Assembly (NCBI RefSeq): GCF_900215605.1 | Contig: NZ_OBEL01000001.1 | Coordinates: forward strand, 620,001-684,000 | Direction of reading: 5' to 3' | DNA length: 64,000 nucleotides | From: Cohaesibacter gelatinilyticus | GTDB lineage: Bacteria; Pseudomonadota; Alphaproteobacteria; Rhizobiales; Cohaesibacteraceae | In this document: positions 1-64,000 of the stretch, one piece after another | Position numbering within the stretch: position 1 is the first letter of the stretch | Layout: every line of letters begins with the position of its first letter | Program-made: the position numbers and the translations under genes | Notes under the pieces: model-generated | Told to the model about the DNA's origin: nothing | The model's input: the letters and a program-made list of their open reading frames with translations, nothing else | Database searches by the model: none

Positions 1-2
1 AG

Positions 3-1595
3 GAAATGGACTGGTTCATCAATGCAGCCGAGCCTTTCAAAGGCATGGAAATCAACGTGCTGTCTGAAGGCATCCCGACCCATTCCTACGAATCTGAAGT
101 TCTGACCAAAGCCTTCTTCGAGATCACAGGCATCAAGGTCAATCACCAGATTCTTGGTGAGGGTGAAGTGGTTCAGGCCGTTCAGACCCAAATGCAGACC
201 AAGCGCAATCTCTATGATGCCTATGTCAATGACTCTGATTTGATTGGTACTCACTCACGCTTGCAGCTGGCTTACAACCTGACCGACTGGATGGCAGGTG
301 AGGGCAAGGCCGTAACCAACCCTGGCCTCGATTTGGGCGACTTCATGGGTACCCAGTTCACCACTGGCCCTGATGGCGATTTGTACCAGCTGCCAGATCA
401 GCAATTTGCGAACCTCTACTGGTTCCGTAAAGACTGGTTCGACCGCCCTGATCTGCAAGAAAAATTCAAAGCAAAATATGGCTATGACCTAGGTGTTCCT
501 GTCAATTGGTCTGCTTACGAAGATATCGCTGAATTCTTCTCCAAGGATGTGAAGGAAATTGACGGTACCGCAATTTATGGTCACATGGATTACGGCAAGC
601 GCGCTCCTGACCTTGGTTGGCGTATGACTGATGCCTGGCTGTCCATGGCCGGTGCTGGTTCCAAAGGTGAGCCAAACGGTGTTCCAATCGATGAATGGGG
701 CATCCGTATGGAAAAAGGCTCCTGTAATCCAGCTGGTGCATCTGTCACCCGCGGCGGTGCTGCCAACGGCCCAGCGGCTGTTTACGCGATCCGTAAATGG
801 GATGAATGGCTGCGTAACTATGCCCCTCCAGGTGCTGCTTCCTATGACTTTTACCAGTCTTTGCCTGCACTTAGCCAAGGCAACGTAGCTCAGCAGATCT
901 TCTGGTACACTGCCTTTACCGCTGATATGGTGAAGCCGAAGTCAGAAGGCAACAACACTGTTGACGATGCAGGCAAGCCACTATGGCGCATGGCTCCATC
1001 ACCACATGGTCCATATTGGGAAGAAGGCCAGAAAGTTGGCTATCAGGACGTGGGTTCCTGGACTATCCTGAAATCCACTCCGGTTGATCGCGCCAAAGCG
1101 GCTTGGCTCTATGCTCAGTTCGTGGTCTCCAAGACCGTTGACGTGAAAAAATCCCATGTTGGTCTGACCTTCATTCGTGACAGCTCTGTAAATCATGAGA
1201 GCTTCACCGAGCGTGCAGGCAAACTTGGTGGTCTGGTCGAGTTCTACCGCTCTCCTGATCGTGTTGCATGGTCCCCAACAGGCATCAACGTGCCTGATTA
1301 TCCAAAGTTGGCTCAGTTGTGGTGGCAGCAAATCGGTGACGTGAACTCCGGAGCCTTCACCCCTCAGGAAGCTATGGATCGTCTTGCATCCGAGATGGAC
1401 ACCATCATGGCTCGTATGGAGCGCGCGGATAAAGGTGCCAACGTTTATGGCGGCTGTGGTCCACGCCTCAACGAAGAGAAAGACGCCGAATGGTGGTTCA
1501 AAAACGGTGGTGCCAAGCCAAAGCTTGCCAACGAAAAGCCACAGGGTCAGACCGTCAATTATGACGAACTGGTCGCACGTTGGGCCAAGAACTAA
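3..1595 (+). CDS. glpV: Glycerol ABC transporter substrate-binding protein, 5' end cut by window
   Basis: Periplasmic solute-binding component of a carbohydrate-type ABC importer. The reading frame is open to the left edge, and the visible start lacks the signal peptide such proteins carry, so the gene begins outside the window. The visible part (about 530 residues) is long for an extracellular solute-binding family 1 protein, as in rhizobial GlpV. It shows the aromatic-rich GlpV-like blocks 'YQLPDQQFANLYWFRKDWF' and 'QQIFWYTAFTADMV'. It lies directly upstream of two ATPases, two permeases and a small membrane protein, the set known as the rhizobial glpSTPQUV glycerol importer. In the published rhizobial order glpV is last; here it comes first. 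Identity rests on family recognition plus synteny; substrate specificity is inferred. Confidence 0.85.
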   Translation, partial: EMDWFINAAEPFKGMEINVLSEGIPTHSYESEVLTKAFFEITGIKVNHQILGEGEVVQAVQTQMQTKRNLYDAYVNDSDLIGTHSRLQLAYNLTDWMAGEGKAVTNPGLDLGDFMGTQFTTGPDGDLYQLPDQQFANLYWFRKDWFDRPDLQEKFKAKYGYDLGVPVNWSAYEDIAEFFSKDVKEIDGTAIYGHMDYGKRAPDLGWRMTDAWLSMAGAGSKGEPNGVPIDEWGIRMEKGSCNPAGASVTRGGAANGPAAVYAIRKWDEWLRNYAPPGAASYDFYQSLPALSQGNVAQQIFWYTAFTADMVKPKSEGNNTVDDAGKPLWRMAPSPHGPYWEEGQKVGYQDVGSWTILKSTPVDRAKAAWLYAQFVVSKTVDVKKSHVGLTFIRDSSVNHESFTERAGKLGGLVEFYRSPDRVAWSPTGINVPDYPKLAQLWWQQIGDVNSGAFTPQEAMDRLASEMDTIMARMERADKGANVYGGCGPRLNEEKDAEWWFKNGGAKPKLANEKPQGQTVNYDELVARWAKN

Positions 1596-1620
1596 TCCTG
1601 ACGGAATGACAAGAACAGGT

Positions 1621-1683
1621 CGGGGCTTCTAGCCCCGCCCAGGGCCGGGAGTGCTGAGCTTGGCACTCCTATCCTCCAGCCCT
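1621..1683 (+). promoter_or_regulatory. Tandem hairpins in the glpV-glpS gap
   Basis: Two stem-loops lie just after glpV. One has 7 bp arms at 1621-1627 and 1631-1637. The other has perfect 7 bp arms at 1648-1654 and 1663-1669, enclosed by a possible 5 bp outer stem (1641-1645 with 1679-1683). Neither is followed by a T run, so a full stop is unlikely. Hairpins after a solute-binding gene commonly protect that message or reduce read-through, giving more binding protein than membrane components. That role is inferred. Confidence 0.5.
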
Positions 1684-1861
1684 GCACTGGACCGAGCGCT
1701 GAAACTCCCCAAACGTTCAGTTGCTCGGCCTTAGTGCGTAAAGCCGCACCATGAACTGACCATGCGTGTATTAGCTGGAGAGCGGGATATCTGGAACTGG
1801 CCACTTTCAGAAGTGAGGCAGATAAGACAGAACCCGATAGACAGGGCAAGGTAACTTCGAA

Positions 1862-2926
1862 ATGACATTAGAACTCAAGGGCATCACGAAGCGAGTTGAT
1901 GGCCGCCTCCATATTAAAGAGACATCTCTACGCCTTGAGCCAGGGCATTTCAATGTTCTGCTCGGCGAAACCGGGGCAGGCAAGACATCGCTGATCAAAT
2001 TGATGGCAGGTCTTGATCGCTGTGCGTCCGGCTCCATCCTGATGGAGGGGGTGGATGTGACAAAACAGAATACCCAGCAACGCAATATCTCGCTGGTGCA
2101 TCAGTTCTTCGTCAACTATCCCCATATGAGCGTTTTTGACAATATCGCATCCCCTTTGAAAGTTGCGGGTATGGCGAAATCCGAGATTGAGGGACGGGTA
2201 GAGGAAGCGGCAGACTTGTTGCAGCTACGTCCAATGCTGCATCGTCGCCCGCATGAGCTATCAGGTGGCCAGCAGCAGCGTACTGCGTTGGCCCGCGCCA
2301 TTGCCAAGGAAAGCAATGCAGTTTTCCTTGATGAGCCTTTGGCCAACCTTGATTACAAATTACGCGAGGAACTGCGCGCACAATTGCCTGAATTGTTTGC
2401 TGGTCGCGGGGCTGTGGTCGTATATGCAACATCCGAACCCGAGGAGGCGTTGCTTCTTGGAGGGCAAACGGCCTTGATGCAGGACGGCAATGTAACCCAG
2501 TTCGGCAAAACTGCGGACATCTATCGCAATCCAGCAGATCTTGTTTCTGCAAGTGTATTTTCTGATCCTCCAATCAATTCAGCTCGGGTTACCAAGAAAG
2601 GCGATGAAATTCGCCTTGATGCCCATGTGAAGTGGACTGCAACTGGTGAAGCTTCTGGGCTCGCTGATGGAGAGTATGATGTTGCAGTTCGTCCCCACTA
2701 TGTCAGCCCGGTACGCATTGCAGACCGTCATGTTCCCATGACCGGAACAGTTCAGGTGACCGAACTGACTGGTTCAGAATCCAGTGCTCACTTCAAATTG
2801 GGTGATCAGAGCTGGGTTTCTCTTTCACAAGGGGTCCATCCCTATCAGGTAGGAGAGGACCATGAGTTTTTCATGGATCCAGATCACTGCTTCTACTTCC
2901 TCCCCAATGGCCAACGGGCACGATAG
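1862..2926 (+). CDS. glpS: Glycerol ABC transporter ATP-binding protein GlpS
   Basis: One of two nucleotide-binding subunits of the importer, on the cytoplasmic face. Walker A GETGAGKT spans residues 35-42, the Q-loop Gln is residue 81, the signature LSGGQ is at 133-137, and the Walker B Asp-Glu pair is at 157-158. The switch (H-loop) position, normally Thr-His-Asp, reads Thr-Ser-Glu, with Ser191 replacing the histidine. About 120 C-terminal residues form the MalK/UgpC-like regulatory (TOBE) domain. It starts 266 bases after glpV, behind the hairpin region, and glpT follows 14 bases after its end. With GlpT it should form a heterodimer in which this subunit supplies the intact signature motif. 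Family assignment is firm; the heterodimer reading is inference. Confidence 0.88.
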   Translation: MTLELKGITKRVDGRLHIKETSLRLEPGHFNVLLGETGAGKTSLIKLMAGLDRCASGSILMEGVDVTKQNTQQRNISLVHQFFVNYPHMSVFDNIASPLKVAGMAKSEIEGRVEEAADLLQLRPMLHRRPHELSGGQQQRTALARAIAKESNAVFLDEPLANLDYKLREELRAQLPELFAGRGAVVVYATSEPEEALLLGGQTALMQDGNVTQFGKTADIYRNPADLVSASVFSDPPINSARVTKKGDEIRLDAHVKWTATGEASGLADGEYDVAVRPHYVSPVRIADRHVPMTGTVQVTELTGSESSAHFKLGDQSWVSLSQGVHPYQVGEDHEFFMDPDHCFYFLPNGQRAR

Positions 2927-2940
2927 GAAGGACCAAACGA

Positions 2941-4020
2941 ATGGCAAAAATTACTCTTTCGAACCTGCGTCACTCCTATTATCCCAATCCATCAAAGCCG
3001 GATGATTACGCGCTTAAGCATCTCGATCTGTCTTGGGAAGATGGTGGTGCTTATGCGCTGTTGGGCCCTTCGGGCTGTGGCAAGTCTACCCTTCTTAACA
3101 TTATTTCCGGCCTGCTCGTGCCATCTGAGGGGAAAATTCTCTTTGATGATAAGGATGTTACGCATCTAAAGCCGGCCGAACGCAATATCGCTCAGGTTTT
3201 CCAGTTCCCGGTCATCTATGACACCATGACTGTGTTCGACAATCTGGCTTTCCCGCTTCGCAACCGTCAGGTCGATGAAGCAACCGTGAAATCCCGCGTC
3301 GAAGCCATTGCCGATATGCTGGAAGTCACCGACATGTTGGGCACAAAGGCAGCTGGCCTGTCTCCTGACAACAAACAGAAAATCTCCATGGGCCGCGGTC
3401 TGGTGCGCGATGATATCAATGTTGTGATGTTTGACGAACCTCTGACCGTGATCGACCCACATCTGAAGTGGAAGTTGCGCTCCAAGCTCAAGGAGCTTCA
3501 TCAGGAGCTTAAAGCCACCATGATCTATGTGACCCACGACCAGACAGAGGCATTGACCTTTGCCGATCAGGTAGTGGTGATGCAGGAAGGCGAGGTGGTG
3601 CAGATTGGCACTCCAGTCGAACTGTTCGAGCGCCCAACCCACACCTTCGTTGGCCACTTCATCGGATCCCCGGGCATGAATATTCTTCCATGTGAAGTGT
3701 CTGGCGGCAAAGCCATGTTCAATGGCCAATCAATCACCTTGGAAGGCGAAATTGAAGCAGGCGAGGGCAAGAGCAACGAAATTGGTATTCGCCCTGAACA
3801 TGTAACAATTGCCGACAACGGCTTGGAAGCGGTGGTGAGCAAAGTCTCCGATGTCGGTCGCCATAATGTGGTGGAAGCAATGGTCGGTGGAACCAAGGTT
3901 GCATCCATCACGGAAGAAAGTGCGCCCAATCTAGGCGAGAGCATCCATTTGCAATTCGATCCTGCCAAAACACGCCTCTATCGCGATGGCTGGATTGCAA
4001 CCAAAAGTGCGGGAGCTTGA
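2941..4020 (+). CDS. glpT: Glycerol ABC transporter ATP-binding protein GlpT
   Basis: Second nucleotide-binding subunit. Walker A GPSGCGKST is at residues 42-50, the Q-loop Gln at 88, Walker B Asp165-Glu166, and the canonical switch 'YVTHDQTEAL' with His199. The signature motif is degenerate: LSPDN at 140-144 instead of LSGGQ. This complements GlpS, which has the good signature but lacks the switch histidine, so only one composite ATP site should be canonical. The C-terminal 120 residues are a TOBE/OB-type regulatory domain. The gene sits 14 bases after glpS with its own ribosome site (AGGAAGG about 9 bases before the ATG). The two bases between its stop and the next ATG show tight translational coupling with glpP. 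Note that the name glpT in E. coli means an unrelated glycerol-3-phosphate antiporter. Confidence 0.87.
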   Translation: MAKITLSNLRHSYYPNPSKPDDYALKHLDLSWEDGGAYALLGPSGCGKSTLLNIISGLLVPSEGKILFDDKDVTHLKPAERNIAQVFQFPVIYDTMTVFDNLAFPLRNRQVDEATVKSRVEAIADMLEVTDMLGTKAAGLSPDNKQKISMGRGLVRDDINVVMFDEPLTVIDPHLKWKLRSKLKELHQELKATMIYVTHDQTEALTFADQVVVMQEGEVVQIGTPVELFERPTHTFVGHFIGSPGMNILPCEVSGGKAMFNGQSITLEGEIEAGEGKSNEIGIRPEHVTIADNGLEAVVSKVSDVGRHNVVEAMVGGTKVASITEESAPNLGESIHLQFDPAKTRLYRDGWIATKSAGA

Positions 4021-4022
4021 TC

Positions 4023-4886
4023 ATGAAAACCGAAAATCAAAAAGCCTGGTTTTTTGTGCTGCCTGTTTTGCTTCTGGTAGCCTTCAACGCCCTGATCCCG
4101 ATGATGACCGTGGTCAATTATTCGGTTCAGGAAACCTTTGGCGATAACCTTTTCTTCTGGCAAGGATTGGACTGGTTCCAGCAGATCCTGAATTCAGAGC
4201 GCTTTCACAATGCTCTGGGCCGTCAATTCCTGTTCACCGGCCTGATCCTCGCGATTGAAATCCCACTGGGTATCGCGATTGCGCTGGCCATGCCACGCAA
4301 AGGCTTCTGGGTACCGGTTTGTCTTGTAACCATGGCACTACCTATGTTGATCCCTTGGAACGTGGTTGGTGCGATGTGGAACATCTTCACCTTGCCGGAT
4401 ATCGGTCTGCTGGGGTATTTCATGAACCACACACTGGGCATTGACTACAACATGACCCAGGATCCATTTGCGGCATGGGTGACCATCATCGTCATGGATG
4501 TGTGGCACTGGACGTCTCTTGTAGTGCTGCTGTCCTATGCAGGTCTTGTTTCCATCCCGGATGCCTTCTATCAGGCAGCGGAAGTGGATGGAGCATCCCG
4601 CTGGTCCATATTCCGCTACATCCAGCTGCCAAAAATGAAGCAGGTGCTGACCATCGCAATCCTTTTGCGCTTCATGGATAGTTTCAACATCTATACCGAG
4701 CCCTTCACTCTGACCGGTGGCGGACCGGGCAATTCAACCACCTTGCTTTCAATTGATCTGGTGAAGATTGCCCTCGGTCAGTTTGATCTGGGTCCGGCTG
4801 CCGCCATGTCACTCATCTATTTCGCAATCACCCTGCTGGTTTCATGGCTCTTCTATACGCTCATGAACCGCGATGTGCAGAAATAA
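4023..4886 (+). CDS. glpP: Glycerol ABC transporter permease GlpP
   Basis: Inner-membrane permease of the binding-protein-dependent transport family with about six hydrophobic segments. The cytoplasmic EAA-type coupling loop is visible around 'YQAAEVDGASRWSIFRYIQ', which docks onto the ATPase subunits. A TTG lies six bases upstream in frame, but the ATG at 4023 follows GGGAG at a 7-base spacing and is preferred. It pairs with GlpQ to form the membrane channel. Length (287 residues) is normal for MalF/UgpA-type permeases of this subfamily. No sign of damage. Confidence 0.87.
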   Translation: MKTENQKAWFFVLPVLLLVAFNALIPMMTVVNYSVQETFGDNLFFWQGLDWFQQILNSERFHNALGRQFLFTGLILAIEIPLGIAIALAMPRKGFWVPVCLVTMALPMLIPWNVVGAMWNIFTLPDIGLLGYFMNHTLGIDYNMTQDPFAAWVTIIVMDVWHWTSLVVLLSYAGLVSIPDAFYQAAEVDGASRWSIFRYIQLPKMKQVLTIAILLRFMDSFNIYTEPFTLTGGGPGNSTTLLSIDLVKIALGQFDLGPAAAMSLIYFAITLLVSWLFYTLMNRDVQK

Positions 4887-4901
4887 GGAGAGGATAGGAT
4901 T

Positions 4902-5699
4902 ATGAAAAAACGCTATATTATTCCCATTGTCTATATCCTGTTCCTCATGCTGCCCATCTATTGGTTGGTAGCAATGAGCTTCAAGACAACGGGTGAAATT
5001 CTGGCTGGCTTCTCACTTTTTCCGCAGACCTTCACGCTGGAGAACTACAAAGTCATCTTCACCGATCCCACTTGGTATTGGGGTTATATCAACTCCATTC
5101 TCTATGTGGCCATCAATACCGTGATTTCCGTCGTCGTCGCTCTGCCAGCCGCTTATGCTTTCTCGCGCTATAAGTTTCTGGGTGACAAGCAGCTTTTCTT
5201 CTGGCTTCTGACCAACCGTATGGCACCAGCAGCTGTGTTTGCTCTGCCATTCTTCCAGCTCTATTCAGCAATCGGCTTGTTTGACACCCATTTGGCTGTG
5301 GCATTGGCTCATTGCCTGTTCAACATTCCGCTGGCGGTATGGATCTTGGAAGGCTTCATGGGGGGCGTGCCGAAAGAACTGGACGAAACAGCCTTTGTTG
5401 ATGGCTATTCGTTCCCACGCTTCTTCGCGACTATCTTCCTGCCAACCATTTCCTCCGGTGTCGGTGTGGCTGCGTTCTTCTGCTTCATGTTCTCATGGGT
5501 CGAGCTGCTATTGGCAAAAACACTGACTGCGGTTGCTGCCAAGCCGATTGCAGCAACCATGACCAAGACGGCCTCAAGCGCTGGTTACGAGCTTGGTTTG
5601 TTGGCCGCAGCTGGCGCTCTGACCATCATTCCTGGCGCCATCGTCATCTATTTCGTCCGTAACTATATTGCTAAGGGCTTTGCCCTGGGGAGGGTATAA
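4902..5699 (+). CDS. glpQ: Glycerol ABC transporter permease GlpQ
   Basis: Second permease subunit (MalG/UgpE type), 265 residues and about six membrane spans. The coupling loop reads 'ELDETAFVDGYSFPRFFATI'. A strong ribosome site (AAGGAGAGG) precedes the ATG. Its stop overlaps the start of the next gene by one base (TAATG), so the next gene is translationally coupled. In E. coli the symbol glpQ means a phosphodiesterase; the name here follows the rhizobial transporter. Confidence comes from family features plus its place in a complete gene set. Confidence 0.87.
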   Translation: MKKRYIIPIVYILFLMLPIYWLVAMSFKTTGEILAGFSLFPQTFTLENYKVIFTDPTWYWGYINSILYVAINTVISVVVALPAAYAFSRYKFLGDKQLFFWLLTNRMAPAAVFALPFFQLYSAIGLFDTHLAVALAHCLFNIPLAVWILEGFMGGVPKELDETAFVDGYSFPRFFATIFLPTISSGVGVAAFFCFMFSWVELLLAKTLTAVAAKPIAATMTKTASSAGYELGLLAAAGALTIIPGAIVIYFVRNYIAKGFALGRV

Positions 5700-5977
5700 T
5701 GCTTAGCTGGATGGCATGGACCTGGCCAACCGCATTGGTCTTCATCGGAATTTTCTCTGCAATGACGGTTTTGACAGTCTTGGAAATCCGTCACCCAGGT
5801 GGAGCAGAAAGACTGGGAGCCCTCGGGCTGGTAACCACACGAGGTGATCGTCTGTTCATCTCGCTCCTGGGCTCGGTTTACATCTTCCTTGCCTGGCTTG
5901 GTCTGTTTGGTATGCCGCTTTGGATCCCTCTGGGGTTGGCAATCTGTTGGGGGATTTTCTGCTTCTGGAAAGTTTGA
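5699..5977 (+). CDS. glpU: Small inner-membrane protein GlpU (DUF2160)
   Basis: A 92-residue protein with three hydrophobic helices and a short polar loop around 'LEIRHPGGAERLG'. That loop and the length match the DUF2160 family, which accompanies glycerol ABC transporters as GlpU. The start codon overlaps the glpQ stop by one base. The exact role of GlpU is unknown; it may be an accessory membrane subunit. It is the last gene of the operon, 35 bases before a strong terminator. Confidence 0.78.
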   Translation: MLSWMAWTWPTALVFIGIFSAMTVLTVLEIRHPGGAERLGALGLVTTRGDRLFISLLGSVYIFLAWLGLFGMPLWIPLGLAICWGIFCFWKV

Positions 5978-6012
5978 AATGATCTGAAAATACCACACAT
6001 TAGTGGCGAAAT

Positions 6013-6042
6013 CCGGCCGAGCAGGGTGCTTGGTCGGGTTTT
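6013..6042 (+). terminator. Rho-independent terminator of the glp operon
   Basis: An 11 bp GC-rich stem (6013-6023 with 6027-6037, two G-T pairs) closes a GGG loop and is followed by GTTTTG. It lies between glpU and the blaI-like gene and separates the two units. Confidence 0.75.
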
Positions 6043-6072
6043 GAGAGAAAAGACTTGGATCTGCGAAAGTTT

Positions 6073-6084
6073 TAGTATTTACTG
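6073..6084 (+). promoter_or_regulatory. Candidate operator upstream of the BlaI-like gene
   Basis: TAGTA-TT-TACTG, a near-perfect inverted repeat, lies about 40 bases before the blaI-like start in an AT-rich promoter-like stretch. BlaI/MecI/CopY regulators bind short dyads with AC/GT-containing half sites and usually repress their own gene, so this may be an autoregulatory site. A closely related palindrome (TAGTA-GG-TACTA) sits at 14961-14972. The sites are short, so chance cannot be excluded. Confidence 0.3.
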
Positions 6085-6122
6085 TCCTTTCATGCATTGC
6101 TTGTCTGCCAGCGGGAATTTTT

Positions 6123-6530
6123 ATGCGCAAAAAAAAGAAAAGCGAATTTCTTACCGAAGTCGAGTTGGAATTCATGACCCGACTATGGGAGCTGGGTGAG
6201 GGGACTGTGCGTGATGTCATGGCTAAATTGGCGCCGGAGCGCGATCTGGCCTACACGTCCGCAGCAACGATCATGAGGATTCTGGAGCAGAAGAGTTTTG
6301 TCAGCAGCAGAAAAGAGGGCAAGACGCATGTCTATAATGCCCTGCTGACAAAGGATGCGTACCAGACACGGTTCTTGAAGGATGTCTCAGCAAAGCTGTT
6401 TGACAATACGCCTGCAGCGCTGGTGGCTCGATTGGTCGACGATGAAGACCTGTCCGAGGAAGCGCTGAACGAGATCCGTACTCTGTTGGAGAGGAGGGTG
6501 AAAAATGCCAACGATAGGAACAATATTTGA
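6123..6530 (+). CDS. BlaI/MecI-family transcriptional repressor
   Basis: A 135-residue winged-helix repressor. The N-terminal part has the family pattern: 'LTEVELEFMTRLWELGEGTV', then the recognition helix region 'YTSAATIMRILEQKSFV', then the wing 'KEGKTHVYNAL'. The C-terminal third is the dimerisation helix bundle. Members bind operators as dimers and are removed by a membrane metalloprotease partner; that partner is encoded next and overlaps this gene by 26 bases. No beta-lactamase or penicillin-binding protein lies nearby, so the regulated target is unknown. The start follows a lysine-rich opening (MRKKKK). The ribosome site is weak. Confidence 0.85.
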   Translation: MRKKKKSEFLTEVELEFMTRLWELGEGTVRDVMAKLAPERDLAYTSAATIMRILEQKSFVSSRKEGKTHVYNALLTKDAYQTRFLKDVSAKLFDNTPAALVARLVDDEDLSEEALNEIRTLLERRVKNANDRNNI

Positions 6531-7629
6531 TGTTTATCTGAACATTAATATTCTGTTGCTTGTCACAATAGGGGTTTGGGCGATTACGCGCCTGGCTATG
6601 CAAGGGATGGGGATGTCCTTTGCCTATGGCTTGAAACTCCGATTGATCAAATCACTGGTTCTCACCTGCTTCATCGCCCCTGTCTTGGTCGTGCTCTATG
6701 ATGTCTATGTGAGGCAAAATGGTGTTGCGACGAGCTATTCTCTATCTATTTCCGATCTGATTGTCTCTCAATATCTGCAAGGCAGTTTTGATATGAAGGC
6801 CGCTGATCTGGAGGTGTTTCTTGCTCTGCGTACACGATTGACCGAGGATGTTTTGGCCGCCGATAGCATGTTCGCCTTGGCTCTTTTGACTGCGCTGGCA
6901 ACCGGTCTCACAGTTGGAGCCATTCGTCTTGCTGTCAGCATGGTGAAACTCGCCAATATTTTGTCGAAATGCTTCGAATGGCGTCAGTTCGGCTCTCTTC
7001 ATCTGCTGCTGTCTGACAGCGTTACAACACCATTCTCTACGCGCGGTTTGATCAAGCGCTATGTCATCCTGCCCACCAGCATGTTGGAAAATGGCAAGGA
7101 TCTGCAAATTGCTCTTGGTCATGAGCTTCAGCATATTCGTCAAAGAGACACCGAATGGGAAATTGCGCTGGAATTCATGCGTCCATTCTTTTTCTGGAAC
7201 CCGGCTTTTCTGGTCCTCAAGCGCCAGATCGAGCGCTTGCGCGAGCTAAGCTGTGACCAGCAAGTGATTGTACGCCGGAATATCAGCGTGCAGGACTATT
7301 GCGAATGCCTGCTGCGGACCTGCGAAACTGGCCTGAAAAAACGTGAACTCTTCCTAGGTGCCATGCCAAGGGTCGCATTCGTTCAACTGGATAAATCACC
7401 GATTGGCAGCAACTCAGCAAAGTTCCTGCACCATCGTTTGGTCTCTCTCCTGGAGGGTGAGAAGCATCAGCGCCATGCCTTAACGTTGTTGGCTTTCATG
7501 GTGCCAGTTCTGAGCCTGGTGGGGCTTGCATCCATCCTGATGCAAAAACCCAATGACTGGAGTCATGAACGCATCATGTTCTCAACGGTCCTCAATCTGG
7601 ACCGTTTGGCCGAAAGAAGTCAGCGATAA
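6505..7629 (+). CDS. BlaR1-like M56 membrane metallopeptidase
   Basis: An integral-membrane zinc protease, the presumed signal-transducing partner of the BlaI-like repressor. Hydrophobic segments occur near residues 12-30, 48-68 and 120-145, and a last one near 328-348. The zinc motif HELQH is at 206-210 with the downstream acidic ligand in 'RELSCDQ' (Glu247), as in M56 peptidases. The protein stops after the final membrane span, so it lacks the extracellular penicillin-sensor domain of true BlaR1/MecR1. The ligand is therefore unlikely to be a covalently bound beta-lactam. It starts inside the repressor gene with a good ribosome site (GGAGAGGAGGGTG), consistent with a co-translated pair. Confidence 0.82.
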   Translation: MPTIGTIFDVYLNINILLLVTIGVWAITRLAMQGMGMSFAYGLKLRLIKSLVLTCFIAPVLVVLYDVYVRQNGVATSYSLSISDLIVSQYLQGSFDMKAADLEVFLALRTRLTEDVLAADSMFALALLTALATGLTVGAIRLAVSMVKLANILSKCFEWRQFGSLHLLLSDSVTTPFSTRGLIKRYVILPTSMLENGKDLQIALGHELQHIRQRDTEWEIALEFMRPFFFWNPAFLVLKRQIERLRELSCDQQVIVRRNISVQDYCECLLRTCETGLKKRELFLGAMPRVAFVQLDKSPIGSNSAKFLHHRLVSLLEGEKHQRHALTLLAFMVPVLSLVGLASILMQKPNDWSHERIMFSTVLNLDRLAERSQR

Positions 7630-7648
7630 ATAGTGTAGCTTAAAAGGC

Positions 7649-8563
7649 TCAATCAGGACGTCTGATATTGGGTAGGGCGCGCAATTGATCTGCAGTTGCA
7701 GCAAGCTCTTGATCGCTATTCTCTTTACCGGTGATCTTATGCAAAAGATATTGCCAGTGTGCGCCTGACAATTGCGGCAGAGCCCTGCCATTGTCACGAT
7801 GGCTTTTCCAAATTGTCGAAGAAATCTGACTGACGATAGCTTTGCGCGCTTCAGCCGATATGTCTTGCTTCAAAAATGGCAACAGAGAGAAGAAGCGGTC
7901 GTGATGCTGCTGCATGACATTGGCGGATAAGTTGCTGTCATCAGCCGGTCTTAGAAAATAGACATAATCCTCAATATAGGCGATTTGCTCTGCTTTGGCG
8001 CTCAGACGAAGCGGCAAGGATTGATCCTGAATGAAGACGCTCTCATCAGCCCCACCAGCTTCCAGCCAAAGCGTGCGCTCCGCCAGAATGCCCATGCGCA
8101 CGATTTTTTTCCTGGCAGCGAAGGCCAGAGGATCGGCAGGTCGCTGAACATTCGCATCATAAGGGATCTCAACCACATCCAGGCTGCGCTTTGATTTGCC
8201 AAATACCAGCTGAGCTTCATTGGTCAAACACTCATTCAGCATGACTTGAGCTGCATTAACCGGCAGAATGTCGTCAGCATCCAAAGCCAACACCCAGTTG
8301 CCTTTTGCTGCTTTTGCAGCTTGATTGAAGCGGATGGCGGGTCCCATGTTCTTGCCATCGGAGATGACAGTCACCCGGCTATCTTGTTCAGCTTCTTTTT
8401 GCAGGAATTCAAGAGATCCATCCGTGGACTTGTCATCGACAAAGACGAACTCTAATTCGTTGACGGAAAAGCCGCGCTGGGTTCTCAAACATGCCAGCGT
8501 CTCGGCAAGAACATCGGCTTTGTTGTAAACAGCGCTGATGAAGCTAAGAATTGGTTTCGCCAT
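7649..8563 (-). CDS. Family 2 glycosyltransferase
   Basis: A 304-residue GT-A fold glycosyltransferase. The nucleotide-sugar binding start 'SFISAVYNKADVLAETLACL' is followed by 'EFVFVDDKSTDGS' and the metal-binding DxD motif in 'ALDADDILP' near residue 97. It transfers a sugar from a nucleotide donor to an unidentified acceptor. It lacks obvious membrane spans, so it is probably cytoplasmic or peripheral. It stands alone and is convergent with the M56 gene, with a 19-base gap. No polysaccharide cluster surrounds it, so the product glycan cannot be named. Confidence 0.82.
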   Translation of the reverse strand: MAKPILSFISAVYNKADVLAETLACLRTQRGFSVNELEFVFVDDKSTDGSLEFLQKEAEQDSRVTVISDGKNMGPAIRFNQAAKAAKGNWVLALDADDILPVNAAQVMLNECLTNEAQLVFGKSKRSLDVVEIPYDANVQRPADPLAFAARKKIVRMGILAERTLWLEAGGADESVFIQDQSLPLRLSAKAEQIAYIEDYVYFLRPADDSNLSANVMQQHHDRFFSLLPFLKQDISAEARKAIVSQISSTIWKSHRDNGRALPQLSGAHWQYLLHKITGKENSDQELAATADQLRALPNIRRPD

Positions 8564-8729
8564 CGAATATCCTGCCCAACTAATGGAAATCCAAATACAT
8601 TTTATAGATCATTCCGATATGGACCAACTCTTATCGAATGTTTGAAGAGGAGACAATCGCAGTGTTCACCGTGCATCGTCTATCTGGTTTTCACTGGACA
8701 AACCACCGCAAGTCTTGCGTGTTCAAACG

Positions 8730-9404
8730 TTACTTTTTCGTCTCACCAAACCAGCGTTTGAACCAGCCTTTCAGGCCCTTCTCAACATTTTGCGCTTTTT
8801 CCTGCGCAGCCGAGTGGGTTTCCTCGGCATAGCGGCTTACATTGTCTGCGGTCTCTTCAATGCTCTCCAAAACAGGGTCTACCTGACGTTCCTTGATGGT
8901 CGCCATAAGGCGATAGACGCCATAGAAGATGGCACCTAGGAGCAAGAAGAAGATTGTATTGAACCACGGGAAGAGGAACTCATTCGGACCCGACACCTGT
9001 TTGATGCTAACGGCATTTGGGAAAATTGTGAAAAGCTTGATGCGCCAGCCATAATGCCTTACCGCAACCCAGACATCGTCTTGTTTGGCAAGTGATTGGG
9101 CTTGTGCGGTCACTGTCCCGCTGTCGAACTTGAAGTAAGGCGGCCAGCTCCAGTCGGTATCCTCATTGCGATAGACAAAGGGTTTTCCATCCGGGAAGGT
9201 AACATTGATGAAGCGAACATCGCGAGTGGATTCTTTATTGGTGCCAGCATCTGGTGATGCCCAAAAAATAGAATTTCCGATATCCATCCGTTTGACGTCT
9301 GTTCCAACGATCTGAACGATATCGCGAGAGGGCAGGGTATAGTGAAGAAACAATCCCAGCATCACCGCAATCAGGATGCCCACCACCCATTTAAAAATGA
9401 CCAT
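8730..9404 (-). CDS. DUF1523 membrane protein, last gene of five-gene operon
   Basis: An inner-membrane protein with an N-terminal span ('FKWVVGILIAVMLGLFLHY'), an extracytoplasmic domain of about 120 residues resembling DUF1523 ('IVQIVGTDVKRMD', 'WPPYFKFDSG'), a second span ('WFNTIFFLLLGAIFYGVYRL') and a charged cytoplasmic C-terminal helix ending in a basic-aromatic tail. The start at 9404 has an AGGA site and lies 8 bases after the preceding stop. A start 36 bases further upstream would overlap that gene. As the only membrane protein of the operon, it may anchor the AAA+/coiled-coil proteins. That role is inference; DUF1523 has no known function. Confidence 0.72.
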   Translation of the reverse strand: MVIFKWVVGILIAVMLGLFLHYTLPSRDIVQIVGTDVKRMDIGNSIFWASPDAGTNKESTRDVRFINVTFPDGKPFVYRNEDTDWSWPPYFKFDSGTVTAQAQSLAKQDDVWVAVRHYGWRIKLFTIFPNAVSIKQVSGPNEFLFPWFNTIFFLLLGAIFYGVYRLMATIKERQVDPVLESIEETADNVSRYAEETHSAAQEKAQNVEKGLKGWFKRWFGETKK

Positions 9405-9412
9405 GATTTTTC

Positions 9413-10759
9413 CTATTGCTCCATCGATGCTGGTCCCCACGGACCTTGCCAGATTGCTGGTTCTATCTCAGGCTCATTTTCTTCCATAGCGGGCTCAGGA
9501 CCAAAGAGCTGCATGCGTGCTCCGCTCTTGTCCAAAATATATTCCTCTTCAAGGAACCGAGCCACATAGCTCTTCTTGGCATCACTCCATGAGCGATAGG
9601 CAGAATAGAATGCATCCTTGTGGCAAATGAACAATTGGCGGAAATCCAAAGGTGTCAGCTGCGATAACAGCATATTGACCAATCGCTTGTTGGCATGGTT
9701 TTTGGACCGCAACAGATAAAAATAAGCAGGATCATGTGGCTTCAGATCAAAATGCTGCTGCCCGGCAATGATACTTTTCATCAGTTTCTCAAGGGAATGA
9801 TATGCTTCTGGCAGATCCTGACGATGCTTGCGCCGCAGATCTCGCAAATCACGACGCGAGACGTTGGATAGATCTTCGTCATTGCTTGCAGCAGCATCAA
9901 TGACCAGAAAATCCATCTTCTGTTGCAAGACGGCCAGACTGTTGGTCATTAATGTTGTGTTGGTGATCTGCTCCACCAGGTCATTGATTTTTAGAAATGC
10001 AGCAATCTCGTAATGATTGTCGAGGGAGCAATTATATTCAAGCGACAAGTCGGTCAGATCATGAGCGCCATTGACGTTGATGATGCCGGGTTCCTGTACA
10101 TCACGGAATAAATAGATACCGCCGAAATGGCTGGTATAGAAACTCTTCTGCTCAAAAGTCTGTCTGGCCAGATGGATCGGATCACGAAGGATATTGCCGG
10201 TGCGTTTGGAGAGTTCGATCATCTCTGCGATCAGAACATCATCCCACCAGCCATCCTTGTGCTTCATGAATTGCTCGATCTTCTCGGACAACTCCTCGCT
10301 GGCTTCCACGTCCGAACCAATTGTGTCTGCTTCGACTTCAATGGTGCGAATGGTGAAGAGATCGGACGGGCTGTCGACGGAATAGACTGAATTGATCAAT
10401 TCCCCGACCACCGCGTCCCGTGCAGTCAGAACAAACAATTGCTCTTCATTCTGTTCGATATAGCTGCGCAGAATATCCTGCGACATGGAAAGGCGGACAT
10501 TCAATAGCGGGCATTTTTTCTGGTCAATGGATAGCAGGATGAATTTGCGATTGAAACCATCGGGGTTGAGATAGAATTCGTCATTGAACTCATCCCCGAT
10601 CTCGGGTGAGTAGCCCGAGATATCAATATGAAATTCTTCCAACTCGGTACGTTTGCCAGTCAGATGTTCCAGCGCACGATTATAGCGCGCCACCAGAGCA
10701 GGTGCTCTGACCTCAAAGAGGTTGCCAAACATCAGACCGCGTGTGACCAGTCGCATCAT
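9413..10759 (-). CDS. Unrecognised 448-residue protein, operon gene 4
   Basis: I do not recognise this family. It is soluble, with no signal peptide or membrane span. The N-terminal half is mixed alpha/beta. Around residues 290-340 a charged helical stretch ('RRDLRDLRRKHRQDLPEAYH') appears. The C-terminus is a Glu/Pro-rich tail ending 'WQGPWGPASMEQ', of a kind often used for docking. Its start overlaps the stop of the AAA+ gene by 4 bases (ATGA), so the two are translationally coupled. The stable order with the ATPase suggests an adaptor or substrate partner. No catalytic motif was found. Confidence 0.7.
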   Translation of the reverse strand: MMRLVTRGLMFGNLFEVRAPALVARYNRALEHLTGKRTELEEFHIDISGYSPEIGDEFNDEFYLNPDGFNRKFILLSIDQKKCPLLNVRLSMSQDILRSYIEQNEEQLFVLTARDAVVGELINSVYSVDSPSDLFTIRTIEVEADTIGSDVEASEELSEKIEQFMKHKDGWWDDVLIAEMIELSKRTGNILRDPIHLARQTFEQKSFYTSHFGGIYLFRDVQEPGIINVNGAHDLTDLSLEYNCSLDNHYEIAAFLKINDLVEQITNTTLMTNSLAVLQQKMDFLVIDAAASNDEDLSNVSRRDLRDLRRKHRQDLPEAYHSLEKLMKSIIAGQQHFDLKPHDPAYFYLLRSKNHANKRLVNMLLSQLTPLDFRQLFICHKDAFYSAYRSWSDAKKSYVARFLEEEYILDKSGARMQLFGPEPAMEENEPEIEPAIWQGPWGPASMEQ

Positions 10760-12705
10760 GGGGTGTTCGTCTCCACATAACGGCGTTTTGCTTCTGCCAT
10801 GCGCTGCATATCGCGTACGGCGTCTTCAATGGCCACTTCATCGGATTTGTCAGCATAACGGAATTCACTATCCGCGTAGCGGTTGATTTCCTGCAAGGCC
10901 ATGTCGACAGTAATGGGCTGAGCCAGTTCCGCAATCATGTTTTTCTTGGTGTCATAATCTTTGGAGAGGAACAAATCCGGCTGTTCCATCCATTCATCTG
11001 GCAGCTCAAAGTCCATGGCGCGAACCTTGATGGCGTCGGTGATGTTCTTGATGGCACGACCTGTAAAGCGCTCATCAGCCTGCTGGATGGCTTTCAGATA
11101 ATGGCCAAGCTTGGCGATGTTGGTTAGTTCCCCGATATCGGACTGAACCCGATCAAAGACATTGAGCAACTGCGCTTCTTGCGGCTTGGAATGCTGATCA
11201 TAGGAAGCGGCAACCGCTTTCTTGATTTCCTGTGCGGAATAAAGCTCGTGATCACCGAGAGGGATATTGTGGTTCTTGCCCATCAGAAGATGGAGAATAT
11301 CGATATAATCCTCACGGGTTTGCGGGCCATCCACCAGAAAACGTGCACCGGCACGCTGACGTAGGGCATCATCGACATTTTCCGGATAGTTGGAAAACAT
11401 GCCAAAGGTGCAATTGCCACGTACCAAGGTATTGGCACCAGCAAAGCTTTCCATCAAAACGGCGGTCACTTCCAGTTGACCAGCAGAGGATTGTCGATCT
11501 CCGCGCTTGCCAGCCAACTGGTCAATATCATCGACTGTGCCAAAGCCGATGATATTGGGATCAATGATGTTGCGAATGAAGGCCTTGGCATTTTGTGCCG
11601 ACTTGCCCTGATAGCTATCGATACTGTCAGTCGATAGGTTCTGATAGCGAAAAGCGTAACCGGCATTGTCGCAATAATCACTGATCAGTCCGGCCATCAT
11701 CTGAATGAGCGTGGTTTTACCAGTGCCTGGCTTTCCATCCCCCATGAACGTGAAAATGAAACCACCAAGCTCGGCAAACGGATTAAGCTTGCGATCAAAA
11801 TCATAGGCCATCAGCATCTTGGACAATTTCATGGCCTGATATTTGGCAATATGGTTGCCGACCACCTCGTTAGGTTTCTTGAAGGACATGACCAGCGTTG
11901 AGGACCGCTTGCTAGACGAGGGGACGAAGCCATTAATCTCGAATTCGTCTTCTTCTACTCGATAGCTGAAATTGGTGAAAGGAGCTACATGGGTATTGGC
12001 TTCTGCCCGCCGTGCAACTTTCTCCATCAGCTTTTCGCAGAAGCTTTTCAACACGGCAATCAATTGCTCATCAGATTTGGCAAATTGTGCCAGCTTCTGA
12101 TCCAACTCCCAAAGGGTGCCATGCAGAGCCAGTTGCGGATTATCGAGAACAATCTCTTCCACTTCACCGATATCGGTTTCCGTCTCATTGTCCATGGAAG
12201 CGATATTGGAGATCAAAAAGTCGCTCATATTGGCAAAAACATGCAACGAGATCAGAGAGGCGGCTCCGAGCAAATCTTCAAAGCGCCTCTTTTGACTGGC
12301 AGCGAGGGCCCCGGCCAAGTTTTCCCGCATCAAATCGGATAAACCGGTCTGATCTGCAAATTGGTCGGAGACGGCTTGCGCGACGGAAAGAGCACGCCGC
12401 ATGGATTTCATGACGGTAGCCTGAACCGGACTGGTCAGCGGATCATCTTCATCACATTGGGTGATGCGAGTGCTAAGCTGGACACCTTCCGGCCTTGCGG
12501 TTGGGCGGGTGACAAAACCAGGTGTGGTGGAACGGAAACGACGTCTTGTTCCAATACCAGCAGAACGCTCGATCTTGGCAGGCTGCTCTACAGGTTTGGC
12601 AACGCGTGGAGTATGGTCAAAGCCGGCCAGCATGGTCTCTGACGCGGTATATTTCTCGCGAACCAGCTCTTCTTTCAGTTCCATCAAATCATTAGAAAAA
12701 GTCAA
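10756..12705 (-). CDS. AAA+ ATPase, operon gene 3
   Basis: A 649-residue protein with an AAA+ core in its middle. The first 300 residues have no recognised fold: residues 1-95 are basic and probably disordered, followed by helical segments. Walker A GKPGTGKTT is at about 324-332. Walker B is 'IGFGTVDDID' at about 386-395, with Asp-Asp rather than Asp-Glu. Sensor-1 Asn is in 'GMFSNYPENVDDALRQRAG' near 439, followed by arginine-finger candidates Arg451/Arg455. The C-terminal lid and a 150-residue tail follow. This motif order fits an oligomeric remodelling ATPase. No protease, helicase or DNA-binding domain is visible. It lies 8 bases after the 376-residue gene and overlaps the next by 4. Confidence 0.83.
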   Translation of the reverse strand: MTFSNDLMELKEELVREKYTASETMLAGFDHTPRVAKPVEQPAKIERSAGIGTRRRFRSTTPGFVTRPTARPEGVQLSTRITQCDEDDPLTSPVQATVMKSMRRALSVAQAVSDQFADQTGLSDLMRENLAGALAASQKRRFEDLLGAASLISLHVFANMSDFLISNIASMDNETETDIGEVEEIVLDNPQLALHGTLWELDQKLAQFAKSDEQLIAVLKSFCEKLMEKVARRAEANTHVAPFTNFSYRVEEDEFEINGFVPSSSKRSSTLVMSFKKPNEVVGNHIAKYQAMKLSKMLMAYDFDRKLNPFAELGGFIFTFMGDGKPGTGKTTLIQMMAGLISDYCDNAGYAFRYQNLSTDSIDSYQGKSAQNAKAFIRNIIDPNIIGFGTVDDIDQLAGKRGDRQSSAGQLEVTAVLMESFAGANTLVRGNCTFGMFSNYPENVDDALRQRAGARFLVDGPQTREDYIDILHLLMGKNHNIPLGDHELYSAQEIKKAVAASYDQHSKPQEAQLLNVFDRVQSDIGELTNIAKLGHYLKAIQQADERFTGRAIKNITDAIKVRAMDFELPDEWMEQPDLFLSKDYDTKKNMIAELAQPITVDMALQEINRYADSEFRYADKSDEVAIEDAVRDMQRMAEAKRRYVETNTP

Positions 12706-12713
12706 AATAATAC

Positions 12714-13844
12714 CTATCGATAGCTTAAAACACGGCCATGAGGGCTGACGACATATTTGCGAATGTTGGTAAAGCCAGGCGGGTTCATCTCTTCCAAAAT
12801 CTGGTAAGCGCGCTGTGGCAAAATAAGGGATCGCTGATGCGCAGTTGCACCACTCAGGCCTCCATGTGGTAGCTTCATCAACGGATCAAGTTGATAGATC
12901 TGCCGTTCGACCTGTTTGAAAAATCCTGTTCTCTGCATTTCGGTGCGCGAGGCAATGAGTGTTTCGACACTCCATGCCAAGGCCCAATCCCACTCAGGTT
13001 TGCGGCTGGCCTCTGACAATACATCCCGTAAAGGCCCGCTTTGCTGAGTGAAACTATGGCTGTACATCGGTCCGACAAAGATCCGGCGCAGCTTCTTGGG
13101 ATGCAGGTCATCAAAATCCTGATCAAATCCTCGCGCAATGGTCACCAACTCAAGAAGAGCAGAAGATTGTGCCATCAAATGGGTTTGAACCTGTGGCCAG
13201 CGCTCGCCATCACGGGGTAGGGCACGATAGCCGCTATCCTCAACATCCATCAGATAGATGACCGGGATATTGAGCTGGCTGTCATAGACTGCCCAGTGAA
13301 TGTGATATTTGCGGCGTCCTGACGAAAGATCTCCATCCCAACTGCATTGCGGGTCATTTTGAGCCCAAAAGAGGTTCTGATCAACAAGGCATTGGTAATA
13401 GAGGCGCTGCGAGGCTGCGAACTGCAATTGCAGAGGAATCTCATGCTCATTGAGGATATGTTGCACCATTTCCTGTTTGAGCTGCTTGAGGCTGGGCAGA
13501 GATTGCAGATGGCGGTTTGCCTGAATGGCGTCATTGGCCATTTGCAGCAATTCAGGAAAGATTGGAAAGCCGCTCTCCTGCCGGTCAATATTGAGAACAT
13601 TTGCCATCAAGTTCGAGACACGGCCAGCAAGCAAATGCTTGTAGGAAAGCGCCGTGAATGTCGCCGACAGGCTGCTCAAATAATCCTGCAGGATAGGAAC
13701 TTCGGTATCCAGCACAATTTTGTTTGACGTGGTATTCTCGGCCACCTTTGTCAGGTGGCCGATGATTTGGTCAAACTTGGCAAAATAGCGCCGGGTCTCA
13801 TAGGCATCCTCAAGGGGTAAGTGATCTTTGGTCAGATCTACCAT
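12714..13844 (-). CDS. Unrecognised 376-residue protein, operon gene 2
   Basis: No family recognised. The first 150 residues look all-helical ('LPSLKQLKQEMVQHILNEHE'). A central mixed region carries the well-ordered block 'YHIHWAVYDSQLNIPVIYLM' and an acidic patch. The C-terminal part is basic and ends 'VSPHGRVLSYR'. No signal peptide, membrane span or nucleotide-binding motif is visible. It lies 7 bases after the coiled-coil gene and 8 bases before the AAA+ gene, so co-expression is near certain. It is a probable partner of the ATPase; its activity is unknown. Confidence 0.7.
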   Translation of the reverse strand: MVDLTKDHLPLEDAYETRRYFAKFDQIIGHLTKVAENTTSNKIVLDTEVPILQDYLSSLSATFTALSYKHLLAGRVSNLMANVLNIDRQESGFPIFPELLQMANDAIQANRHLQSLPSLKQLKQEMVQHILNEHEIPLQLQFAASQRLYYQCLVDQNLFWAQNDPQCSWDGDLSSGRRKYHIHWAVYDSQLNIPVIYLMDVEDSGYRALPRDGERWPQVQTHLMAQSSALLELVTIARGFDQDFDDLHPKKLRRIFVGPMYSHSFTQQSGPLRDVLSEASRKPEWDWALAWSVETLIASRTEMQRTGFFKQVERQIYQLDPLMKLPHGGLSGATAHQRSLILPQRAYQILEEMNPPGFTNIRKYVVSPHGRVLSYR

Positions 13845-13851
13845 TCAGACC

Positions 13852-14928
13852 TCAGGCTCCGTAAGCGTTCTTGTCGTGCTTTTCGACGATCTTCTCGAAG
13901 CGGCGGGCAAATCTCTCATCAGACTTGGCCTTCTCTTCCAGAACCTTGCGTGCAAACACCATATGGTCTTCGTGCTTTTCCATCATTTCGGCCATACGCT
14001 GATTGGTCGCCGATCCAATGGCTGCCATCGCTGCCTGCGCTTCCTGATCGGTTGCAACTCCAATCTCATTGATACGGTGAGCTACATCTTGTTGCTGTGC
14101 AGTCTTCAGAGATTTGCTCAAGGCATCATAGAGAACAACGCGTTGTTTGGTGTCTGTCTGAAGCTTGTTGATGAGAACCATCTGGGTAGCGGCCTGGTTT
14201 TGCAGACTATCGACCCAGGTTTTACCCTTCTCAATATAGCGCTCCAGAGTCTGGCTTTCGGCTACTTTGACCTGCTCCTCCTGTACGAGCGCGTTATATT
14301 CGGTATTAAGAGCAGCCAACTCTGTTTCCAGCTTGGTGCGGGCTGCGGCATCGGTCTCGACGGAAATCTTGTTTTCCAAAGCGATGATCTTAGGATCGAT
14401 ATCAAGAATTTTCGCCTTGATGTCTTCCAATGTAGCAACAGTTGCTTCGCGATCAACGAGTGTGCTCTCCAGGTTCTTCTCGACCCGCTCGGCATGTTCG
14501 TTCAGCGTATTTAACTGATCTTGCAGCAGATTGGTAATGACATCTGATTTGGAAATCAGGTCCTGAAGCTTGTCTTCAATGGATGCAGTGCGCATACGTT
14601 CCTGACGTAAGCTATCGGCACGCTGTTTGGAGAAGAAGCCGATGAAGCTCTCCCAGCCGGAATAGGAGCGCATGGCGTCGAAATCTTTGGAGAAACCCGC
14701 CGTTACATCATCAAGACCCATGATCAGCTCAGCAATATTGGCGCTCATCAAATCGGTGTGGGCATTCACATCATCAAGGCTTGCATTTTCGATGTCGATA
14801 GAGAGCTCTTGTCCGGCTTCAAACTCGCTTCGCGCCTGTTCAATTTGATCGGTGAATTTGGAAAGCTTTTGTTGGGAAGTCGCAACTTCTTCTACTGCTT
14901 TTTTGATCTGGCTTTCTAGGGCAGACAT
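13852..14928 (-). CDS. Coiled-coil protein, first gene of five-gene operon
   Basis: A 358-residue protein that is helical almost throughout, with heptad-like coiled coil over residues 1-60 and about 110-240 ('LLQDQLNTLNEHAERVEKNL'). The central block 'GWESFIGFFSKQRADSLRQE' followed by long helices recalls the TelA/KlaA tellurite-resistance family, but I cannot confirm this by eye. It is acidic overall with a basic C-terminal helix. The start has a strong AAGGGG site 6 bases upstream. It leads the operon and faces the baeS gene across a 430-base divergent region. A coiled-coil scaffold or AAA+ substrate are both possible. Confidence 0.75.
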   Translation of the reverse strand: MSALESQIKKAVEEVATSQQKLSKFTDQIEQARSEFEAGQELSIDIENASLDDVNAHTDLMSANIAELIMGLDDVTAGFSKDFDAMRSYSGWESFIGFFSKQRADSLRQERMRTASIEDKLQDLISKSDVITNLLQDQLNTLNEHAERVEKNLESTLVDREATVATLEDIKAKILDIDPKIIALENKISVETDAAARTKLETELAALNTEYNALVQEEQVKVAESQTLERYIEKGKTWVDSLQNQAATQMVLINKLQTDTKQRVVLYDALSKSLKTAQQQDVAHRINEIGVATDQEAQAAMAAIGSATNQRMAEMMEKHEDHMVFARKVLEEKAKSDERFARRFEKIVEKHDKNAYGA

Positions 14929-15358
14929 TATTTCCCCTTTTTGAAAAGTGTATATTTAAATAGTAGGTACTAGGTGGCGGAAATCAACCACACGAATGTG
15001 ATCAAACGTTGAAGCAACTCCTGATAATCACAGAAAATCAAGCATATAAGATCTAGAAAAGTCACTTATGGGCAAAAAGTCAACGCATTCTAAGTAGTTT
15101 CAATTAGCAAGGGTGGATGTGCTTGATCTGACAGTTTTGTTGAAGCTATGGATGAGCGGGTGGATCTGCAGAGTTGATTCTGCGAAAGCCAAAACAAGCA
15201 GCTGAAGAGTGGAAAAAATTGATTTGATCCGATCTTCACGTCTGATCCTGATTGAGGATTGGAAAGTTCTGCGATCTTTTCCTCTTTTGGAGGTCGGTCA
15301 GCCGGTCTGATGAAAACTTCATTGCCTCTCCACATTTGTTATGCAGACTGGGGGAATG
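14929..15358 (+). promoter_or_regulatory. Divergent promoter region between coiled-coil operon and baeS
   Basis: A 430-base region with no convincing gene. Near the operon side it is AT-rich (14951-14961) and contains the 12-base palindrome TAGTA-GG-TACTA at 14961-14972, about 33 bases from the operon start codon, where a repressor would block transcription. The rest shows no clear BaeR-type box. Promoters for both directions must lie here, but I cannot place their -35/-10 elements with confidence. Confidence 0.45.
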
Positions 15359-16870
15359 ATGAAGATAAGACAGTCTCTGGCAGGTAAGCTGTTTCTGGCG
15401 ATGGCTGCCCTTTCCTCTGTGATCGTGGCATTGATGGCGGGTTTCATAGCTATCAATATTCGCTCTGGATTCTCGGACTATCTGCTTGAGATTGAGCTGG
15501 AACAATTTGACGATCTTGCTGGTGCATTAGCACTGCAATATGCCGGCTCGGGGGATAGTTGGAAGAGCTTTGCCTCCGATCCCCGACGATGGCATGATAC
15601 GGTCAGATCGAATGTGAGCCGCCTTGGTCCACCTCGGGACGAAAGAGCAGGGCCTAGGCCACCGCGAGATGAGAGAGCAGGGTTTAGACCTCCTCCACCA
15701 GCGGGAATGCGTCCTCCCAGGCCAGAAGGAGGCGCTCGGCGACCATTTCCCCGTCATCCTGATCCGCGCCAGTTGGGAACAAGACTGGCGCTTTTGGATA
15801 TCGATATAGATCGCGTTGCCGGAGCGAAGATCGCCTCTCGCAATTTTGTGACACAAGCCATTTTCGACGCGAGCGGGCGTGGGCAGATCATCGGCTATTT
15901 GGCCTTGGCCCAATCACGTGCTGCTGCAGATGGGCGGGATCAGTCCTTTGTCTTTGATCAGCTCAAAGCTCTTGGGTTAGCTGCGCTGCTGGCACTGGCC
16001 ATCGCCGCTTTAAGTGCCTGGGTGCTGGCCCGCTATTTCCTTCATCCAATTCAGGAACTGATGCAGGGCACCATGCGTTTGGCCGCGGGGGAAAGTGGTG
16101 TTCGCACGCAAGCGCAACGCAGTGATGAAATCGGTACGCTCATTACGCGCTTTAATGAGATGGCAGAAAGTCTTGAGGTTGCAAAACAGACTGAGCGCCA
16201 ATGGGTATCGGACGCATCGCACGAATTGAAAACACCATTGGCTGTCCTGCGTGGCAAAATTGAAGGCTTGCAGGATGGCATCTATAAACCTGACGAAGCA
16301 TTCCTCAGTGATCTCCACACGTCCGTCATGCGCCTGACCACGTTGGTGAGTGATCTGAATATCCTTGCACAAAGCGGCGAGGCGAAGCTTTCATGCATAT
16401 GGGCACCGGATGATCTGAGCGAAATCATCCGGGAGAGTTTGGAGAGGCAAGCTGATCGCTTGAACAAAGCTGGCCTTGAGTTTGATCTGAACCTGATCGA
16501 AGACGCGCCCATTGAATGTGATCGTGGGCGATTGCTGCAGCTTCTCGATAATCTGATCGAAAATTCGCGCCGTTATACGTCCTCGCCCGGCAAAATTGCC
16601 ATCACCCTCGGTGAGTTAAATGATGGCTACCAAATCATAATTGCAGATACCGCGCCGTGCCCAACAGAACTGCAATTGCCAAAATTGTTTGAACGCTTCT
16701 ATCGTACTGAGAGCTCTCGTAATCGCCAGCACGGTGGGTCAGGATTGGGGCTCGCTATTTGCAAAGCCATTGTTGACGCACATTCCGGTGATATTTCGGC
16801 AACGGCATCAAACCTTGGCGGATTGCAAGTGGGTATCAGCTTGCCAAAGCAACAGGAGGCTCAATCATGA
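15359..16870 (+). CDS. baeS: BaeS-like sensor histidine kinase
   Basis: A membrane sensor kinase. A first span lies near residues 10-35, then a periplasmic loop, a second span near 203-229, a HAMP linker, the HisKA box 'SDASHELKTPLAVL' with phospho-accepting His288, and a HATPase domain with N-box 'DNLIENSRRY' and 'GGSGLGLAICKAIVDAHSG'. The D-box reads 'DTAPCPTELQLPKLFERFYR', which closely follows the E. coli BaeS pattern. The periplasmic loop contains an unusual Pro/Arg-rich segment (about residues 90-138) with the repeat PRDERAG twice. The ATG at 15359 follows GGGGG closely. In-frame ATGs at 15341 and 15356 are alternatives. It overlaps baeR by 4 bases. Confidence 0.83.
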   Translation: MKIRQSLAGKLFLAMAALSSVIVALMAGFIAINIRSGFSDYLLEIELEQFDDLAGALALQYAGSGDSWKSFASDPRRWHDTVRSNVSRLGPPRDERAGPRPPRDERAGFRPPPPAGMRPPRPEGGARRPFPRHPDPRQLGTRLALLDIDIDRVAGAKIASRNFVTQAIFDASGRGQIIGYLALAQSRAAADGRDQSFVFDQLKALGLAALLALAIAALSAWVLARYFLHPIQELMQGTMRLAAGESGVRTQAQRSDEIGTLITRFNEMAESLEVAKQTERQWVSDASHELKTPLAVLRGKIEGLQDGIYKPDEAFLSDLHTSVMRLTTLVSDLNILAQSGEAKLSCIWAPDDLSEIIRESLERQADRLNKAGLEFDLNLIEDAPIECDRGRLLQLLDNLIENSRRYTSSPGKIAITLGELNDGYQIIIADTAPCPTELQLPKLFERFYRTESSRNRQHGGSGLGLAICKAIVDAHSGDISATASNLGGLQVGISLPKQQEAQS

Positions 16871-17571
16871 ACTCCAACGAAGAGCCGTTCATTGTTGTCG
16901 TTGAAGACGAACCTGCATTGGCTGAGATCGTAAAAGACTATCTGGTTCAGTCAGGTATGAATGTTGACCTTGTGGAGGAGGGCAGAGGTGCAACGGAGCA
17001 CATTCTGCAATCTGATCCCGATCTGGTGATTTTGGATATCATGCTGCCGGGAAAAGATGGTCTGACCATCTGCCGTGAAGTGCGGGCTCAAAGTGATGTG
17101 CCCATCATATTGCAAACAGCAAAAGTCGAGGAAATTGATCGACTGCTAGGTTTGGAACTCGGAGCGGATGACTATATCTGCAAGCCTTTCTCTCCTCGCG
17201 AAATGGTTGCGCGTGTGAAAGCAATTTTGCGTCGCACCAAAAGGACAGTCGGCAATACTGCCCCAACGGATGCAGCTTCAGAAACATTGCTTACCATCGA
17301 TGAAGAGCGTTGGACGGCGGACTATAATGGCCAACCGCTGAACCTCACGCGGCGGGAATTCCAGCTATTCAGCACGCTCTATAACCGGCCGGGCCGGGTT
17401 TTCTCCCGTGCTCAATTGCTGGAGCTTGCCTTTCCTGATGACAGCGAGGTGTTTGATCGGGTCATCGATAGTCATGTGAAAAATATTCGCCAGAAGGTGC
17501 GCAAGATTGATTCCGAGTGCGATATTATTCGTTCCGTCTATGGGGTCGGCTACAGTTTCGAGATGCTCTGA
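16867..17571 (+). CDS. baeR: BaeR-like response regulator
   Basis: An OmpR-family response regulator of 234 residues. The receiver domain has acidic residues Glu13/Asp14, phospho-acceptor Asp57 in 'LVILDIMLPGKDG', and Lys106 in 'DDYICKPFSPREMV'. The C-terminal winged helix follows ('LTRREFQLFSTLYNRPGRVF', 'VIDSHVKNIRQKV'). The stretch 'EEIDRLLGLELGADDYICKP' is nearly the same as in E. coli BaeR, which controls envelope-stress and drug-efflux genes. No efflux genes adjoin here. The next gene encodes a secreted YHYH protein, a possible target. It overlaps baeS by 4 bases (ATGA). Confidence 0.85.
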   Translation: MNSNEEPFIVVVEDEPALAEIVKDYLVQSGMNVDLVEEGRGATEHILQSDPDLVILDIMLPGKDGLTICREVRAQSDVPIILQTAKVEEIDRLLGLELGADDYICKPFSPREMVARVKAILRRTKRTVGNTAPTDAASETLLTIDEERWTADYNGQPLNLTRREFQLFSTLYNRPGRVFSRAQLLELAFPDDSEVFDRVIDSHVKNIRQKVRKIDSECDIIRSVYGVGYSFEML

Positions 17572-17726
17572 GCCTGGATCATAAAGTTACCCCGCTGTCT
17601 TCACGGCTTCTCCATATTTCCCACCTCATCTCTCCTTTTTTGAAAGCCATTCTTTCCTTACAACCCGCTTCATCACCAAAGGCTTGCGACACCTGGATGC
17701 AGCGGAGGAGACCAAGGAGAACGAAC

Positions 17727-18836
17727 ATGAAAGCTTTCCGACTGAAGTATCTGGCGGCTCGGCAGATAATCAAGGCCTCTGGCCTGATGGTTGCGACCAG
17801 CCTCCTGACACTGGCAGCCAACTCTGCTCAAGCACATAACAACCAGGTGACCATCAAGGATCAGGGTAACAAGCGTTGTATCCTGTCCAACGGTTTGCCC
17901 GACCACTCAACTGGTTCATTTCCAAATCGTGGAAATCCGCACACAATATCGGCACAATCCATCCGTTTATGCGTTAACAAGAATCCAAAGAAGCGCTCCC
18001 GTGCGACACCTATTCGCGGATCAATCGGCGTGGCTCTCAACGGGGTGCAGATCCGTCCTGGTACCGCTGACTATTACGATCCGAGTGGCCGCCGTGGCTT
18101 CAGTCGAAACCGCAGCTCTGGCTGGAATTTGGAAGGTATGGGAGCCCGCACCCAATTGGGCATGGATCGCAATAATGCCCATGTCGATCAACGTGGCCTC
18201 TATCACTATCATGGTCCGTCCAGAGCTCTTTCCAAGTCTGGAAAAGGCACTCTGATCGGATATGCGGCTGATGGCTTTGAAATTCACTATGTAGGTAAGC
18301 GGAAAACATCCAGTTACAAACTGAAGGGTGGCAAGCGCTCGTCTGGTCCGGGAGGGCGCCACGACGGTACATATGTGCAGGATTGGCAATATGTTGCGGG
18401 ATCAGGCAATCTTGATCAGTGCAATGGTGGCACGCTGAACGGCAAGTTCGTCTATTTCGCGACCGACACCTATCCCTTCTTTCCCCGCTGCCTTTGGGGC
18501 AGTGCCAGCTCTGACTTCAAGGTTGGCCGAGGTCGCGGAAATCAACGAGGTCAAAGGCCTCAGTTCGGCCAAGGTGGTCAGCGTCCCAATAATGGCTTTT
18601 TGGGGCGATCCAATCAGGCAAATAATCAGAGTTTCGGTGGCCAGCGCCCACAAGGGCGTGGCATGGGGCAGGGACGTTTTGGTCCACCTCAGGAAGCCCT
18701 GCAGGCTTGCACGTCCAAAAACACTGGACAGCGTTGTGGCTTCAATGCACCGGGAGGGCGTCAGATCAGCGGAACATGTGGTGTAACGCCAGATCGGCAA
18801 TTGGCTTGCATGCCACGTGGCGGTCGTCGCCCTTAG
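17727..18836 (+). CDS. Secreted YHYH-domain protein with low-complexity tail
   Basis: A 369-residue exported protein. The signal peptide covers residues 1-36 (AQA at the cleavage point). The family motif 'GLYHYHGPS' is at about 157-165, preceded by 'LNGVQIRPG' and followed by 'LIGYAADGFEIHY', the pattern of the YHYH domain. Residues 267-322 are Gly/Gln/Arg-rich low complexity, and the last 40 residues carry four cysteines (328, 337, 351, 361) that could form disulfides. The start is chosen at 17727 because AAGGAG precedes it and a signal peptide follows; the frame stays open further upstream. It is 155 bases after baeR and ahead of a terminator. Function is unknown; the His-rich motif hints at metal or substrate binding. 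Confidence 0.75.
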   Translation: MKAFRLKYLAARQIIKASGLMVATSLLTLAANSAQAHNNQVTIKDQGNKRCILSNGLPDHSTGSFPNRGNPHTISAQSIRLCVNKNPKKRSRATPIRGSIGVALNGVQIRPGTADYYDPSGRRGFSRNRSSGWNLEGMGARTQLGMDRNNAHVDQRGLYHYHGPSRALSKSGKGTLIGYAADGFEIHYVGKRKTSSYKLKGGKRSSGPGGRHDGTYVQDWQYVAGSGNLDQCNGGTLNGKFVYFATDTYPFFPRCLWGSASSDFKVGRGRGNQRGQRPQFGQGGQRPNNGFLGRSNQANNQSFGGQRPQGRGMGQGRFGPPQEALQACTSKNTGQRCGFNAPGGRQISGTCGVTPDRQLACMPRGGRRP

Positions 18837-18945
18837 AAGCGATATTCTTACATATCCGGTAATTCGGATCTGGTCGGGCGCAATTTGTGTGCGGGGACGC
18901 TCGACAAGGAGTCTGCCGCCTCCTCTGGCCGAAAAACTGGATAGG

Positions 18946-18975
18946 ACGGAGCGTCACCCCTGACGCTCCGTTTTT
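18946..18975 (+). terminator. Rho-independent terminator after the YHYH gene
   Basis: A perfect 11 bp stem (18946-18956 with 18961-18971), CCCC loop and a run of five T (18971-18975). It ends the plus-strand unit just before the convergent dehydratase operon. Confidence 0.85.
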
Positions 18976-18987
18976 GCGTGTGAGCTA

Positions 18988-19413
18988 TCAGGCGCAATCA
19001 AGTCTTGTTTGCTTGAGCGCAGCTTGAGCAATTTCCACGTCCTCATAATCCTTGGCACCGGAAACACCGATTGCTCCAATGCATACTCCATCAGCAAATA
19101 ATGGAATGCCTCCTGGAAGCAGCATGATATCGGGTTGGTTGGAGAAGCCTGATTGAAGACTTGGTCGTTCCAGACTTCGTTCAAACAATTGTTGGGTCGC
19201 GGTGCGGAAATGGAGGGCGGTTGCTGCTTTTTGCTGACAAATCTGCTGAGCTGCTGGGATTGCATCATCATTGCGCAAGAAAACCAATAGCTCCCCTGAT
19301 GTACCCAATATGGCCACGCAAATTCTGAGGTCTTTGCTTTGGGCAATCTCTGTTGCCGCTTTTGCAAGAGTGAGCGCCATGTCGCTATTCAGACTGGGGC
19401 GGTGAACTAGCAT
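18988..19413 (-). CDS. DUF336 protein (GlcG/HbpS/PduO-C-like)
   Basis: A 141-residue protein of the GlcG/HbpS family, shown by 'SLNSDMALTLAKAATEIAQS', 'ALHFRTATQQLF', 'LLPGGIPLFADGVCIGAIGV' and 'GAKDYEDVEIAQAAL'. The family includes haem-binding HbpS and the C-terminal domain of PduO, which occurs in B12-dependent diol dehydratase clusters. Here the gene is third in an operon after the dehydratase large/medium fusion and small subunit, 50 bases downstream of the latter. A role in cofactor upkeep or protection of the dehydratase is inference. The ribosome site AGGA lies 8 bases before the ATG. Confidence 0.8.
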   Translation of the reverse strand: MLVHRPSLNSDMALTLAKAATEIAQSKDLRICVAILGTSGELLVFLRNDDAIPAAQQICQQKAATALHFRTATQQLFERSLERPSLQSGFSNQPDIMLLPGGIPLFADGVCIGAIGVSGAKDYEDVEIAQAALKQTRLDCA

Positions 19414-19463
19414 GATATAATCCTATTGTTTTTTCACTTAATGTAGGAAGAAGGTGCGTTCTC

Positions 19464-19895
19464 TCAGTCATCTTCCATTTTCAATAGGCCTGTATCTCGA
19501 TAGGCGTCGGCTGCTTCGCGGATATAGTTGCCGGTCAACTCAGCATCAAACTGACTGGAGATTCGCTGTGATAAGGATAGAAGCTGATAATAGGTTGAGC
19601 GACCAGGGCGCAGGGCTTCATACATATCCAGAATTTCATCATCTGGAATATTCGTCATCTCAGCAGCTCGCAGCAGATTTTCGGCAACTTCAGTATAGCC
19701 TGCCTCTGTCGCGACTTGCGCTTGGGCTTCCAACGTGACTCTTTGAATGGCCAGATCATCCGGGCTGACTGTGCCGGCCAAAACATTGTCTAGCTCAATG
19801 TTTTCGAGCGTTTTACCGCTTCGAGATGGAATCTCAGAGCGATGATGTTTTCCGAACGGATAAGTCAGATTTTTTGTGGTTTTATCGTTTGTCAT
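19464..19895 (-). CDS. pduE: Diol/glycerol dehydratase small subunit
   Basis: The gamma subunit of the coenzyme-B12-dependent diol/glycerol dehydratase, 143 residues. Recognisable blocks are 'LENIELDNVLAGTVSPDDL', 'AENLLRAAEMTNIPDDEIL' and 'YEALRPGRSTYYQLL', all aligned in order with PduE/DhaB3. It starts 12 bases after the large/medium fusion gene with a GAGAGGG site. The small subunit wraps the catalytic alpha subunit and has no active-site residues of its own. Length is slightly shorter than enteric PduE. Confidence 0.9.
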   Translation of the reverse strand: MTNDKTTKNLTYPFGKHHRSEIPSRSGKTLENIELDNVLAGTVSPDDLAIQRVTLEAQAQVATEAGYTEVAENLLRAAEMTNIPDDEILDMYEALRPGRSTYYQLLSLSQRISSQFDAELTGNYIREAADAYRDTGLLKMEDD

Positions 19896-19907
19896 AGTCC
19901 CTCTCCG

Positions 19908-22139
19908 TTACTGGAATGAAACAGCCATCTCGACAAGGCCGCGATCTTCATCGATTTTGTTGACTTCTCGTGAATGCAACAATGTCGTCTGCACAATCAG
20001 GCGGAGACGGGCGGTATTGTCGATCTTGACCGGAACCGGGTGAGGGGGCTTTCTCTTGGCATAGCAGGCGGCGTTGCGGCCAAGCGCTTGATAAGATTCC
20101 AGTGTGAGGTTGGGGGCCTGACTTAGCAGTTCCAAGTTATTGAGCGGGGCCAAATTGCTCTTGTGAATGAGGGCTGTGCCCTTTGATTGCAAACCGATGC
20201 CAATGCCAGATCCGCTCACTTTTGCCCCGGAAAGGCCAATGGCTGCGAGATCTGCGCTTGTAAAGACCTTGACCACTTTCCAATTTGCCCCTTCCGATTC
20301 AATGCCCGCAATGATGGCTTTCAGAACATCTGTGTGGGACAGTTTGGCGAGGGTCTCATCGCTTGATGTCGCAAAGGCAGGACCAACGGCGATAACCACT
20401 TCGTTTTCATCACCTGCCTGTGGCTCGCCTTTTGGGGTGAGTGTCAGTTTTGCATCGGCCTTTTCGTCGGCGACCAGCGACCGGGGATCTATCACTTGCG
20501 GAAGATTTTGGATCTTGTCCCATAGCTCTCCCTCGACGCGAAAGCCTGTGCCTGGACCTTGATAATTATTGGGGGTGTTCACCGCGCTCAATACATTGAA
20601 CTCCTCATCAAAGATGGCTGATGTCTGTAAATAATCACCAAGAACGCGCTGGCGCTGCATCTCCAGAACACTATCAGCAACATCGTCAAAGCCGGCTTCT
20701 GATAACGCTTTGACCACGTTGATTGCAGTCAGATCAGAGTTCAAAAAATCATCAGCAGCTGCCAGGTCTGCAACCACATCTCGGTCTGGCATGTCGTCAC
20801 TGGTATAAGCTATTGCTGCTGCTTCGACTTCCTCGTCCGTTATTTCGGGGAAGCCTAAGTCCTTGAAGACTGCTTGCATGGCAAGAGCGGCCTTGCGCCT
20901 GTGAGCGACGGTCTCATCTTCTCGCACTGGGAGTAGGCCAGCATCAACACGCATGTCTCGCTGCAGGACCAGCCAGTCATCAAGATCCTCGCCGTCGAAG
21001 TTACCTCCACCGAACAGGTTGTCCTTTTTGGGGATCAAGCTGTAGCCGGAGGTGATGAAATCTGTACCCGGCAGGAACTGAAGCATCAGTTTTGCGGTTT
21101 TGCGGATATCAGAGTGCGAAGCAAGGGCATCATTGCCAGAGGCGACTTCAAGGCCCAGAGATGCTGCGATCAAATTCTCTGCCAATACACCGAGAACACC
21201 TCCGGGCAAGGATTCCGGTAGGGCAATGCAAGAGATGGAGCCATTTTGAACCCCTTGGCTGCCAGCGCCCTTGACCATCAAGAGGCAGCGCACTTCAAGG
21301 TAGAGCATGGACCAGCCTTGTCCATGTCCCATCAAAGCTTCAGAGCCCGATCCCGTCGTAAAGCGTGATTTGACGCCACGAGAGGCATAGGCGGACGCAA
21401 GAACACCTTTTGACCAAGGCGTGTCATCACCATCCACGAAAGAGGGGATAGTGCCATAGACAGACAAGGTTTCTGCGTAAGAAGACAGCCCCTTCATGGC
21501 CAGCTTCAAATTCAGAGCTTCTTCGACGGAGATCTGGGTCAAGGTGCCAGGACGACCGACTTGTGCCCCAACCATCAGGGCAAGAGCGCTGAAGGGTGCG
21601 TAGCGGGCAACACGGACGGTCGTCTCGGCTTCTGCAAAGCCACGAAGCCCTGCCTCGGCGGCATCTGCTGCGAGTAGTGCCGGGTTTTCTTTCCAGTTGG
21701 TGACATGGCATTGATTGGCAGGTTTGAGGCGTTGCCGCATCTTTTGCAGCGCCATCATCATTTCCACCACATTCAGATGTTGCATGACATCGACAATCTT
21801 GGCGGGGGTGCAGCCGGACAGCACGCGGCGAACATCTTTTTGCTGCACATTGATATCAACGAACAGACGAGCAATGCTCTGAGAGTCCTGCGCCATGGAT
21901 GTCTCGGATTGTTCGATATCGATTGCATATTTCGCGATGAAGCGATCAATGCCATCAAATTCATCAAAGCTTCGCCCATCCATTTCAACGATCACGCCAT
22001 CCTTGAGCTTGATCGAGGGTTTGGGGTCAGATGGGCTATTCATCACACAAAGGCCCAGCTCGGGCAGCTCATGAATATAGCTCTCTTTATTGATGCCACG
22101 TTCGGCCCGCTTGGCGAAACGTTTTGAGCGTTGTGTCAT
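19908..22139 (-). CDS. Diol/glycerol dehydratase, large and medium subunits fused
   Basis: A 743-residue protein. Residues 1 to about 556 match PduC/DhaB1: 'QCHVTN' (Gln143, His145), 'ETTVRVARYAPF' (Glu172), 'GSGSEALMGH', 'QNGSISCIALPESLPGG' and 'QFLPGTDFITSGYS'. These carry the substrate- and potassium-binding residues of the TIM barrel. After a short linker rich in Asp/Lys, residues about 570-743 match PduD/DhaB2 ('SGSGIGIGLQSKGTALIH', 'LGRNAACYAKRKPPHPVPV'), the cobalamin-cradling subunit. In enteric bacteria these are separate genes; fused forms are known in some other bacteria. It dehydrates 1,2-diols or glycerol to aldehydes by a radical mechanism. No reactivase subunits lie nearby. Start chosen for the GGAG site. 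Confidence 0.9.
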   Translation of the reverse strand: MTQRSKRFAKRAERGINKESYIHELPELGLCVMNSPSDPKPSIKLKDGVIVEMDGRSFDEFDGIDRFIAKYAIDIEQSETSMAQDSQSIARLFVDINVQQKDVRRVLSGCTPAKIVDVMQHLNVVEMMMALQKMRQRLKPANQCHVTNWKENPALLAADAAEAGLRGFAEAETTVRVARYAPFSALALMVGAQVGRPGTLTQISVEEALNLKLAMKGLSSYAETLSVYGTIPSFVDGDDTPWSKGVLASAYASRGVKSRFTTGSGSEALMGHGQGWSMLYLEVRCLLMVKGAGSQGVQNGSISCIALPESLPGGVLGVLAENLIAASLGLEVASGNDALASHSDIRKTAKLMLQFLPGTDFITSGYSLIPKKDNLFGGGNFDGEDLDDWLVLQRDMRVDAGLLPVREDETVAHRRKAALAMQAVFKDLGFPEITDEEVEAAAIAYTSDDMPDRDVVADLAAADDFLNSDLTAINVVKALSEAGFDDVADSVLEMQRQRVLGDYLQTSAIFDEEFNVLSAVNTPNNYQGPGTGFRVEGELWDKIQNLPQVIDPRSLVADEKADAKLTLTPKGEPQAGDENEVVIAVGPAFATSSDETLAKLSHTDVLKAIIAGIESEGANWKVVKVFTSADLAAIGLSGAKVSGSGIGIGLQSKGTALIHKSNLAPLNNLELLSQAPNLTLESYQALGRNAACYAKRKPPHPVPVKIDNTARLRLIVQTTLLHSREVNKIDEDRGLVEMAVSFQ

Positions 22140-22165
22140 GTTTCACTCCAATCCAGTTTCTGGGT

Positions 22166-22204
22166 GAGCAGTACAGGATCCCAACCCATGACCCTGTACT
22201 GCTC
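22166..22204 (-). promoter_or_regulatory. 12 bp inverted repeat in dehydratase leader
   Basis: Perfect 12-base arms (22166-22177 and 22193-22204) around a 15-base loop lie 27 bases before the dehydratase start. In the RNA this is a stable stem-loop, and in DNA a possible operator. The arm sequence AGTACAG recurs once more near 22278. No T run follows on the minus strand, so it is not a normal terminator. No cobalamin-riboswitch consensus is evident. Confidence 0.55.
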
Positions 22205-22311
22205 ATGAGAAGATTGCTGATCGATACCGCTCTCCATGTCCCTATCCTTTTCAGCAACCGGGTGGTGAGGGGCAATATCAGTACAGCAATCTCCTTGAAA
22301 TCTCTGATGCC

Positions 22312-23493
22312 TTACTGAGCTTTTTCCGGATCTTCCAGAAAAGGAGAAAGACGAGTTAGTGCATCAGACAATTGCTGCTCTGTTTGCGCAAAGCAGAGAC
22401 GGAACCAACCAGGCTCTCCCACAAGAAAGGCATCACCCGGTGCCAGGCCAACCTTGGCTTTGTCGATCAAGGTCCGAGCAAATGCGATGGAATCGTCAAC
22501 GCCGTCAATTTTGAAGAAGGCATAAAAAGCGCTATCTGGTACGGGACAGCTGACAAGCTCATGGGAGAGTAGCGCTGAACAAACCTGATCACGAGCTGCT
22601 TTATAGGATTGTGCCGTCTGGCGGATGAAGTCTTCACCATCTTGTAGCGCAACAACCCCTGCACGCTGAGCAAAGGGCGGAGCACAAGCAACAGAAAATT
22701 CAGCGATTTTCTCAATGATTGGCGTGATGCTCGGGGGTAACGTGAGCCAGCCAAGGCGCCAACCAGTCATGGCCCAGCTTTTGGAAAAGGAATTGATCAC
22801 AATCAGTCGATCTTCTGCTTCGCTGACATCCAAAAAGGAAGGAGCGACTTTGTCATCATAGACTGTGCGAGCATAGACCTCATCCGAGATCAACCATGTT
22901 CCTCGTTCGCGCAAGACGGACATGATTTTTTGCATGTCCTCACGTGGCATCATGTAACCGGTTGGGTTCGATGGGGAATTGATCAAGACGACTTTTGCGC
23001 CTTTGGCCGTTTCCAGAAATGCGTCGCAATCCAAATGCCATTGATCATCCTTGATCTGCAACTTGTGGGGCACCACATTGGCACCTTGCAGGCTGGGAAT
23101 AGCAAGAAGGTTCGGGAAGGCTGGGGTAAGTGTCACCACCTTATCCCCTTGTTCCAGCAACGCCTGAAACGCCAGATTAAGCGCATTGCCGCCGGAAACG
23201 GTCACTGCAATTCGATCTTTACCGATGGATTTGCCATAGAGATCGCTCATATATCCTGCAATGGCTTCTCGCAAATAGGGGCGTCCGAGTCCTTCAGCAT
23301 AAAAGGTCTCGCCTGCGGATAGAGATCTTGCTGCCTCATCACAGATAAACTGTGGTGTTGGTTGGTTTGGTTCGCCAAACCAAAGCGGGATCAGCCCGTC
23401 GACATCCATGGCCGCATTGGCCAAAACACGCGTGATGGAAGGTGAAACAGATACGGCGCGGCTTGCAAGTCCTTTGCTGGCATTCATGATCAC
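22312..23493 (-). CDS. Class I/II pyridoxal-phosphate aminotransferase
   Basis: A fold-type I aminotransferase of 393 residues. Visible motifs are 'SGGNALNLAFQALLEQGD' for cofactor phosphate binding, 'LINSPSNPTGYMM', 'LISDEVYARTVYD' with the PLP-ring Asp/Tyr, and the Schiff-base lysine in 'NSFSKSWAMTGWRLGW'. The C-terminal 'WFRLCFA' arginine binds the substrate carboxylate. The substrate cannot be named. The frame opens with GTG at 23493, 9 bases after GGGAG; an ATG two codons later is the alternative. It is divergent from an IclR regulator with a shared operator candidate, which suggests local control. Confidence 0.82.
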   Translation of the reverse strand: MIMNASKGLASRAVSVSPSITRVLANAAMDVDGLIPLWFGEPNQPTPQFICDEAARSLSAGETFYAEGLGRPYLREAIAGYMSDLYGKSIGKDRIAVTVSGGNALNLAFQALLEQGDKVVTLTPAFPNLLAIPSLQGANVVPHKLQIKDDQWHLDCDAFLETAKGAKVVLINSPSNPTGYMMPREDMQKIMSVLRERGTWLISDEVYARTVYDDKVAPSFLDVSEAEDRLIVINSFSKSWAMTGWRLGWLTLPPSITPIIEKIAEFSVACAPPFAQRAGVVALQDGEDFIRQTAQSYKAARDQVCSALLSHELVSCPVPDSAFYAFFKIDGVDDSIAFARTLIDKAKVGLAPGDAFLVGEPGWFRLCFAQTEQQLSDALTRLSPFLEDPEKAQ

Positions 23494-23537
23494 TCAGTTG
23501 TTCTCCCACCGGACTGGTTGAATTTAATTTGTTCATA

Positions 23538-23557
23538 TTATGGACAAATATCCATAA
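23538..23557 (+). promoter_or_regulatory. Candidate IclR operator
   Basis: TTATGGA-CAAATA-TCCATAA, a perfect 7+7 inverted repeat, sits between the divergent aminotransferase and IclR genes, 45 bases from the former. Sites of the TGGA...TCCA type are common for IclR-family regulators. A half-site-like GGATATT follows at about 23561. Confidence 0.6.
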
Positions 23558-23694
23558 ATTGGATATTAGGAAGAGTAGAGCAAAAGTGTCAAGGCGTAAC
23601 TGCATCATTTCATGGAAGGGTGCTCTATGGCTGGCTTGGAAGCCAACAGGCATTGATCTAATATCGCGACAAAGAAAAAGGTGGATAGAAGAGA

Positions 23695-24441
23695 ATGGTA
23701 CAAGGGGCTCAAAGTTTTAGCCGTAGTCTGAATGTCCTTCAGATGATCGCAGATTACGACGGAGCGCCGACGATTGCAGATCTGCTATCCAGGACAGATC
23801 TGACGCGTCCCACTCTTTATCGCATTCTTGGATCATTAGAGGCAGAAGGTCTTGTCCAGCGTCAGCGAGACAAGTCCTATATTTTGGGCATACGCCTTGT
23901 CTCCCTTGCCCGTAAGGCTTTGGCTGATAATGATTTGCGCAAAATAGCGCGGCCTTGTCTGGAAAAATTACGAGATGAAACCGGTGAGACAGTCCATTTG
24001 GCGCTACGTAGCGGTGATGAGCTGGTTTATGTTGATAAAATCGAGAGCACAGCGACAGTACGAATGACTTCGACCATCGGTACTCGTGTTACTTTTCACT
24101 CCACTGGGGTCGGCAAAGCGTTTCTGTCTGCAATGGAGCCGAGTGATGCTGATGAGCTGATTGATCGGCTGACATTGAGCAGAATTACTCGTTACACAAC
24201 CGCAGATAAGAAAGTGCTGCGCGACATTGTGGCGCAAAGCCGCCAGCAAGGTTTCGTCTTCGATGATCAGGAAAATGAAGAAGGGATTGTTTGTTATGGG
24301 GCAGCAATCTGCTCTACGGGTGGCGGACCAGTAGCAGCGATCAGCGTTTCCATCCCTACTTTCAGGCTTCAATCAGATCCAGACTTCTATACAGCACCGC
24401 TGCAGAAATGGTCCAGGCAGATATCTGGTTTGCTCGATTGA
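23695..24441 (+). CDS. IclR-family transcriptional regulator
   Basis: A 248-residue regulator. The N-terminal winged helix reads 'SFSRSLNVLQMIADYDGAPT' then 'LTRPTLYRILGSLEAEGLV'. The C-terminal effector domain shows 'GETVHLALRSGDELVYVDKI', 'HSTGVGKAFLSAM' and 'GAAICSTGGGPVAAISVSIP', all IclR hallmarks. It is divergent from the aminotransferase and probably controls it through the palindrome at 23538-23557. The effector is unknown. The start follows GGTGGA. Confidence 0.88.
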   Translation: MVQGAQSFSRSLNVLQMIADYDGAPTIADLLSRTDLTRPTLYRILGSLEAEGLVQRQRDKSYILGIRLVSLARKALADNDLRKIARPCLEKLRDETGETVHLALRSGDELVYVDKIESTATVRMTSTIGTRVTFHSTGVGKAFLSAMEPSDADELIDRLTLSRITRYTTADKKVLRDIVAQSRQQGFVFDDQENEEGIVCYGAAICSTGGGPVAAISVSIPTFRLQSDPDFYTAPLQKWSRQISGLLD

Positions 24442-24518
24442 GACGAAAAATCTCATAGAACATTGAAAAAACGGATGTTTGTCTATTCGGTTGAGATGTA
24501 AGTTTTAAGGGAAGATTG

Positions 24519-24593
24519 TGGCTGGGGTGGTAGGATTCGAACCTACGATACACGATACCAAAAACCGATGCCTTACCACTTGGCTACACCCCA
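24519..24593 (-). tRNA. tRNA-Gln (anticodon TTG)
   Basis: A 75-base cloverleaf including an encoded CCA. The acceptor stem is TGGGGTG with CACCCCA, the anticodon loop TTTTGGT contains TTG, and the T loop is TTCGAAT in a 5 bp GTAGG/CCTAC stem. Confidence 0.95.
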
Positions 24594-24821
24594 ACACGAC
24601 AGTAGATCAGCGATCCACCGTGAAGTAGGGCCTTCTATAAACAACCCAATTCAGCGGTGCAATGAAAAAGACGCCTTTTTCACAAGCTGATATCCTGCCA
24701 TAGCAAACTTTTGAGGGCAAATCTGATTGCTGGGGAAAGAGTGACCTTTATGACAAAAACTCTGTGAAAAGGGGCTTGCGCTATAAAAATTTCACCGCTA
24801 TAAGCCACTCCACCGATGGAA

Positions 24822-24898
24822 CGGAGCGTAGCGCAGCCTGGTAGCGCACCTGATTTGGGATCAGGGGGTCGGAGGTTCGAATCCTCTCGCTCCGACCA
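24822..24898 (+). tRNA. tRNA-Pro (anticodon TGG)
   Basis: A 77-base cloverleaf including an encoded CCA. The acceptor stem is CGGAGCG with CGCTCCG, the D arm 'GCGCAGCCTGGTAGCGC' is typical, the anticodon loop TTTGGGA contains TGG, and the T arm is GGAGG-TTCGAAT-CCTCT. Confidence 0.96.
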
Positions 24899-24940
24899 TC
24901 GTTAGATCAAATCCTCCCAAAATGATCTAAGATCTACTAA

Positions 24941-24963
24941 ATCGCCGCAAGGCGATTTTTTTG
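24941..24963 (+). terminator. Terminator after tRNA-Pro
   Basis: A 6 bp stem ATCGCC/GGCGAT with a GCAA tetraloop and a following run of T, 42 bases after the tRNA. The next gene is convergent. Confidence 0.8.
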
Positions 24964-24990
24964 TTTTTAGGTCAGGCAGATAAGCTGCCC

Positions 24991-25962
24991 TTAAAGTGCA
25001 GCCAGTCTTTCTTTCGCGCTTTCATATTCTCCTGCCAGTCGCCTCACGATCTCGGAAACGGATGCGATTGATTTGACCGAGCCGATACCCTGACCGCTAC
25101 CCCAGATGCTTTTCCAAGCCTTTACGCTCTCATTGTCATCACTGTCAGCTTTGCCAAAATCCATTTTTTTGCGATCTTCATGGGCCACACGCCGAGGATC
25201 GATGCCTGAGGCGACCAGAGATGGAATCAGATAATTGCCATGAACACCGGTAAAGCGGTCGGTATAGATAATGTCTTCTGCTCCGCAATCGACAATCATC
25301 TTCTTGTAGTCTGAATCGGCATTGGCCTCGTGCGAAGCGATAAAGGCTGAACCGATATATCCAAGGTCAGCCCCCATAGCTTGGGCTGCCAATATAGATG
25401 AACCGGTGGAAATGGCACCAGAGAGAAGCAGGGGCCCATCAAACCATTCACGAATCTCTGCAATCAAGGCGAGGGGAGATTGAACCCCTGCGTGGCCACC
25501 AGCACCTGCTGCGACCGCGATCAGACCATCTGCGCCTTTCTCAACTGCCTTTTTGGCAAAGCGATTATTGATGATGTCATGCAGAACAATGCCGCCATAG
25601 GAATGCACGACCTCATTGACTTCTTCTCGTGCCCCGAGAGAGGTGATGACGATAGGCACTTTATGCTTTACGCAGACTTCCAGATCCTCCATCAGGCGTG
25701 AGTTGGAGCGATGAACGATCTGGTTGACGGCATAAGGAGCGGCAGGTGCGTCTGGGTTGGCTTGATTATAGGCGTCCAGTTCTTCTTCGATCTGAGTAAG
25801 CCATTCTCCCAATTTTTCCTGCGGTCGTGCATTCAGTGCGGGGAATGAGCCGACAATACCTGCCTTACATTGCTCGATCACCATTTTCGGATTGGAAATG
25901 ATGAACATGGGAGAAGCGACAGCAGGTAGACGCAAATGATTAAAAAGAGGAGGCAGGCTCAT
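24991..25962 (-). CDS. Nitronate monooxygenase (FMN-dependent)
   Basis: An FMN TIM-barrel enzyme of the nitronate monooxygenase (2-nitropropane dioxygenase) family. It opens 'PLFNHLRLPAVASPMF', continues with the flavin-site block 'AVAAGAGGHAG' including the catalytic His, then 'LLSGAISTGSSILAAQAMGA' and 'GYIGSAFIA'. It oxidises alkyl nitronates or related compounds; the true substrate of most members is uncertain. The start is set at 25962 because family members begin around 'MSLPPLF'; an ATG 27 bases upstream is possible but lacks a ribosome site. It is followed after a 110-base gap by the TRAP gene set on the same strand. Confidence 0.85.
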   Translation of the reverse strand: MSLPPLFNHLRLPAVASPMFIISNPKMVIEQCKAGIVGSFPALNARPQEKLGEWLTQIEEELDAYNQANPDAPAAPYAVNQIVHRSNSRLMEDLEVCVKHKVPIVITSLGAREEVNEVVHSYGGIVLHDIINNRFAKKAVEKGADGLIAVAAGAGGHAGVQSPLALIAEIREWFDGPLLLSGAISTGSSILAAQAMGADLGYIGSAFIASHEANADSDYKKMIVDCGAEDIIYTDRFTGVHGNYLIPSLVASGIDPRRVAHEDRKKMDFGKADSDDNESVKAWKSIWGSGQGIGSVKSIASVSEIVRRLAGEYESAKERLAAL

Positions 25963-26072
25963 GAAGAGGTGTTCCGATCTGGAAGACATGATTGACGTAT
26001 GCGTAAGAGCCTAGGCCTACATCAAAGACCTGTCCAGATCACCTTAGGGTAGCTATGTGAATAATGACAGGA

Positions 26073-27428
26073 TTAGAAGACCAAGCGTACCAGTCCCAGA
26101 GAGAGGACAGGCAGAGCTACCAAGAGAGCCACACGAACGATGTCGCTCATCACAAAGGGAAGAATAGCACGGAACATTGAACCAAGTGCAATATCTGGGG
26201 CAAGGCGATGAATGACAAAGAGATTGAGCCCTACAGGTGGAGTGATCAGGCCGACTTCGACAACAATCAAAACCAATATGCCAAACCAGAGACCGAACTC
26301 ACTTGGACTTAGCCCAAAATCAAGCGCAGAAACAATCGGGAAGACCAGCGGAACCATCAGCAAAATGATGGACAGGCTCTCCATGACACAGCCAAGTATC
26401 AGGAAGATGCCAAGCAGCAATAGCAGAATGCCATAGGCCGAAAATCCGCTATTCACGACATAATCTGCTAGCGCTTGTGGGAGCCCACATAATGCCAGAA
26501 AGGCATTGAAGAAGCCTGCTCCAAGAATAATGAAAAAGACCATGGCACTGGCGCTTGCCGTGCTGGCAATGGACATTTTCAGGCTACCCCAGTTGAGACG
26601 TCCAGATTTCCAAGCGAGCAGTCCGGTGCCAGCGGCACCAATGGCCGCGGCCTCAGTCGGGGTAAAAAAGCCACCATAAATTCCCCCAACCACGATTAAA
26701 AAGATCAACAGCACCGGCCAGACGGTACTCAAGGCGATCAGTCTTTGCGCCCAGTTTTGCTTCGATTGTATCGCGATGGCATCTCTTGATGCCGAAACCT
26801 GAAAACGGGCAATGATGGCAATGGTCAGTATGTAGCCCAGCATCGCCAAAAGACCAGGCACAAGTGCAGCTACAAAAAGTTTTGCGATATTTTGCTCGGC
26901 CAAAATGGCATAAACTACCAGAACGATGGAAGGGGGGATGAGAATGCCCAATGTTCCACCTGCCGCTAAGGTAGCGCTTGCAAGTCCTCCCGGATAACCA
27001 GCTTTGCGCAAATCAGGTAGCGCGACCTGGCTCATGGTGGCTGCGGTCGCAAGAGAAGAGCCGCAAATGGCACCAAAGCCACCACTGGCACCAACCACCG
27101 CCATGGCAAGGCCGCCACGATGGTGACCCACGAACGTATTGGCGGCATTCATCAAGGCACCCGACATCCCGCCAAGGGTTGCGAACTGCCCCATTAGCAA
27201 GAAGAGTGGCAATATGGAGAGAGAGTAGCTGGAAAATTGTCCATGGGGTGTGTGTTTGAGCTGCGCCAGCGCCATCAAAGGCGAGCCATTGATCAACCAC
27301 GATCCGCCCAATCCCAGAACCAGCATGGCCAAGCCTATGGGAAGGCGTAAGAAAATCAAAAGCAGCAAGACTGGGAAAGAGGCAATCCCGAGTTCAAGAT
27401 CTGAAAGACCGAAGATGACATCACTCAT
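26073..27428 (-). CDS. TRAP transporter large permease (DctM family)
   Basis: The 12-TM-type large subunit of a tripartite ATP-independent periplasmic transporter, 451 residues. Signature stretches are 'SILPLFLLMGQFATLGGMS', 'AICGSSLATAATMSQVALPD', 'GGTLGILIPPSIVLVVYAI' and 'EVGLITPPVGLNLFVI'. It uses an ion gradient to import the solute delivered by the DctP protein. It overlaps the small-subunit gene by 4 bases. The substrate is unknown. Confidence 0.9.
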   Translation of the reverse strand: MSDVIFGLSDLELGIASFPVLLLLIFLRLPIGLAMLVLGLGGSWLINGSPLMALAQLKHTPHGQFSSYSLSILPLFLLMGQFATLGGMSGALMNAANTFVGHHRGGLAMAVVGASGGFGAICGSSLATAATMSQVALPDLRKAGYPGGLASATLAAGGTLGILIPPSIVLVVYAILAEQNIAKLFVAALVPGLLAMLGYILTIAIIARFQVSASRDAIAIQSKQNWAQRLIALSTVWPVLLIFLIVVGGIYGGFFTPTEAAAIGAAGTGLLAWKSGRLNWGSLKMSIASTASASAMVFFIILGAGFFNAFLALCGLPQALADYVVNSGFSAYGILLLLLGIFLILGCVMESLSIILLMVPLVFPIVSALDFGLSPSEFGLWFGILVLIVVEVGLITPPVGLNLFVIHRLAPDIALGSMFRAILPFVMSDIVRVALLVALPVLSLGLVRLVF

Positions 27429-27997
27429 ATGCCACCTCCAGGAACGTCCGGTTCTGCTGTCTCTGTCGGAGCATCTGCCTGTGTGCCAAAGCAGGTGACA
27501 CTCAGCTTGATCAAAGCGATCAACGTGAAAAGAGCAGCTCCAGCACTAGCAGCTGCATAGCCCCACCAAAGCGGGATTTGCAATATGAAGCTGGTCTCAT
27601 CATAGCTTTGTTTATCCAGCATACCCAGCCAAAGTTGCCGCATGAACAAGACAGCAATGATGAACATCAGAAGATCGCGCGCGATCTCAGCCAGTCGATT
27701 GAGTAGGCGACCGAAATAAGGCTTTAGCAAATCCACACTGGCGTGACCATTGGTCCAGTGGGCCCAGGGCAAAAAGGCAAAGATCGCGAAACCCATGCCG
27801 AGTTCGATCAGCTCATAATCTCCGGGGATTGGCCCAACAAGATCGGACAAGAATGATAGAGCTGCCAGCTCCCGCCCCAGAATGGATAGAACGGTCAGCA
27901 ACACCAGCAGCAACAAGACCAATCCACCGGCAAGCGCAGAGCCGAGAGCAAGACGGTTCGTCCATTCCATTAAGCGCTGGAAAAAAGAAGCGATCAT
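27425..27997 (-). CDS. TRAP transporter small permease (DctQ family)
   Basis: The four-helix small membrane subunit of the TRAP system. Helices are visible at 'ALGSALAGGLVLLLLVLLTV', 'GFAIFAFLPWAHWTNGHASV' (the typical W-x-N-GH-x-xVD signature), 'IARDLLMFIIAVLFMRQLW' and 'GYAAASAGAALFTLIALIK'. The frame is open further upstream to 28075, but that would overlap the DctP gene by 44 bases, and 'MIASFFQRLMEWTNRL' is a better beginning. A hydrophilic 25-residue C-tail follows the last helix. Confidence 0.83.
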   Translation of the reverse strand: MIASFFQRLMEWTNRLALGSALAGGLVLLLLVLLTVLSILGRELAALSFLSDLVGPIPGDYELIELGMGFAIFAFLPWAHWTNGHASVDLLKPYFGRLLNRLAEIARDLLMFIIAVLFMRQLWLGMLDKQSYDETSFILQIPLWWGYAAASAGAALFTLIALIKLSVTCFGTQADAPTETAEPDVPGGGI

Positions 27998-28031
27998 GAA
28001 AGTGCCAATTGTCCTGCTTGCATCGGTCTTC

Positions 28032-29243
28032 TTATGGTTTGCGGTGAGCCTTGATGCGCTCTCGTGCTTTTTCAATCAATGCTTGGCCATCGATACCTTT
28101 CTTGGTCATATCGGCAATCCAGCGATCATAAACTGGCTGTGCGGCTTGCTTCCATGCGTCATAGTCTTTGCTGGAAATCTCATGGAAGTCATTGCCAGCA
28201 TCTTGGGCAATCTTCCGGGCTGCGCCATCTGCTGCATATTGCACACGACCACCAAAGCCGGAGAGTTTGGCACCGGATTCAGCGTCCAAAATCGCCTTCA
28301 GATCATCGGGAAGATTGTTGTAGCGTGCTTTGTTCATCACTAGCACGAGTGTTGCGGTATAGAGGGCTTGCGGACCTTTCAGCTCGCTATGATTGCCAAC
28401 TAATTCGGATAATTTTACTGCTGGTGTCACTTCCCATGGAAGAGCCGTTGCTGAGATCACACCACGTGACAGAGCCTCTGGAACCGCAGGCAAAGGCAGG
28501 CCGAGAGGCACAGCGCCAATTTCCTTGAAATAATCATTGATCACGCGGGTAGGGCCGCGCAATTTCAGGCCCTTCATGTCTTCAAGAGAACGAATAGGCT
28601 CCTTGGAATGCAGAACGCCGGGACCATGTACCCACGCGCCAAGAACCTTGACGGACTTGAACTCGTTCTTGGAGAAATCTTCTTCGACCAAATCCCAGAA
28701 GGCAAGGGATGTGGCAACTGGATCTTCCATCAAGAAGGGGAGCTCGAGTACTTCAGAACGAGGAAAACGTCCGGGTGTGTAGCCAAGCAGGGTCCAGGTG
28801 ATGTCTACAACTCCATCGCGTGCCTGATCCATGAGGGATGGAGGTTTGCCACCCAGAGCCATGGAATCAAAATGCTGGATCTTGATCCGGCCATCAGAGG
28901 CTTCTTCCACCTTTTTTGCCCAGGGGCGCAAAATCTGCTTGGGAACCGTAGAAGAAGGCGGCAGGAACGAGTGCAGTCGCAAGGTTACGTCAGCAGCCCT
29001 GGCTGGGCTGGATAGCCAGGAAAAGGTTACCAACATCACCGCCAGCAGCAGTGTCCGGATCAGAAAGGTCCTGTTTAATTGCTCGGCATCATCAGATTTA
29101 ACAGCCACTCGGCTTCGCCGGGAAGCCTGCGTCTTGGTGTAGACATCATTATAAGAAGAATGAGCCAAGGATTTGGGAGCTTTTCTGTAAGACATGGAAA
29201 ACTGATCGAACCTCTTATGACTATCTGGCAACACATTAGCCAT
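28032..29243 (-). CDS. TRAP transporter solute-binding protein (DctP family)
   Basis: The periplasmic receptor of the TRAP set. Family features are 'GRIKIQHFDSMALGGKPPSL', 'DMKGLKLRGPTRVINDYFKE' (with the conserved carboxylate-binding Arg) and 'EALSRGVISATALPWE'. The export signal 'LIRTLLLAVMLVTFSWL...ARA' begins only about 58 residues into the frame. The ATG at 29243 has an excellent GGAGGAAAAAGC ribosome site, so the long charged leader is probably translated. That is unusual, since signal peptides normally sit at the extreme N-terminus. An unrecognised inner start remains possible. First gene of the dctPQM-type operon. Confidence 0.84.
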   Translation of the reverse strand: MANVLPDSHKRFDQFSMSYRKAPKSLAHSSYNDVYTKTQASRRSRVAVKSDDAEQLNRTFLIRTLLLAVMLVTFSWLSSPARAADVTLRLHSFLPPSSTVPKQILRPWAKKVEEASDGRIKIQHFDSMALGGKPPSLMDQARDGVVDITWTLLGYTPGRFPRSEVLELPFLMEDPVATSLAFWDLVEEDFSKNEFKSVKVLGAWVHGPGVLHSKEPIRSLEDMKGLKLRGPTRVINDYFKEIGAVPLGLPLPAVPEALSRGVISATALPWEVTPAVKLSELVGNHSELKGPQALYTATLVLVMNKARYNNLPDDLKAILDAESGAKLSGFGGRVQYAADGAARKIAQDAGNDFHEISSKDYDAWKQAAQPVYDRWIADMTKKGIDGQALIEKARERIKAHRKP

Positions 29244-29402
29244 GCTTTTTCCTCCAGCATAGTGCACAACGACAATGTGATTGAATTTTCCCGACTTGCG
29301 AGACTCTTTTCCCCTCGCAATACAAAAATGAATATGTAAGATTGCCTAGAAAAATCGCCTTATAACAAGCTGAAAAGCATAAGTATTTTACCGGGGGAGA
29401 CG

Positions 29403-30395
29403 ATGGTTGAGCAAGGTCTGGAAGAGGGTTTGCCTAAAATTCTGGTGACCAGAAAGCTGCCGCAGGCGGTGGAAGATTATTTGACATCAAATTTTAATGT
29501 GACCCTGAATGCAAGAGATCAACCGCTCAAACCGGAGCAATTGCAAAAAGCCCTCCATGACTATGATGGAATTCTGCCCACTGCTGCTGACAGATTCGAT
29601 GCGCAAATGCTGACTGAGCCAGCTATCAGATGCAAAATTATCGCAAACTTTGCCGTGGGATACGACAATGTGGATGCCGAAGCTGCGGCAAAAGCAGGCA
29701 TTGCCTTGACCAATACACCAGGTGTGCTAACAGATTGTACAGCTGATATCGCCATGACATTGCTGCTCATGACAGCTCGACGCGCCAGTTTTAGCGAAGG
29801 ATATCTGCGAGATGGGGATTGGAGTGGTTTCTCCCCGACCTTCAATCTGGGAACCAAAGTCGCCGGTAAGACTCTGGGAATCATTGGCATGGGCCGTATC
29901 GGCAAAGCTATGGCCAAGCGCTGCCATTTTGGTTTCGACATGCCTGTTGTCTTCTATAATCGCTCGCGCATGGAAGTGAATGAGGCCAAAGCTTACGGCG
30001 CAATCCAACTCGATAGTGTAGATGACGTCCTGCGTGAGGCAGATTTTGTTTCACTTCATTGTCCAGGCGGTGCTGCCAACCGCCATTTGATCAATGCGCA
30101 GCGCCTTTCTATGATGAAACCTACGGCTCACCTGATCAATACTGCACGAGGAGAGGTCGTGGATGAAGCAGCGCTTATCGCTGCCCTGCAAACCGGCACG
30201 ATCGCAGGTGCTGGGCTGGATGTGTTCGAGGAAGAACCAAAAGTTCCAAAAGCGTTGAAGAAACTGGACAATGTCTCCCTTCTTCCACATATCGGCAGTG
30301 GAACATTGGAGACCAGAACCGATATGGGTATGAAGGCTGCAGAGAATATGGTGATTTTCTTTTCTGGTAAAAAACCACCCAATCAGGTGAACTGA
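29403..30395 (+). CDS. D-2-hydroxyacid dehydrogenase (glyoxylate reductase-like)
   Basis: A D-isomer-specific 2-hydroxyacid dehydrogenase of 330 residues. The dinucleotide motif is 'TLGIIGMGRIGKAMAKR'. The catalytic triad is Arg in 'LINTARGEVVDE', Glu in 'LDVFEEEPKVP' and His in 'LLPHIGSGT'. The substrate-loop block 'NFAVGYDNVDAEAAAKAGI' is typical of the glyoxylate/hydroxypyruvate reductase group. It reduces a 2-oxoacid with NAD(P)H in the cytoplasm. It is divergent from the first TRAP operon and could process that transporter's carboxylate substrate. The start has GGGGGAG three bases upstream. Confidence 0.88.
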   Translation: MVEQGLEEGLPKILVTRKLPQAVEDYLTSNFNVTLNARDQPLKPEQLQKALHDYDGILPTAADRFDAQMLTEPAIRCKIIANFAVGYDNVDAEAAAKAGIALTNTPGVLTDCTADIAMTLLLMTARRASFSEGYLRDGDWSGFSPTFNLGTKVAGKTLGIIGMGRIGKAMAKRCHFGFDMPVVFYNRSRMEVNEAKAYGAIQLDSVDDVLREADFVSLHCPGGAANRHLINAQRLSMMKPTAHLINTARGEVVDEAALIAALQTGTIAGAGLDVFEEEPKVPKALKKLDNVSLLPHIGSGTLETRTDMGMKAAENMVIFFSGKKPPNQVN

Positions 30396-30405
30396 TCAAT
30401 CACCC

Positions 30406-31029
30406 TTAATTCTGCGGAACGGCCTTATAGCCTTTGATGATCATGGCAATTCCCACACCGAACAGGCCCAGTGAGCTGAGCACATCAGCGCTGAGCCATC
30501 TTGAGGCCGTACGCTTCAAGGTATGCATGGTCAGCAAGGCATAGGCCAATATCGATATTGCATCCAGAACGAGAAAGATCGCTCCATAAATTATGCTTTG
30601 CAGCAATATGCTGTGTTCTGGCGAGATAAAGGCCGGAAACAGAGCAACAAAGAAAACAATAGCTTTGGGGTTTGCAACGCAAGCAAAGAAGCCTGCCCAG
30701 AATGTTGCTTTGTCTGATGTGCTTGTCGAGCCAGTGAAGCCTTTTCGTGCAGATTGAAGAGACCTATATGCCAAATGGAGAATGAAAAGGCCTCCTGCTA
30801 TCTGCAACAAGGGTAAGACAAGTGCAGATAGATTCATAAGTACCGACAGACTGCTTGCTGCAATTGCAATGTGAACGACAGTGCCCAAAGCATCGCCAGC
30901 AACAGTAACGCAAACACCACGGGTGCCATGTCGAAGAGCCTGGGCTGTTGCAAAGGCAACAGACGGGCCAGGCGCGGCAACGAACAACAATGTGGTTGTC
31001 AAGAAAGCAAGAGTTAACGCAAAGTCCAT
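30406..31029 (-). CDS. LysE/RhtB-family amino-acid exporter
   Basis: A 207-residue inner-membrane exporter with about six helices. The family start 'LFVAAPGPSVAFATAQALRH' and 'FWAGFFACVANPKAIVFFVA' are diagnostic of LysE/RhtB translocators, which export amino acids such as homoserine, threonine or lysine. It is convergent with the hydroxyacid dehydrogenase, with a 10-base gap. The substrate is not deducible. Confidence 0.88.
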   Translation of the reverse strand: MDFALTLAFLTTTLLFVAAPGPSVAFATAQALRHGTRGVCVTVAGDALGTVVHIAIAASSLSVLMNLSALVLPLLQIAGGLFILHLAYRSLQSARKGFTGSTSTSDKATFWAGFFACVANPKAIVFFVALFPAFISPEHSILLQSIIYGAIFLVLDAISILAYALLTMHTLKRTASRWLSADVLSSLGLFGVGIAMIIKGYKAVPQN

Positions 31030-31130
31030 TCAATCAGCTCCCTTCATTGAAGGATGGGTTCACTCTATAAAAGCTGCTTGTGGGGAAAGGTTCAAGCATA
31101 CATCTTGAGATAAGGTATGGCTGGGCATCA

Positions 31131-32018
31131 TCAAAGAACGATGATGCCTTGATGTTCCGCCTTGCTTTCTGGTTCCACATGTATGGTTACCGCCATGCCT
31201 GGATTGTGATCTTTCAAGGCATGTTCGATCCGATCACAAATATCGTGCGCATTGTGAACGCTCATTGTGCCCGGTACAACCAAATGAAAATCCAGAAATG
31301 TCAATTTTCCTGCATGACGCGTACGAAGATCATGGGCTTCTATAGCTCCATCTGCATGCAACGAGATGATTTGACGGATCATGTGCAATTCTTCATCGGG
31401 AATTGCTTCGTCCATCAGTCCCGATACCGAACTGCGAATAAGCTCCCACCCGGTATAAAGAATGTGCAATGCTACAATGATTGCGACGATCGGATCGAGT
31501 TCACTGATACCTGTCAGATAGGCAAGTGCAACGCCCGCCAATACCCCTACTGTTGTCAGAACATCTGCGAGTAAATGCTTGCCATCTCCCACGAGCGCGG
31601 GGCTCTTGAGTTTTCTTCCCTTGCGAATCAAAACCATCGCCCATAGGCCGTTGATCACGCCTGCTCCTGCATTCAGCATGAGACCTGAGGCTGGCATTGT
31701 CATGGGTATCGGGTTGAGCAAGGCGTCATAGGCTTCCTTGAAAATGGCAATCGCTGCCAATACAATCAATACACCTTCCAAAACAGCAGAGAGATATTCT
31801 GCCTTGTGATGACCATATGGATGATTGTGATCGGCCGGTTTCTGACTGAGCCAGATCGCTGCGAGTACTGCACTTGACGCCACCAGATTGACCATGGTTT
31901 CCAGAGCGTCGGAGAAGAAGGCGATACTGCCAGTTGCCAGATAGGCATAATATTTCAATATCAGAACAAGCGTGGCTACCAATATGGAACCCAGAGCCAG
32001 ACGCATGGCGACAGACAT
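31131..32018 (-). CDS. Cation diffusion facilitator (CDF) metal exporter
   Basis: A 295-residue metal/proton antiporter with six membrane helices and a C-terminal cytoplasmic metal-sensing domain. Metal-site features are 'FFSDALETMVN' in TM2, 'DHNHPYGHHKAEYLS' in the loop and 'GDGKHLLADVLTTVGVL' (HxxxD) in TM5. The C-terminal domain carries several His residues ('EAHDLRTRHAGK', 'VHNAHDICDRIEH'). It probably exports zinc, iron or manganese; the TM5 HxxxD leans to zinc or iron. It stands alone on the minus strand. Confidence 0.88.
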   Translation of the reverse strand: MSVAMRLALGSILVATLVLILKYYAYLATGSIAFFSDALETMVNLVASSAVLAAIWLSQKPADHNHPYGHHKAEYLSAVLEGVLIVLAAIAIFKEAYDALLNPIPMTMPASGLMLNAGAGVINGLWAMVLIRKGRKLKSPALVGDGKHLLADVLTTVGVLAGVALAYLTGISELDPIVAIIVALHILYTGWELIRSSVSGLMDEAIPDEELHMIRQIISLHADGAIEAHDLRTRHAGKLTFLDFHLVVPGTMSVHNAHDICDRIEHALKDHNPGMAVTIHVEPESKAEHQGIIVL

Positions 32019-32278
32019 TCTTTCTTCCTTCTTGTTCTGGATCAGATGCGCTCAGTGTCTCTCATGACATATCTGAGTAGAAAAGCCCAGCATATCGATT
32101 GGCAAAAGATTGCTTTTATCTGGACAGTTTCGTAACACTATCGCAAAGGATCTGGGGACTGGGTGTTTAACGGCCTGTTCCTTCTGAATTCCCTGCGCTA
32201 TCCTCAGTTTTACTTCCAGCTCTACCCTCGCAAAACAACATTGTCTGCATAACGAGTATCCCAAGGAAAGGCAAAGTC

Positions 32279-33136
32279 ATGTCTCGTGTGGTTTACGTGA
32301 ATGGTGAATTTCTGCCCGAAGAAGAAGCCAAAATCTCCATTTTTGATCGTGGTTTTCTGTTTGCCGATGGGGTCTATGAGGTTTCCACCATTCTGGATGG
32401 AAAGATGGTCGATAATCCGGCTCATCTGGAACGTCTTGGCCGGTCGATGTACGAGCTGGGGATGACCCCACCATGCAGCATGGAAGAGATTGAAGTCATT
32501 CAGCAGGAAATGTTGAAACGCAATCCCATTCAGGAAGGTGGACTCTATCTTCAGGTAACGCGCGGCGCTGCGGATCGTGATTTTGTCTACCCAGATGAAA
32601 GTACACGATCTTCATTGATCATGTTCACCCAGGAAAAGCCGGTCGTAGAATCTGCTCTTGCCAAACGAGGGATGCGCATTTCGTTCCAACCGGATATTCG
32701 CTGGCAACGGCGTGACATCAAGACCGTAGGCCTCTTGCCAGCCTCAATGGCCAAAGTTGCCGCTCAGGGTGAAGGGGCAGATGATGCCTGGATGGTCGAA
32801 GATGGTAAGGTCACCGAAGGAACTTCCAACAATGCCTATATCATCACGCAGGACGATGTATTGGTAACCAAGGCTCGTTCAAACAAGATCCTGCATGGTA
32901 TCACCCGCAAAGCTGTTCTTGCCCTTGCCAAGGAAGAGGGCTTGACCATCGAAGAGCGGGATTTTACCCCGGAAGAAGCCAAACTCGCCAAGGAAGCTTT
33001 TGTGACCTCAGCCTCCACCTTTGTAACAGGAGTGGTCAACATAGACGGTCAACAGCTGGGGAATGGAACGCCAGGGCCAATGACAATCCGCCTGCGCGAA
33101 ATATATATTGATTTTGCGCGACAAAACTTGTCTTGA
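32279..33136 (+). CDS. D-amino-acid aminotransferase (class IV)
   Basis: A fold-type IV pyridoxal-phosphate enzyme of 285 residues. 'FDRGFLFADGVYEVSTILDG', the cofactor lysine in 'RRDIKTVGLLPASMAK', 'VTEGTSNNAYII' and 'ARSNKILHGITRKAVL' follow the D-alanine aminotransferase pattern rather than the branched-chain (IlvE) one. It transfers amino groups between D-amino acids and 2-oxoacids, supplying D-Glu/D-Ala or degrading D-amino acids. The ribosome site AAGGAAAGG lies close to the ATG. Monocistronic, ended by a hairpin. Confidence 0.85.
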   Translation: MSRVVYVNGEFLPEEEAKISIFDRGFLFADGVYEVSTILDGKMVDNPAHLERLGRSMYELGMTPPCSMEEIEVIQQEMLKRNPIQEGGLYLQVTRGAADRDFVYPDESTRSSLIMFTQEKPVVESALAKRGMRISFQPDIRWQRRDIKTVGLLPASMAKVAAQGEGADDAWMVEDGKVTEGTSNNAYIITQDDVLVTKARSNKILHGITRKAVLALAKEEGLTIEERDFTPEEAKLAKEAFVTSASTFVTGVVNIDGQQLGNGTPGPMTIRLREIYIDFARQNLS

Positions 33137-33171
33137 AAAAGCTTCCTCAAGTTTGCGCCTTTATCAGCAAT

Positions 33172-33205
33172 AGCCCCGCCTGCTCTGAAGGGTGGGGCTT
33201 CTTCT
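33172..33205 (+). terminator. Terminator after the D-amino-acid aminotransferase gene
   Basis: A 9 bp stem AGCCCCGCC (33172-33180) with GGTGGGGCT (33191-33199, one G-T pair), a 10-base loop and a T-rich tail. Confidence 0.65.
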
Positions 33206-33356
33206 GTAAATGTTAACCTAAACAAGAAAAAACAATCTGATTGTTTTACAATATTGCTATTTACCATGGGTTTTAACACATTTAATAGCAAGTCTGCCTA
33301 TAGTCTCGTGCGTGGAGTAGTCGATCTGAGGTGAAAGATTGGCAAAAAGGGCGAAG

Positions 33357-34472
33357 ATGAAGCTGTCAATTCAAGTAAAATGTATTCAGTCTTTGGATGA
33401 CGAGAGCCTTTGGCCATTGTGGCAGAGGTTGGAACAGGATGCTTATCACACAGTGTTCCAATCCAGCTGGTATATGAAGCCATTACTGGAAATTGTTGCA
33501 CCGGCCAATGACGCCCAGCCCTGTATTGTTATGGTGTTTGAGCAAGGGCAGGAAACTCCGTTCATGTTGATTCCATTCGTCCGTTTACGTCGACACGGTC
33601 AACGCGTCGTTACACAGGCCGACTTTGATCTGTGTGATTATTGTGCACCGATCCTCAGGCGTCGTGACGATTGGGAGCATGTGGATATTCATGCGATCTG
33701 GAAACAGGTGTTGGCTGCCTTGCCAGCCAATGATGTTCTGTCCATCAAGAAGATGCCTACTCATATCGAGACGCTTGCAAATCCTTTGTCGCGCTTGTCG
33801 GAGGCCGAGTTGATGGGGGTTAGCACCATGCGGCTCCAGCCTGGTATGACCGAATTACCATCCAAGGTATTGCGTGAAGTGCGCTACAAGTTGCGAAAGC
33901 TTGATCAGGATGGTGGTTTGGAAGAAGTGATCGCCGAACGTCCTGAGGATTTGCGCGAGTTGCTGGATTGCGCGATCAAGCAAAGAGCCGATCGGTGTGA
34001 AGAACTCAAGATCGAGAACATTCTTGAGAACCCGGAAATCAATGCATTCTATCGGGCTTTGATTGATAGCTCGGGTGATGGGGCGGCTGTTGTTGGCTAT
34101 GGCCTGAAGCAAGCTGACAGTTTCGTTGCCGTCTCGCTTGGTATTGTCGTAAACAACATATTCAACGGTCTTATCCTGTCAATTGGTGATCACACCACGC
34201 GGCGTTACAGCCCTGGTATCTGTGTAGCAACACGTCAATTGCAGTGGGCGGCCGAGAGCGGCTGTAACTATTGCGATATGGGCGTCGGTGGCTCCGCCTA
34301 TAAATCCAAGTTTGGTGGTGATGTAACAGAGCTTATGGAGTTGGAGTTGTCTCTATCTCCGATAGGTGTGGCCGGAACATCATTTCTTAGAGCCCGTCGA
34401 AAACTGAGAATTGGTCTCAAATCCTATCCGCAACTGAACCATCAGGTGCGCCGGCTGATCGGGAAGGTCTAG
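33357..34472 (+). CDS. GNAT-type acetyltransferase (CelD/BcsL-like)
   Basis: A 371-residue protein with two acyltransferase-like halves as in the CelD/BcsL (FemAB-related) family. The C-terminal GNAT core reads 'AVSLGIVVNNIFNGLILSIG', then 'YSPGICVATRQLQWAAESGC' and 'CDMGVGGSAYKSKFGG', the family's signature. Members are linked to polysaccharide or cell-envelope acylation. The acceptor is unknown and no polysaccharide genes adjoin. An in-frame TTG 18 bases upstream also has a good ribosome site and could be the real start. Confidence 0.78.
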   Translation: MKLSIQVKCIQSLDDESLWPLWQRLEQDAYHTVFQSSWYMKPLLEIVAPANDAQPCIVMVFEQGQETPFMLIPFVRLRRHGQRVVTQADFDLCDYCAPILRRRDDWEHVDIHAIWKQVLAALPANDVLSIKKMPTHIETLANPLSRLSEAELMGVSTMRLQPGMTELPSKVLREVRYKLRKLDQDGGLEEVIAERPEDLRELLDCAIKQRADRCEELKIENILENPEINAFYRALIDSSGDGAAVVGYGLKQADSFVAVSLGIVVNNIFNGLILSIGDHTTRRYSPGICVATRQLQWAAESGCNYCDMGVGGSAYKSKFGGDVTELMELELSLSPIGVAGTSFLRARRKLRIGLKSYPQLNHQVRRLIGKV

Positions 34473-35159
34473 AGGCACAAGATCGGCAATCCCGGTTGAT
34501 CTTATTAATTTCGCGAATCCAGCAAATTAGATTGTCTGATCTCAATCTGACATTCATCATGATAGGCATCCAGACGTTCCTGTTGAATGGTGAAGACATG
34601 ATGTGATCGATGCCGCCTCATAGGCTGCATTGCATCAGTGCCCAGCTGTGTTTCGATAGTATTTTCCAACTAAATCGTCATAATGCCAAATAAATCCGTG
34701 AATTTGACGGAATGATTTAGAAATCCGGCATAACATCGGAATTGTGTAGCGACTGTACCTTTTCTCATTGCGAGATTTAGCCCGAACTGCACAGAATATA
34801 GCCCCCGATCTCTGCAAAATCGATCTTTGTTTGTCCAACTATAAAATCTGGTGATTGAAATTGCCGACGGTATTGTATACGATTTGGTATACGAGATGGA
34901 AGGCTTGGTTTTCTGCCACATTTACTCTCCTGCATTTGGCGTGACCCGGCAGAGGAAATTACATGACTTATTCAGTTGTACAGGTGCAGAAACCAATTTT
35001 TTCAGATCAACGGTTTACAAAATAACAAAATATCGGCAAAATGTTGATAAATTATCAGCATTGACTGATTGTAAGATCGCCCATTCTGACCAATGCATTT
35101 GAGCATGACGCCAGAACAGGAGAGAAGGCTAAAAGCCTCGATCAGATAAGGGAGAAGAT
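34473..35159 (+). promoter_or_regulatory. 687-base regulatory region ahead of the MLE-DadA-TRAP operon
   Basis: No gene is supported here. It is AT-rich, and its best signal is a pair of GTATACGA repeats at 34875-34882 and 34887-34894. Each contains the palindrome GTATAC, spaced 12 bases centre to centre, as seen with FadR-type GntR operators. They lie about 270 bases before the operon start, leaving a long leader. A ribosome site AAGGGAG precedes the first gene. No regulator gene is adjacent. Confidence 0.45.
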
Positions 35160-36296
35160 ATGTCTGTCGATCAGAAGATCACGGCTATGGACGTGTGGCA
35201 CCTTCAATTGCCCGTCAATGCGCGTAGAGATCACGGTATCGGTTCGGTAGAGCACGTCGTAGATATTGTTGTGGTCGGTTTGACCGCAGAAGGCGGCCAG
35301 ACAGGTTATGGCGAAGGGTCCAGCTGGTCCGTCTTTACCGGATCAGCCGAAGCCAGCTTCGCCGCTCTTGATCGCTATATTCGCCCTCTGGTCGTTGGTC
35401 GCTCTATCGGAGATCGCGCCGCCATCATGGCAGATGCAGCTTACGCAGTAGCACATTGTACTGAGGCAAAAGCAGCACTGGAAACAGCTCTTCTTGATTT
35501 GCAGGGCCGTATTTCCGGCCTACCTGTCTGGGCTCTTTTGGGTGGCAAATGTCGCGATACGATTCCACTTTCATGTTCCATCGCAGACCCGGATTGGGAA
35601 GCGGATCTGAAATTGATGGAGCGTCTGCGGGAAGATGGTGTGCGCATCATCAAACTGAAAACAGGCTTCAAGGGTCATGCCTATGACATGATGCGTCTGG
35701 AAGAGCTGCGCAAGAATTATCCTGAATTCAAGATCCGCGTCGATTATAATCAGGGCCTGCACCACGACAATGCAATTCGTTGCGTTCAGGAAGTCGCAAC
35801 TTTCGATCCAGATTTTATCGAACAACCAGTCAAAGCGCACCTGCGCAGCCTGATGGCTCGCATTCGCGATAGCATCGATATTCCGCTTCTGGCTGATGAG
35901 AGTGTTTTCGGCCCGGAAGATATGCAAACGGCCATTGCCATGGGATTGTGTGATGGCGTTTCCATCAAGATCATGAAAACTGGTGGTTTGACCCGTGCCC
36001 AAACCGTAGCACGAATGGCTCAATCCGTTGGCCTGTCGGCTTATGGCGGTGATATGTTCGAGGCAGGTCTGGCACATTTGGCCGGGACACACATGATCGC
36101 CTCAACGCCGGAAATCACGCTTGGTTGTGAATTCTATCAGGCTAGTTATTTTCTGGTGGAAGATATTCTACAAACGCCATTTGAAGTGAAGGATGGTCAA
36201 GTCATTGTGCCGCAAGATGCGGGTCTGGGAGTGCTGCCAGATCCTGACAAACTGACCAAATATACACTCACCCATAGCAACGGATCAAAAGCATGA
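35160..36296 (+). CDS. Enolase-superfamily enzyme, MLE subgroup (candidate amino-acid dehydratase or epimerase)
   Basis: A 378-residue enolase-superfamily protein. The muconate-lactonising-enzyme type base KxK is at 165-167 ('IIKLKTGF'). Metal ligands are Asp195 ('RVDYNQGL'), Glu221 ('FIEQPV') and Asp246 ('LLADES'), and Lys270 lies on the opposite face. It abstracts an alpha proton next to a carboxylate. Muconate cycloisomerases, dipeptide epimerases, hydroxyproline-betaine epimerase and cis-3-hydroxyproline dehydratase share this layout. The 4-base overlap with a DadA-like oxidase and the co-operonic TRAP transporter favour an amino-acid substrate such as a hydroxyproline. That is inference from context, not from active-site residues. 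Confidence 0.8.
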
Positions 36297-37540
36297 CTGC
36301 CACCAAGAAAGTTGTTGTTGTCGGAGCCGGTATTGTCGGTGTATCCAGTGCAATCTGGCTGAAGCGTGCTGGCCATGACGTGATCTTGATCGACAGGGGT
36401 GAACCGGGGCAGGGAACCTCATATGGCAATGCCTGCGTTTTGGCCTCCTGTTCCATGATACCCGTGACTGGCCCGGGCCTTATTCTCAAAGGTCCGAAGT
36501 TGATGCTGGATCCGAACTTCCCGCTTTTCATGCGTTGGCCTTATCTTCCCAAACTGTTGCCTTGGCTGGCCCGTTATTTGAGCCATGCCAATGACAAGGA
36601 TACCCGTCGTATTGCGGCTGGCCTTGCCCCGATTGTTAGCGACAGTCTGGAACAGCACAAAGCTTTGACCGATGGTACAGATACCGCAAAATGGGTCCAA
36701 CCAAGTGCTTACAGCTTCGCTTATGCTGATCGCGCAGCTTTTGATGCTGATGCCTATGTATGGGATTTGCGTAAGGATCATGGCTTCGTACCAGAATTGA
36801 TCGAAGGCGCCGAAGTGCATGAGTTTGAGCCAGCTCTGGCGTCCGATGTCAATCTGCTGGCGAGCTTCAAAAGTGATCATGGTTTTATTCACGAGCCTGG
36901 TGGTTATGTTGCGGATCTGAGCAAACTGCTGGTCGAGATGGGTGGTACTTTCGTTCAGGCCGAAGTGCGTGACTTCGACCTGTCTGGCGGTGAAATCTCG
37001 GCCGTAGAGACGGACCGGGGTCGCTTCGAATGCGACCAGGCCGTCCTGGCAACGGGCGTTTGGTCCAAGCCATTGATGAAAAAACTGGGCATCAACGTTC
37101 CGATTGAATCCGAGCGCGGCTATCACATCGTATATAAGAATCCGGAAAACGGTCCCAAGAGCCCGATTATGGTGGCGGCTGGAAAGTTCGTCGCCACGCC
37201 AATGGCGCAGGGTTTGCGCTGTGCCGGTATTGTTGAATTTGGCGGACTGGAGGCAGAGGCCTCCAGTGCTCCGCTTGCCTTGATGCGTAAGAAAGTCAAG
37301 GAAAGCTTCCCCAATCTGATCGCAGAGTCAGAGGAAGAATGGCTGGGACATCGTCCTGCCCCAAGTGACAGCCTGCCGTTGATCGGTGAGGTTGGTGCAA
37401 CCGGGGTCTATGCAGCCTTTGGTCACCATCATATCGGTTTGACAGGCGGTCCAAAAACTGGCCGAATGGTAGCTGATATGATTTCCGGTAATCTATCCAA
37501 TAACAACCTTTCACCTTACTCGCCTCAGCGTTTCGGCTGA
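36293..37540 (+). CDS. DadA-like FAD-dependent D-amino-acid dehydrogenase
   Basis: A 415-residue flavoprotein of the DAO/DadA family. The FAD motif '[20 protein letters not shown]' is at residues 7-26, '[16 protein letters not shown]' follows, and the C-terminal '[14 protein letters not shown]' plus '[17 protein letters not shown]' closes the flavin site. It oxidises the alpha-carbon/nitrogen bond of a D-amino or cyclic amino acid, passing electrons to the respiratory chain. It overlaps the enolase-superfamily gene by 4 bases and precedes the TRAP genes, forming one catabolic unit. The substrate is not deducible, but a racemised or hydroxylated amino acid fits the set. Confidence 0.85.
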
Positions 37541-37580
37541 GGAGGAGTTAATCTTGCTTCAATCCAGAGGGAGACTGAAA

Positions 37581-38567
37581 ATGAAAGCAAAAACCTTGAA
37601 GCTGACAACCGCTCTGACCGCAGCAGCCTTGTTGAGCGTTAGTGGCGCAGTTGCAGCCGACAAATGGGATATGCCAATGGGCTATTCCGGTTCCAACTTC
37701 CATTCCGTGACTGGCGCTGAGTTCGCAAAATGCGTCACCAAAGGTACCGGTGGTGAATTGGAAATCGTCACCCATCCAGGCGGTTCCCTGTTCAAGGGCA
37801 ACGAAATCAAGCGTGCAGTTCAGACAGGTCAGGCTCAGATCGGCGAGCGTATTCTTTCTGCTCACCAGAATGAGAATGCTTTGTTCGGAATTGATTCCAT
37901 TCCATTCCTTGCGACTTCCTTCGAAGATTCAGTCAAACTCTGGAAAGCAGCAAAACCAGAATTTGACAAGCTGTTGGACAGCCAGAACCTCGTTCTGTTG
38001 TATTCCGTGCCATGGCCACCACAGGGATTGTACTTCAAGAAAGAAGTCAACTCTGTTGCTGACATGAAGGGTATCAAGTTCCGCTCTTACAATACTGCAA
38101 CTGGCCGTTTGGCCGAGCTGACCGGTATGTTGCCAGTTCAGATCGAAGCGGCGGAAATCTCACAGGCCTTCGCAACGGGCGTTGCAGAATCCATGGTATC
38201 TTCCGGTTCCACTGGCTATGACCGTAAGGTTTGGGAAAGCCTCACTCACTTCTATGAAGTGGATGCCTGGCTGCCACGTAACTATGTTTTCGTGAACAAG
38301 GACTCTTGGGGTGGTCTGTCTGACGGTGTGAAAAATGTCATCAATGGCTGTGCTTCCATTGCTGAATATGCAGGATATTGGCGCTCTGTCCAATACACCG
38401 AGTTCACCATTGGCCAGCTGGCCAAAAACGGCATGACTGTTGGTAAAGCTGGCGATGCCCTGAAAGGTGAATTGCAGGAAATCGGTAAGAAAATGACTGC
38501 TGAATGGCTGGAAAAAGCTGGGCCAACCGGCAAAGCCATCGTAGACGCTTTCAAAGCTTCTCAATAA
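37581..38567 (+). CDS. TRAP transporter solute-binding protein (DctP family), second system
   Basis: A 328-residue periplasmic receptor with a clear signal peptide (cleavage after AVA, about residue 25). The family Arg region is 'DMKGIKFRSYNTATGRLAEL', and 'EISQAFATGVAESMVSSGST' follows. The sequence is not closely similar by eye to the other DctP in this window, so different ligands are expected. The start is taken at 37581 behind GGGAG; a TTG 27 bases upstream is in frame but would displace the signal peptide. Confidence 0.88.
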   Translation: MKAKTLKLTTALTAAALLSVSGAVAADKWDMPMGYSGSNFHSVTGAEFAKCVTKGTGGELEIVTHPGGSLFKGNEIKRAVQTGQAQIGERILSAHQNENALFGIDSIPFLATSFEDSVKLWKAAKPEFDKLLDSQNLVLLYSVPWPPQGLYFKKEVNSVADMKGIKFRSYNTATGRLAELTGMLPVQIEAAEISQAFATGVAESMVSSGSTGYDRKVWESLTHFYEVDAWLPRNYVFVNKDSWGGLSDGVKNVINGCASIAEYAGYWRSVQYTEFTIGQLAKNGMTVGKAGDALKGELQEIGKKMTAEWLEKAGPTGKAIVDAFKASQ

Positions 38568-38580
38568 GTAAAATAAAATG

Positions 38581-38606
38581 CACTCCGTCCCGTCAGGGAC
38601 GGAGTG
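38581..38606 (+). promoter_or_regulatory. Intercistronic hairpin after dctP
   Basis: A perfect 11 bp stem (38581-38591 with 38596-38606) closes a GTCA loop, followed by TCTCAT rather than a T run. It lies between the solute-binding gene and the two permease genes and probably stabilises the upstream message or lowers read-through. Confidence 0.6.
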
Positions 38607-38632
38607 TCTCATATCTTTAGGGAGGTGACATT

Positions 38633-39151
38633 ATGGCGGCTATTCGCAAGCTGCTGGACGGGCTGTACCTTGCCGGGGGAATTTTGGGGGCGCTCAGCCT
38701 CGTTATTATCCTCATACTTGTCGTCCTGCAAATGGTTGCTCGTTGGAGTGGGGAAGTCGCTCCAGGTATTCCCGAATATGCCGGCTACTTCATGGCATCT
38801 TCGGCTTTTCTTGCCTTTGCCTATGCGCTGAATAAAGGCGCTCACATTCGTGTGGGGCTTCTGCTGCAGGCACTGGGTGATAAACGCAAATGGCTGGAGA
38901 TCTGGTGCTTTGCCATCGGCAGCGGTCTGGCCATCTATTTTTCCTATTATGCCATCAAGGCAGTCTATTGGTCACAAAAACTCAATGACATCAGTCAGGG
39001 GCAGGATGCTACACCGCTTTGGATACCACAATTGTCCATGGCCGTTGGTGCGGTTTTGCTGGCAATTGCGATGCTTGATCATCTGGTGCAGCTGATCTTC
39101 ACCGGCGAACATGGCATTGATTCAGATGCGCTGGAAAGTCACGCGGAGTAG
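38633..39151 (+). CDS. TRAP transporter small permease (DctQ family), second system
   Basis: A 172-residue, four-helix DctQ subunit. 'LSLVIILILVVLQMVARW', 'FLAFAYALNKGAHIRVGLLL' (the family's GAHIRV signature), 'GLAIYFSYYAIKAVYW' and 'LSMAVGAVLLAIAMLDHLV' are the membrane segments. GGGAGG precedes the ATG. It lies 6 bases before the large permease. Confidence 0.87.
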   Translation: MAAIRKLLDGLYLAGGILGALSLVIILILVVLQMVARWSGEVAPGIPEYAGYFMASSAFLAFAYALNKGAHIRVGLLLQALGDKRKWLEIWCFAIGSGLAIYFSYYAIKAVYWSQKLNDISQGQDATPLWIPQLSMAVGAVLLAIAMLDHLVQLIFTGEHGIDSDALESHAE

Positions 39152-39157
39152 GAACAA

Positions 39158-40471
39158 ATGGAAGAATTTTACCTTACAGCTATATTCCTCTTCGTTCTGT
39201 TCCTGATGTTGGGAACTGGCGTCTGGGTGGGTCTTGCTCTCTTCGGCGTGGCATTCGTTGGTCTGGAACTGTTTACAACACGTCCAGCGGGTGATGCGAT
39301 GACGACCGTCATCTGGTCGGGTACATCCAGTTGGACATTGACGGCGCTTCCGCTCTTCATCTGGATGGGCGAAATCCTCTATCGAACGCGATTATCGGAA
39401 GATATGTTCCGTGGTCTGGCACCATGGATGTCTCGTTTGCCGGGTGGCTTGGTTCATACAAACATTGTGGGTTGCACTATCTTTGCTGCTGTATCAGGCT
39501 CTTCAGCAGCCACTCTGACCACAGTCGGCAAGATGTCGATCCCTGAGTTGCGCAAGCGCGGCTATCCAGAACGCATGATCATCGGCACATTGACTGGTGC
39601 GGCAACGTTGGGGCTGATGATTCCGCCGTCCTTGACGCTGATCGTTTATGGTGTGACCGTCAATGAATCCATTTCCAAGCTCTTCCTGGCAGGGGTTTTC
39701 CCTGGTCTGACCTTGGCATTGCTCTTCATGGGCTATGTGGCATGGTGGTCCTTTACAAAACCAGAAGAAGTGCCGGATATTTCAGAAAAATTGACCTTTG
39801 GTCAGAAGCTTTGGGAATCTCGCTTCTTGTTGCCTGTGATCGTTCTGATTTCGGTTGTGATCGGTTCCATGTATCTGGGGATTGCCACGGCAACCGAGGC
39901 TGCAGCCTTTGGTGTGATCGGTTCGCTCATTCTGGCGGCCTTGCAGAGTTCGCTTTCCTTATCCACTTTTCTGGATAGTCTGATCGGTGCAACCCGAACC
40001 TCTGCCATGATCATGTTCATTCTGGCCGGTGCGGCAGCTCTATCGCTGGCAATGGGCTTCACTGGCCTTCCGCGTGCATTGGCAACATGGATTGATACAT
40101 TGGGTCTGTCACCATTCGCCCTGTTGATGGCATTGATGGTTTTCTACATCATCCTTGGTTGTTTCCTCGATGGTATTTCCTCGGTCGTTCTGACCATGGC
40201 CATCGTGGAACCAATGATACGCCAGGCTGGTATCGATATCATCTGGTTTGGTATCTTCATCGTGGTTGTCGTGGAAATGGCCCAGATCACCCCGCCAATT
40301 GGCTTCAACCTGTTCGTGATGCAAGGCATGACCAATCACGGCATGGGCTATATTGCCAAAACGGCACTGCCAATGTTCCTGATCATGGTCGTGATGGTCT
40401 TCATCCTGATCTTCTTCCCGGAACTGGTGACCTATCTGCCAGAGAATATGCGCGCCACCCCCGGTGGTTAG
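39158..40471 (+). CDS. TRAP transporter large permease (DctM family), second system
   Basis: A 437-residue DctM subunit. Diagnostic stretches are 'LTALPLFIWMGEILYRTRLS', 'AAVSGSSAATLTTVGKMSIP', 'GAATLGLMIPPSLTLIVYGV' and 'EMAQITPPIGFNLFVMQGM'. With the DctP and DctQ proteins it imports the substrate of the upstream MLE/DadA enzymes. Last gene of the operon, ended by a strong terminator. Confidence 0.9.
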   Translation: MEEFYLTAIFLFVLFLMLGTGVWVGLALFGVAFVGLELFTTRPAGDAMTTVIWSGTSSWTLTALPLFIWMGEILYRTRLSEDMFRGLAPWMSRLPGGLVHTNIVGCTIFAAVSGSSAATLTTVGKMSIPELRKRGYPERMIIGTLTGAATLGLMIPPSLTLIVYGVTVNESISKLFLAGVFPGLTLALLFMGYVAWWSFTKPEEVPDISEKLTFGQKLWESRFLLPVIVLISVVIGSMYLGIATATEAAAFGVIGSLILAALQSSLSLSTFLDSLIGATRTSAMIMFILAGAAALSLAMGFTGLPRALATWIDTLGLSPFALLMALMVFYIILGCFLDGISSVVLTMAIVEPMIRQAGIDIIWFGIFIVVVVEMAQITPPIGFNLFVMQGMTNHGMGYIAKTALPMFLIMVVMVFILIFFPELVTYLPENMRATPGG

Positions 40472-40495
40472 CGAAGCTGGCCAAATTGAAAATCG

Positions 40496-40521
40496 AAAGG
40501 GAGCCAAATGGCTCCCTTTTT
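40496..40521 (+). terminator. Terminator of the MLE-DadA-TRAP operon
   Basis: A 10 bp stem (40496-40505 with 40510-40519), four-base loop and T run. The flanking A run may let it act for the convergent flavoprotein gene as well. Confidence 0.85.
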
Positions 40522-40543
40522 GATTCCAACAATCTACTCAAGT

Positions 40544-41785
40544 TCAAATGGAATTCAAATAACGCCCGATGCCAGTCGCTGCTTGATAACCTTGAGACAT
40601 GCAGCCCGTGAGCAGATAACCACCAGTTGGAGCTTCCCAGTCGAGCATTTCCCCAGCGATGAATAGACCTGGCTGGCGCTTGACCATCAATTCATCATCC
40701 ATCTCGGACAAGCATACGCCGCCAGCGGTGCTGATGGCTTCTTCAATCGGGCGTGGACCGATTGCCGTGATAGGCAAGCCTTTGACCGCTTTGGCAAGTT
40801 TGCCCATATCACTCATCACATCCCGCTCTGTACATTCTTTTAGAAGGGCAGCCTGAACACCCTTGAGATGAATGCGCTTGCGAATGTGATTGGCAAAGCT
40901 CTGCTTGCCGCGCGGTTGGTTCAGACGACGCTCCACTTCTGCAAGATCATGATGGGAGCGCAAATCAACTTGCAGCTCAATTGGACCGCATTCGGCAATG
41001 GCATCCCTCAAAGGCGCAGAGAGGCCGTAAACAGCGCTGCCTTCAATACCATAGTGAGTGATGACGAAATCACCTTGTATGCTGTAGGGACCGAATTTGA
41101 GGGTTACAGATTTGACTGGCTCGCCTGCCCACTGTTGCGCGAACTGCTCTGACCAATCCACCTCAAAGCCACAATTGGCAGGGCGATAAGGTTTGCAGGC
41201 AATGTCTTTTTCTTCAAGAATTGAGAGAAATTTTCCATCGGTCCCAAGACGTGGCCAGCTTGGTCCACCAAGGGCCAGCAATACTGCATCAGCTTCAACG
41301 GTTGCTTGTCCGTCTGGTGTGTCGAACAAAAGCGCGCCGTCATCGCTCCAACCAATCCAGCGGTGACGGGTAACCATCTTCACACCGCGGCTTTCCAGAT
41401 GCTTGAAATGGCTGCGAAGCAGCGGAGACGCCTTCATGCTCTCTGGGAATACGCGCCCGGATGATCCTTCAAAGGTGGACTGCCCCATGGCATAGCTCCA
41501 GGAGCGAACCTCGCGTGGACCGAATTCGCGGATCATCGGTTCCATCCAGTCCGCATAATCACCATAGGCAGCAATAAAATCATCAATCGGCTGGGCATGG
41601 GTCAGGTTCAGGCCACTCTTGCCTGCCATCAGGATTTTACGGGCCGGGCTTGGCATAGCGTCATAAAGGGTGATCTGCCAGTTCTGCTCCTGATCTTGCG
41701 CCAGCTCTGTGAGATGATCAGCTGCGATCAATCCAGCGGCACCTGCACCAATGATTGCGATTGTTTTTGCGGATTTATCTGTCAT
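40544..41785 (-). CDS. HI0933/PP_4765-family flavoprotein
   Basis: A 413-residue FAD/NAD(P)-binding protein of the YhiN/HI0933 group. The N-terminal Rossmann motif 'IAIIGAGAAGLIAADHL' is followed by 'PARKILMAGKSGLNLTH', 'DAVLLALGGPSWPRLGTDG', 'AISTAGGVCLSEMD' and 'LFIAGEMLDWEAPTGGYLL', which matches the PP_4765-type subfamily. Biochemical role is unknown; relatives are proposed oxidoreductases. The frame extends 99 bases upstream, but the ATG at 41785 directly precedes the Rossmann fold as in homologues. Confidence 0.85.
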   Translation of the reverse strand: MTDKSAKTIAIIGAGAAGLIAADHLTELAQDQEQNWQITLYDAMPSPARKILMAGKSGLNLTHAQPIDDFIAAYGDYADWMEPMIREFGPREVRSWSYAMGQSTFEGSSGRVFPESMKASPLLRSHFKHLESRGVKMVTRHRWIGWSDDGALLFDTPDGQATVEADAVLLALGGPSWPRLGTDGKFLSILEEKDIACKPYRPANCGFEVDWSEQFAQQWAGEPVKSVTLKFGPYSIQGDFVITHYGIEGSAVYGLSAPLRDAIAECGPIELQVDLRSHHDLAEVERRLNQPRGKQSFANHIRKRIHLKGVQAALLKECTERDVMSDMGKLAKAVKGLPITAIGPRPIEEAISTAGGVCLSEMDDELMVKRQPGLFIAGEMLDWEAPTGGYLLTGCMSQGYQAATGIGRYLNSI

Positions 41786-41980
41786 TGGCTCAGGCTTTCT
41801 TAGAGCGCGTTCCCAAAAAGTTGCAGTACTTTTCGGACAAGAACTCGCTTGAAACAAAGATGTAAAGTCTTGCCGGTAATTCAACGATTACCAGAAAGGC
41901 TTTAATCGAGGGAGCCTTCTCATAGGCTGCTTTGTTGCAAAGAGAAAGAGGGCATCACGCCGGACATCGAAAAAAGCGCA

Positions 41981-42015
41981 AAAAAAGACCATGAAGAGGG
42001 ATACTCTTCATGGTC
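41981..42015 (-). terminator. Terminator downstream of the BTLCP protease gene
   Basis: A perfect 12 bp stem (41987-41998 with 42004-42015) with a 5-base loop, followed on the minus strand by a seven-base T run. Confidence 0.88.
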
Positions 42016-42149
42016 AAGGAGGACAGTCAGTGTGATGAGCGTCCTAGCTCAGGATGTATTCGTCTCCCTGAATGCAACATGGCATTCTCACCCTCGGGAG
42101 GAAGGGGATTTCATCGGACAGGACGACCAGTCTGACGAGAAATTCAAAA

Positions 42150-42800
42150 TTAGTTTAACCCGCGAAGACCGGCAACTGGTCCGCCGGACTTGCTTTTCGG
42201 TGCTCCGGCAATGCGTAACCAGACTTGAGGATTGCCGACCGCCTGACGTTTGTTCCAGCGATAACTCACTTGTTGCCAAGGCAGAATGGATGGATTGAGA
42301 TTGTCGAGAATGAATTCGCCCCGATCAGTTCGCACCACCAGGACTGCGTGGTAGACGCCGTCAGGCAAGTAAGCCGTAGTGATGAGCAGTGAGTCAGATG
42401 GCCAACCTGCTCGTAACAACTCTCGCTGTTTGGTCAGCGCATAATCTTCGCAATCGCCTTGCGTAACATAAGGTTGCCAATTGTCTATCGGGCCGTCATC
42501 AACCGGTTTTATCTGTTGGTTCACATGAGCATTTATGGTCACCAGTGTTTGCCAGGTGGCTGGAGTGAGCTTCACGATACCTTTGCCATAGCGAAGGCAA
42601 GCCTCGGGCTGATTGGAACAATAGTAGATATGTCCCGCCGGCGAGCTGGTTTGCTCCAAAACCCTCATGCTGGAACCAGCCGCACCAAAAGCCATGGCTT
42701 CCATTGGCAACAGCCCCATTGCTGCCAAAGCCAGGCTACCCATCAACCGACGGCTCAGGTTCTTTTTACAAGATGATTTATGAGATCCAGTAGTGAACAA
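42150..42800 (-). CDS. Exported BTLCP transglutaminase-like cysteine peptidase
   Basis: A 216-residue protein with a signal peptide ('LMGSLALAAMGLLPMEAMAF'). The catalytic triad of the bacterial transglutaminase-like cysteine proteinase family is visible: Cys in 'YVTQGDCEDYALTKQREL', His in 'PDGVYHAVLVVRTDRG' and Asp in 'FILDNLNPSILPW'. BTLCP members act in the periplasm, some (LapG-like) cleaving adhesins; no adhesin lies nearby. The start looks like a TTG, 7 bases after GGGG; an internal ATG at 42743 would shorten the basic region of the signal peptide. Confidence 0.85.
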   Translation of the reverse strand: MFTTGSHKSSCKKNLSRRLMGSLALAAMGLLPMEAMAFGAAGSSMRVLEQTSSPAGHIYYCSNQPEACLRYGKGIVKLTPATWQTLVTINAHVNQQIKPVDDGPIDNWQPYVTQGDCEDYALTKQRELLRAGWPSDSLLITTAYLPDGVYHAVLVVRTDRGEFILDNLNPSILPWQQVSYRWNKRQAVGNPQVWLRIAGAPKSKSGGPVAGLRGLN

Positions 42801-43335
42801 ACTCAGTCCCCTTCAATTTGCTTGAAGGGAAAGCTACGCTCCTCTTTTAAAGGATGCGTTCTGGAATATCGCCGTTTTTGGTCTATCGATTTATGGCTTG
42901 TTTACCCTGAGATATGCGAGGTTCCAAACAAATATTGTGCTTGATATTCAGGAAAAGCTAGCCAATTGAATTTATGCATTTTTTGGTTGTGTGAGGCGAT
43001 TGCAAAAGGAATTTGTTAAGGCTGATACGCCCTGTGCGTGCTCCAAAGTTTTGGCAAATTAGTTAGATTTGTTGTGTGCCAACGAGAAGCAAGGTTAACA
43101 GCTTTTGCATCCAATCCACGAGCATCCGTGATCACCATTTACGAATTGTTAGGAAATGGCCCGAACGAGAGCGATTTTGTTCAGATATGACGTAAAAACC
43201 GGCAAATATGCGGTTGTAAACATTGGCACTGGCTAAGTGTTTGGAGCTATCCGTTAAGACTTCAAGAGATAGGAAGCAAATTAGCCGACAGCTTGAGCCG
43301 TCGGCCAACATATCAATCTGCAAATGTCTCACAGA
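42801..43335 (-). other. 535-base gap with a weak terminator
   Basis: No gene is supported. Near the left end lies the promoter region of the BTLCP gene. At 43284-43305, GCCGAC and GTCGGC arms form a stem with a short inner GC pair, followed on the minus strand by TAATTTG. This is a plausible weak terminator for the membrane protein that ends at 43336. Confidence 0.4.
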
Positions 43336-44553
43336 TTACTCCGCAGGGGCGGCCGTAGCCGGGGTGGTGGAGCCACTATTGCCAAGCAATTTATCTGTAA
43401 GGCGCAACAAAACCAGATAGGTTTTGATCTGCAAATAGACGACAGGCAGGTAAAGGATAAAATAGGTGATTGAGAATTTCTCGACCAGACCAATACCAAC
43501 CAGCCCCCAGTTGATGAAGAAATTGGCCATGACCACCAGAGCGATACCAGGGCAGACAAGAGCCAATGAACCGGGGGATTTGCCACTGCCTGTTACAAAG
43601 GTTTCGAAATAGCCAACCTGTTTCATGATGGCATAGCCAAGCAGACCAAAGATCAATTGCAGCGCCAGCAAGGTCGTTAGCAGGGCAAAAATACCACCAG
43701 CAGTATGAGGGGCACCAAAATTATGATCCAGACCCATGGTCAAACGGAACAGGCCAATACCTATCACGGTTAGAATGGGAATGATGATCCAGAGCGTTGG
43801 GGTGGTTTCTTGATTGACGCCGTTATTCATCATGGATCGGAAACCAAGGATCAGTTTGATCAGCCCAAACACAATGGCAGCGGTCAGGAAGAAGACTGCG
43901 CCGATGAAGCCGATGGCTGCGGTCACCTTCACGTGGCTCATGGCCGCCGGGGCAGAAAGACCGACACCAACCATGGAGAGCGAGAAAACGGATAGCATCT
44001 GAGCCAGAGAATTATTTTTTTCGCAATCGAAATGTCCATGCACCAAGGCATTGACCATGAAGCCGGTGAAGATCTTCAGAGCGAAATAACCAATCACCAA
44101 GAAGCCGACAATGGCCGCAGGGAATAGAAATTCGGACAAATCCCAGAGGCGGGGAACGAAAACGGCACCGACGATGAAGCTGGCATTCAGGCTCATGGCA
44201 AATGTCAGCGGTAACGCCATCAATTGGATGCCATTATTGGATTTCAAGAAGCCTTCATAGGCTTTACTAGCCTTGAACTTTCTGAATTCTGAAATATTCC
44301 AGATCAGAGTCCTGATATGCAGGTAAGTAAAGAAAGCGATGCCGATCAAAACGATCGGGACCATGACCTTGTATCCGACTTCCGGTCCGTTGAAGGCAGC
44401 CATCCAATCAGCAAAAGTAGCAAGAGGGCGACCTCTGTGAGGGACCCAGAACATCAGAAACATGAACATTGAGACGATTGCACCGCCTGAGCCCAATGAA
44501 GCAAGAAAGAGCAATGGGCTGTAGCCCTCTTTTAGATTGCGGCGAAAGACCAT
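43336..44553 (-). CDS. Polytopic membrane protein, possibly TsoY-like
   Basis: A 405-residue protein with about ten hydrophobic helices. The N-terminal region 'YSPLLFLASLGSGGAIVSMF' and the spacing of helices recall the poorly characterised TsoY group of tellurite-resistance/dicarboxylate-like (TDT) membrane proteins. I cannot confirm this by eye, and no function is known. There is no in-frame TGA that would suggest selenocysteine. A Thr/Ala/Pro-rich tail ends the protein. It faces maiA across a 325-base divergent region and lies 5 kb from a TehA/SLAC1 homologue. Confidence 0.6.
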   Translation of the reverse strand: MVFRRNLKEGYSPLLFLASLGSGGAIVSMFMFLMFWVPHRGRPLATFADWMAAFNGPEVGYKVMVPIVLIGIAFFTYLHIRTLIWNISEFRKFKASKAYEGFLKSNNGIQLMALPLTFAMSLNASFIVGAVFVPRLWDLSEFLFPAAIVGFLVIGYFALKIFTGFMVNALVHGHFDCEKNNSLAQMLSVFSLSMVGVGLSAPAAMSHVKVTAAIGFIGAVFFLTAAIVFGLIKLILGFRSMMNNGVNQETTPTLWIIIPILTVIGIGLFRLTMGLDHNFGAPHTAGGIFALLTTLLALQLIFGLLGYAIMKQVGYFETFVTGSGKSPGSLALVCPGIALVVMANFFINWGLVGIGLVEKFSITYFILYLPVVYLQIKTYLVLLRLTDKLLGNSGSTTPATAAPAE

Positions 44554-44878
44554 GGCATAATCCTGGATTAAGTGTAAATCTATATGTAAATTAGAATATA
44601 CTAATATTCGAAAATATCAAAATAAATTCTAAAACCCATATAGGACAAAATGGCGCATCGATAGATGTGAGGTATGACAAAGGATTAAAATGATGGAATC
44701 GGAAAAAGATTTCTACCGTAACTAATGAGTCGCTTGGATATCTGATTGTATGATCTGTAGAAATTACCCTGAAATATTAGTTATTTCGGCTATATTTTCC
44801 GGCATTTACGGTCCAGCCCTTGCAATCTTGCGGCCAAAAGGGCAATCTGGCATAAATTTAGTTGCTAAGGAAACTAAA
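44554..44878 (+). promoter_or_regulatory. Divergent AT-rich promoter region with GAATAT palindrome
   Basis: 325 bases without a convincing gene. GAATAT-ACTA-ATATTC at 44594-44609 is a perfect 6+6 inverted repeat about 40 bases before the membrane-protein start, suited to a repressor such as an Rrf2-family protein. The maiA ribosome site AAGGAAAC is at the right end. Confidence 0.4.
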
Positions 44879-45544
44879 ATGGCATCTGCATCCAAGCTAC
44901 CAATTTTGTATGGATATTTTCGCTCTTCTGCAGCCTATCGTCTGCGTATTGCCCTGAATCTGAAAGGTTTGGCACATGAGCATAGAACGGTGCATATGCT
45001 CAAGCAGGGCGGAGAGCAACTGCAGCCAGATCATCTGGCGCGGAATCCGCAAGCTCTGGTTCCAACTTTGGAAATTGATGGCCTGATGCTCAGTCAATCA
45101 TTGGCTATTCTGGATTATTTGGAAGAAACCCGACCCGAAAAGCCACTGCTTCCTCAATCTCCAGCGTCAAAAGCACAGATGCGGGCATTCTGCCAGTCTA
45201 TCGCTTGTGAGATCCACCCGGTCAACAACTTGCGTGTCCTGAAATATCTTGTAACGGAGTTGGGCGCGAGTGAAGAGCAAAAGCTCGACTGGTATCGTCA
45301 TTGGGTGGAAACTGGCCTGCAAGCCAGCGCCAAGATGCTGGAGATGCACGGCGCGACTGGTGACTTCTGCTATGGTGATGAACCAAGCCAAGCTGACTGT
45401 TGCCTGATTCCTCAACTCTATAATGCGCGTCGTTTTAATTGCGATCTGACCGGTTTGGAAAGATTGATTGAAATCGAGCAAAATGCTGCGAAGCTCCCAG
45501 CATTTCAGCAGGCACATCCTGATCAGCAGCCGGATGCAGCCTGA
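44879..45544 (+). CDS. maiA: Maleylacetoacetate isomerase (zeta-class GST)
   Basis: A 221-residue zeta-class glutathione transferase. The N-terminal thioredoxin-like domain carries the active-site stretch 'YFRSSAAYRLRIALNLKGL' (family SSxSxR), 'NPQALVPTLEIDG' and 'LSQSLAILDYLEE'. The C-terminal helical domain has 'CEIHPVNNLRVLKYL' and 'SQADCCLIPQLYNARRF'. It isomerises maleylacetoacetate to fumarylacetoacetate in tyrosine breakdown with glutathione. No other hmg/fah genes are adjacent. The start is at 44879 with AAGGAAAC; the frame is open upstream without a ribosome site. Confidence 0.87.
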   Translation: MASASKLPILYGYFRSSAAYRLRIALNLKGLAHEHRTVHMLKQGGEQLQPDHLARNPQALVPTLEIDGLMLSQSLAILDYLEETRPEKPLLPQSPASKAQMRAFCQSIACEIHPVNNLRVLKYLVTELGASEEQKLDWYRHWVETGLQASAKMLEMHGATGDFCYGDEPSQADCCLIPQLYNARRFNCDLTGLERLIEIEQNAAKLPAFQQAHPDQQPDAA

Positions 45545-45549
45545 AACCG

Positions 45550-45783
45550 TTATTGTTCATTCCGAGAAGGGACTTTCTTCTCATCAACACCGATAAAGAG
45601 ATGTTGGCGGAAAAGCCAGATCATGAGAAGGGGTGGGGCCAGAAGCAGAAAAGTCTGGCTATCGTCGCGGTAGCAACTGGTACAGAAACTACCCTTGTCG
45701 GAAAAATGAGAGAAGGTCTCCCAGAAAAAAAACAGCAGCAGGCAACCGAGTGCCAGCAATCGTTTTCCGAGCATATAGGTCAT
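45550..45783 (-). CDS. Small membrane protein with CxxC motif
   Basis: A 77-residue protein with two hydrophobic helices ('LLALGCLLLFFFWETFSHF' and 'FLLLAPPLLMIWLFRQHLF') separated by the loop 'SDKGSFCTSCYRDDS' with a CxxC pair. The start has AGGGAAAATAGC before the ATG. It lies 196 bases downstream of cydC on the same strand. The helical pattern and ribosome site support a real gene; no family recognised. A competing plus-strand frame in the same place has no membrane logic or ribosome site. Confidence 0.5.
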   Translation of the reverse strand: MTYMLGKRLLALGCLLLFFFWETFSHFSDKGSFCTSCYRDDSQTFLLLAPPLLMIWLFRQHLFIGVDEKKVPSRNEQ

Positions 45784-45979
45784 GCTATTTTCCCTGTCTC
45801 AATGCAGTTGAACAAACCGAAATGCTGTTCAGTTCTGCCAGATGCTCGCCCCCAAGCCTTGCCAACCTATCAAGATATTTTTCAAATGAGCTTAAAATGA
45901 TTGTTAAAATTTTAGAGGCTCAAAAATGCCACTACCTTTCAAAATATAGTGGCTTTGATTTTCTACAAATTCATCAACG

Positions 45980-47683
45980 TTAGCGAAGGCCGTCAACCAA
46001 ACGGTCCCATTCATCGGTTTGATCACGTTCGACAATGTGCCAGCTCTGACCATCTTCAAAGACCAGAAGTTTATCAGCCAGTTCTGCCTCCGCCTGTTTG
46101 TGCGTGACAAATAGCAGTGCCTTGTTTTTGGTGGCCTCGCGAAGAGTCTCGAGTACGGCCTGAGCAGTGTTCTTGTCCAGGCCTTCCGTCATTTCGTCCA
46201 GCAACCATAGATCGGGTTTATAGAGAAGCAGGCGGGCCAATGCCATGCGGCGGCTCTCTCCACCCGACAAGCCCAGGCCTTCATCTCCCAAGATCTGTTC
46301 CAGACCATTGGGGAGGCGCTCAATCATGCGCTTGAGCTGCGCTTTCTCAACGGCATCATCCAGCTCATCAGATGATGCATCTGGTGCGCCCAGAATCAGG
46401 TTTTCACGGAGGCTCTCACGGAAAAGTTCGGTGCGTTGGGTCAGCAGTCCAAGGCGAGGCTTGCGACCATCCTGATAGGTATCATAACGCAACAGGATGC
46501 CACCATCTTGCGGATCCAGCAAACCTGCCACAAGGGAGAGTAGGGTGGATTTGCCAGCACCAGATCCACCAATGATGCCGATGGCTTCACCACTTTGCAG
46601 GTTGAAGCTCAAATCATTGATGATAGGGGCGGCCTGCTTTGAATAGGCAAAGCGAACATCATCGACCTTCAAGGTCACCGGACCCAGATCGAACAGGCAG
46701 GGTTCTGGTAAAGGTTCCGGTTCCGCCATCAACGGTAGGATCCTCTGACCGGCATAAAGCACTCGTCCAATGTCCAGTAAACCACGACGGATAGGAACCA
46801 GAAGCTCAGCCATGGCGAAGACACTGAGGACCGCCAACAGAACCATTGGTCCGCTCAGATTTCCGGCCTCAAACGCAAGAGCACCCATTGCGAGGGTTAC
46901 GACCAATGCGGCCCCACCAGCGAGCGTGATCAAAGCGCGGCCCTTCAGATCGTGGGCAGCCAATTCAGCCTGCAAATCACGGATCCGGCTAGCTGCCTTG
47001 GTAATGGAGGACACTTGATCGCCAATGCGGCCTGCCATGACCAATTCCATCTGACCACGTAACAGATCGATATAACGAAGTCGCAAGGCCTCAGACGTGA
47101 AGGCAATGCGACGGCCAAGTCTGACACCAACTTTGCCTGCTTGTATCGGTAGAATGATCAAAGCCAAGAGCAGAATTCCGCCCGCTGCAAAGGCGATAGG
47201 GGCGTTGAAGCCATGGAGAATGAAAATCAAAGCCAAACAGGTTAGAACAGCGGTGGAAAGCGGCAGAATGACCCGCAAATAAATGCCGTCCAGAGCATCA
47301 ATATCAGCGGTTAAACGCGCTAGAAGTTCGCCTGAACGGAAGTCGTGCAAACGACGGAACGGCAATTGAGAGATGCCATCGAAAACATACAGTCGAAGGC
47401 GGGCCAGAAACCGGAATGTGGCGTCATGAGTGATGACCCGTTCCGCATATTTACCGGCCATGCGGGTGAGGGCGGCGGTGCGGATCAGGAAACCGGGATA
47501 GACAGTATTGAAAACGACGGCTCCAGTAACTCCAGCAAGAGCTGTAGCGCCCAAAAACCAGCCAGCGGTTGCCATCAACGTGATGGAGGCAAGCGCCGTT
47601 ACATAGGCAATACCAATTCCGGCCATGAACCAGCCCGGATAATGCTGCCAATACAGCCGAAGGATCGCAAAAATAGTCTTCAT
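45980..47683 (-). CDS. cydC: ABC exporter subunit CydC (heterodimeric thiol exporter)
   Basis: A 567-residue fused membrane-ATPase half-transporter. An N-terminal six-helix domain begins 'IFAILRLYWQHYPGWFMAG'. The ATPase domain has Walker A 'GIIGGSGAGKSTLLSLVAG', signature 'GLGLSGGESRRMALAR' and Walker B 'LWLLDEMTEGLD'. CydDC exports glutathione/cysteine (haem has also been implicated) and is needed to assemble cytochrome bd oxidase. It overlaps cydD by 4 bases (ATGA). The expected cydAB genes are not in the window. C-terminal to the switch His ('FVTHKQAEAE') only a short tail remains. Confidence 0.88.
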   Translation of the reverse strand: MKTIFAILRLYWQHYPGWFMAGIGIAYVTALASITLMATAGWFLGATALAGVTGAVVFNTVYPGFLIRTAALTRMAGKYAERVITHDATFRFLARLRLYVFDGISQLPFRRLHDFRSGELLARLTADIDALDGIYLRVILPLSTAVLTCLALIFILHGFNAPIAFAAGGILLLALIILPIQAGKVGVRLGRRIAFTSEALRLRYIDLLRGQMELVMAGRIGDQVSSITKAASRIRDLQAELAAHDLKGRALITLAGGAALVVTLAMGALAFEAGNLSGPMVLLAVLSVFAMAELLVPIRRGLLDIGRVLYAGQRILPLMAEPEPLPEPCLFDLGPVTLKVDDVRFAYSKQAAPIINDLSFNLQSGEAIGIIGGSGAGKSTLLSLVAGLLDPQDGGILLRYDTYQDGRKPRLGLLTQRTELFRESLRENLILGAPDASSDELDDAVEKAQLKRMIERLPNGLEQILGDEGLGLSGGESRRMALARLLLYKPDLWLLDEMTEGLDKNTAQAVLETLREATKNKALLFVTHKQAEAELADKLLVFEDGQSWHIVERDQTDEWDRLVDGLR

Positions 47684-49596
47684 GATACGACCTCCTCGGA
47701 TTTTGTTTCGCCTTCAATTACTTCCGAAGTGGAAGGCGCTACAGGCTCATCGGATAGCAGGTTTTCCAAATCTGCAAGATCGGGCTTGGAGATTTCGGAT
47801 AGGGAACCATCTTTTACGAAATAGATATGGTCGCATTGTTCAGCGACATCGCGGTCATGAGTGGCAATGACGAGCAAGCGATCCTTGGCCATTTTCAGAA
47901 GGCTCTGAGTTACAAGCTTTGCTGTGTCTGCATCCAGATCGGCAGTTGGTTCATCGCAGAGGATAAGACTGCTATCACCAAGTGCTGCTCGAGCAATGGC
48001 AAGGCGACGTACTTGACCACCGGAAATACCAAAGCCGGTTTCACCAAGAATTGTGAGCAGATCACGCGGCAATTGAGCGACAAACTGGTCAGCGTGAGCC
48101 TGGCTCAAAGCTTCGTCAACAGCTTCTCGTGATGCGTCCGGATGTGCCAAGCGAGCATTCATCAGCAAGGAGCCATGGAATATGTGCGGCTTTTGACCGA
48201 TCCAGCCGATGGATTGGCGCCAGTTGACCCATTCCTCCCGGGAGTTGGAAACCGCTTGCTCATTCAACAACAGGCGTCCTTCCAAGGGCTTTAACAAGCC
48301 GCATAGCGCCGCCAATAGGGTTGACTTTCCAGACCCGGAACGGCCAAGAATGGCAATTCTAGATCCTGCGGACAGTGTTATATTGACATTGCTGAGAATG
48401 GCATCTCGTCCGCCCTCATAACCAAAGCTGCAATCCTCAAACGTGATTTTTTTGATAGGCGAGGCCGCAGCACTGGCCTTTGTTGTCGATGAGGTATCTG
48501 CTTCACTTTCCTCAGCGATCTTGTCTTCAGGAAGAAGAAGCATCAGACGTTCGGCGGCAGACTGGGCAGAAGCACGATCATGATAGGCCGCCGCAAAATC
48601 ACGCAATGGTGTGAAAAATTCCGGTGCCAGCAACAGCATGAATAAGCCGCTGGACAGTGTTATGGGTGAGTCATAGCTGCCAAAGGCAGTGAAGCCAAGA
48701 TAGTGATAGCCCACATAAATTGCGATGAGAGCGATGCCGAGAGCGGAGAACAGCTCCAGTGCAGCTGATGAAAGAAAGGCAATGCGCAGCACTTTCATGG
48801 TGGCCTTGCGATAGTCGGTTGCGATGCCATCAAATAGATCACGTGTGCGACCAACAGCTCCGAAAAGGCGCAGGGTCGTCATGCCTTGCAAACGATCCAG
48901 AAAGCGAGAACTCATGGTGGAGAGAGCTGCCACCTGTTTGTCAGATGCTTTTTTGGCGCGAATGCCGACAATGGCCATGAAAACCGGAATGAGCGGGCCG
49001 CAAAGCAAAAGAACCAGAGCGGCGGCCCAACTGAACAGGGTAACAGCGATCAAGATTGCAAGGGGGATGACAGTCAACTGAAGTCGCAAGGACAAATAGC
49101 GGCTGGTATAGGGATCCAGATTTTCGATGACATCAGAAGCCAATGCCGCCACTTCACCAGCGGATCGCCGCTCAATATCCAATGGAGACTGGGAAGCCAG
49201 AATGGATGCCAGCTTTTGCCGAAGGGAAAAGCGCAGATCGGCGGAGATGGTATGACCAAGTTTCCCGGCAAGATAACTGAGAGCCGTCCGGGCGAGAATG
49301 GTGATGATCAATCCGACAAGATAGGGCACAAGTCCCAGAATGCCGCCACCGTCTTCAATCAGAGCACCGATGCCAAAAGCCAGAAATCCAGCTTGGGCGA
49401 TGGCCAGAACGCCGCTCAGGGTTTCCAGTCTGGCTTTATGCTTGAGCTGGCCCTTATATGGATCGACGATCTTTCCCAACCATTGATCAGCTGGATTCTT
49501 CTGACGTGGCTTGCGCCCCTTTCGCCCTTTGGGGGCCTCGGTATCAGAAGAGTGGCTGGTTTCTTCCGACTTGTCCCGTGTTTCCATACCCGTCAT
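47680..49596 (-). CDS. cydD: ABC exporter subunit CydD
   Basis: A 638-residue half-transporter partner of CydC. An N-terminal lysine/arginine-rich stretch precedes six helices. The ATPase domain has Walker A 'AILGRSGSGKSTLLAALCG', signature 'GFGISGGQVRRLAIAR', Walker B 'LILCDEPTADLD' and switch 'VIATHDRDVAEQ'. The 65-residue N-terminal extension is basic and longer than in E. coli CydD. Downstream cydC is translationally coupled. A 10 bp hairpin upstream separates it from the TDT channel gene on the same strand, so the two may share a transcript. Confidence 0.88.
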   Translation of the reverse strand: MTGMETRDKSEETSHSSDTEAPKGRKGRKPRQKNPADQWLGKIVDPYKGQLKHKARLETLSGVLAIAQAGFLAFGIGALIEDGGGILGLVPYLVGLIITILARTALSYLAGKLGHTISADLRFSLRQKLASILASQSPLDIERRSAGEVAALASDVIENLDPYTSRYLSLRLQLTVIPLAILIAVTLFSWAAALVLLLCGPLIPVFMAIVGIRAKKASDKQVAALSTMSSRFLDRLQGMTTLRLFGAVGRTRDLFDGIATDYRKATMKVLRIAFLSSAALELFSALGIALIAIYVGYHYLGFTAFGSYDSPITLSSGLFMLLLAPEFFTPLRDFAAAYHDRASAQSAAERLMLLLPEDKIAEESEADTSSTTKASAAASPIKKITFEDCSFGYEGGRDAILSNVNITLSAGSRIAILGRSGSGKSTLLAALCGLLKPLEGRLLLNEQAVSNSREEWVNWRQSIGWIGQKPHIFHGSLLMNARLAHPDASREAVDEALSQAHADQFVAQLPRDLLTILGETGFGISGGQVRRLAIARAALGDSSLILCDEPTADLDADTAKLVTQSLLKMAKDRLLVIATHDRDVAEQCDHIYFVKDGSLSEISKPDLADLENLLSDEPVAPSTSEVIEGETKSEEVVS

Positions 49597-49628
49597 GAAT
49601 GCCTGCGCTACTCTTAACTCATAGTTTG

Positions 49629-49662
49629 TGAGAAAGGTATCTGGAAGCAGAGACCTTTCTCA
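49629..49662 (-). promoter_or_regulatory. 10 bp hairpin between TDT gene and cydD
   Basis: Perfect arms TGAGAAAGGT (49629-49638) and ACCTTTCTCA (49653-49662) around a 14-base loop lie in the 96-base gap. No T run follows on the minus strand, so it looks like an intercistronic element rather than a full terminator. Confidence 0.5.
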
Positions 49663-49692
49663 AGACCTGATATGCAAGTTTATTATTAATTC

Positions 49693-50724
49693 TTATTCAG
49701 GCTTGCAAACTTGATCATTGGCAATTGCTTTGGCGGTTCTCGCCAAAAGTCCGATAATTACCAATGTTAGTAGCGCAAACAGCCCCATACCTGCAATCTC
49801 GTGTGTGCCGGATTGGGCTTTTTCAGCATATAAAAAGGTCGCAATGGTTAGCGCAGCCAATGGAAAGGAATAGGCCCACCATGATAGGGCAAATGGAATG
49901 CGAGCCAGCTTGGGCACCTGAATGAGAATGATCAGGAAGAACATCACGCCAGTATAATAGATAATGCGCGCAAATGGATCGAGATCTCCAACCATGGTGA
50001 CGTATGCCACAAAGCCAACGCCGGGAGGAGCGATGAGGATCATCAAGGTTGGGAGTAGACGCTCGGGCAGAGGATTGTGAAAAACAAGTCGGTTGAAGAC
50101 CAGTGTGAGCAATACGATCCAAAAAACCAGGCCAACCGAGAAATAGAACCAGGCGAACTCCATCATACCAAAACGCGCTCCGGCAATTGGAACAATGATG
50201 TTTCCGACCACCGGGATGAACCACGCCGGGTTCAAATGCAGTGGTTCAAAACAGCGATGGCCAATCCACGCTGTCAGCACTGCCAAGGTTCCTATCAGAT
50301 GAAGAACTGCGCCGAGTCCCCAAATACCTATGGCGAGGTCATTTGAGAAAGGTCCCATGGCTGTGCCCAGCAATATCAGCCCAATGGAGGCAGCTGGAAA
50401 AAAGCACATTCTGACCGGGTGATTCCATTCCCACTTGATCATATGGGGGTAGCGGGCTGCTTTCATGGCGTAGAACCCAAGCAGGATCGCGAACACGATT
50501 GTGGTCAGGACAACAAGGATGAGACTGCCCTGATGCGCAACGCCGACTGTTTTCTCCAAGCGTTCAGCCGCCAATGTGAAGCCTGCAAGGCCCATCACCA
50601 TGGCGAAAAAAGCATTTGGAAAATGCTCCAGTTTGGAGTGAGGCTGTGTTTGTTCGTTTTGCGCATCAGAGCCTTGCCCCACGCTTTGTTCACCAGCGCT
50701 GGCGTTTGTTGTTCCATGCGTCAT
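49693..50724 (-). CDS. TehA/SLAC1-type (TDT) anion channel
   Basis: A 343-residue membrane protein with a 30-residue polar N-terminus and about ten helices. 'FPNAFFAMVMGLAGFTLAAE', 'NPAWFIPVVGNIIVPIAGA', 'LPTLMILIAPPGVGFVAYV' and 'FALSWWAYSFPLAALTIAT' match the tellurite-resistance/dicarboxylate (TehA, SLAC1) family, which forms gated anion channels. The conserved gating Phe region is in the fifth/ninth helix area; I did not assign it exactly. It lies ahead of cydDC and is divergent from an NsrR-like gene, which points to respiratory or nitrosative stress rather than tellurite. The substrate is unknown. Confidence 0.85.
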   Translation of the reverse strand: MTHGTTNASAGEQSVGQGSDAQNEQTQPHSKLEHFPNAFFAMVMGLAGFTLAAERLEKTVGVAHQGSLILVVLTTIVFAILLGFYAMKAARYPHMIKWEWNHPVRMCFFPAASIGLILLGTAMGPFSNDLAIGIWGLGAVLHLIGTLAVLTAWIGHRCFEPLHLNPAWFIPVVGNIIVPIAGARFGMMEFAWFYFSVGLVFWIVLLTLVFNRLVFHNPLPERLLPTLMILIAPPGVGFVAYVTMVGDLDPFARIIYYTGVMFFLIILIQVPKLARIPFALSWWAYSFPLAALTIATFLYAEKAQSGTHEIAGMGLFALLTLVIIGLLARTAKAIANDQVCKPE

Positions 50725-50978
50725 TGTGCCTCTCCTATTTCGGCAAAAATCTAAACAGGTATACTTGATGCTTCTTATCTAACCTGTTACTCATTGGATA
50801 ACAAATCAAAGCCATCGAATATATGCAAAAAGTCAAAGATAGGACAATTTGCCCATCGGTGAGAAGGACCAAACGGGCTCTGACCAAGCTCATCAGATCT
50901 TGCGGGATTTGAGACAATCCCGACCTTCTTGTCCAATGATGTCTTTGTGAAGTCATCGCTTTCCAACGAGGAGTGGCG

Positions 50979-51107
50979 ATGGTACTGCCGCCTGAGCCGA
51001 TCACCCCGGTCTCTAAATCGGCTCGGGCGGCAGTTCTTTATTCTTTTCAAGGCACTTTGCTATTTTGCTGCCTTGTCGTACCTTTTGTTTTAAGGGCCCT
51101 GCAATGA
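50979..51107 (+). CDS. Possible 42-residue membrane peptide
   Basis: A small frame with a strong ribosome site (GAGGAG, 5 bases before ATG). It encodes a Pro-rich start 'MVLPPEPITPVSKSARA' and one hydrophobic helix 'VLYSFQGTLLFCCLVVPFVL'. The first half coincides with the long hairpin at 50984-51034, whose stem would include the first codons. It could be a small membrane protein, a leader peptide, or a chance frame over a structured RNA. Evidence is limited to ribosome site and helix. Confidence 0.35.
   Translation: MVLPPEPITPVSKSARAAVLYSFQGTLLFCCLVVPFVLRALQ
50984..51034 (+). terminator. 18 bp stem-loop without an obvious upstream gene
   Basis: Arms 50984-51001 and 51017-51034 pair over 18 bp with a single G-T, around a 15-base loop, followed by TCTTTATTCTTTT on the plus strand. 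The shape is that of a terminator, but no plus-strand gene precedes it within 5 kb, apart from the tiny frame that starts just before it. It may end a small RNA or act as an attenuator. Confidence 0.5.
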
Positions 51108-51283
51108 GGCATGCGAGTGGGTGTTCTTTTCCGGATGGTCGCAAATTTGATGTTGTCATGTGGTGGGCAGACACTTTATTCGATACTTTATTGAATATTG
51201 GGTCTCAAAACAGATAGATCGAACAGATCTGAGATCTATGGACCGTTGGAGCAGGCCAGCCCAACACCAGACAGGAGAATGTG

Positions 51284-51769
51284 ATGCGGCTTACACAGCA
51301 TTCCAACTATGCTATGCGTTTGCTTATGTATTGCGCCTTGCGACCTGATCATCTGGTGCGCTTGGCGGATATTGCCGAAGCCTATGATATTTCCTGTCAT
51401 CACCTGAACAAGATTGCCCAGCGCCTCGCTCACATTGGCATCATTCACGCCATCCGAGGCCGCAATGGTGGCATTCGTCTGGCTAAAGACCCAAGCGAAA
51501 TCAATGTCGGCCAAGTTTTGCGCGCAACCGAAGAGAATTTGATCATTGTTGAGTGCTTTGCTGAGACCACTAATACCTGCCCATTGATCAGCGAATGTAA
51601 GTTCAGAAAGCTTCTGCAACGGGCCTTGAAGGCATTCTTGGATGTGCTGGATGACTGCACGTTGGCCGACATGGTGGATGAGCCAGAATGCCTGAAGCCA
51701 TTGCTGGGGCTGACAGACAATATCACCAGCTTCATGAGCGAGCAGGAACCGCCTCAATGTGTGCATTGA
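51284..51769 (+). CDS. nsrR: NsrR-like Rrf2-family regulator
   Basis: A 161-residue Rrf2 protein. The winged helix starts 'LTQHSNYAMRLLMYCALRP'; 'SCHHLNKIAQRL' and 'AIRGRNGGIRLAKDP' are typical of NsrR. Three cysteines (91, 99, 105; C-x7-C-x5-C) in 'CFAETTNTCPLISECKF' are placed to bind an iron-sulfur cluster that senses nitric oxide. The spacing resembles NsrR more than IscR. It normally represses nitric-oxide detoxification genes. ATG 51284 lies 6 bases after AGGAG; a GTG just before it is less well spaced. It is divergent from the TDT-cydDC set, its likely targets. Confidence 0.82.
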   Translation: MRLTQHSNYAMRLLMYCALRPDHLVRLADIAEAYDISCHHLNKIAQRLAHIGIIHAIRGRNGGIRLAKDPSEINVGQVLRATEENLIIVECFAETTNTCPLISECKFRKLLQRALKAFLDVLDDCTLADMVDEPECLKPLLGLTDNITSFMSEQEPPQCVH

Positions 51770-51788
51770 GACAGTTCTCCATTTGATT

Positions 51789-52733
51789 TCAGTGTAAATT
51801 CAAAGCTTTGATGAAACGTCCGGTCGGGCGTTCGGCTGGCTGTGTCGGTATGCGTGTCAGCCAAATACCTCCCGCCACGACCAATCCTCCACCAAACAAA
51901 GCCCAAGGGGTCGGTATCTCGGCAAAAACAATAAAGCCGAGCAATGTAGAAAACAGGATCCAGCTATAGTTGATGGGGGCTAACAGCGAAATCTCCGCCA
52001 GACGATAAGCTCGCACATTGCAATATTGCGCTACGATAGCAATTGGTCCGAGCACGATGAATGGGGCAATGGCCATCAGGCTGATATCCTGAGAGATGGT
52101 CATATAGATGGTAGGACCTGCCAGCAGCAAACTGCAAAGACCTGTGACATGGAGTATGAGACCGATTGCACTTTCCCTGCGTGCCAGAGTTTTCAGAACC
52201 AATAACTCCAGCGCCAAAAAGATTGCCCCGACAAAGGCATATCCCACACCACTCAACTGGGAGAAGTTCAAGCCGTCTTGGATACGGGAGAATAGAACCA
52301 GATAAGCTCCGGCCAAGCATAGCATTCCTGCCAGCCAGTGAGAGCGGCTGACACGCTCCCCTAATAAAAGGGCAGCAAGACCCACAACGATGACACCTTC
52401 CGTGAGCCCAATCGCGGTTGCTTCATTCAGAGGGATGAGTGTTGCCGCATAGAGGGTGCAAAATCCCCCACCAACAGAGAAAAAGGCCCGCATCAAATGT
52501 TGGCTTGGTTTGGGAGACATAAGGCCAGACAGGCCTTCACCGCCACGTAACAGGGAAAAGCCAAGAACCAGAATGAAAGCGCTGAAATAGCGCATGAAAA
52601 CCACCACCAAAACTGGCACCGCGCCATCTGCAAACTTTGCTGCAGCGAAAATTGGCGTGAAAAGCGCGGTCCCGCATAGGGAGAACGCAACGCCTTTGAC
52701 ATTGTTGGATAGGGAGGGGGAGGTCTGGGACAT
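51789..52733 (-). CDS. EamA/DMT-family transporter
   Basis: A 314-residue transporter with ten helices in two EamA repeats ('LCGTALFTPIFAAAKFADG', 'LNEATAIGLTEGVIVVGLAA', 'YAFVGAIFLALELLVLKTLA', 'YSWILFSTLLGFIVFAEIP'). Members export metabolites or amino acids; the substrate is unknown. The frame reaches 52859, but the ATG at 52733 has a GGA site and avoids a non-conserved polar extension that would also cover the operator region. It is divergent from a LysR regulator and convergent with nsrR, with a 19-base gap. Confidence 0.84.
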   Translation of the reverse strand: MSQTSPSLSNNVKGVAFSLCGTALFTPIFAAAKFADGAVPVLVVVFMRYFSAFILVLGFSLLRGGEGLSGLMSPKPSQHLMRAFFSVGGGFCTLYAATLIPLNEATAIGLTEGVIVVGLAALLLGERVSRSHWLAGMLCLAGAYLVLFSRIQDGLNFSQLSGVGYAFVGAIFLALELLVLKTLARRESAIGLILHVTGLCSLLLAGPTIYMTISQDISLMAIAPFIVLGPIAIVAQYCNVRAYRLAEISLLAPINYSWILFSTLLGFIVFAEIPTPWALFGGGLVVAGGIWLTRIPTQPAERPTGRFIKALNLH

Positions 52734-52845
52734 GCTCAATCCATCTGGTTGCACTAGGCGTTGACGATCAAAGCGCGGTGAAAAGCTTTTGCCAATGTCA
52801 TCAAAAAATAACTGGAAAACCAGCCTCAAATTTAGCATGATGGTT

Positions 52846-52859
52846 ATGCATAAATGCAT
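52846..52859 (+). promoter_or_regulatory. Candidate LysR operator
   Basis: ATGCAT-AA-ATGCAT lies 24 bases before the LysR start and 112 bases from the EamA start. Symmetric sites here are typical for a LysR protein controlling itself and the divergent gene. The exact T-N11-A placement was not resolved. Confidence 0.4.
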
Positions 52860-52883
52860 TTCATTGATTAAGGTGATGTAATT

Positions 52884-53753
52884 TTGAAATGGGATGATCT
52901 TCAGCTATTTCACGCAGCAGCGACCGCAGGTTCCATGAATGGAGCTGCAAGGAGGTTGGAAATCAGCCAACCGCAGCTGTCTCGTCGCCTTCGGCAGATG
53001 GAAGAGAGAATTGGCGCACGCCTGTTTGAACGAACGCCGCAAGGATTGCGTTTGACAGGGGCCGGCGAGACTTTGATGCCTCTGGCAGAGCAAATGCGAA
53101 GCACAGCAGACGCGGTACTTCGGTTGCAGCCGAACCTGTCGGATCAGGGCTTGCGGCAGGTGCGCCTATCTATTGATGATCTACGCACGCGTTTTCTGAC
53201 AATGCATTTGGAAGAGCTGAGATCATTGATTGGTGAGATTGAACTGGATTTCATTGCCACACATCAGCATTTGAGCCTGATGAACAGGACCACAGATATC
53301 CAGGTCAGGACATGTTTGCCGGACAATGATGGTGTGATTTTGCGAAAACTGGCCGATCTGAGCTATCGGGTTTATGCGCACCGAAGTTATCTGGAACGCT
53401 TTCCGCGAGATGGCCTTCAAGATCATTGTGCAAAGGGCTATTGGATCGGCATCTGCGCAGAACCTCTATGGTATCCAGATCAGCTCAGATGGCTCTCGGA
53501 TCATGTGCGCGGTCCTATCCAGATGCGCTTCAACTGCATGATAGATTGCTTGGCAGCGACAAAAAGCGGAGCGGGATTGGCTTTGCTTCCCACATTTTTG
53601 GCCGACCATGAACCCGACTTGGTTTGTTTGACACCTGATCAGCCACAGACCGTGAGCCCCGAACATCTGATCGTCAACCGAGATGTTTTGCGAGAGCCCG
53701 CTATCCGAACCGTGATGGATGCCCTGATCAAGATTTATAAACACATGTATTGA
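52884..53753 (+). CDS. LysR-family transcriptional regulator
   Basis: A 289-residue LysR protein. The helix-turn-helix reads 'LQLFHAAATAGSMNGAARRL' then 'ISQPQLSRRLRQMEERIGARLF'. The effector domain is comparatively divergent but keeps 'DCLAATKSGAGLALLPTFLA'. It starts with TTG, preceded by AAGGTG. It probably regulates the divergent EamA exporter. The effector is unknown. Confidence 0.86.
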   Translation: MKWDDLQLFHAAATAGSMNGAARRLEISQPQLSRRLRQMEERIGARLFERTPQGLRLTGAGETLMPLAEQMRSTADAVLRLQPNLSDQGLRQVRLSIDDLRTRFLTMHLEELRSLIGEIELDFIATHQHLSLMNRTTDIQVRTCLPDNDGVILRKLADLSYRVYAHRSYLERFPRDGLQDHCAKGYWIGICAEPLWYPDQLRWLSDHVRGPIQMRFNCMIDCLAATKSGAGLALLPTFLADHEPDLVCLTPDQPQTVSPEHLIVNRDVLREPAIRTVMDALIKIYKHMY

Positions 53754-53758
53754 AAAGC

Positions 53759-54412
53759 TTATGGCTTTCGGTAGATGGCAAAGCGATGCGGAATGTCTTT
53801 GCGACGGCCGCCATCGCGCAAGAAATCCACTTCATGAACCTTGATGAGGCCTGCTTCTTCAAAACGCAAAAACTCGCTTGGCATTACCGGCCAAGGGGCC
53901 TGATCCCAATCTGATCCGTCAGGCCGAATACGGGCATAGACGAGTAATGTCCCACCAGATGCAACGGCGTCGGCAATTGCCTTGAAAGCTCCAATGCGTA
54001 AATCATCAGGCAGCGATTGAATGGTGTAGCATTCATGCACCAGCTCGAACTGACCCCATTCTTCAGGCAGATTGAACAGATCTGCACCGACATAAGTGAC
54101 CGGGTTGTGTTCGGGCATGTTGGGAAAGCGGGTTTTGGCCCAAGCGATGGCCTTATCCGCTAAATCGAAGGCCGTCACCTTATAACCAGCCCGTGCAAGT
54201 GCTTGCGCATGCTCACCAAGACCTGTGGCAATATCCAGCGCCTTCGCACCATTTCGAGCAGGATTATCTTCCAACCAGTTCAATACCTCTGGCTTGGCAT
54301 CTTCACCAGACCAAGGGACCTGATTGTCATCACCGTCCGCGCGAATATAAACCGCATCAAAAAAGGCTTTGCGCTCTTCCAGAGTTTCGCCGTCAATCAA
54401 ATCATCAATCAT
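53759..54412 (-). CDS. Class I SAM-dependent methyltransferase
   Basis: A 217-residue Rossmann-fold methyltransferase. Motif I 'ALDIATGLGEHAQALARAG', the acidic motif II in 'VTAFDLADKAIAWAKTRF', and motif III/IV around 'FELVHECYTIQSLP' are visible. The pattern resembles thiopurine-type small-molecule methyltransferases, but the substrate is not deducible. The start at 54412 has a GGA site; the frame is open another 57 bases with a weaker one. It is convergent with the LysR gene, with a 5-base gap. Confidence 0.82.
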   Translation of the reverse strand: MIDDLIDGETLEERKAFFDAVYIRADGDDNQVPWSGEDAKPEVLNWLEDNPARNGAKALDIATGLGEHAQALARAGYKVTAFDLADKAIAWAKTRFPNMPEHNPVTYVGADLFNLPEEWGQFELVHECYTIQSLPDDLRIGAFKAIADAVASGGTLLVYARIRPDGSDWDQAPWPVMPSEFLRFEEAGLIKVHEVDFLRDGGRRKDIPHRFAIYRKP

Positions 54413-54609
54413 GCTTTGTCCAGTGGTTCTGATACCCAAAGGTGGTGTGACGGCAGAGCCGCTTTTCATCCGTTGGCAAATCCTATATTGCTAAGCCGAC
54501 ATATAATTGGTGCGCCGATCTTTGCAAGAGCAACAATAGGTTGATCGGGCTCGCACAAATGAGATTTGGCATCGCCGGATCTGATAAATTGCAAGAGGGG
54601 ACAATCAGC

Positions 54610-55797
54610 GTGAAAGCGACCAATTCCATCTATACCGGGATGCCAACCACCATTTTCGAGGTCATGTCCCAGTTGGCCAGAGAAAGCGGCTCCATCAATC
54701 TTGGTCAGGGTTTTCCAGACGTCGATGGCCCTCTTGATATTCGCCAGAAAGCGGCTGATGAACTGATTTCCGGCTATAATCAATATCCTCCGATGATGGG
54801 CTTGCCTGTATTGCGCCAGGCTGTAGCCGACGCCAATAAACGTTTCTACGATTTGGATATCGATCCTGCGAATGAAGTGGTGGTCACTTCCGGCGCGACA
54901 GAAGCAATCTCTGATTGTTTGACCGCCTTGATTGAAGAAGGTGATGAGGTCATTCTCATCGAGCCTCTTTATGATTGCTATCTACCTCTGGCCAAGCGAG
55001 CTGGGGCAACGGTTAAGAGCATCCGTATCGTGCCGCCCAAATGGCAGATTGATCGCGCAGAGCTGGAAGCAGTATTCTCGGACAGGACCAAGTTGATTGT
55101 TCTCAACGATCCTCATAACCCGGCGGGCAAAGTCTATTCAGATGAGGAAAAGGGCTGGATTGCCGAATTGCTGGAAAAATATGACGCCTATGCAGTCTGC
55201 GATGAAGTCTATGAGCATATCACCTTTGATGGACTGCCCCATAAACCGCTGATGGCCTTTGATGGCATGCGTGAGCGTTGCCTGCGTATTGGCTCTGCTG
55301 GTAAAACCTTCTCACTAACTGGCTGGAAAATTGGCTATATCACTGGCTCCAAAGAGCTTCTGGATCCGGTTGCAAAAGCCCATCAGTTCAGCACCTTCAC
55401 GACAGCTCCCAATCTTCAAGAAGCAATTGCTCTCGGGTTGAACAAGGACAACAGCTATTACGAAGAGCTGTCCAGTGATCTGCAAAGCAAGCGCGATAGA
55501 TTGGCTGCTGGCTTGCGGGATGTGGGGTTTGAAGTCATTGATAGCCAAGGCTCCTATTTTCTGACCACAGACGTTACCGATTTGTGCGCCAAGAAAGGCT
55601 TGCCATTGGATGATGCTGCTTTCTGCCAAACCATCACGGAGCAAGCCGGTGTGACTGCCGTTCCTGTTTCTGCATTCTACATTGAGGATGAGAACCACGC
55701 AGCCGCACCAAAGCAGTTTGTTCGCTTCTGCTTCTGTAAAAAGGAAAGCGTGCTGGATGAAGCGATCCAACGCTTGAAAAACTGGGCGGTGCAATAA
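54610..55797 (+). CDS. Class I/II aminotransferase (kynurenine/methionine type)
   Basis: A 395-residue fold-type I aminotransferase. 'INLGQGFPDVDGPLDIRQKA' at the start, 'TSGATEAISDCLTALIEEGD', 'VLNDPHNPAGKVYS', 'AVCDEVYEHITFDG' and the Schiff-base lysine in 'GSAGKTFSLTGWKIGY' match the kynurenine aminotransferase/YbdL group. It converts an amino acid (methionine, kynurenine or similar) to the 2-oxoacid. The GTG start at 54610 is 9 bases after GAGGGG; the frame opens earlier without a ribosome site. The C-terminal substrate Arg is in 'FVRFCFCKKES'. Confidence 0.84.
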   Translation: MKATNSIYTGMPTTIFEVMSQLARESGSINLGQGFPDVDGPLDIRQKAADELISGYNQYPPMMGLPVLRQAVADANKRFYDLDIDPANEVVVTSGATEAISDCLTALIEEGDEVILIEPLYDCYLPLAKRAGATVKSIRIVPPKWQIDRAELEAVFSDRTKLIVLNDPHNPAGKVYSDEEKGWIAELLEKYDAYAVCDEVYEHITFDGLPHKPLMAFDGMRERCLRIGSAGKTFSLTGWKIGYITGSKELLDPVAKAHQFSTFTTAPNLQEAIALGLNKDNSYYEELSSDLQSKRDRLAAGLRDVGFEVIDSQGSYFLTTDVTDLCAKKGLPLDDAAFCQTITEQAGVTAVPVSAFYIEDENHAAAPKQFVRFCFCKKESVLDEAIQRLKNWAVQ

Positions 55798-56121
55798 ACT
55801 CAGTTCGAGTTGAATTGAACGAATAAGGGTGAGGAAACCAAGCCTTTTCTATATTCAAGTGCACCTGTCAAAAAGCGCAAAACCAATCTTGCGGTCTTTA
55901 CCTAATGCTAATGGCGGGCATGACCTTGCCATCAACTAGCGATATTATCCTGACGATATTCAAAAGACTTCATGTCGTGTCTCTGGTCATCTGTTTTGGG
56001 CACGTAAAACCAGCAGGGCTTGGTCCTTCAAGTCCGTTTCTCGGCCAGACAATAACAAGATAAAAACATGATGGAATGGCCCGGACAGTGATAGCTGCAG
56101 TGGTCAGCTAGGTGGCGAAGG
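55798..56121 (+). other. 324-base gap with no recognisable element
   Basis: No open frame with a ribosome site, no strong hairpin and no repeat were seen. It should hold the promoter of the following SDR-DoxX gene, whose start is preceded by GGTGGCGAAGG. The upstream aminotransferase has no visible terminator here. Confidence 0.4.
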
Positions 56122-57420
56122 ATGCGCATTTTGGTCCTTGGAGGCTACGGCCTCATTGGTGCGGAAATTTGCCGGACTTTTCTAAAGGCCGGACATGAAG
56201 TGGCAGGGTTGGCAAGAACGCCAAATCTGGCTGCACGTCTGTTACCGCAAATCGATTGGCATCATGGCGATATGCGCCAAATGCTGAAAAAAGAAGATTG
56301 GGAACATCTGGTCTCAGATGTCGACATCGTGGTCAATGCTGCTGGTGCATTACAGGACGGCTTGATTGATGATCTGGAAGCCGTTCATCATCTGGCTATC
56401 AAGGCCTGTCTCATTGCCTGCGAAGAAAGTGGCGTGGCACGTTTTGTCCAGATTTCCGCCACTGGTGCCAGCCGAGAGGCGGCAACGCCTTTCATGCGCA
56501 CAAAAGCGGCGGGCGATGATGCGGTCATGGCCGCCAGTATGGACTGGGTGATTCTGCGCCCTGGTCTTGTGCTTGCTCCGACGGCTTATGGTGGAACAGC
56601 CTTGTTGCGTCTTTTGGCTGCTGTTCCCTATATACAGCCGCTGATCATGGCGGACCGAAAAATGCAGACGGTTCATGTAAACGAAGTGACTGAGGCGACG
56701 TTGATGGCTTCCGAAGGCCGTATCCCGTCTGGCGCTGATATTGATTTAGTCGAAGAGGAAAGCCAAAGTCTGGCAACTCTGGTTGCTGGAATGCGTTCCT
56801 GGCTCGGGTTTGAACCTGCAAAAATGCAGATCAATCTTCCGCGCTGGCTGGGCAATGTCATCAGTAAAGGTGCCGACCTATTTGGCTTTATGGGATGGCG
56901 GTCTCCCTTGCGCTCCAATGCCTTACAAGTTTTGGAAGGGCATGTGACAGGAGACCCTGGCCTTTGGCAGTCCATTTCTGGTCGCCATTGCCGTTCCTTT
57001 CAGGAAACGCTGGCCTCCATGCCTAGTACGACACAAGAGCGTTGGTTCTCCAAACTGGCGTTGATGTTACCGGCGCTGGTTGGCGTCCTTTCGCTGTTCT
57101 GGATAATGACCGGAGTGATTGCACTGGCGCAAATGCAGGCCGCAGCCGATGTTTTGGCAGATTCGGGTACTTCCGCTTTGCAAGCTCAGTTTCTGGCAGC
57201 AACTGGAGCAATTCTGGATATTGGGCTCGGCATGGCCATTCTAATCCGCCCTTGGGCAAGGCGAGCTTGCCTTGGTATGGTTCTGTTGACGCTCGTCTAT
57301 CTGGCTTCTGCGACCATTTTGGTGCCGGACCTGTGGTTTGATCCTCTTGGTTCCTTGCTAAAAGCCGTCCCAGCCTTGATGCTGGCTTTGATAACCAGAA
57401 GCCTGCTGACGGAGCGATAG
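56122..57420 (+). CDS. NAD(P)-binding SDR fused to a DoxX-like membrane domain
   Basis: A 432-residue two-part protein. Residues 1 to about 290 are an atypical extended SDR with 'ILVLGGYGLIGAEICRTFLKAG' and 'VNAAGALQDGL', resembling NAD(P)H-binding epimerase-like proteins. The C-terminal 130 residues contain four hydrophobic helices ('LALMLPALVGVLSLFWIM', 'GAILDIGLGMAILIRPWA', 'CLGMVLLTLVYLASATILV', 'LLKAVPALMLALITRSL') like the DoxX/DUF4166-type partner. The enzyme half is therefore tethered to the membrane. The next gene, 13 bases later, encodes a small DUF2269 membrane protein that often accompanies it. Reaction and substrate are unknown. Confidence 0.78.
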   Translation: MRILVLGGYGLIGAEICRTFLKAGHEVAGLARTPNLAARLLPQIDWHHGDMRQMLKKEDWEHLVSDVDIVVNAAGALQDGLIDDLEAVHHLAIKACLIACEESGVARFVQISATGASREAATPFMRTKAAGDDAVMAASMDWVILRPGLVLAPTAYGGTALLRLLAAVPYIQPLIMADRKMQTVHVNEVTEATLMASEGRIPSGADIDLVEEESQSLATLVAGMRSWLGFEPAKMQINLPRWLGNVISKGADLFGFMGWRSPLRSNALQVLEGHVTGDPGLWQSISGRHCRSFQETLASMPSTTQERWFSKLALMLPALVGVLSLFWIMTGVIALAQMQAAADVLADSGTSALQAQFLAATGAILDIGLGMAILIRPWARRACLGMVLLTLVYLASATILVPDLWFDPLGSLLKAVPALMLALITRSLLTER

Positions 57421-57432
57421 AAAGGGCACCCC

Positions 57433-57915
57433 TTGGAGCTGGAAGCAATTCTGCGATTTGTGCATGTCCTTGGTGCCATGACACTCATGGGCACCGGGGC
57501 AGGGATTGCCTTTTTTATGCTGATGGCTCATCGAACCGGTGAGCCAAGGCTAATTGCCCATACTGCCAGCATCGTTGTCGTTGCTGACACCATCTTCACA
57601 GCAACAGCTGCAATCCTTCAGCCGATCACCGGTCTGTGGCTAGCCCATGAGATAGGTTGGCCATGGACTGAAGGCTGGATCCTGCTCTCCATTATGCTCT
57701 ATGTCGTTGTGGGAGTGTGCTGGCTACCTGTGGTCTGGATCCAAATCAAGCTGCGGGACATTGCCAAAGCTAGTGCAGGGCAGGGCAAGCCACTTTGCTC
57801 TCGCTATCAAAAACTCTTTCGCATCTGGTTTGCTTGCGGTTTTCCTGCCTTTGCGTCGATGCTTGTCATCATCTGGTTGATGTTGATGCGTCCGGAGATT
57901 ACGCTTCTGTCCTAA
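57433..57915 (+). CDS. DUF2269 membrane protein
   Basis: A 160-residue protein with four helices. 'ILRFVHVLGAMTLMGTGAGI', 'FMLMAHRTGEPRLIAHTASI', 'PITGLWLAHEIGWPWTEGWI' and 'WFACGFPAFASMLVIIWLML' match the DUF2269 family. It is co-transcribed with the SDR-DoxX gene 13 bases upstream. The start is TTG, 7 bases after AAGGG. Function is unknown; a membrane partner of the SDR is the simplest idea. Its 3' end overlaps the convergent peptidase gene by 4 bases. Confidence 0.78.
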   Translation: MELEAILRFVHVLGAMTLMGTGAGIAFFMLMAHRTGEPRLIAHTASIVVVADTIFTATAAILQPITGLWLAHEIGWPWTEGWILLSIMLYVVVGVCWLPVVWIQIKLRDIAKASAGQGKPLCSRYQKLFRIWFACGFPAFASMLVIIWLMLMRPEITLLS

Positions 57916-59018
57916 GCTTGCGGCTGATCAAGCTTAGGCCAATAATCCGCCAAGGAATGACGAACGCGTTCATGCTTGCCAGTGGTTGTCTTTGAGGCAA
58001 AAAGACAATTGATGATCGCCTCTTCAGTGCTTTCAATCGCTGCCCTGAAAAGAATATCCAATTTGTCCTCATGGAGAATTTGGCAATCTTGATGACCACT
58101 TTCAGGACTATAATGAGGAATGCGGTTGGCGGTAGAAACACCCACGACAATGTCACCGCTACCTGAACCGAACTGTGTGCCGGTACGGGCTAGACCAGCT
58201 CCAGCCCGCCGGCAAATGCGTTTTAGTTGGCGAGAGGAGAGAGGTGCATCAGTGATTAGCAACATGATGATGGACCCAAGCTCAGCTGATTGTTCTGCTT
58301 CATGCTTTTTCAACTCGGCAATCTCGCGTCCAACCTTGCGACCATCTACCAGGAGATCATCCAGCAATCCCATATTACAAAGGGTGAGAGCACCCAAATG
58401 ATAGCTCTGATCGCCAATTCGGAACTTGCGCGAAGCAGAACCAAGACCACCTTTGAGGCCGTAACAGCTCATTCCAGTGCCTGCGCCAATGGCTCCTTGA
58501 GGACAGGAGTCTTGTGCACTTGTCAACGCAGTTTCAACATCGCCTGCCTTTACATGCAGGCCGCGGATGTCGTTGAGATAGGCCCCATCGTTGCATTCCA
58601 GAACCAGAGGATTGACCGACCCTGTGGTCTCACCAATTGCCGGATTTCGATCCAGCATATAACGCACCAAGGCATCTGATGCGGTTCCAACGGATAGGGT
58701 ATTGGTCAGCACAATCGGTGTTTCCAATTGGCCCAGTTCATCGAGCTGAAGCAATCCGGCAGACTTGCCGAAGCCATTGATCACATGCCCGGCTGCTACA
58801 CATTTGTGTTCAAAGATATTGTCATCAACCACATGTATGGCGGTGACACCTGTCTGAATGGCACCATCACTCAAAGTGATGGAGCCAACTGACACCCCCT
58901 TAATATCGCAGATGCTGTTTGTTGCGCCTACTTCCATCTGCCCAACGGAGATCCCCCGGTCACGCGCCCTTGTGAAAGATGTGTCATCACGCTGAGTATG
59001 CTGTTGGATGTAGGTCAT
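57912..59018 (-). CDS. P1-family (DmpA) aminopeptidase
   Basis: A 368-residue N-terminal-nucleophile peptidase of the P1/DmpA family. The pattern 'NSICDIKGVSVGSITL', 'ETTGSVNPLVLECNDGAYL', 'GAGTGMSCYGLKGGLGSASR' is typical. The self-cleavage Gly-Ser that yields two chains lies in 'AELGSIIMLLITDAPLSSRQ'. It removes N-terminal residues, including D- or beta-amino residues in some members. Location is likely cytoplasmic; no signal peptide is visible. Confidence 0.87.
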   Translation of the reverse strand: MTYIQQHTQRDDTSFTRARDRGISVGQMEVGATNSICDIKGVSVGSITLSDGAIQTGVTAIHVVDDNIFEHKCVAAGHVINGFGKSAGLLQLDELGQLETPIVLTNTLSVGTASDALVRYMLDRNPAIGETTGSVNPLVLECNDGAYLNDIRGLHVKAGDVETALTSAQDSCPQGAIGAGTGMSCYGLKGGLGSASRKFRIGDQSYHLGALTLCNMGLLDDLLVDGRKVGREIAELKKHEAEQSAELGSIIMLLITDAPLSSRQLKRICRRAGAGLARTGTQFGSGSGDIVVGVSTANRIPHYSPESGHQDCQILHEDKLDILFRAAIESTEEAIINCLFASKTTTGKHERVRHSLADYWPKLDQPQA

Positions 59019-59275
59019 TGGGGCGAGCCTCGTAGGAATGTGCTGGCATTAGCCAAAAGGGCAGGTTGGCATTCATGTTCTTATTGATGGGGCATTCTTG
59101 CAGCTCAATCAAGGCACTAGCGATGGCTGTTCCCTGCATTTCATCATCAACAAGTCTGTTCAGCACCATCATCGCATATTTTTGTTTTGACGTTTACGTC
59201 AAAACGGGGTTGGATAAGACAAATAGAATCTGGAGTTAGGTCGATCTGTGAGAGTGGCCGTGACAGGAGATAGCA

Positions 59276-60442
59276 ATGACTGCATGTATCGTTGGCTGGG
59301 CGCACATGCCCTTTGGAAAAATTCAGGACAAGACCGTCGAGGACATGATTGTCGAAGTGGCAACTGACGCATTGGCTCATGCCGGCCTTGGCCCTGCTGA
59401 CATCGATGAGATCTATCTTGGCCACTTCAATGCCGGTTTCTCTCGTCAGAACTTTACAGCCTCGTTGGTGTTGCAAGCAGATCCTGCTTTCCGCTTCAAG
59501 CCTGCGACCCGCGTCGAGAATGCCTGCGCCACGGGCTCTGCTGCAATTGCTCAAGGTATCAAGGCCATTCAAGCTAATCGTGCGCGCAAAGTGCTTGTCG
59601 TTGGCGTTGAGCAGATGACCACCACTCCAGGCAAGGAAATTGGTGATAATCTGCTGAAAGCATCTTATTTGCCAGAAGATGGTGACACTCCAGCTGGTTT
59701 CGCGGGTGTGTTTGGCAAGATTGCACATCTCTATTTCGAGAAATATGGCAATCAGAATGATGCGCTTGCCATGATTGCTTCCAAGGCGCATTCCAATGGC
59801 ATGTCCAATCCATATGCGCAAATGCGCAAGGAAATGCCGTTTGAATTCTGCCGTGACGAAAGCGAGAAAAACCCAATCGTTGCCGGGCCGTTGAAACGTA
59901 CCGATTGTTCTTTGGTCTCTGATGGTGCTGCTGCTGTTGTTCTCTCAGACGTCGAGTCCGCCCAATCTCATGATCAGGCTGTTCTGTTCCGTGCCAACGA
60001 GCAGGTGAATGACTTCCTGCCAATGTCCAAGCGCGACATTCTCCAGTTCGAAGGCTGTAAAGTTGCCTGGAAACAAGCCTTCAGCAATGCTGGTCTGACC
60101 ATTGATGACCTGAATTTGGTGGAAACTCATGACTGCTTCACCATCGCCGAGCTGATCGAATATGAAGCAATGGGCCTAGTGCCGGAAGGTGAGGGCGCTC
60201 GCGCCATAAAGGAAGGAATGGTCACCAAGGATGGTAAGCTGCCAGTGAACCCATCTGGTGGTCTGAAAGCCAAAGGTCACCCAATCGGTGCAACCGGTGT
60301 TTCCATGCATGCTCTGATGGCCATGCAGCTGACCGGCAATGCTGGTGATATGCAGATCACAGATGCCAATATCGGTGGCATTTTCAACATGGGTGGTGCA
60401 GCAGTTGCCAACTATGTCTCCATTCTGGAACGCGTAAAGTAA
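59276..60442 (+). CDS. Thiolase-family acyltransferase (SCP2/acetyl-CoA acetyltransferase-like)
   Basis: A 388-residue thiolase-fold protein. The nucleophilic Cys84 is in 'VENACATGSAA', the His motif is in 'GGLKAKGHPIGATG', and 'NLVETHDCFTIAELIEYE' is typical of the SCP-x branch rather than the biosynthetic PhaA/AtoB one. It makes or cleaves C-C bonds in acyl-CoA chains. It stands alone, so the acyl substrate is unknown. A strong shared terminator follows. Confidence 0.85.
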   Translation: MTACIVGWAHMPFGKIQDKTVEDMIVEVATDALAHAGLGPADIDEIYLGHFNAGFSRQNFTASLVLQADPAFRFKPATRVENACATGSAAIAQGIKAIQANRARKVLVVGVEQMTTTPGKEIGDNLLKASYLPEDGDTPAGFAGVFGKIAHLYFEKYGNQNDALAMIASKAHSNGMSNPYAQMRKEMPFEFCRDESEKNPIVAGPLKRTDCSLVSDGAAAVVLSDVESAQSHDQAVLFRANEQVNDFLPMSKRDILQFEGCKVAWKQAFSNAGLTIDDLNLVETHDCFTIAELIEYEAMGLVPEGEGARAIKEGMVTKDGKLPVNPSGGLKAKGHPIGATGVSMHALMAMQLTGNAGDMQITDANIGGIFNMGGAAVANYVSILERVK

Positions 60443-60464
60443 GTACCGTTCAGTTTCGTAGAAT

Positions 60465-60502
60465 AAAAAGCCCCGCCATGCATTTGCATGGCGGGGCTTT
60501 TT
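60465..60502 (+). terminator. Bidirectional terminator
   Basis: A palindrome of 18-base arms, effectively a stem of 16 or more bp, with A and T runs on both outer sides lies between the convergent thiolase and peroxiredoxin genes and can serve both. Confidence 0.92.
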
Positions 60503-60529
60503 CTTGGCTCTTTGGGTGTCTCAATAACA

Positions 60530-61066
60530 CTATACCTCGTCGGTATATTCACCGCGTGCTGGATAATTGTTGGCAATAGCAAAATCCAATGCGCCAACCA
60601 GCTCAGAAAAATGCGGGCGAACGAAAGGCATGGTCTGGACGGAGCCATAATAGAGTGTCTGGTCGGAGTTGACCATGAACAGTCCTGGCTCGGAGAAGAG
60701 AGCGGGTTCTTCAATGCCAATAGAGGTTTTGCCGCGTGAGGTCGAGATATACAGACCCCATTCGCGAGCTTTCTTCAGATCCAGATCATAACCAAAGCGT
60801 AGAGCCTTGGCGCCGATTTTCTCAGCCATTGCCTCGGTACGCTCTTTTCCATCGGAGCTGATTGCAATCGTTGTTACACCGCGTTCGGCAAATGCTGCGG
60901 TCTGCTTTTCCAGCTCCTTCAGATAGGTCGCACATAGCGGGCAGTGCAGGCCGCGATAGAAACAGATGACGACACCGCGTTCGCTATTCTCTTTGTTGAC
61001 ATTGAAGATCGTACCATCAAGGGTTGGCACAGCAAGGGATGGAGTTTTTTGACGAGGGATAAGCAT
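60530..61066 (-). CDS. Peroxiredoxin-like AhpC/TSA-family protein
   Basis: A 178-residue thioredoxin-fold protein. The active site 'FYRGLHCPLCATYLKELEK' holds Cys42 and Cys45 (CxxC), so it resembles the peroxiredoxin-like group that keeps both cysteines close together. It likely reduces peroxides or disulfides in the cytoplasm. It is divergent from an AraC regulator, which probably controls it. No companion reductase is adjacent. Confidence 0.85.
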   Translation of the reverse strand: MLIPRQKTPSLAVPTLDGTIFNVNKENSERGVVICFYRGLHCPLCATYLKELEKQTAAFAERGVTTIAISSDGKERTEAMAEKIGAKALRFGYDLDLKKAREWGLYISTSRGKTSIGIEEPALFSEPGLFMVNSDQTLYYGSVQTMPFVRPHFSELVGALDFAIANNYPARGEYTDEV

Positions 61067-61172
61067 ACTGGTCTCCGTTTTTCAAAATCCGTAGATTGAA
61101 ATATCTGTTGTGCATTCTGTGTATCAGACTTATGATACGGAAAAATCCGAATATTCTTACCTAAAGTCCAAA

Positions 61173-61907
61173 ATGATGCATCCAGATCGCCTCACAACCT
61201 TGATCTCGCAGTTTGAGATTACTGCAAAACGTCTTCCCATACATGAGGGAAGTAATCTTGCTTTGCGGCAAGTGGATGGAAAGCTCGAACGGCTCTATCT
61301 GGTGTTCAACAGCAAATCATCGCTTGATTTCACTGGTGCTGAGTTCGTTAATTTGCACTTCGATCTTGGTGGGAATGACAATCCGCTTGTGCAAGCCTTG
61401 CCGCCCGTTATTGAAGTGAATCTGACCAATGAGAAGGCTATCGCATCCATCACGCAACTGATCCTTGCGGAGAGTGCGACCCATCGCTGTGGCGGAGATA
61501 TCGTACTCAATCGTCTATGTGAGTTGCTCTTTGTAAATATTCTGCGTCACCACATCGAAACGCATGGTGCTCAAACTGGCATGTTTGCGGGACTTGCTCA
61601 CCCCAAGCTTTGTCACGCCGTGGTAGCCATGCATGATAATCCCGGAGAGCGGTGGCAGATAGACGATTTGATGCGACTTGCCGGAATGTCCCGATCTCAG
61701 TTTATGGCTGAATTTCAGTCGATTGTCGGTAAAACCCCCATTGCCTATCTCAAGCAATGGCGCATGGTACTGGCGCGAAATGAAGTCCTGAAAGGTACAA
61801 GAGTCAACGAGATCGCCCGCCGCTTTGGCTATAGCAATGGTGATGCCTTCTGCAGAGCATTTGCCGCTACTTTCGGCTCAGCGCCGACCAAATATGTGAA
61901 TGGTTAG
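61173..61907 (+). CDS. AraC-family transcriptional regulator
   Basis: A 244-residue regulator with an N-terminal cupin-like sensing domain and a C-terminal pair of helix-turn-helix units ('WQIDDLMRLAGMSRSQFMAE', 'VNEIARRFGYSNGDAFCRAF' and 'GSAPTKYVNG'). It probably activates the divergent peroxiredoxin gene; the inducer is unknown. A GTG at 61110 opens the frame, but homologue-like sequence begins at the ATG at 61173 ('MMHPDRLTTLISQF'). Neither has a strong ribosome site. Confidence 0.84.
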   Translation: MMHPDRLTTLISQFEITAKRLPIHEGSNLALRQVDGKLERLYLVFNSKSSLDFTGAEFVNLHFDLGGNDNPLVQALPPVIEVNLTNEKAIASITQLILAESATHRCGGDIVLNRLCELLFVNILRHHIETHGAQTGMFAGLAHPKLCHAVVAMHDNPGERWQIDDLMRLAGMSRSQFMAEFQSIVGKTPIAYLKQWRMVLARNEVLKGTRVNEIARRFGYSNGDAFCRAFAATFGSAPTKYVNG

Positions 61908-61979
61908 GATATCCAGCTGCATGTGGTTCTTTGTCATGTATGATTCCCGAGATCCCTGATTTACTGATAAGGAAATATC

Positions 61980-62282
61980 GTGCCTCTCATTGAAAAAGAT
62001 GCCAATCTCTTCACTATTGATCTCAATTATATAGTCCCGATTGAACAGGTGGAGCCCCACATCTCGGCGCATATGGATTTCTTGCAGCGCAACTATGATC
62101 AAAAGCGCTTTCTCGCATCTGGCCCCAAAGTGCCCAGAACTGGTGGCATGATCATAGCTGTAGGCTCATCTCGTCAAGAAATTGAGAACCTCATCAAGGA
62201 AGATCCGTTTCATATTCATGCGCTTGCTGCCTATGAAATTACTGAATTTGTTCCACGTATGAAGGCGGATGGTGACTTATAA
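61980..62282 (+). CDS. YciI-like protein
   Basis: A 100-residue protein of the YciI family, with a ferredoxin-like fold predicted from 'FTIDLNYIVPIEQVEPHISA', 'LASGPKVPRTGGMIIAVGSS' and 'DPFHIHALAAYEITEF'. The His/Asp pair typical of the putative active site is present (His in 'ISAHMDFL', Asp in 'KEDPF'). Reaction is unknown for most members. GTG start behind AAGGAAA. Confidence 0.75.
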   Translation: MPLIEKDANLFTIDLNYIVPIEQVEPHISAHMDFLQRNYDQKRFLASGPKVPRTGGMIIAVGSSRQEIENLIKEDPFHIHALAAYEITEFVPRMKADGDL

Positions 62283-62377
62283 AGGCCGCCTCTTGCTCTA
62301 TCGGAGGGGAGTGGCTACTTTCTGTCGGACTAAAGTCGTATAAAGCGATATTTTATAAAATATACTGGGAGAGGTGA

Positions 62378-63403
62378 ATGGCTGCATTGGTGGAAGTGAC
62401 CCGTGGGAGCTGGGTTGAGAGTTGGCATGATGGCGCCATTGCCATTGTAGATAGCAACGGCGAGATGGTGCGACAGATTGGTGACATTGAACGCCCGGTT
62501 TTTCCTCGCTCTGCCATCAAGGGATTGCAAGCTCTGCCATTGATCGAATCTGGTGCGGCGGATGCTTACTCTCTCTCTCAGGAAGCACTGTCTATTGCCT
62601 GCGCGTCTCATAACGGTGAAGAGATCCATACAAAGGTCTCTGCTGCAATGCTGAAAGCCTGCGGGCTGGACGACCATGCGTTGGAATGTGGTACCCAAGC
62701 TCCAAAGTTCGAAGTTGATCAGGCCCATTTGCATCGCGCCCACCTACAGCCTTCTGCCCTTCATAACAATTGTTCCGGCAAGCATGCTGGCTTTTTGTGT
62801 TTCTCTCAAAAAGCAGGATTCGATCATCAGGGCTATGTCAATCTGGATCATCCGGTGCAGCGAGAGATAAGGGCAGTTCTGGAAGATCTGACGGAGGTGA
62901 AAAATCTCGAAGATGGTGCCTTACATGCTTGCGGTACCGATGGATGTTCAATTCCAACCTACGCACTGCCTCTGAAAAACTGGGCGCATGCCTTTGCCAA
63001 ATTTGCGACCGGTATCGGCATGCAAGCAGAGCGAGCGAAAGCCTCAGAGAGACTACGTAAAGCGGTTGCAGAGGCACCCTATATGGTCGCGGGACATGAT
63101 CGTTATTGTACTGATGTTATGAAGATTTTTGGTGAACGGGCTTTTGTCAAAGTCGGCGCAGAAGGTGTGTTTTGTGCGGCATTGCCTGAGCTCGGCTTTG
63201 GAGTTGCCCTGAAATGCTGGGATGGTTCATTCCGGGCCGCCGAAATGATGATGACCAGCGTGCTACAAGCCTTGTTGCCAATGAGTGAGGCAGAGCAAAA
63301 GGCTCTGGCTGATTATAATTTGGTACAGATGAAGAACTGGAACGGAATCCATGTTGGTGACATCCGTCTTGCTGACGGAGTTCTGGAACAATTGCGCAGA
63401 TAG
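62378..63403 (+). CDS. Rhizobial-type (class 3) L-asparaginase
   Basis: A 341-residue asparaginase of the rhizobial family (PF06089), unrelated to E. coli type I/II enzymes. The Ser-Lys tandem Ser45-Lys48 is in 'PRSAIKGLQALPL', and the metal/catalytic Cys132-Lys135 is in 'LHNNCSGKHAGFL'. A second cysteine pair, Cys185/Cys190, lies in 'ALHACGTDGCSIPTYALPL'. It hydrolyses L-asparagine to aspartate and ammonia in the cytoplasm and appears suited to nitrogen use. The ribosome site is GGGAGAGG. Convergent with the response regulator. Confidence 0.88.
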   Translation: MAALVEVTRGSWVESWHDGAIAIVDSNGEMVRQIGDIERPVFPRSAIKGLQALPLIESGAADAYSLSQEALSIACASHNGEEIHTKVSAAMLKACGLDDHALECGTQAPKFEVDQAHLHRAHLQPSALHNNCSGKHAGFLCFSQKAGFDHQGYVNLDHPVQREIRAVLEDLTEVKNLEDGALHACGTDGCSIPTYALPLKNWAHAFAKFATGIGMQAERAKASERLRKAVAEAPYMVAGHDRYCTDVMKIFGERAFVKVGAEGVFCAALPELGFGVALKCWDGSFRAAEMMMTSVLQALLPMSEAEQKALADYNLVQMKNWNGIHVGDIRLADGVLEQLRR

Positions 63404-63409
63404 AGTGAG

Positions 63410-64000
63410 TTAGATGAGGAATGCATCATCGTCTTCAGCATTGGCTTCCTTTGCTGCAGGCGCTGAGACTTCCTTCTGTGGGAAGAGAATAGCCTCCTTG
63501 CCAATGCTGGGAGGTTTTAGCCCCATGATCTCGTGCAGGATCATGTCGACATCATCGGGGTAGAAAGGTTTCTTCATGAAACCTGCCAACCCGTTGGTTC
63601 GGGCCTTTTCTATCACCTGATCGCTGCCATCAGCACTCATCAGGATGATCTTGGCTTTGGGTAGGATTTTCATTACTTCCCGTGCCCCCCGAAGTCCATC
63701 AAAGCCGGGCATATGATAGTCCATGAAAATGATATCATAGGGAATGCTGCGGCAAAGCTGAATGGCTTGCTCACCAGAATCAGCCTCGGAACTGTTGAGC
63801 GAGAATTGGCTCTCATTCAAAACCTTGAACACCACACGACGAACCACTTTCGAATCATCGACCACCAACAGAGATTTTTGGTGACGGATGCGTTGCTGAT
63901 AGCTCAACAGTCGCTTGATTTCGTCAAATTGGAAAGGTTTTTTCAGATAGTCATAAGCGTGAAAGCGCTTGGCTTGTGAAATGAGTTGCGGGTCAAAGTG
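63410..64000 (-). CDS. Tandem-receiver response regulator, 5' end outside window
   Basis: The frame is open to the right edge. The rightmost 31 codons end 'FHAYDYLKKPFQFDEIKRLL', the tail of a receiver domain with its conserved Lys-Pro. They run into a second complete receiver: 'SLLVVDDSKVVRRVVFKVLN', phospho-acceptor Asp in 'DIIFMDYHMPGFDG' and 'GFMKKPFYPDDVDMIL'. A 35-residue acidic tail follows. There is no DNA-binding output domain, so it may act by protein contacts as CheY-like regulators do. A TTG start at 63907 would give only the second receiver and would cut into the joined reading frame. Confidence 0.8.
   Translation of the reverse strand, partial: HFDPQLISQAKRFHAYDYLKKPFQFDEIKRLLSYQQRIRHQKSLLVVDDSKVVRRVVFKVLNESQFSLNSSEADSGEQAIQLCRSIPYDIIFMDYHMPGFDGLRGAREVMKILPKAKIILMSADGSDQVIEKARTNGLAGFMKKPFYPDDVDMILHEIMGLKPPSIGKEAILFPQKEVSAPAAKEANAEDDDAFLI

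Follow-up and report, generated by a model that had tools for sequence, protein, structure and literature searches.

Closest described systems

In systems of the PSP/ESCRT type, PspA or Snf7 is paired with an AAA+ ATPase, which may be Vps4-like or of another kind, and the sections of the account considered here predict a remodeling function for them (PMC11237479). The locus described below likewise brings a helical, coiled-coil protein (A), a classical AAA ATPase (C), and membrane genes together in one neighborhood, but A has no clear PspA match, and those sections show no equivalent of its proteins B and D. A further comparison is offered by the TelA/KlaB and Ter system, as far as the consulted portion of its description extends (PMC7824862). 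Protein A is likewise long, soluble, helical, and of TelA length, with a weak profile match; however, the similarity falls short of significance, and the kla, YceG, and TerD genes that we compared are unlike B to E. Finally, C shares with the classical AAA ATPases (Afg2/SPATA5, Cdc48/p97, Fidgetin-like 1, and Vps4) a Walker A motif and a second region of homology (SRH) with the sensor-1 Asn and Arg residues, from which it departs by an Asp in place of Glu in Walker B, by a single matched AAA domain, and by 300 N-terminal residues without a Pfam counterpart. No description of the cassette as such was found in the literature searched, and the original prediction that it matches no known cassette also held across the scans made against Pfam, NCBIfam, PADLOC, and PHROGs.

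Organization of the cassette

In the window, that is, the whole 64,000-nucleotide stretch of Cohaesibacter gelatinilyticus DNA that was analyzed, the open reading frame listing reproduced five adjacent genes at the predicted coordinates and with the predicted spacing of 7, 8, −4, and 8 bases (table 1). The longest frame of gene E starts with a GTG at 9440 and would overlap D. A single promoter-like match (14954-14927) falls in the intergenic region 5′ of A; nine matches of this kind lie within positions 8400-15400, where shuffled sequence gave 7.3 on average (sd 2.8). The GC and GC3 values of the cassette resemble those of the window's other long reading frames, and on this basis its reading as a genomic island was rejected. 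The genome carries one copy of the cassette, and hhalign comparisons detected no mutual homology among A, B, C, D, and E.

Table 1. Coordinates of the cassette genes, of the conserved segments of the ATPase, and of the upstream region, in window positions.
Feature	Position	Strand	Description
Gene A	14928-13852	-	358 aa; open reading frame; coiled-coil protein
Gene B	13844-12714	-	376 aa; open reading frame; soluble; helical N-terminal half and beta C-terminal half
Gene C	12705-10756	-	649 aa, TTG start; classical-clade AAA ATPase with helical N-terminal region
Gene D	10759-9413	-	448 aa; DUF6638 (PF20343) protein
Gene E	9404-8730	-	224 aa from internal ATG; DUF1523 (PF07509) protein
C, basic segment, residues 52-66	12508-12552	-	Conserved, precedes the helical N-domain; low model confidence
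C, Walker A, residues 322-331	11713-11742	-	GDGxPGTGKT; 62-row alignment
C, Walker B, residues 386-395	11521-11550	-	Asp-Asp-x-Asp replacing Asp-Glu-x-Asp
C, second region of homology, residues 430-461	11323-11418	-	N439, R449, R451, R455
Region between A and two-component system	14929-15340		Likely site of the cassette promoter; two-component system divergent

Linkage and distribution

Linkage was analyzed in 128 fetched loci, a sample that is partly redundant and partly truncated. Gene order and strand were unbroken in every locus holding at least two cassette genes, which places this run of genes beyond chance. The complete set ABCDE was present in 87 loci, followed by ABCD (16), CDE (15), ABC (4), BCDE (3), and C alone (1), with none of the genes in two. 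Departures from the block include a long locus on a MAG contig (L077), which has the ATPase and none of A, B, D, and E, and a locus lacking D and E (L073). In a genome of another class (G1144), the order A-B-C-D is kept at identities of 19, 16, 25, and 23% to the respective window proteins, and this conservation of order despite 16-25% identity argues for strong selection on the block as a unit. The Vibrio proteins A to D scored 300.5, 265.8, 661.5, and 270.0 bits. Across 73 loci, distances in the trees of proteins A to D correlated at r 0.95-0.98, a range not separated from the effect of shared descent. Frequent separation of the genes, which would have spoken against a common function, was not observed: loci seeded with C or D retain the block, and a separate query with A in 190 genomes of the class yielded three strong matches (the own genome, G041, and G173), all of them positive for D. 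The conserved order and strand, the G1144 cassette, and the tree-distance correlation thus lend strong support to one functional unit. Its proposed extent as a five-gene operon stands for the conserved core A-B-C-D and not for the DUF1523 gene E, which is one of several genes found at the fifth position. A core of four genes, namely the coiled-coil A, the 376-residue B, the AAA ATPase C, and the DUF6638 protein D, is well supported. The intergenic gaps are often wide (medians over all loci: A-B 84, B-C 30, C-D 238, and D-E 277 bases), so a single transcript is not required everywhere. Mean column identity, computed on row sets that differ among the proteins, was 80% for A, 79% for C, 65% for B, 51% for D, and 50% for E, with A and C as the best-conserved pair.

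The cassette was detected in 26 of 398 genomes at the phylum level, in 7 of 385 at the class level (over cut-off, own genome counted), and in 2 of 18 genomes of the genus, and this patchy distribution marks the system as accessory. Such patchiness would also be expected of an anti-phage defense system in which the AAA module senses phage and acts with its partner proteins, and PADLOC models did match the ATPase, namely TRIP13 for the window C (2.5e-6) and IetA for the Vibrio (6.8e-7) and G1144 (1.9e-6) proteins. However, none of these matches extends beyond the widely shared AAA domain; neither B nor D had a PADLOC match, and the best values for A were 0.0046 (G1144) and 0.0072 (window), with 0.04 for E. 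No nuclease, protease, or other effector domain was recognized above the Pfam cut-off in A, B, D, and E, and inspection by eye of the recurrent neighbor clusters listed revealed no integrase or phage-like gene. The window ATPase matched no phage record at 1e-5, the Vibrio ATPase at 0.01 matched 15 through its AAA domain only, and five pattern matches to the G1144 ATPase in viral contigs included no relative. Taken together, we regard a defense function as quite improbable.

The AAA ATPase

Protein C carries the Pfam AAA domain (PF00004) at residues 324-457 (E 3.4e-12, over cut-off), and its residues 1-300 gave no Pfam match up to E 1. In Walker A, P326, G327, T328, G329, and K330 are conserved in 62/62 rows and T331 in 61 of them, the position being T or S. 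Walker B conserves D392, D393, and D395 in all 62 rows and hence lacks the canonical Asp-Glu pair, for which reason we classify C under the AAA-domain proteins (PF00004), with a variant Walker B. This invariant replacement of Glu by Asp predicts slow or gated ATP hydrolysis and constitutes a sharp biochemical prediction. Within the second region of homology, N439, which we take to be the sensor-1 position, and R449, R451, and R455, presumably the arginine-finger region, are each invariant (62/62 rows). The nearest solved relatives include Fidgetin-like 1, an i-AAA protease, Vps4, Afg2, and Cdc48/p97. The AlphaFold2 model is poor across the AAA domain (mean pLDDT 62), and with this part badly predicted Foldseek returned nothing at E 0.001 or better; in VIA the model matched AAA proteins, with 6.8 as the highest Z. 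A MIT domain was absent from the Pfam matches up to E 1 or 0.1, thresholds at which a diverged MIT may escape HMMER. As for TRIP13/Pch2, which has a HORMA-domain partner, the Pfam matches of A, B, D, and E include no HORMA domain. The conserved basic segment ahead of the helical N-domain might contact lipid or nucleic acid.

Protein A and its resemblance to TelA

Hydropathy predicts no membrane helix in A, and no Pfam family scored above its cut-off. In profile comparisons with TelA, A scored 28.7 with 29 close rows, 25.8 with 38 more varied rows, 30.3 after addition of the Vibrio sequence, and 35.3 after addition of G1144, reaching 37.9 against a broader TelA set (P 4e-4, probability 35%), while reversed controls gave 19.1 to 20.7 and 20 column shuffles did not exceed 20.6. 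With TelA as the query, A ranked first among 53 clusters (30.0 against 21.7 for the runner-up), and with A as the query a score of 27.7 was the best among the 52 other clusters; some of these null clusters resemble antisense artifacts and few are helical proteins. Under the lenient setting -mact 0.01, the alignment extends over nearly the full length.

These scores argue for reading the cassette as a toxic-anion or envelope stress system of the TelA/Ter type, in which A would be a far-diverged relative of TelA and C-B-D its dedicated remodeling module. Against this, the score did not rise with each step, a block-shuffled TelA alignment (1 of 60) reached 37.3, the same A sets gave just 27.9 (P 0.011) and 21.4 (P 0.081) in the reverse direction, and the default alignment covers no more than 127 columns. 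Assignment of A to the TelA family proper (PF05816) was rejected, as the TelA HMM, run over the own genome to an E of 10, misses A, and A remains below the Pfam cut-off; TelA did not occur among the Pfam matches of 21 A members either. The genome encodes a separate true TelA, and B, C, D, and E compared with the kla/YceG/TerD neighbors of TelA gave no P below 0.02. On this evidence the resemblance of A to TelA is suggestive and unproven, and we consider a TelA/Ter-type system unlikely.

The PspA profile, built from just three sequences, scored 22.8 and 19.1 against A, with reversed controls at 17.0 and 16.4, and gave no clear signal for A as a PspA. PspA itself was not found in the genome.

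Proteins B and D and the neighboring genes

The original prediction listed two unrecognized soluble proteins, a description that applies to B, for which no Pfam family exceeded the cut-off, and no longer to D, which matches DUF6638 (PF20343; E 2.4e-172, 574.2 bits against a cut-off of 27). The AlphaFold2 model of B is confident (pLDDT 90.8), and its predicted fold appears to be without a close solved relative, as searches of the PDB and of a viral structure library returned nothing at E 0.001 or better. Within the families on the VIA list, to which the structural comparison is limited, residues 174-339 or thereabouts resembled urate oxidase (Z 4.9, 119 residues, rmsd 3.9, the best tunneling-fold match), 6-pyruvoyl tetrahydrobiopterin synthase (4.3), dihydroneopterin aldolase (4.2), and GTP cyclohydrolase (3.8). 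D has no predicted membrane helix by hydropathy; its best PDB match, a thermosome apical domain (E 0.0071), was treated as chance. DUF6638 was not found by name in the literature searched.

No gene outside the cassette was a constant neighbor across 80 loci. The commonest was an aldehyde dehydrogenase (PF00171): 36 loci contain a reading frame of this kind, 23 of the 80 place it divergently at no more than 3 kb from A, and it adjoins A in a locus of another class (L136). The remodeling reading set out below leaves this frequent divergent gene unexplained. Flagellar-type genes, named by eye, occurred in 19 of the 80 loci, and the flanking kinase was found in 4 of the 18 genomes of the genus.

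The likeness of B to several tunneling-fold enzymes, together with D188, D203, D241, and R254, invariant in 66/66 rows, would be compatible with an assembly chaperone acting in a CbbX or MoxR-type manner on one membrane or cofactor complex, with B binding a small ligand and the divergent aldehyde dehydrogenase as a conceivable client. Values of Z under 5 may nevertheless reflect a common arrangement, since unrelated chains such as fructose-1,6-bisphosphatase and PhoU (both 4.4) score equally. Moreover, D188, D203, and D241 are not conserved in the G1144 protein, leaving S91, Y197, R254, T266, and Q348 as the only polar invariants, and the window has no aldehyde dehydrogenase at that position near A. 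We judge such a chaperone improbable.

The variable membrane partner

Protein E belongs to DUF1523 (PF07509; E 1.8e-63, 213.5 bits against a cut-off of 23) and has two membrane helices predicted from hydropathy (residues about 2-20 and 143-161). DUF1523 occupies the fifth slot in 105 of 128 loci and is replaced by DUF2333 (PF10095) in all ten Rhizobiaceae-type loci, so that E is a lineage-specific membrane partner outside the invariant core. Predicted transmembrane helices are common to E, to the small F gene, and to the one DUF2333 protein examined. The cassette of V. vulnificus, the sole Vibrio record examined, has neither family adjoining, and a membrane site is thus not general by gene context. 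Pfam assigns no function to DUF6638, DUF1523, or DUF2333; the passages covered on DUF1523 give no account of this cassette, and those on DUF2333 mention it as a T6SS neighbor gene.

A proposed remodeling machine

The observations comprise the five genes and their linkage, a conserved core, recognizable AAA motifs, and a fifth slot that varies. From these we propose, with a probability of about 0.5, that the cassette encodes one accessory cytoplasmic machine in which C remodels sub-membrane assemblies formed by A, assisted by B and D as adaptors and by an exchangeable partner in the membrane. C would be a motor similar to p97, Afg2, or Vps4, presumably a hexameric ring, that spends ATP to remodel a partner. 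The slow or gated hydrolysis predicted from its Walker B would suit a switch or a disassembly factor better than a fast unfoldase. The likeliest partner would be A, the best conserved of the remaining proteins, although no recognition motif between A and C was found. As a long coiled-coil protein, A may form or cap structures at the membrane's inner face, while B and D would be dedicated to the ring as adaptors or regulators, loading it or linking it with A. The exchangeable membrane protein, which is DUF1523 in the window and DUF2333 in Rhizobiaceae, could anchor the complex at the inner membrane or signal its state, and the whole may serve in stress or at the envelope. The earlier suggestion of a membrane-anchored remodeling machine is accordingly retained as plausible, given the combination of a classical AAA ATPase, a coiled coil, and a recurrent membrane neighbor.

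A more specific form of this proposal, which we hold to be unlikely, would make the cassette an ancient, PspA-free proteobacterial counterpart of ESCRT-III/Vps4, in which a slow ring of the p97/Vps4 clade with the Asp-type Walker B disassembles TelA-like coiled-coil assemblies of A via B and D, using interchangeable membrane anchors. If true, it would represent a further, separate kind of bacterial membrane-remodeling system.

More broadly, the cassette ties three protein families without known function to a recognizable motor, which provides a handle on the others. Should A prove to be a TelA relative, the poorly understood TelA proteins would be linked to an ATP-driven remodeler. The persistence of A-B-C-D in very distantly related bacteria speaks for a molecular machine not described so far, which probably works near the cell membrane.

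Conservation of the cassette as one unit

The ORF call recovered the five genes of the cassette, A to E, with successive gaps of 7, 8, -4 and 8 bases, confirming the ORFs and spacing of the original prediction (see table). The window comprises positions 620001-684000 of contig C1 in a genome of 5.2 Mb. Pfam identified the AAA domain of C and assigned D to DUF6638 and E to DUF1523; A and B had no match above the cut-off, and residues 1-300 of C had none up to E 1. NCBIfam and PHROGs scans gave AAA-type matches for C and only weak ones for the rest. The closest relative among the matches listed was Cohaesibacter celericrescens H1304 contig10 (C, 80%), and the same-genus genome G001 also has the cassette.

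Genes of the cassette in the window and other features located at the compared loci
Feature	Locus	Positions	Length (aa)	Strand	Annotation
A to E	Window	14928-8730		-	
A	Window		358	-	Coiled coil
B	Window		376	-	
C	Window		649	-	AAA
D	Window		448	-	DUF6638
E	Window		224	-	DUF1523
Kinase/regulator pair	Window	15341-17571			Sensor kinase, OmpR-type response regulator
Kinase/regulator pair	L125 (G001)	479-2834			
A	L125 (G001)	3090			
M56 peptidase gene	Window	6505-7629			BlaR1-type, PF05569
TelA	L126 (own genome, contig C2)	7001-8092			PF05816, 229 bits
F, between D and E	L124	5257-5523	about 88		
F, between D and E	L162	5344-5613	about 88		
F, between D and E	L141	10315-10584	about 88		
Small ORF between A and B	L141	5039-5344			Two predicted membrane helices
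Small ORF between A and B	L142	13438-13638			Two predicted membrane helices
C-D gap, small ORF	L174	10031-11776			
C-D gap, small ORF	L134	9193-9594			
C-D gap, small ORF	L138	10413-10853			
mfd-like gene	L173 (V. vulnificus)	13124-16585			
Lectin domain gene	L175 (G1144)	6553-7101			Jacalin-like, PF01419, E 1.5e-19

A scan of genome contigs seeded with C yielded at least 577 relatives, of which the best 80 were retained, and 128 cassette loci were fetched via C or D, some of them duplicates from a single genome or short stretches cut around D. Order and strand were intact throughout the 128 loci, in which we observed ABCDE (87), ABCD (16), CDE (15), ABC (four), BCDE (three), C alone (one) and none of the genes (two). 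All 15 CDE loci and three of the four ABC loci were short, of about 3-5 kb; the long locus L073 had A-B-C only, L077, a long locus on a MAG contig, had C alone, and in L018 A is missing, as is the opening third of B, next to a stretch of N. With A as the sole query, strong matches were found in only three of 190 class genomes, every one with D. Compared across 73 loci, and among cassette genes only, the tree distances of A to D correlated at 0.95-0.98, in agreement with a joint inheritance of A-D. Comparative genomics thus shows the cassette to be one unit, which strongly supports the functional unit originally proposed.

Distribution

Counted where the cut-off of the D family is reached, its members were found in 3/20 genomes of the host family (host included), 7/385 of the class, 26/398 of the phylum, 1/43 and 10/61 in two orders, and 2/369 of the class of G443, and the cassette in 2/18 genomes of the host genus. 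These counts indicate a patchy module, for which a defence system would be a less likely rival explanation. A C homologue occurred in four Vibrio records, and the one examined, V. vulnificus, carries A-B-C-D with DUF6638 annotated; here an mfd-like gene follows the cassette, on a large replicon recorded as a plasmid. The farthest cassette, in genome G1144, retains the order A-B-C-D at identities of 19, 16, 25 and 23% to the window, its genes being found by HMM at E 1.3e-13, 1.7e-9, 2e-66 and 2.3e-48, respectively. G1144 belongs to the same class as G443, which is not Alphaproteobacteria and, judging by class size, is probably Gammaproteobacteria. Downstream of its cassette lies a lectin domain gene.

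A variable fifth position and neighboring genes

DUF1523 was present in 105/128 loci. In the ten Rhizobiaceae-type loci (eight of family f175, one S. meliloti and one Shinella; f175 is taken as Rhizobiaceae because Sinorhizobium and Shinella records have the same arrangement), a DUF2333 protein was encoded near D in 10/10, and DUF1523 was found in none. Neither a DUF1523 nor a DUF2333 match was found in the V. vulnificus cassette, and in G1144 other ORFs, two with predicted membrane helices, occupy the fifth position. A-D is accordingly the invariant core; the predicted five-gene operon holds for this core and not for DUF1523 as a constant member, the fifth slot being lineage-dependent.

A small gene for a two-helix membrane protein, F, precedes DUF1523 in 43/80 loci (best 80 of at least 577) and is not in the window. 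Small ORFs were also seen between A and B in two loci. In the Rhizobiaceae-type loci L174, L134 and L138, the C-D gap holds small ORFs that look alike; in S. meliloti Ak57, where ISRm16 is inserted ahead of D, this ORF bears the annotation endonuclease domain-containing.

Among the same best 80 of at least 577, a divergent aldehyde dehydrogenase gene (PF00171) lay <3 kb from A in 23, mostly of Ruegeria and other Rhodobacterales; a gene of this kind was located upstream of A in L044, L045 and L050, among others, and in L136 of another class, where it adjoins A, and was not found beside the cassette in the window. There, a divergent sensor kinase and response regulator pair (gene names by eye) adjoins A, with the same layout in G001 (kinase 45% identical), and this two-component system may regulate the cassette in Cohaesibacter. 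An M56 peptidase gene also lies near the window cassette; its cluster was not found among the recurrent neighbor clusters listed for the 80 loci.

Sequence and structure analysis of A-D

The Walker A, sensor-1 Asn and second-region-of-homology Arg residues of C were kept in 62/62 redundancy-filtered aligned rows, with Walker B reading Asp-Asp-x-Asp in all 62. An Asp replacing the Walker B Glu is expected to slow hydrolysis. Relatives of C among solved structures were Fidgetin-like 1, i-AAA and Vps4, and those of G1144 C were led by Afg2 and p97 (E 2.9e-14). The AlphaFold2 model of C was poor overall (mean pLDDT 62), apart from a helical region at about 80-250 that was for the most part predicted with confidence.

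B was predicted from 66 sequences as a protein with one half helical and the other beta (pLDDT 90.8, pTM 0.89). Foldseek against solved structures returned nothing at E 0.001 or better, and residues about 174-339 weakly resembled several tunnelling-fold enzymes (best Z 4.9), with unrelated chains scoring nearly equally (VIA-align). Remote-homology search of D gave no useful match, and no paper naming DUF6638 was found in the literature searched.

No family was found for A. Against the TelA profile, A scored 28.7 with close rows and 25.8 with a more varied set, then 30.3, 35.3 and 37.9 on adding distant A and TelA members. Reversed controls scored 19-21 and 52 other clusters ≤27.7; of the 60 block shuffles, one fell short of 37.9 by no more than 0.6, and with TelA as query A scored 27.9. 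These scores are suggestive of a resemblance to TelA, and a TelA/Ter-type stress system would be a further rival explanation. A true TelA is encoded elsewhere in the host genome; it is preceded by a 252-aa ORF and followed by a long one, which resembles a kla-type operon.

A putative remodelling module

The closest published likeness we found is the set of neighborhoods that combine PspA/Snf7 with AAA+ in PMC11237479; the consulted parts of the DUF1523 and DUF2333 literature held no description of the cassette. Co-conservation of an AAA ATPase with a coiled coil, two soluble partners and a membrane protein that varies makes remodelling the best reading: C, as a classical AAA ATPase, would use ATP to remodel structures built of A close to the membrane, with B and D as dedicated partners and an exchangeable membrane protein. 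A dedicated assembly chaperone would be a less likely reading of the cassette. Of the possible membrane-anchored remodelling machine first envisaged, the unit stands and remodelling near the membrane is a plausible activity; DUF1523 is not a constant member.
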